A stretch of 8,275 nt of DNA from contig JAFZXW010000077.1 in NCBI GenBank assembly GCA_017616575.1, positions 1 through 8,275 on the forward strand, given 5' to 3'. Shown piece after piece: positions 1-8,275 of the stretch; the stretch's first letter is position 1, and each line of letters starts with the position of its first letter. Made by a program: the position numbers and the translations under genes. Source of the stretch: Candidatus Methanomethylophilaceae archaeon. GTDB taxonomy: Archaea; Thermoplasmatota; Thermoplasmata; Methanomassiliicoccales; Methanomethylophilaceae. Under the pieces are notes generated by a model. It saw nothing but the letters and a program-made list of their open reading frames with translations, was not told the origin of the DNA and did not search any database.

Positions 1-1206
1 GAACTCTTTGACGTCCTCCTTGACTTTCCTAGGGTCCTCCTTGTCCTTGACGACCCTCGCGATGAAGGAAGCGACCTCCTTCATCTCGGACTCCTTCATC
101 CCCACGCGGGTCATCTCCTGGGCCCCGAGCCTGAGGCCGGAAGGCCTGACGGCGCTGGTATCGGAGGGGAGCATGTTCTTGTTGCAGATGATGTTGGCGT
201 CCTCCAGGAGCTTGGCGCAGTCCTTGCCGCCTCCGAAGGCGGAGACGTCGACCGCGATCGCATGGGACCTGGTGAACCCGTGGTTCGGGCAGAGGACGGG
301 GACCCCGAGCTCGTAGAGGGCCTCTCCCAGGGCGCGCGCGTTCTTGCAGGCCTGGGCGGCGTACTCCTTCCCGAAGACGTCCATCTCGGCAAGGGTGATT
401 CCAAGGGCGGCCATCGCGTGGAGGTGATGGCTGGAGGTGACCCCGGGGAACACCGCCTTCTGAATCTTCTTCTCCTGCTCGTCGGTAAGGTTCTGGCCGA
501 GGATCATCCCGTGGTTGGGGCCGGGGAAGGTCTTATGGGTGGAAGAGGAAACGATGTTGACCCCTTCCCTGAGGGGATCGTGGAACTGCCCGCCGGCGAT
601 GAGGCCGAGCACATGGGCGCAGTCCTCCCACACCAGGCATCCGACCTCGTTGAAAGTGTCCTGGAGCTCCTTGAGCGGCGGGGGGAACAGGAACACCGAG
701 AGCCCGAACTGGGCGATCTTCGGCTTGACCTTCTTGAGGAGCTTGATGGTGCCGTCGACGTCGAGGTTCATGTCGTCGGTGTTGAACGGGTAGTTGACGG
801 AGTTTACGGACCTCTGCCCGAAGGCTCCGAACTCGCAGGTGGAGATGTGGGCGCCCTGGGCCAAGGCGCAGGTAGTAATGGTGTCGCCGGGATTGGCGAA
901 GGCGAACAGGACGGCCATGTTGGCCACGGTCCCGGATATGGGCCTGACATCTGCGAAATCCGCCTTGAAAAGCTTCTTGGCAAGCTCGACGGCCTTGAGC
1001 TCCACCTCGTCGACGTAGATGTTGCCCTGGTAGTAGCGCTTGCCGGGGAGCCCCTCGGCGTACCTGTCTGCAAAATCGGATATCAGCATTTCCTTCGCGA
1101 GGGGGCTCATCAGGTTCTCCGAGGCGATCATGGGGATGCACTCCTCGAACCATTTGTTGTGAGCCATGACCCGCTCCCGGATGTATTTGGAGTCTTCGAC
1201 AGTCAT
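1..1206 (-). CDS. glyA: Serine hydroxymethyltransferase (partial, C-terminus outside window)
   Basis: This PLP enzyme interconverts serine and glycine and passes the one-carbon unit to a pterin carrier (tetrahydrofolate or a methanopterin; the sequence does not tell which). My translation of the minus strand gives 402 codons without a stop. It contains the substrate loop SENLMSP (residues 29-35), the stretch GLPGKRYYQGN (52-62), the aspartate/histidine pair DCAH (195-198) that contacts PLP, and the Schiff-base lysine K225 in STHKTFPGP. The THKTFPGP wording, rather than bacterial THKTLRGP, is what I expect of archaeal SHMT. Archaeal members are about 430 residues, so only some 25-30 C-terminal residues are missing. 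The start is the ATG at 1206; no good Shine-Dalgarno precedes it, but a TATA-like CTTATATC lies about 30 nt upstream, which fits a nearly leaderless mRNA. It is divergent from the flavin operon. Confidence 0.95.
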   Translation of the reverse strand, partial: MTVEDSKYIRERVMAHNKWFEECIPMIASENLMSPLAKEMLISDFADRYAEGLPGKRYYQGNIYVDEVELKAVELAKKLFKADFADVRPISGTVANMAVLFAFANPGDTITTCALAQGAHISTCEFGAFGQRSVNSVNYPFNTDDMNLDVDGTIKLLKKVKPKIAQFGLSVFLFPPPLKELQDTFNEVGCLVWEDCAHVLGLIAGGQFHDPLREGVNIVSSSTHKTFPGPNHGMILGQNLTDEQEKKIQKAVFPGVTSSHHLHAMAALGITLAEMDVFGKEYAAQACKNARALGEALYELGVPVLCPNHGFTRSHAIAVDVSAFGGGKDCAKLLEDANIICNKNMLPSDTSAVRPSGLRLGAQEMTRVGMKESEMKEVASFIARVVKDKEDPRKVKEDVKEF

Positions 1207-1357
1207 GTCAACCGATACCCCATCGTCACGTCCGATATAAGCGTAAGTGCTTGAAGGACGGGGGGCCCTCCCTTCTTTTCAGCTTCCTACCAATAAAAAG
1301 GTAATTACAATCTGATTATCTTAAGTACCGCCATCTCCGCGGGCAGACAGTGATCCT
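1207..1357. promoter_or_regulatory. Divergent intergenic region between glyA and ribB
   Basis: This 151-base gap must drive both genes. For glyA (minus strand) CTTATATC at 1242-1235 is a plausible TATA box 29-36 nt before the ATG. For ribB (plus strand) two AT-rich stretches, AATAAAAAGGTAATTA around 1292-1307 and TGATTATCTTAA at 1313-1324, could serve as box A. An imperfect GC-rich inverted repeat lies at 1253-1275: arms GAAGG/CCTTC and GGG/CCC around a 2x2 mismatch. It is upstream of both proposed TATA boxes. I infer promoters by composition and spacing only; no transcript start can be seen. Confidence 0.5.
1350..1356 (+). promoter_or_regulatory. Extended Shine-Dalgarno GTGATCC for ribB
   Basis: GTGATCC ends one base before the ribB ATG and complements GGAUCAC in the archaeal 16S rRNA 3' tail (GGAUCACCUCCU). 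It fixes the ribB start. The same seven bases, at almost the same distance, precede ribL. Confidence 0.6.
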
Positions 1358-2068
1358 ATGGACATCGGCAAAGCGTTGGAGGACATAAGGAAAGGAAAGC
1401 CCATCCTCGTCTACGACTTCGACGACAGGGAAAGGGAGTCCGACATGACGGTCGCCTCCCAGTTCGTCACTCCGGAGGTCATCAGGAGGATGAGGAAGGA
1501 GGCGGGCGGGCTCATCTGCACTACCACCCCTTACAAGACGGCGGAGACGCTGGGCCTCCCGTTCATGAGCGACGTGTACTGGGACGACTGCAAGAAGTAC
1601 CCGCTTCTCGCCATGATGGCGCCCACCGACATCCCCTACGACAGGACGAGGTCCTCCTTCGGCATCACGATCAACCACCGTAAGACCTACACCGGGATAA
1701 CGGACAACGACCGCGCCATGACTATCAAGGCTTACGCGGAGACCATATTCCAGGACAAGCCCGTGGAGGACGTCCGCAAGGACCTGGCCTACAATTTCAG
1801 GGCCCCCGGCCACGTGCACCTCCTGAACACCTCCGAGAGGATCCTCGAGAACCGCCACGGGCATACCGAGCTCTGCACCGCCCTGATGTACATGGCGGGG
1901 GTGCTCCCCTCAGCTACAATCTGCGAGATGATGGGGGACGACGGCGGCTCCATGAGCAAAGAGGACGTCAAGAGGTATGCGGAGGCCACCGGGACTACGA
2001 TGATCACCGGCGACCAGGTCCAGAAGGCCTGGGCGGAGTACAAGGCCGCCCACGGCCCGGAACAGTGA
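1358..2068 (+). CDS. ribB: 3,4-dihydroxy-2-butanone 4-phosphate synthase RibB
   Basis: RibB converts ribulose 5-phosphate to 3,4-dihydroxy-2-butanone 4-phosphate plus formate, supplying the four-carbon half of lumazine in riboflavin synthesis. The 236-residue product is a stand-alone DHBP synthase, as in archaea, with no fused GTP cyclohydrolase II. The acidic metal and substrate loop R24-E25-x-E27-x-D29 matches the EREGETD segment that I recall for the Methanocaldococcus enzyme. Also present are AGGLICT (49-55), DIPYD (91-95), FGITINHRKTYTGITDNDR (101-119), RAPGHVHLL (148-156), the catalytic-site HGHTE (167-171; His169) and ICEMMGDDG (188-196; Glu190). It opens the flavin operon, and ribL begins 4 nt after its stop. 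The start is set by the GTGATCC motif just upstream. Confidence 0.96.
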   Translation: MDIGKALEDIRKGKPILVYDFDDRERESDMTVASQFVTPEVIRRMRKEAGGLICTTTPYKTAETLGLPFMSDVYWDDCKKYPLLAMMAPTDIPYDRTRSSFGITINHRKTYTGITDNDRAMTIKAYAETIFQDKPVEDVRKDLAYNFRAPGHVHLLNTSERILENRHGHTELCTALMYMAGVLPSATICEMMGDDGGSMSKEDVKRYAEATGTTMITGDQVQKAWAEYKAAHGPEQ

Positions 2069-2071
2069 TCC
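2065..2071 (+). promoter_or_regulatory. Extended Shine-Dalgarno GTGATCC for ribL, overlapping ribB stop
   Basis: GTGATCC ends one base before the ribL ATG, and its TGA is also the ribB stop codon. The element therefore combines termination of ribB and initiation of ribL, a layout suited to translational coupling. It selects M1 over the internal ATG at codon 5. Confidence 0.6.
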
Positions 2072-2072
2072 G

Positions 2073-3393
<1,321 letters not shown>

Positions 3394-3402
3394 AACCTTC
3401 TT

Positions 3403-3421
3403 CCGGCGGCAGTCCCGCCGG
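3403..3421. terminator. GC-rich hairpin between convergent ribH and zinc-ribbon gene
   Basis: Perfect inverted repeat CCGGCGG (3403-3409) / CCGCCGG (3415-3421) with a five-base loop, starting 9 bases after the ribH stop and ending just before the stop of the opposing gene. There is no T-run on the plus side, so this is a structural candidate for a bidirectional transcript end, not a canonical archaeal T-tract terminator. Confidence 0.45.
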
Positions 3422-3422
3422 T

Positions 3423-3869
3423 TCACATCTTTATCTGGGTCTTCCCCACCCTCGACTTGACGATGTCGTACACCGAAGACATCGGAATCCCGGTGTCCAT
3501 GGATATCCTGAGGCAGCCGTCGCCGGAGTTGTACCTGCTCATCACGTTGTCGGTCACGCCGGTGGTCCTGACGGACTTCTTCGTCTTCAGACGCCCGGAC
3601 CCGGAATCCCCCCTCCATGAGCGGGTCTTGCACGAAGGGCATCTCAGCGGGACGCCGTCGGCCCGGGGGAACCACACATGGCCGCAGACCTGGCACTGGT
3701 TGGACGATGTGGACCTGTTCCAGCAGTGAGACCCGCACGAAGGGCATCTGACGGGGGACGCGACGTTGCTGAACCACGTGTATTGGCATCTGTTGCAGAT
3801 CTTGAGGTCGGACATGCGGTCCCCGCCCGTCTCGGCGACCTGGGGCATCTCTCCTTTCGTCATGGTCAT
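3423..3869 (-). CDS. Double zinc-ribbon protein with C-terminal HTH-like region
   Basis: A 148-residue protein I cannot name. Two tandem zinc ribbons are visible. The first has C25-x2-C28 and C42-x2-C45; the second has C59-x2-C62 and C77-x2-C80. Each shows an aromatic/Trp two to three residues after the first pair and the phrase RCPSC at the second, so they look like an internal duplication. A basic linker follows, then a region at about 105-140 (YNSGDGCLRISMDTGIPMSSVYDIVK) with the spacing of a helix-turn-helix like those of resolvases. This suggests a DNA- or RNA-binding role; inferred only. Start choice: the frame is open to 3947, but ACAGTGATTCT directly before the ATG at 3869 closely copies the ribB ribosome binding site. 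The ATG codons at 3848 and 3815 remain possible. Confidence 0.7.
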   Translation of the reverse strand: MTMTKGEMPQVAETGGDRMSDLKICNRCQYTWFSNVASPVRCPSCGSHCWNRSTSSNQCQVCGHVWFPRADGVPLRCPSCKTRSWRGDSGSGRLKTKKSVRTTGVTDNVMSRYNSGDGCLRISMDTGIPMSSVYDIVKSRVGKTQIKM

Positions 3870-4028
3870 AGAATCACTGTTGGAAGTATTCACCATCGTC
3901 ATCATAATTGTATAATACTTTAATTTTATCGCAGTTGGAATATACATATCAGTGATTAAATAACATATAATACATTGTTTTCTCCACGACTACGATATGA
4001 TTATCATAACAATCGTCTATGGCATGGC
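3870..4028. promoter_or_regulatory. AT-rich divergent promoter region
   Basis: These 159 bases sit between the minus-strand zinc-ribbon gene and the plus-strand ferredoxin gene and are much richer in A/T than the flanking genes. For the zinc-ribbon gene a TATA-like TATTATA lies at 3917-3911 on the minus strand, about 45 nt before its proposed start. For the ferredoxin gene ATATAATA (3965-3972) could be box A, predicting a start of transcription near 3995. A 13-bp palindrome at 3996-4008 sits exactly there. The assignments rest on composition and spacing. Confidence 0.5.
3996..4008. promoter_or_regulatory. Operator-like palindrome TATGATTATCATA
   Basis: Perfect inverted repeat TATGAT-T-ATCATA in the leader of the ferredoxin/acetyltransferase pair, about 24 bases downstream of the best TATA candidate. 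Its 7-mer ATTATCA recurs in the larger palindrome at 5743-5762. It may be a repressor site, but the binding protein is unknown. Confidence 0.35.
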
Positions 4029-4949
4029 ATGGCCAACGGAATCGTCCCGCGCCTGAGCGTCAAAGTGGTGAACCGTACATTCAAGACAAGGTACAGGCTC
4101 GCCAAGCTCACCCGCAAATCGAAGACGTTCAACAAGATCGTGGTAAAGGCCGCCTTCGACGGCGACGACATGGTCGTGCTCCCCAAAGACGGGGTCGTAC
4201 GCAGGACCATAGAGACCAATATAGGCATAGAAGGCGCCGACGAGGCCACCGTGCTGCCCAGCGACGTCGTGAAGGACGTCATGTCCAAGACCGAAGACAT
4301 CTTCATCATGGACTTCTGCCTGTGCCGCCAGTCCAACCAATGCCATGACTTCCCGATAGACGTGGGATGCGTGTTCCTAGGAAACGGAATCCACAGGATC
4401 CCGGAGAAATACGGGCACGTCGCGACGTACGAGGAGGCCGCCGCCCACATCGACAGGTGCGGGAGCCTGGGCCTGGTCCACATCATAGGGAGGAACAAGC
4501 TCGACAGGCTCTGGCTGAACACCGGCAAAGGGAACGACCTGATAACGATATGCAACTGCTGCCCATGCTGCTGCCTCTGGAACATGGTCCGCGAGATATC
4601 CGACGAGATAAGCTCCACCTTCAGGAGGATGGAATCCGTGGAGGTCTCCGTAGACGCGGACAGATGCACAGGGTGCGGCATCTGCACCGAGACGTGCTTC
4701 ACCAGGGCGATGTCCGTCAAGGAGGGAAGATGCGACATAGACCAGTCGGCGTGCAGAGGTTGCGGCCGCTGCGTGGACATGTGCCCCGTAGGCGCCCTCT
4801 CCTTGAGCTTCGATCCCGCCGTGACCGACGCGGAGGTCGAAAGGATCGCGTCCAAGTTCAAATCCTTGAAGCCGGAGGCGCGAGGCACAAGCCCCGTATA
4901 TAGGGGAAAGGCCGTCTCGGGCAGAGAGGCGCCGCCATGGAATACATAA
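4029..4949 (+). CDS. Cysteine-rich protein with C-terminal 2[4Fe-4S] ferredoxin domain
   Basis: A 306-residue, probably cytoplasmic iron-sulfur protein. The C-terminal part is a dicluster ferredoxin: C213-x2-C216-x2-C219-x3-C223 and C242-x2-C245-x2-C248-x3-C252-P. The first cluster motif has Phe where Pro usually follows. The N-terminal two thirds hold a second set of cysteines, C97-x-C99-x5-C105 and C114 within the phrase CLCRQSNQCHDFPIDVGC, and the dense cluster CNCCPCCC (175-182). They may bind a further cluster or metal. I believe similar CxCR...GC...CNCC proteins occur in methanogens and clostridia, but I cannot assign a reaction; electron transfer is the safe inference. The frame is open to 3975; I chose the ATG at 4029 (MANGIVPRL), apparently leaderless or weakly led. 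Its last 13 bases overlap the next gene. Confidence 0.8.
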   Translation: MANGIVPRLSVKVVNRTFKTRYRLAKLTRKSKTFNKIVVKAAFDGDDMVVLPKDGVVRRTIETNIGIEGADEATVLPSDVVKDVMSKTEDIFIMDFCLCRQSNQCHDFPIDVGCVFLGNGIHRIPEKYGHVATYEEAAAHIDRCGSLGLVHIIGRNKLDRLWLNTGKGNDLITICNCCPCCCLWNMVREISDEISSTFRRMESVEVSVDADRCTGCGICTETCFTRAMSVKEGRCDIDQSACRGCGRCVDMCPVGALSLSFDPAVTDAEVERIASKFKSLKPEARGTSPVYRGKAVSGREAPPWNT

Positions 4950-5737
4950 GGGTCAAGAAGGACAACATCGGCAGCGAGCACATATGCTGCGCCATTTCAA
5001 ACGACAAGGACGTACAGGTCCTATCGAAGAAGGCCTGGCTGGAGGAACGCTTCGACGACGGCCTGGTATTCCTGAAGAGCACGGAGCGCGGGAAGTGCTT
5101 CATAGAGTACATCCCGGCCGAGAACGCCTGGAACCCCATCGACGCGGACGGGTACATGTACGTCGACTGCCTATGGGTCTCCGGCTCCCTGAAAGGCCGT
5201 GGATATTCAAACGACCTTCTGGACGAATGCATCCGTGACAGCAAGGAGAAGGGGCGGAAAGGCCTCTGCATCCTGTCTTCGGCGAAGAAGAAGCCCTTCC
5301 TTTCCGATCCGAAATACCTGGGACACAAAGGATTCTCGGTCTGCGACGAAGCGGACAACGGCATACAGCTCTGGCATCTCCCGTTCGATCCCGATGCGGA
5401 GGCCCCGCGCTTCAAAGACTGCGCCAGGCACCCCTCCGTCGAAGAGAAGGGGTTCGTTCTGTACTACACCAGCCAGTGCCCCTTCAATGCGAAATACGTT
5501 CCCATCATGGAGCGGACGGCCAAAGAGCACGGCATCCCCTTCAAGTCCGTGCACATCCGCGACAAGTCCGAAGCCCGCAACGCCCCCACGCCTGTCACGA
5601 CCTATGCGCTGTTCCATGACGGGGGGTACATCACTAACGAGCAGATGAACGAGGCGAAGTTCCTGAAGCTCGTGTCGACGCTGTCGAAGCGACAGATGAC
5701 ACGCCGACCGACGCTGTTTGTCCTGGGATATGTTTGA
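4937..5737 (+). CDS. YoaP-type GNAT acetyltransferase with thioredoxin-like C-terminal domain
   Basis: The 266-residue product closely resembles Bacillus YoaP as I remember it. An N-terminal GNAT domain (about 1-150) contains HICCAISN (15-22), LSKKAWLEERFDDGLVF (29-45), FIEYIPAENAW (55-65) and the acetyl-CoA loop GRGYSNDLL (87-95). A C-terminal YoaP domain (about 157-245) has the strand and active-site-like turn VLYYTSQCPFNAKY (174-187), with a single Cys181 rather than a CxxC pair. The acyl acceptor is unknown. The last ~20 residues, from about 247, are not expected in the family and may be an extension past a lost stop. The ATG lies inside the last codons of the ferredoxin gene (13-base overlap), implying one transcript and coupled translation. 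A close match to a bacterial family suggests transfer. Confidence 0.88.
   Translation: MEYIRVKKDNIGSEHICCAISNDKDVQVLSKKAWLEERFDDGLVFLKSTERGKCFIEYIPAENAWNPIDADGYMYVDCLWVSGSLKGRGYSNDLLDECIRDSKEKGRKGLCILSSAKKKPFLSDPKYLGHKGFSVCDEADNGIQLWHLPFDPDAEAPRFKDCARHPSVEEKGFVLYYTSQCPFNAKYVPIMERTAKEHGIPFKSVHIRDKSEARNAPTPVTTYALFHDGGYITNEQMNEAKFLKLVSTLSKRQMTRRPTLFVLGYV
5681..5695. repeat. Small perfect hairpin in the tail of the YoaP-type gene
   Basis: CTGTCG (5681-5686) and CGACAG (5690-5695) form a 6-bp stem with a 3-base loop. It lies where the conserved YoaP domain has already ended, so it may be a former intergenic hairpin now read as coding sequence, or it may be chance. Confidence 0.3.
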
Positions 5738-5742
5738 TATAT

Positions 5743-5762
5743 TATTATCAATATTGATAATA
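5743..5762. promoter_or_regulatory. 20-bp perfect palindrome, probable operator of the winged-helix gene
   Basis: TATTATCAATATTGATAATA reads the same on both strands over 20 bases and lies 25 bases before the ATG of the winged-helix regulator. Its right arm runs into the likely TATA box, so a dimer bound here should block TBP/TFB. The simplest reading is autoregulation by the protein encoded directly downstream. Confidence 0.6.
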
Positions 5763-5771
5763 TAATTAAAA
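5761..5771 (+). promoter_or_regulatory. TATA-like box for regulator/hydrolase operon
   Basis: TATAATTAAAA starts 27 bases before the ATG at 5788. With the usual 25-nt spacing the transcript would begin at or next to the start codon, giving a leaderless mRNA; no clear Shine-Dalgarno is present, which fits. It abuts the palindrome at 5743-5762. Confidence 0.45.
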
Positions 5772-5787
5772 TTGAGAATATGGTAAT

Positions 5788-6300
5788 ATGGACCTTGCCG
5801 ACGTTCTTTCGAATCCAGTCCGGACGAAGATAGTGCAGTGCCTCCAGTTCAACAAGGAGGCCACCACGAAGCAGATAGCCGCGGCCTTGACGGACGTCCC
5901 CGCTCCCACGGTCTACCGTCACGTCAGCTTCCTGCTGAAAGAGGGCGTGCTGACCGTCGTTTCGGAGAACAAGGTCAGGGGGACCACTGAAAGGCTGCTT
6001 GCATTGAACGAGGACTTCTGGTCTCCGAAGACCGGTGCCGACCTCGATCAGGCGGCATTCCAGTTCCTCGCATCGCTTTACAGGGGGTTCCATGAATACT
6101 GCTCTGCAGGCGGCAGGGACCCCGAAGCCGACATGCTCTGCCTCAGGACGTGCGTGTTCCGCCTCACAGACGAGAGATTCGGCCGTTTCATCGAGGAATA
6201 CGCCGAACTGGTCGAAAGGTACAGGGAAGAGGACGGCGAAGGAAGTCTGAGAAGCGTCTCGTTCATATCCGCGCCGGTGAAAGAGGAGGAAAGGGCATGA
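5788..6300 (+). CDS. ArsR-like winged-helix transcriptional regulator
   Basis: A 170-residue protein with an N-terminal winged helix. Helix 1 starts at LSNPVRTKIVQCL (7-19), helix 2 is ATTKQIAAAL (25-34), the recognition helix is APTVYRHVSFLLKEGVL (39-55), and the wing is VVSENKVRGTTERLLAL (57-73). The opening LSNPVR phrase is typical of ArsR-type repressors. The C-terminal half is mostly helical, with Cys105, Cys118 and Cys122, and ends in a charged tail. It could be a dimerisation or ligand domain; the ligand is unknown. A 20-bp palindrome sits directly upstream, suggesting that it represses its own operon. Its stop overlaps the ATG of the alpha/beta hydrolase (ATGA at 6297-6300), so the two are almost certainly co-expressed and the hydrolase is the obvious regulated function. 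Confidence 0.85.
   Translation: MDLADVLSNPVRTKIVQCLQFNKEATTKQIAAALTDVPAPTVYRHVSFLLKEGVLTVVSENKVRGTTERLLALNEDFWSPKTGADLDQAAFQFLASLYRGFHEYCSAGGRDPEADMLCLRTCVFRLTDERFGRFIEEYAELVERYREEDGEGSLRSVSFISAPVKEEERA
6283..6289 (+). promoter_or_regulatory. Strong Shine-Dalgarno GAGGAGG that fixes the hydrolase start at 6297
   Basis: GAGGAGG with a seven-base spacer to the ATG at 6297 is the best ribosome binding site in the window. It places initiation five sense codons before an in-frame TAG. The only other in-frame start candidate, TTG at 6354, has no such site. Confidence 0.75.
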
Positions 6301-7244
6301 GCATCCGCGAATAGAAGGTCACGATAGAGGGAAAAGTCCGCATCGGCGCCACCTTGACATGCCAAGACACGGAAGGAAAGAATCCCGCGATAGTGCTGAT
6401 ATCCGGAACCGGGAAAGCCGACCGCGACGGGAACTTCAAAGGATTCCATACGGATTTCTACAAGAACCTGGCTGGAACGTTCGCCGAATGGGGATTCACG
6501 GTCATCCGCTACGACAAGAGGGGGCTTTACGAGACCGAGGGGGATTTCGATACCGCAGGGCTTAGCGACCTAGTGGACGACGCCGCTGCGGTCGTTCTAT
6601 ATGCAAGATCGCTGCCGTCCGTGAATGGAGAAAAGATCGTGGTCTGCGGCCACAGCGAAGGGGCGCTGATAGCGACCATTTTAAGTGAAAGGGAGAAGGT
6701 CGACGGCCTGATGCTCCTAGGAGGCGCCGCCATGTGCATCAAAGACGCCCTCTATTACCAAAACAGGCTTCTCGCCGAGGAGGCGGAGCACAAAGAAGGC
6801 CTGAAAGGGGCGATCCTCCGCAGAAGCGCGACGTTTAAGAAAAGCAAAACGAAGGTCGACGGCCTGTTCGAAAAGTGTTCCAACACCGACAAGGGCCGCG
6901 TGTTCTTCGGCGGAGCGACGATGAACGCCAAGTGGGTCCGGGAGCACGGATCGTACGCTTCCAAGGATTACGTCGAAATGCTGAGGCGCTACGAAGGCCC
7001 TGTGCTCGCCATCACAGGCACCAAGGACCTTTCCGCGGACTTCACGTTCCTGGACGCCATAAAAGGAATCCCGTCCGTGGAATGCTATGCGCCGGAAGGG
7101 GTTAACCACATCCTGAGGGAGGTGGACGACGACAACAGCATCCTGGAGGTCAGGAAGCAATACGTCCGCCTGTCGTCGAAACCTATCCATGCCGGCACAG
7201 AGGAACGGATGCGCGATTGGCTGACGAAGAACTTCTTGAACTGA
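6297..7244 (+). CDS. Alpha/beta hydrolase with in-frame TAG at codon 6 (candidate pyrrolysine codon)
   Basis: Read through the TAG at 6312-6314, this is a 315-codon alpha/beta hydrolase of unknown substrate. It shows the oxyanion-region phrase ISGTGKADRDGN (from about residue 25), nucleophile elbow GHSEG with Ser120, a cap region of about 125-205, TGTKDLSAD with the likely acid Asp244, and GVNH with His271. Together they complete a triad. From the ATG the product begins MSIRE, then TAG, then KVTIEGKVRIGATLT, which looks like the first beta-strand of this family and would be lost if translation began at the TTG at 6354. The ATG overlaps the regulator's stop and has a strong ribosome binding site. 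Three readings remain: amber decoded as pyrrolysine, a recent nonsense mutation (GAG to TAG is one base), or weak initiation at TTG. No bases beyond the TAG are otherwise damaged. Confidence 0.8.
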
Positions 7245-7265
7245 AACACACGGACGCCAAATCCA

Positions 7266-7282
7266 CCTTGGAGAGACCAAGG
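7266..7282 (+). terminator. Hairpin downstream of the hydrolase gene
   Basis: CCTTGG (7266-7271) / CCAAGG (7277-7282) with a five-base AGAGA loop lies 22 bases after the hydrolase stop. No T-tract follows, so a terminator role is tentative. Confidence 0.3.
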
Positions 7283-7337
7283 AAACGCTCACCGAGAGGG
7301 GAAAGGAGGGAAAAAGAAACCAGTTTAAAACAGGGAT

Positions 7338-7355
7338 GGCCCGGTCTCCCGGGCC
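7338..7355. terminator. GC-rich hairpin between convergent hydrolase and small membrane gene
   Basis: GGCCCGG (7338-7344) / CCGGGCC (7349-7355) with a four-base TCTC loop, followed by TTT on the plus strand and within about 35 bases by TTTT and TTTCTTTTT on the minus strand. Its place between two convergent genes makes it a good bidirectional terminator candidate. Confidence 0.6.
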
Positions 7356-7365
7356 TTTAATGTAA

Positions 7366-7512
7366 TCACTCGGAAACGCCGTTCTGGCCGAGGTAGTAGT
7401 GCTCGACGACCTTTCCAGTGGCATTGTCAGCCCTGTAGGCCGCATAGGTGACGGCGACGACGGCTGCGAGGGTGACTGCGGCGACTGCGACTGCAACGAT
7501 GATTCCAACCAT
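7366..7512 (-). CDS. Small single-pass membrane protein (48 aa), unknown function
   Basis: From the ATG at 7512 the product is 48 residues: an uninterrupted Val/Ala/Ile-rich segment at about 2-26 (one transmembrane helix or uncleaved anchor), then a short polar tail with YRADN and EHYYLGQNG. I do not recognise it. The frame is open to 7587, but the upstream part is polar and unlike a signal sequence. GTGAGGT lies about eight bases before the ATG at 7512 and decides the start. A long, AT-rich leader with inverted and direct repeats precedes it. It sits alone downstream of the Trm5 gene, same strand, with its own terminator-like hairpin. Role unknown; small regulators or subunits of membrane complexes look like this. 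Confidence 0.6.
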   Translation of the reverse strand: MVGIIVAVAVAAVTLAAVVAVTYAAYRADNATGKVVEHYYLGQNGVSE

Positions 7513-7532
7513 TTGAATCGACCTCACTTTTT

Positions 7533-7571
7533 TTGTTGACGTCATTGTTGTTTTACATGACGTCTCAACAA
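7533..7571 (-). promoter_or_regulatory. Paired TGACGTC sites and inverted repeat upstream of the small membrane gene
   Basis: TTGTTG-ACGTCAT (7533-7545) and ATGACGT-CT-CAACAA (7557-7571) form an inverted repeat with one 2-base bulge. Seen another way, TGACGTC occurs twice as a direct repeat (7537-7543 and 7558-7564) with 21 bases between equivalent positions, two DNA turns; the first copy is the perfect palindrome TGACGTCA. A TATA-like ATTATTAAATATTA lies just upstream on the minus strand (about 7604-7591). It may be an operator or an mRNA leader hairpin. Confidence 0.4.
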
Positions 7572-7595
7572 TTGTAGTATTCTGCATCCTAATAT

Positions 7596-8275
7596 TTAAT
7601 AATTTTGTTTTTGAAAGAATAATGGTAAATAATATCGCTGGTTTTTGACGATATCCAAAGAAAAAACGCCCATCGTAGGGGAGTATGACTTAAGCTCGCT
7701 GCTGCTTACCGAGATCCGGTGGCCGAGCGCGGCCATGTCCGAGACCATGCCCTCCACGAAGCCGTCGAATTCTGAGCGCTCGATTATCTTGTACATGTGG
7801 ATCGTCCCGCCCGGCCTCAGCCTCGCAAGGGCATGGGGGAGGAACCTCTCTGCAATCTGCGGCAGGTTCATGATGATGCGGTCGGCCATAGGCAGGCTGT
7901 AGACGAGCACAGACGAGTCGCCGGTCATGGGATGAAGGCGGTTGGCGCGGTTCTTCTCTGCATTCATCCTCGCGAACCGCTCCGCCTCTGGATTCAAATC
8001 AATGGAATAGACTGCCTCCGGCTTCGCCAGCCTGCATATGACCGTCCCGAACGGGGCGACGCCTCCGAACATGTCGATCACAGTCTCCCCGTCAGCGACC
8101 GAGGAGGCGATCCTCGACCTTTCAGACGAGAGCCTGGGATTGAAATAAACCTTGGAAGGATCGGTGAATATCCTGACGCCGAACTCCTTATGGACGGTCT
8201 CGGAGCCTCCCGTGCCTGCGAGCCTCTCCAGGTCGCGGATCCTGAAATCCCCTTTGACTCCCGAATCCGAGAACA
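7596..8275 (-). CDS. trm5: tRNA (guanine-37-N1) methyltransferase, Trm5 family (partial, N-terminus outside window)
   Basis: Trm5 methylates N1 of G37 next to the anticodon, using S-adenosylmethionine, which prevents frameshifting. The 225 residues in view are the catalytic half. My reading of the minus strand gives FGVRIFTDPSKVYFNPRLSSERSRIA (with the family arginine in NPRL..ER), then the SAM motif I loop VIDMFGGVAPFG, the acidic strand end YSIDLNPEA, and the motif IIMNLPQIA, whose NLP is the Trm5 signature. A Class I Rossmann methyltransferase is certain; Trm5 follows from these motifs and the archaeal setting. The second-strand order and C-terminal SLDI are as expected; the tail (KNQRYYLPLFFQKQNY) may be an extension. 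It starts beyond 8275 and ends with TAA, 83 bases before the small membrane gene. Confidence 0.9.
   Translation of the reverse strand, partial: FSDSGVKGDFRIRDLERLAGTGGSETVHKEFGVRIFTDPSKVYFNPRLSSERSRIASSVADGETVIDMFGGVAPFGTVICRLAKPEAVYSIDLNPEAERFARMNAEKNRANRLHPMTGDSSVLVYSLPMADRIIMNLPQIAERFLPHALARLRPGGTIHMYKIIERSEFDGFVEGMVSDMAALGHRISVSSSELKSYSPTMGVFSLDIVKNQRYYLPLFFQKQNY

Follow-up and report, generated by a model that had tools for sequence, protein, structure and literature searches.

The in-frame TAG near the start of a gene for a predicted alpha/beta hydrolase in a Candidatus Methanomethylophilaceae archaeon, a gut-type methanogen, is likely decoded as pyrrolysine (Pyl) by tRNA-Pyl, which would yield a full-length enzyme of 315 residues; we put the probability of this reading at roughly 0.8. 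In the standard code, this codon ends translation. Sense decoding is favored here because predicted genes for Pyl synthesis are present in the source genome and the same codon occurs within other enzyme genes. The gene lies in a window of 8,275 nucleotides (i.e., the whole stretch of DNA that was analyzed), and its features are collected in Table 1. Its frame runs from the ATG at 6297-6299 to the TGA at 7242-7244, with the TAG as codon 6 and codons 7 to 315 (309 codons) open after it, and the ATG overlaps the TGA (6298-6300) of an upstream regulator gene. An initial annotation of this DNA had described the same layout, including the GAGGAGG seven bases before the ATG, and we confirmed it in the sequence. 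Among the 11 predicted genes of the window whose end was read, nine end in TGA, two in TAA, and none in TAG. In addition, a frame of 73 residues that contains a single hydrophobic stretch is found on the minus strand (7366-7587), between the hydrolase gene and a gene for a TRM5/TYW2-type methyltransferase.

Table 1. Features of the regulator-hydrolase region, in window positions
Feature	Position	Strand	Basis or remark
HTH regulator gene whose stop overlaps the hydrolase ATG	5788..6300	+	PF12840, 3.2e-8; tblastn
Shine-Dalgarno-like GAGGAGG	6283..6289	+	Sequence; seven bases before the hydrolase ATG
Alpha/beta hydrolase gene with in-frame TAG	6297..7244	+	Open frame; 315 residues if TAG is sense
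In-frame TAG, codon 6, likely pyrrolysine	6312..6314	+	Glu codon in same-genus orthologues
TTG, residue 20, possible internal start, unlikely	6354..6356	+	Without Shine-Dalgarno by eye; strand loss in model
GTG, residue 33, start of truncated database protein P0001	6393..6395	+	

The read-through protein matched Hydrolase_4 (PF12146) at 7.2e-12, with PF00561 and other families also over cut-off, and a homologue search with it returned 1063 proteins. The stretch 3' of the TAG is therefore coding rather than a chance open frame. Homology also spans the TAG itself. Alignment of the best 120 of the 1063 homologues, all 120 of which could be aligned, revealed that the TAG column is occupied in 119, by E (58), K (32), N (16), Q (4), S (3), I (3), T (1), R (1), and D (1), the sole exception being the database protein P0001. 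The GHSEG at residues 118-122 (G-x-S-x-G nucleophile elbow) is invariant in a 41-sequence alignment, and the NH at 270-271 is retained. An AlphaFold model, made from 41 sequences with the TAG residue entered as Lys, has a mean pLDDT of 95.8 and strands at 4-10 and 16-22, and in this model residue 6 falls in the first beta strand. Among solved structures, the fold comes closest to lipases and feruloyl esterases, the best matches including a thermophilic lipase (7q4j), PET46 (8b4u), and feruloyl/cinnamoyl esterases, with 12-21% identity among the 50 matches listed. By family, elbow, and fold, the gene product is predicted to be an alpha/beta hydrolase.

Should the TAG act as a real stop, as it does in the standard code, either the gene has been disrupted recently or translation begins at one of the later in-frame starts (TTG 6354 or GTG 6393) and yields a shorter protein. 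We consider this very unlikely. No Shine-Dalgarno was visible by eye in the 22 bases before either start, and in the model initiation at either one would leave out the first strand and the greater part of the second. These later starts are also unlikely because residues 12, 17, 18, and 19, which lie between the TAG and the TTG, are each conserved in 117 to 119 of the best 120 homologues. The initial annotation had read this segment as a plausible N-terminal strand; the sequence past the TAG is conserved in homologues and forms strands 1 and 2 of the model. As for a broken gene, the other 309 codons are intact and both the GHSEG and the NH have been kept; a very recent break may nevertheless be compatible with the conservation pattern.

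The database protein P0001 comprises 283 residues and aligns with 90% of the query at 99% identity. It begins at the codon matching the GTG at 6393, without the first 32 residues, and beyond that initial residue a single internal residue sets it apart from the window protein. Such a start fits the same TAG lying upstream in a second assembly, while the P0001 contig may simply begin there, and the two may not be independent. With that proviso, P0001 speaks against an erroneous base in the metagenome assembly, with GAG as the true codon, as do other in-frame TAGs that are common to several genomes. A base error would be easy to picture, given that the codon stands on a single contig of a 247-contig assembly and that GAG, one base away, is present in 7 of the 13 orthologues read, but we regard it as very unlikely.

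Hydrolase matches were found in 36 of the 199 genomes searched (source genome included). Of the 30 same-genus genomes besides the source, 13 have a clear orthologue, at 53-61% identity and with E values of 2.5e-107 or better. Codon 6 was read at 13 loci of 14 places, the second copy in G026 (contig C67) being left out, and it encodes Glu in all 13 (GAA in 6, GAG in 7). The hydrolase TAG was absent from every other genome searched, and in the clostridial comparison, which comprised four relatives, the three readable codons at the site were AAG, AAG, and AGG. The initial annotation had suggested that homologues might show either a conserved TAG or a sense codon here; the former was not found, whereas the latter was. 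The uniform Glu among same-genus orthologues is better explained by a recent change at a site that tolerates substitution than by a functional pyrrolysine that has been conserved. On this sequence comparison, the TAG probably arose by a recent Glu-to-Pyl substitution, GAG and TAG being one base apart. The regulator gene stands directly upstream of the hydrolase in all 13 same-genus loci by tblastn (one is cut by a contig end), and the simplest account would be that a conserved two-gene operon gained its TAG in the source lineage through a GAG-to-TAG change. An apparent TGA inside the hydrolase gene of G008 was rejected as a further case, since that TGA is the normal gene end.

Four loci of gut clostridia (L013, L014, L015, and L016) carry hydrolases of about 50-54% identity, and a regulator homologue is located some 770-780 bases upstream in three of the four. 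This likeness suggests that genes have passed between gut bacteria and methanogens.

Machinery for Pyl was recovered in part from the source assembly, which consists of 1,251,191 bases in 247 contigs and is 61% complete. Contig C80 carries pylB (391.9 bits), pylC (312.4 bits), and pylD (203.5 bits), all over curated cut-offs, and the MtmB of the genome (722 bits) has one in-frame TAG. A check for the full pylTSBCD set, as the initial annotation had proposed, thus succeeded for pylB, pylC, and pylD. The other two were not recovered: no pylS over cut-off was found in this 61%-complete assembly, a DNA search for pylT with the tRNA-Pyl of G014 matched over no more than 18 bases (E 0.144), and ARAGORN detected no tRNA-Pyl (anticodon CUA) in 40 sampled source contigs. 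Of 10 pylS loci from relatives, ARAGORN reports a tRNA-Pyl in 4, so it can miss this tRNA. The shortfall of pylS and pylT counts in favor of a real stop. We infer, however, that both genes are probably located immediately past the end of C80, because that contig breaks off inside pylB and pylB comes directly after pylS in all 10 loci read from relatives. Moreover, pylS over cut-off is present in 27 of the 30 other same-genus genomes (38 of the 60 genomes searched, source included). Collectively, pylBCD, the TAG-bearing MtmB, the other TAG-bearing genes, and the occurrence of pylS in the genus lend good support to the Pyl decoding first suggested for this codon, the parts not recovered being pylS over cut-off and pylT.

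We surveyed in-frame TAGs in 40 source contigs, three of which were chosen on purpose (C80, C232, and the window). Family matches were found to run across a TAG in HisC (TIGR01141, 1.6e-88), CobT (TIGR00303, 1.6e-92), and an SMR-family transporter (PF00893, 1.8e-18), as well as in a corrinoid protein (TIGR02370) whose match, at 4.9e-40, is below the family cut-off; two more source genes without a family resemble TAG-spanning genes by codon scores. The HisC TAG (L086:454-456, source contig C165) is unique to the source genome and falls at a site that is Tyr in every one of the 29 other same-genus genomes compared (28 TAC, 1 TAT), an odd position that counts against a harmless change. In the corrinoid protein gene, near MtmB on the minus strand of L051 (source contig C232), the in-frame TAG at 2563-2565 is followed further on by an in-frame TGA (2416-2418) with coding-like sequence after it, which may reflect a decayed gene, a base error, or something more. 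Two further frames were observed in genome G006, namely a predicted surface-like protein with two TAGs in one frame (L093, 12411-12413 and 12558-12560) and a 619-codon minus-strand frame, DNA ligase-like by eye, with a TAG at residue 77 (L097, 4168-4170).

The CobT TAG (L074:2307-2309, source contig C45; query residue 211) could be followed across species. CobT was searched in 30 genomes, three of which gave no match, and the TAG is common to 4 of the remaining 27, i.e., the source genome, G005, G025, and G029 (relatives' loci L148, L149, and L166); the other 23 have GAG (14), GAA (8), or CAG (1). G025 and G029 are sisters in the tree with a support of 1.0, and their comparison gives the same dN/dS, 0.046, for the 210 codons that precede the TAG and for the 141 codons that follow it (dS 0.53 for the latter), while the other TAG pairs have values of 0.096-0.137 after the TAG, at high dS. 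If the sisters inherited the TAG, this purifying selection past it implies that translation continues, and on these alignments CobT translation appears to run on past the TAG. TAG-bearing CobT genes occupy three separate places on the tree, some of them weakly supported, which indicates more than one gain or loss of the TAG. G005 has the CobT TAG and no pylS over cut-off in an assembly that is 82% complete.

Genome-wide usage of TAG was assessed with a home-made codon-usage scorer as the gene finder. Raw gene calls ending in TAG numbered 20 of 168 in the source genome, 3 of 186 in G006, and 15 of 186 in G035; with a stricter score, the figures were 10 of 134, 1 of 165, and 9 of 142, respectively, and 9 of 118 for the source without the three chosen contigs. 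By eye, 5 of the 10 source TAG ends lie inside genes (L051 twice, L054, L074, and L086), which leaves, as a rough figure, about 5 TAG ends among 129 strong calls. TAG avoidance is thus evident for G006, whose single TAG end itself lies inside a gene by eye, but was not shown for the source genome and was dropped as proof. One of the five remaining ends, L082:5943-5945 (source contig C125), is the TAG of a long frame that falls inside a tRNA-Pro gene (5931-6005), and the two seem to overlap. Since TAG still seems to end some source genes, its decoding in this genome may be mixed. A junction test for coding sequence on both sides of a stop retained 9 TAG, 4 TGA, and 0 TAA junctions in the source genome, 3, 9, and 1 in G006, and 0, 7, and 1 in G035. 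Those set aside for overlap with a better gene numbered 24 TAG, 5 TGA, and 7 TAA in the source, 5, 5, and 3 in G006, and 2 TAG and 1 TAA in G035. Three of the nine source TAG junctions (all in L064) look like antisense artefacts, and CobT, which came from the list of TAG-ended calls, is not among the nine. Many of the TGA cases resemble neighboring genes in one frame. The junction counts were therefore set aside as proof, and the argument rests on the family matches across the TAG.

Apparent TAG ends in the source genome also make competition with termination possible, and Pyl insertion is described as a competition between Pyl-tRNA and the release factor (PMC9499178). The codon could then act as a switch governed by Pyl supply, with translation mostly aborting after five residues and the hydrolase being made only when pyrrolysyl-tRNA is plentiful; codon 6 would be a cheap abort point. 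Such a switch would tie the regulator-hydrolase operon, and with it an ordinary metabolic enzyme, to methylamine supply and metabolism at almost no cost. We regard it as quite unlikely: the codon is Glu in every same-genus orthologue read, RNA structure near the TAG is no better than in shuffled sequences (z -0.12), and the other source TAGs sit deep inside genes. The expression switch raised as an option by the initial annotation thus gained no positive evidence, either from folding or from TAG conservation. The same folding result, obtained for positions 6290-6420, led us to reject a pyrrolysine insertion structure as a candidate; according to PMC9499178, an insertion element is not required for Pyl insertion.

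Under pyrrolysine decoding, GAG would have changed to TAG by one base and been tolerated as the cell supplies charged tRNA-Pyl. Pyl would then occupy a position in the first beta strand that is Glu, Lys, Asn, or Gln in homologues; given this variation at the site, the replacement is probably close to neutral, with no part in catalysis. A fraction of ribosomes may still terminate at codon 6, at a cost of five residues only.

Heinemann reportedly described in 2009 how Pyl came to be present in a tRNA-His guanylyltransferase of Methanosarcina by neutral evolution, which would be a comparable neutral appearance of TAG in an unrelated enzyme, and a 2025 report is said to describe archaea in which every TAG codon is decoded as Pyl. 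Within gut methanogens, 16 non-methyltransferase Pyl proteins were predicted for 'Ca. Methanomethylophilus alvus', and a new in-frame TAG was argued to be stable where Pyl is always supplied (Borrel 2014, PMC4153887). That case resembles ours in that ordinary genes of a Pyl-decoding gut methanogen contain in-frame TAGs where relatives have sense codons (PMC4153887), whereas the genus member and the gene are different. TAG stops amount to 1.6% in 'Ca. M. alvus' (PMC4153887) and are seemingly more frequent here, by the rough count of about 5 in 129 strong calls. In the rumen methanogen ISO4-H5, 46 genes contain amber codons, among them metabolic enzymes and corrinoid proteins, as with HisC, CobT, and the corrinoid protein described above (PMC5011839); no hydrolase of the same family is known to be among them. 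The methylamine methyltransferases MtmB, MtbB, and MttB have their TAG decoded as Pyl by the same machinery, but there the Pyl is conserved (PMC3941956), unlike the hydrolase site, and serves catalysis (PMC9842639). Non-methyltransferase genes with in-frame TAGs have thus already been described in such archaea, and the hydrolase is one more case; literature searches yielded no report of this hydrolase among the papers listed.

The hydrolase joins the non-methyltransferase genes that likely carry pyrrolysine. The CobT result provides a test of read-through from sequence alone, in which purifying selection past a TAG in two sister species argues for its translation in an ordinary enzyme. In addition, gene calls in databases can cut off TAG-bearing proteins at the N-terminus, as in P0001, and annotations of such methanogens therefore need code-aware reading.
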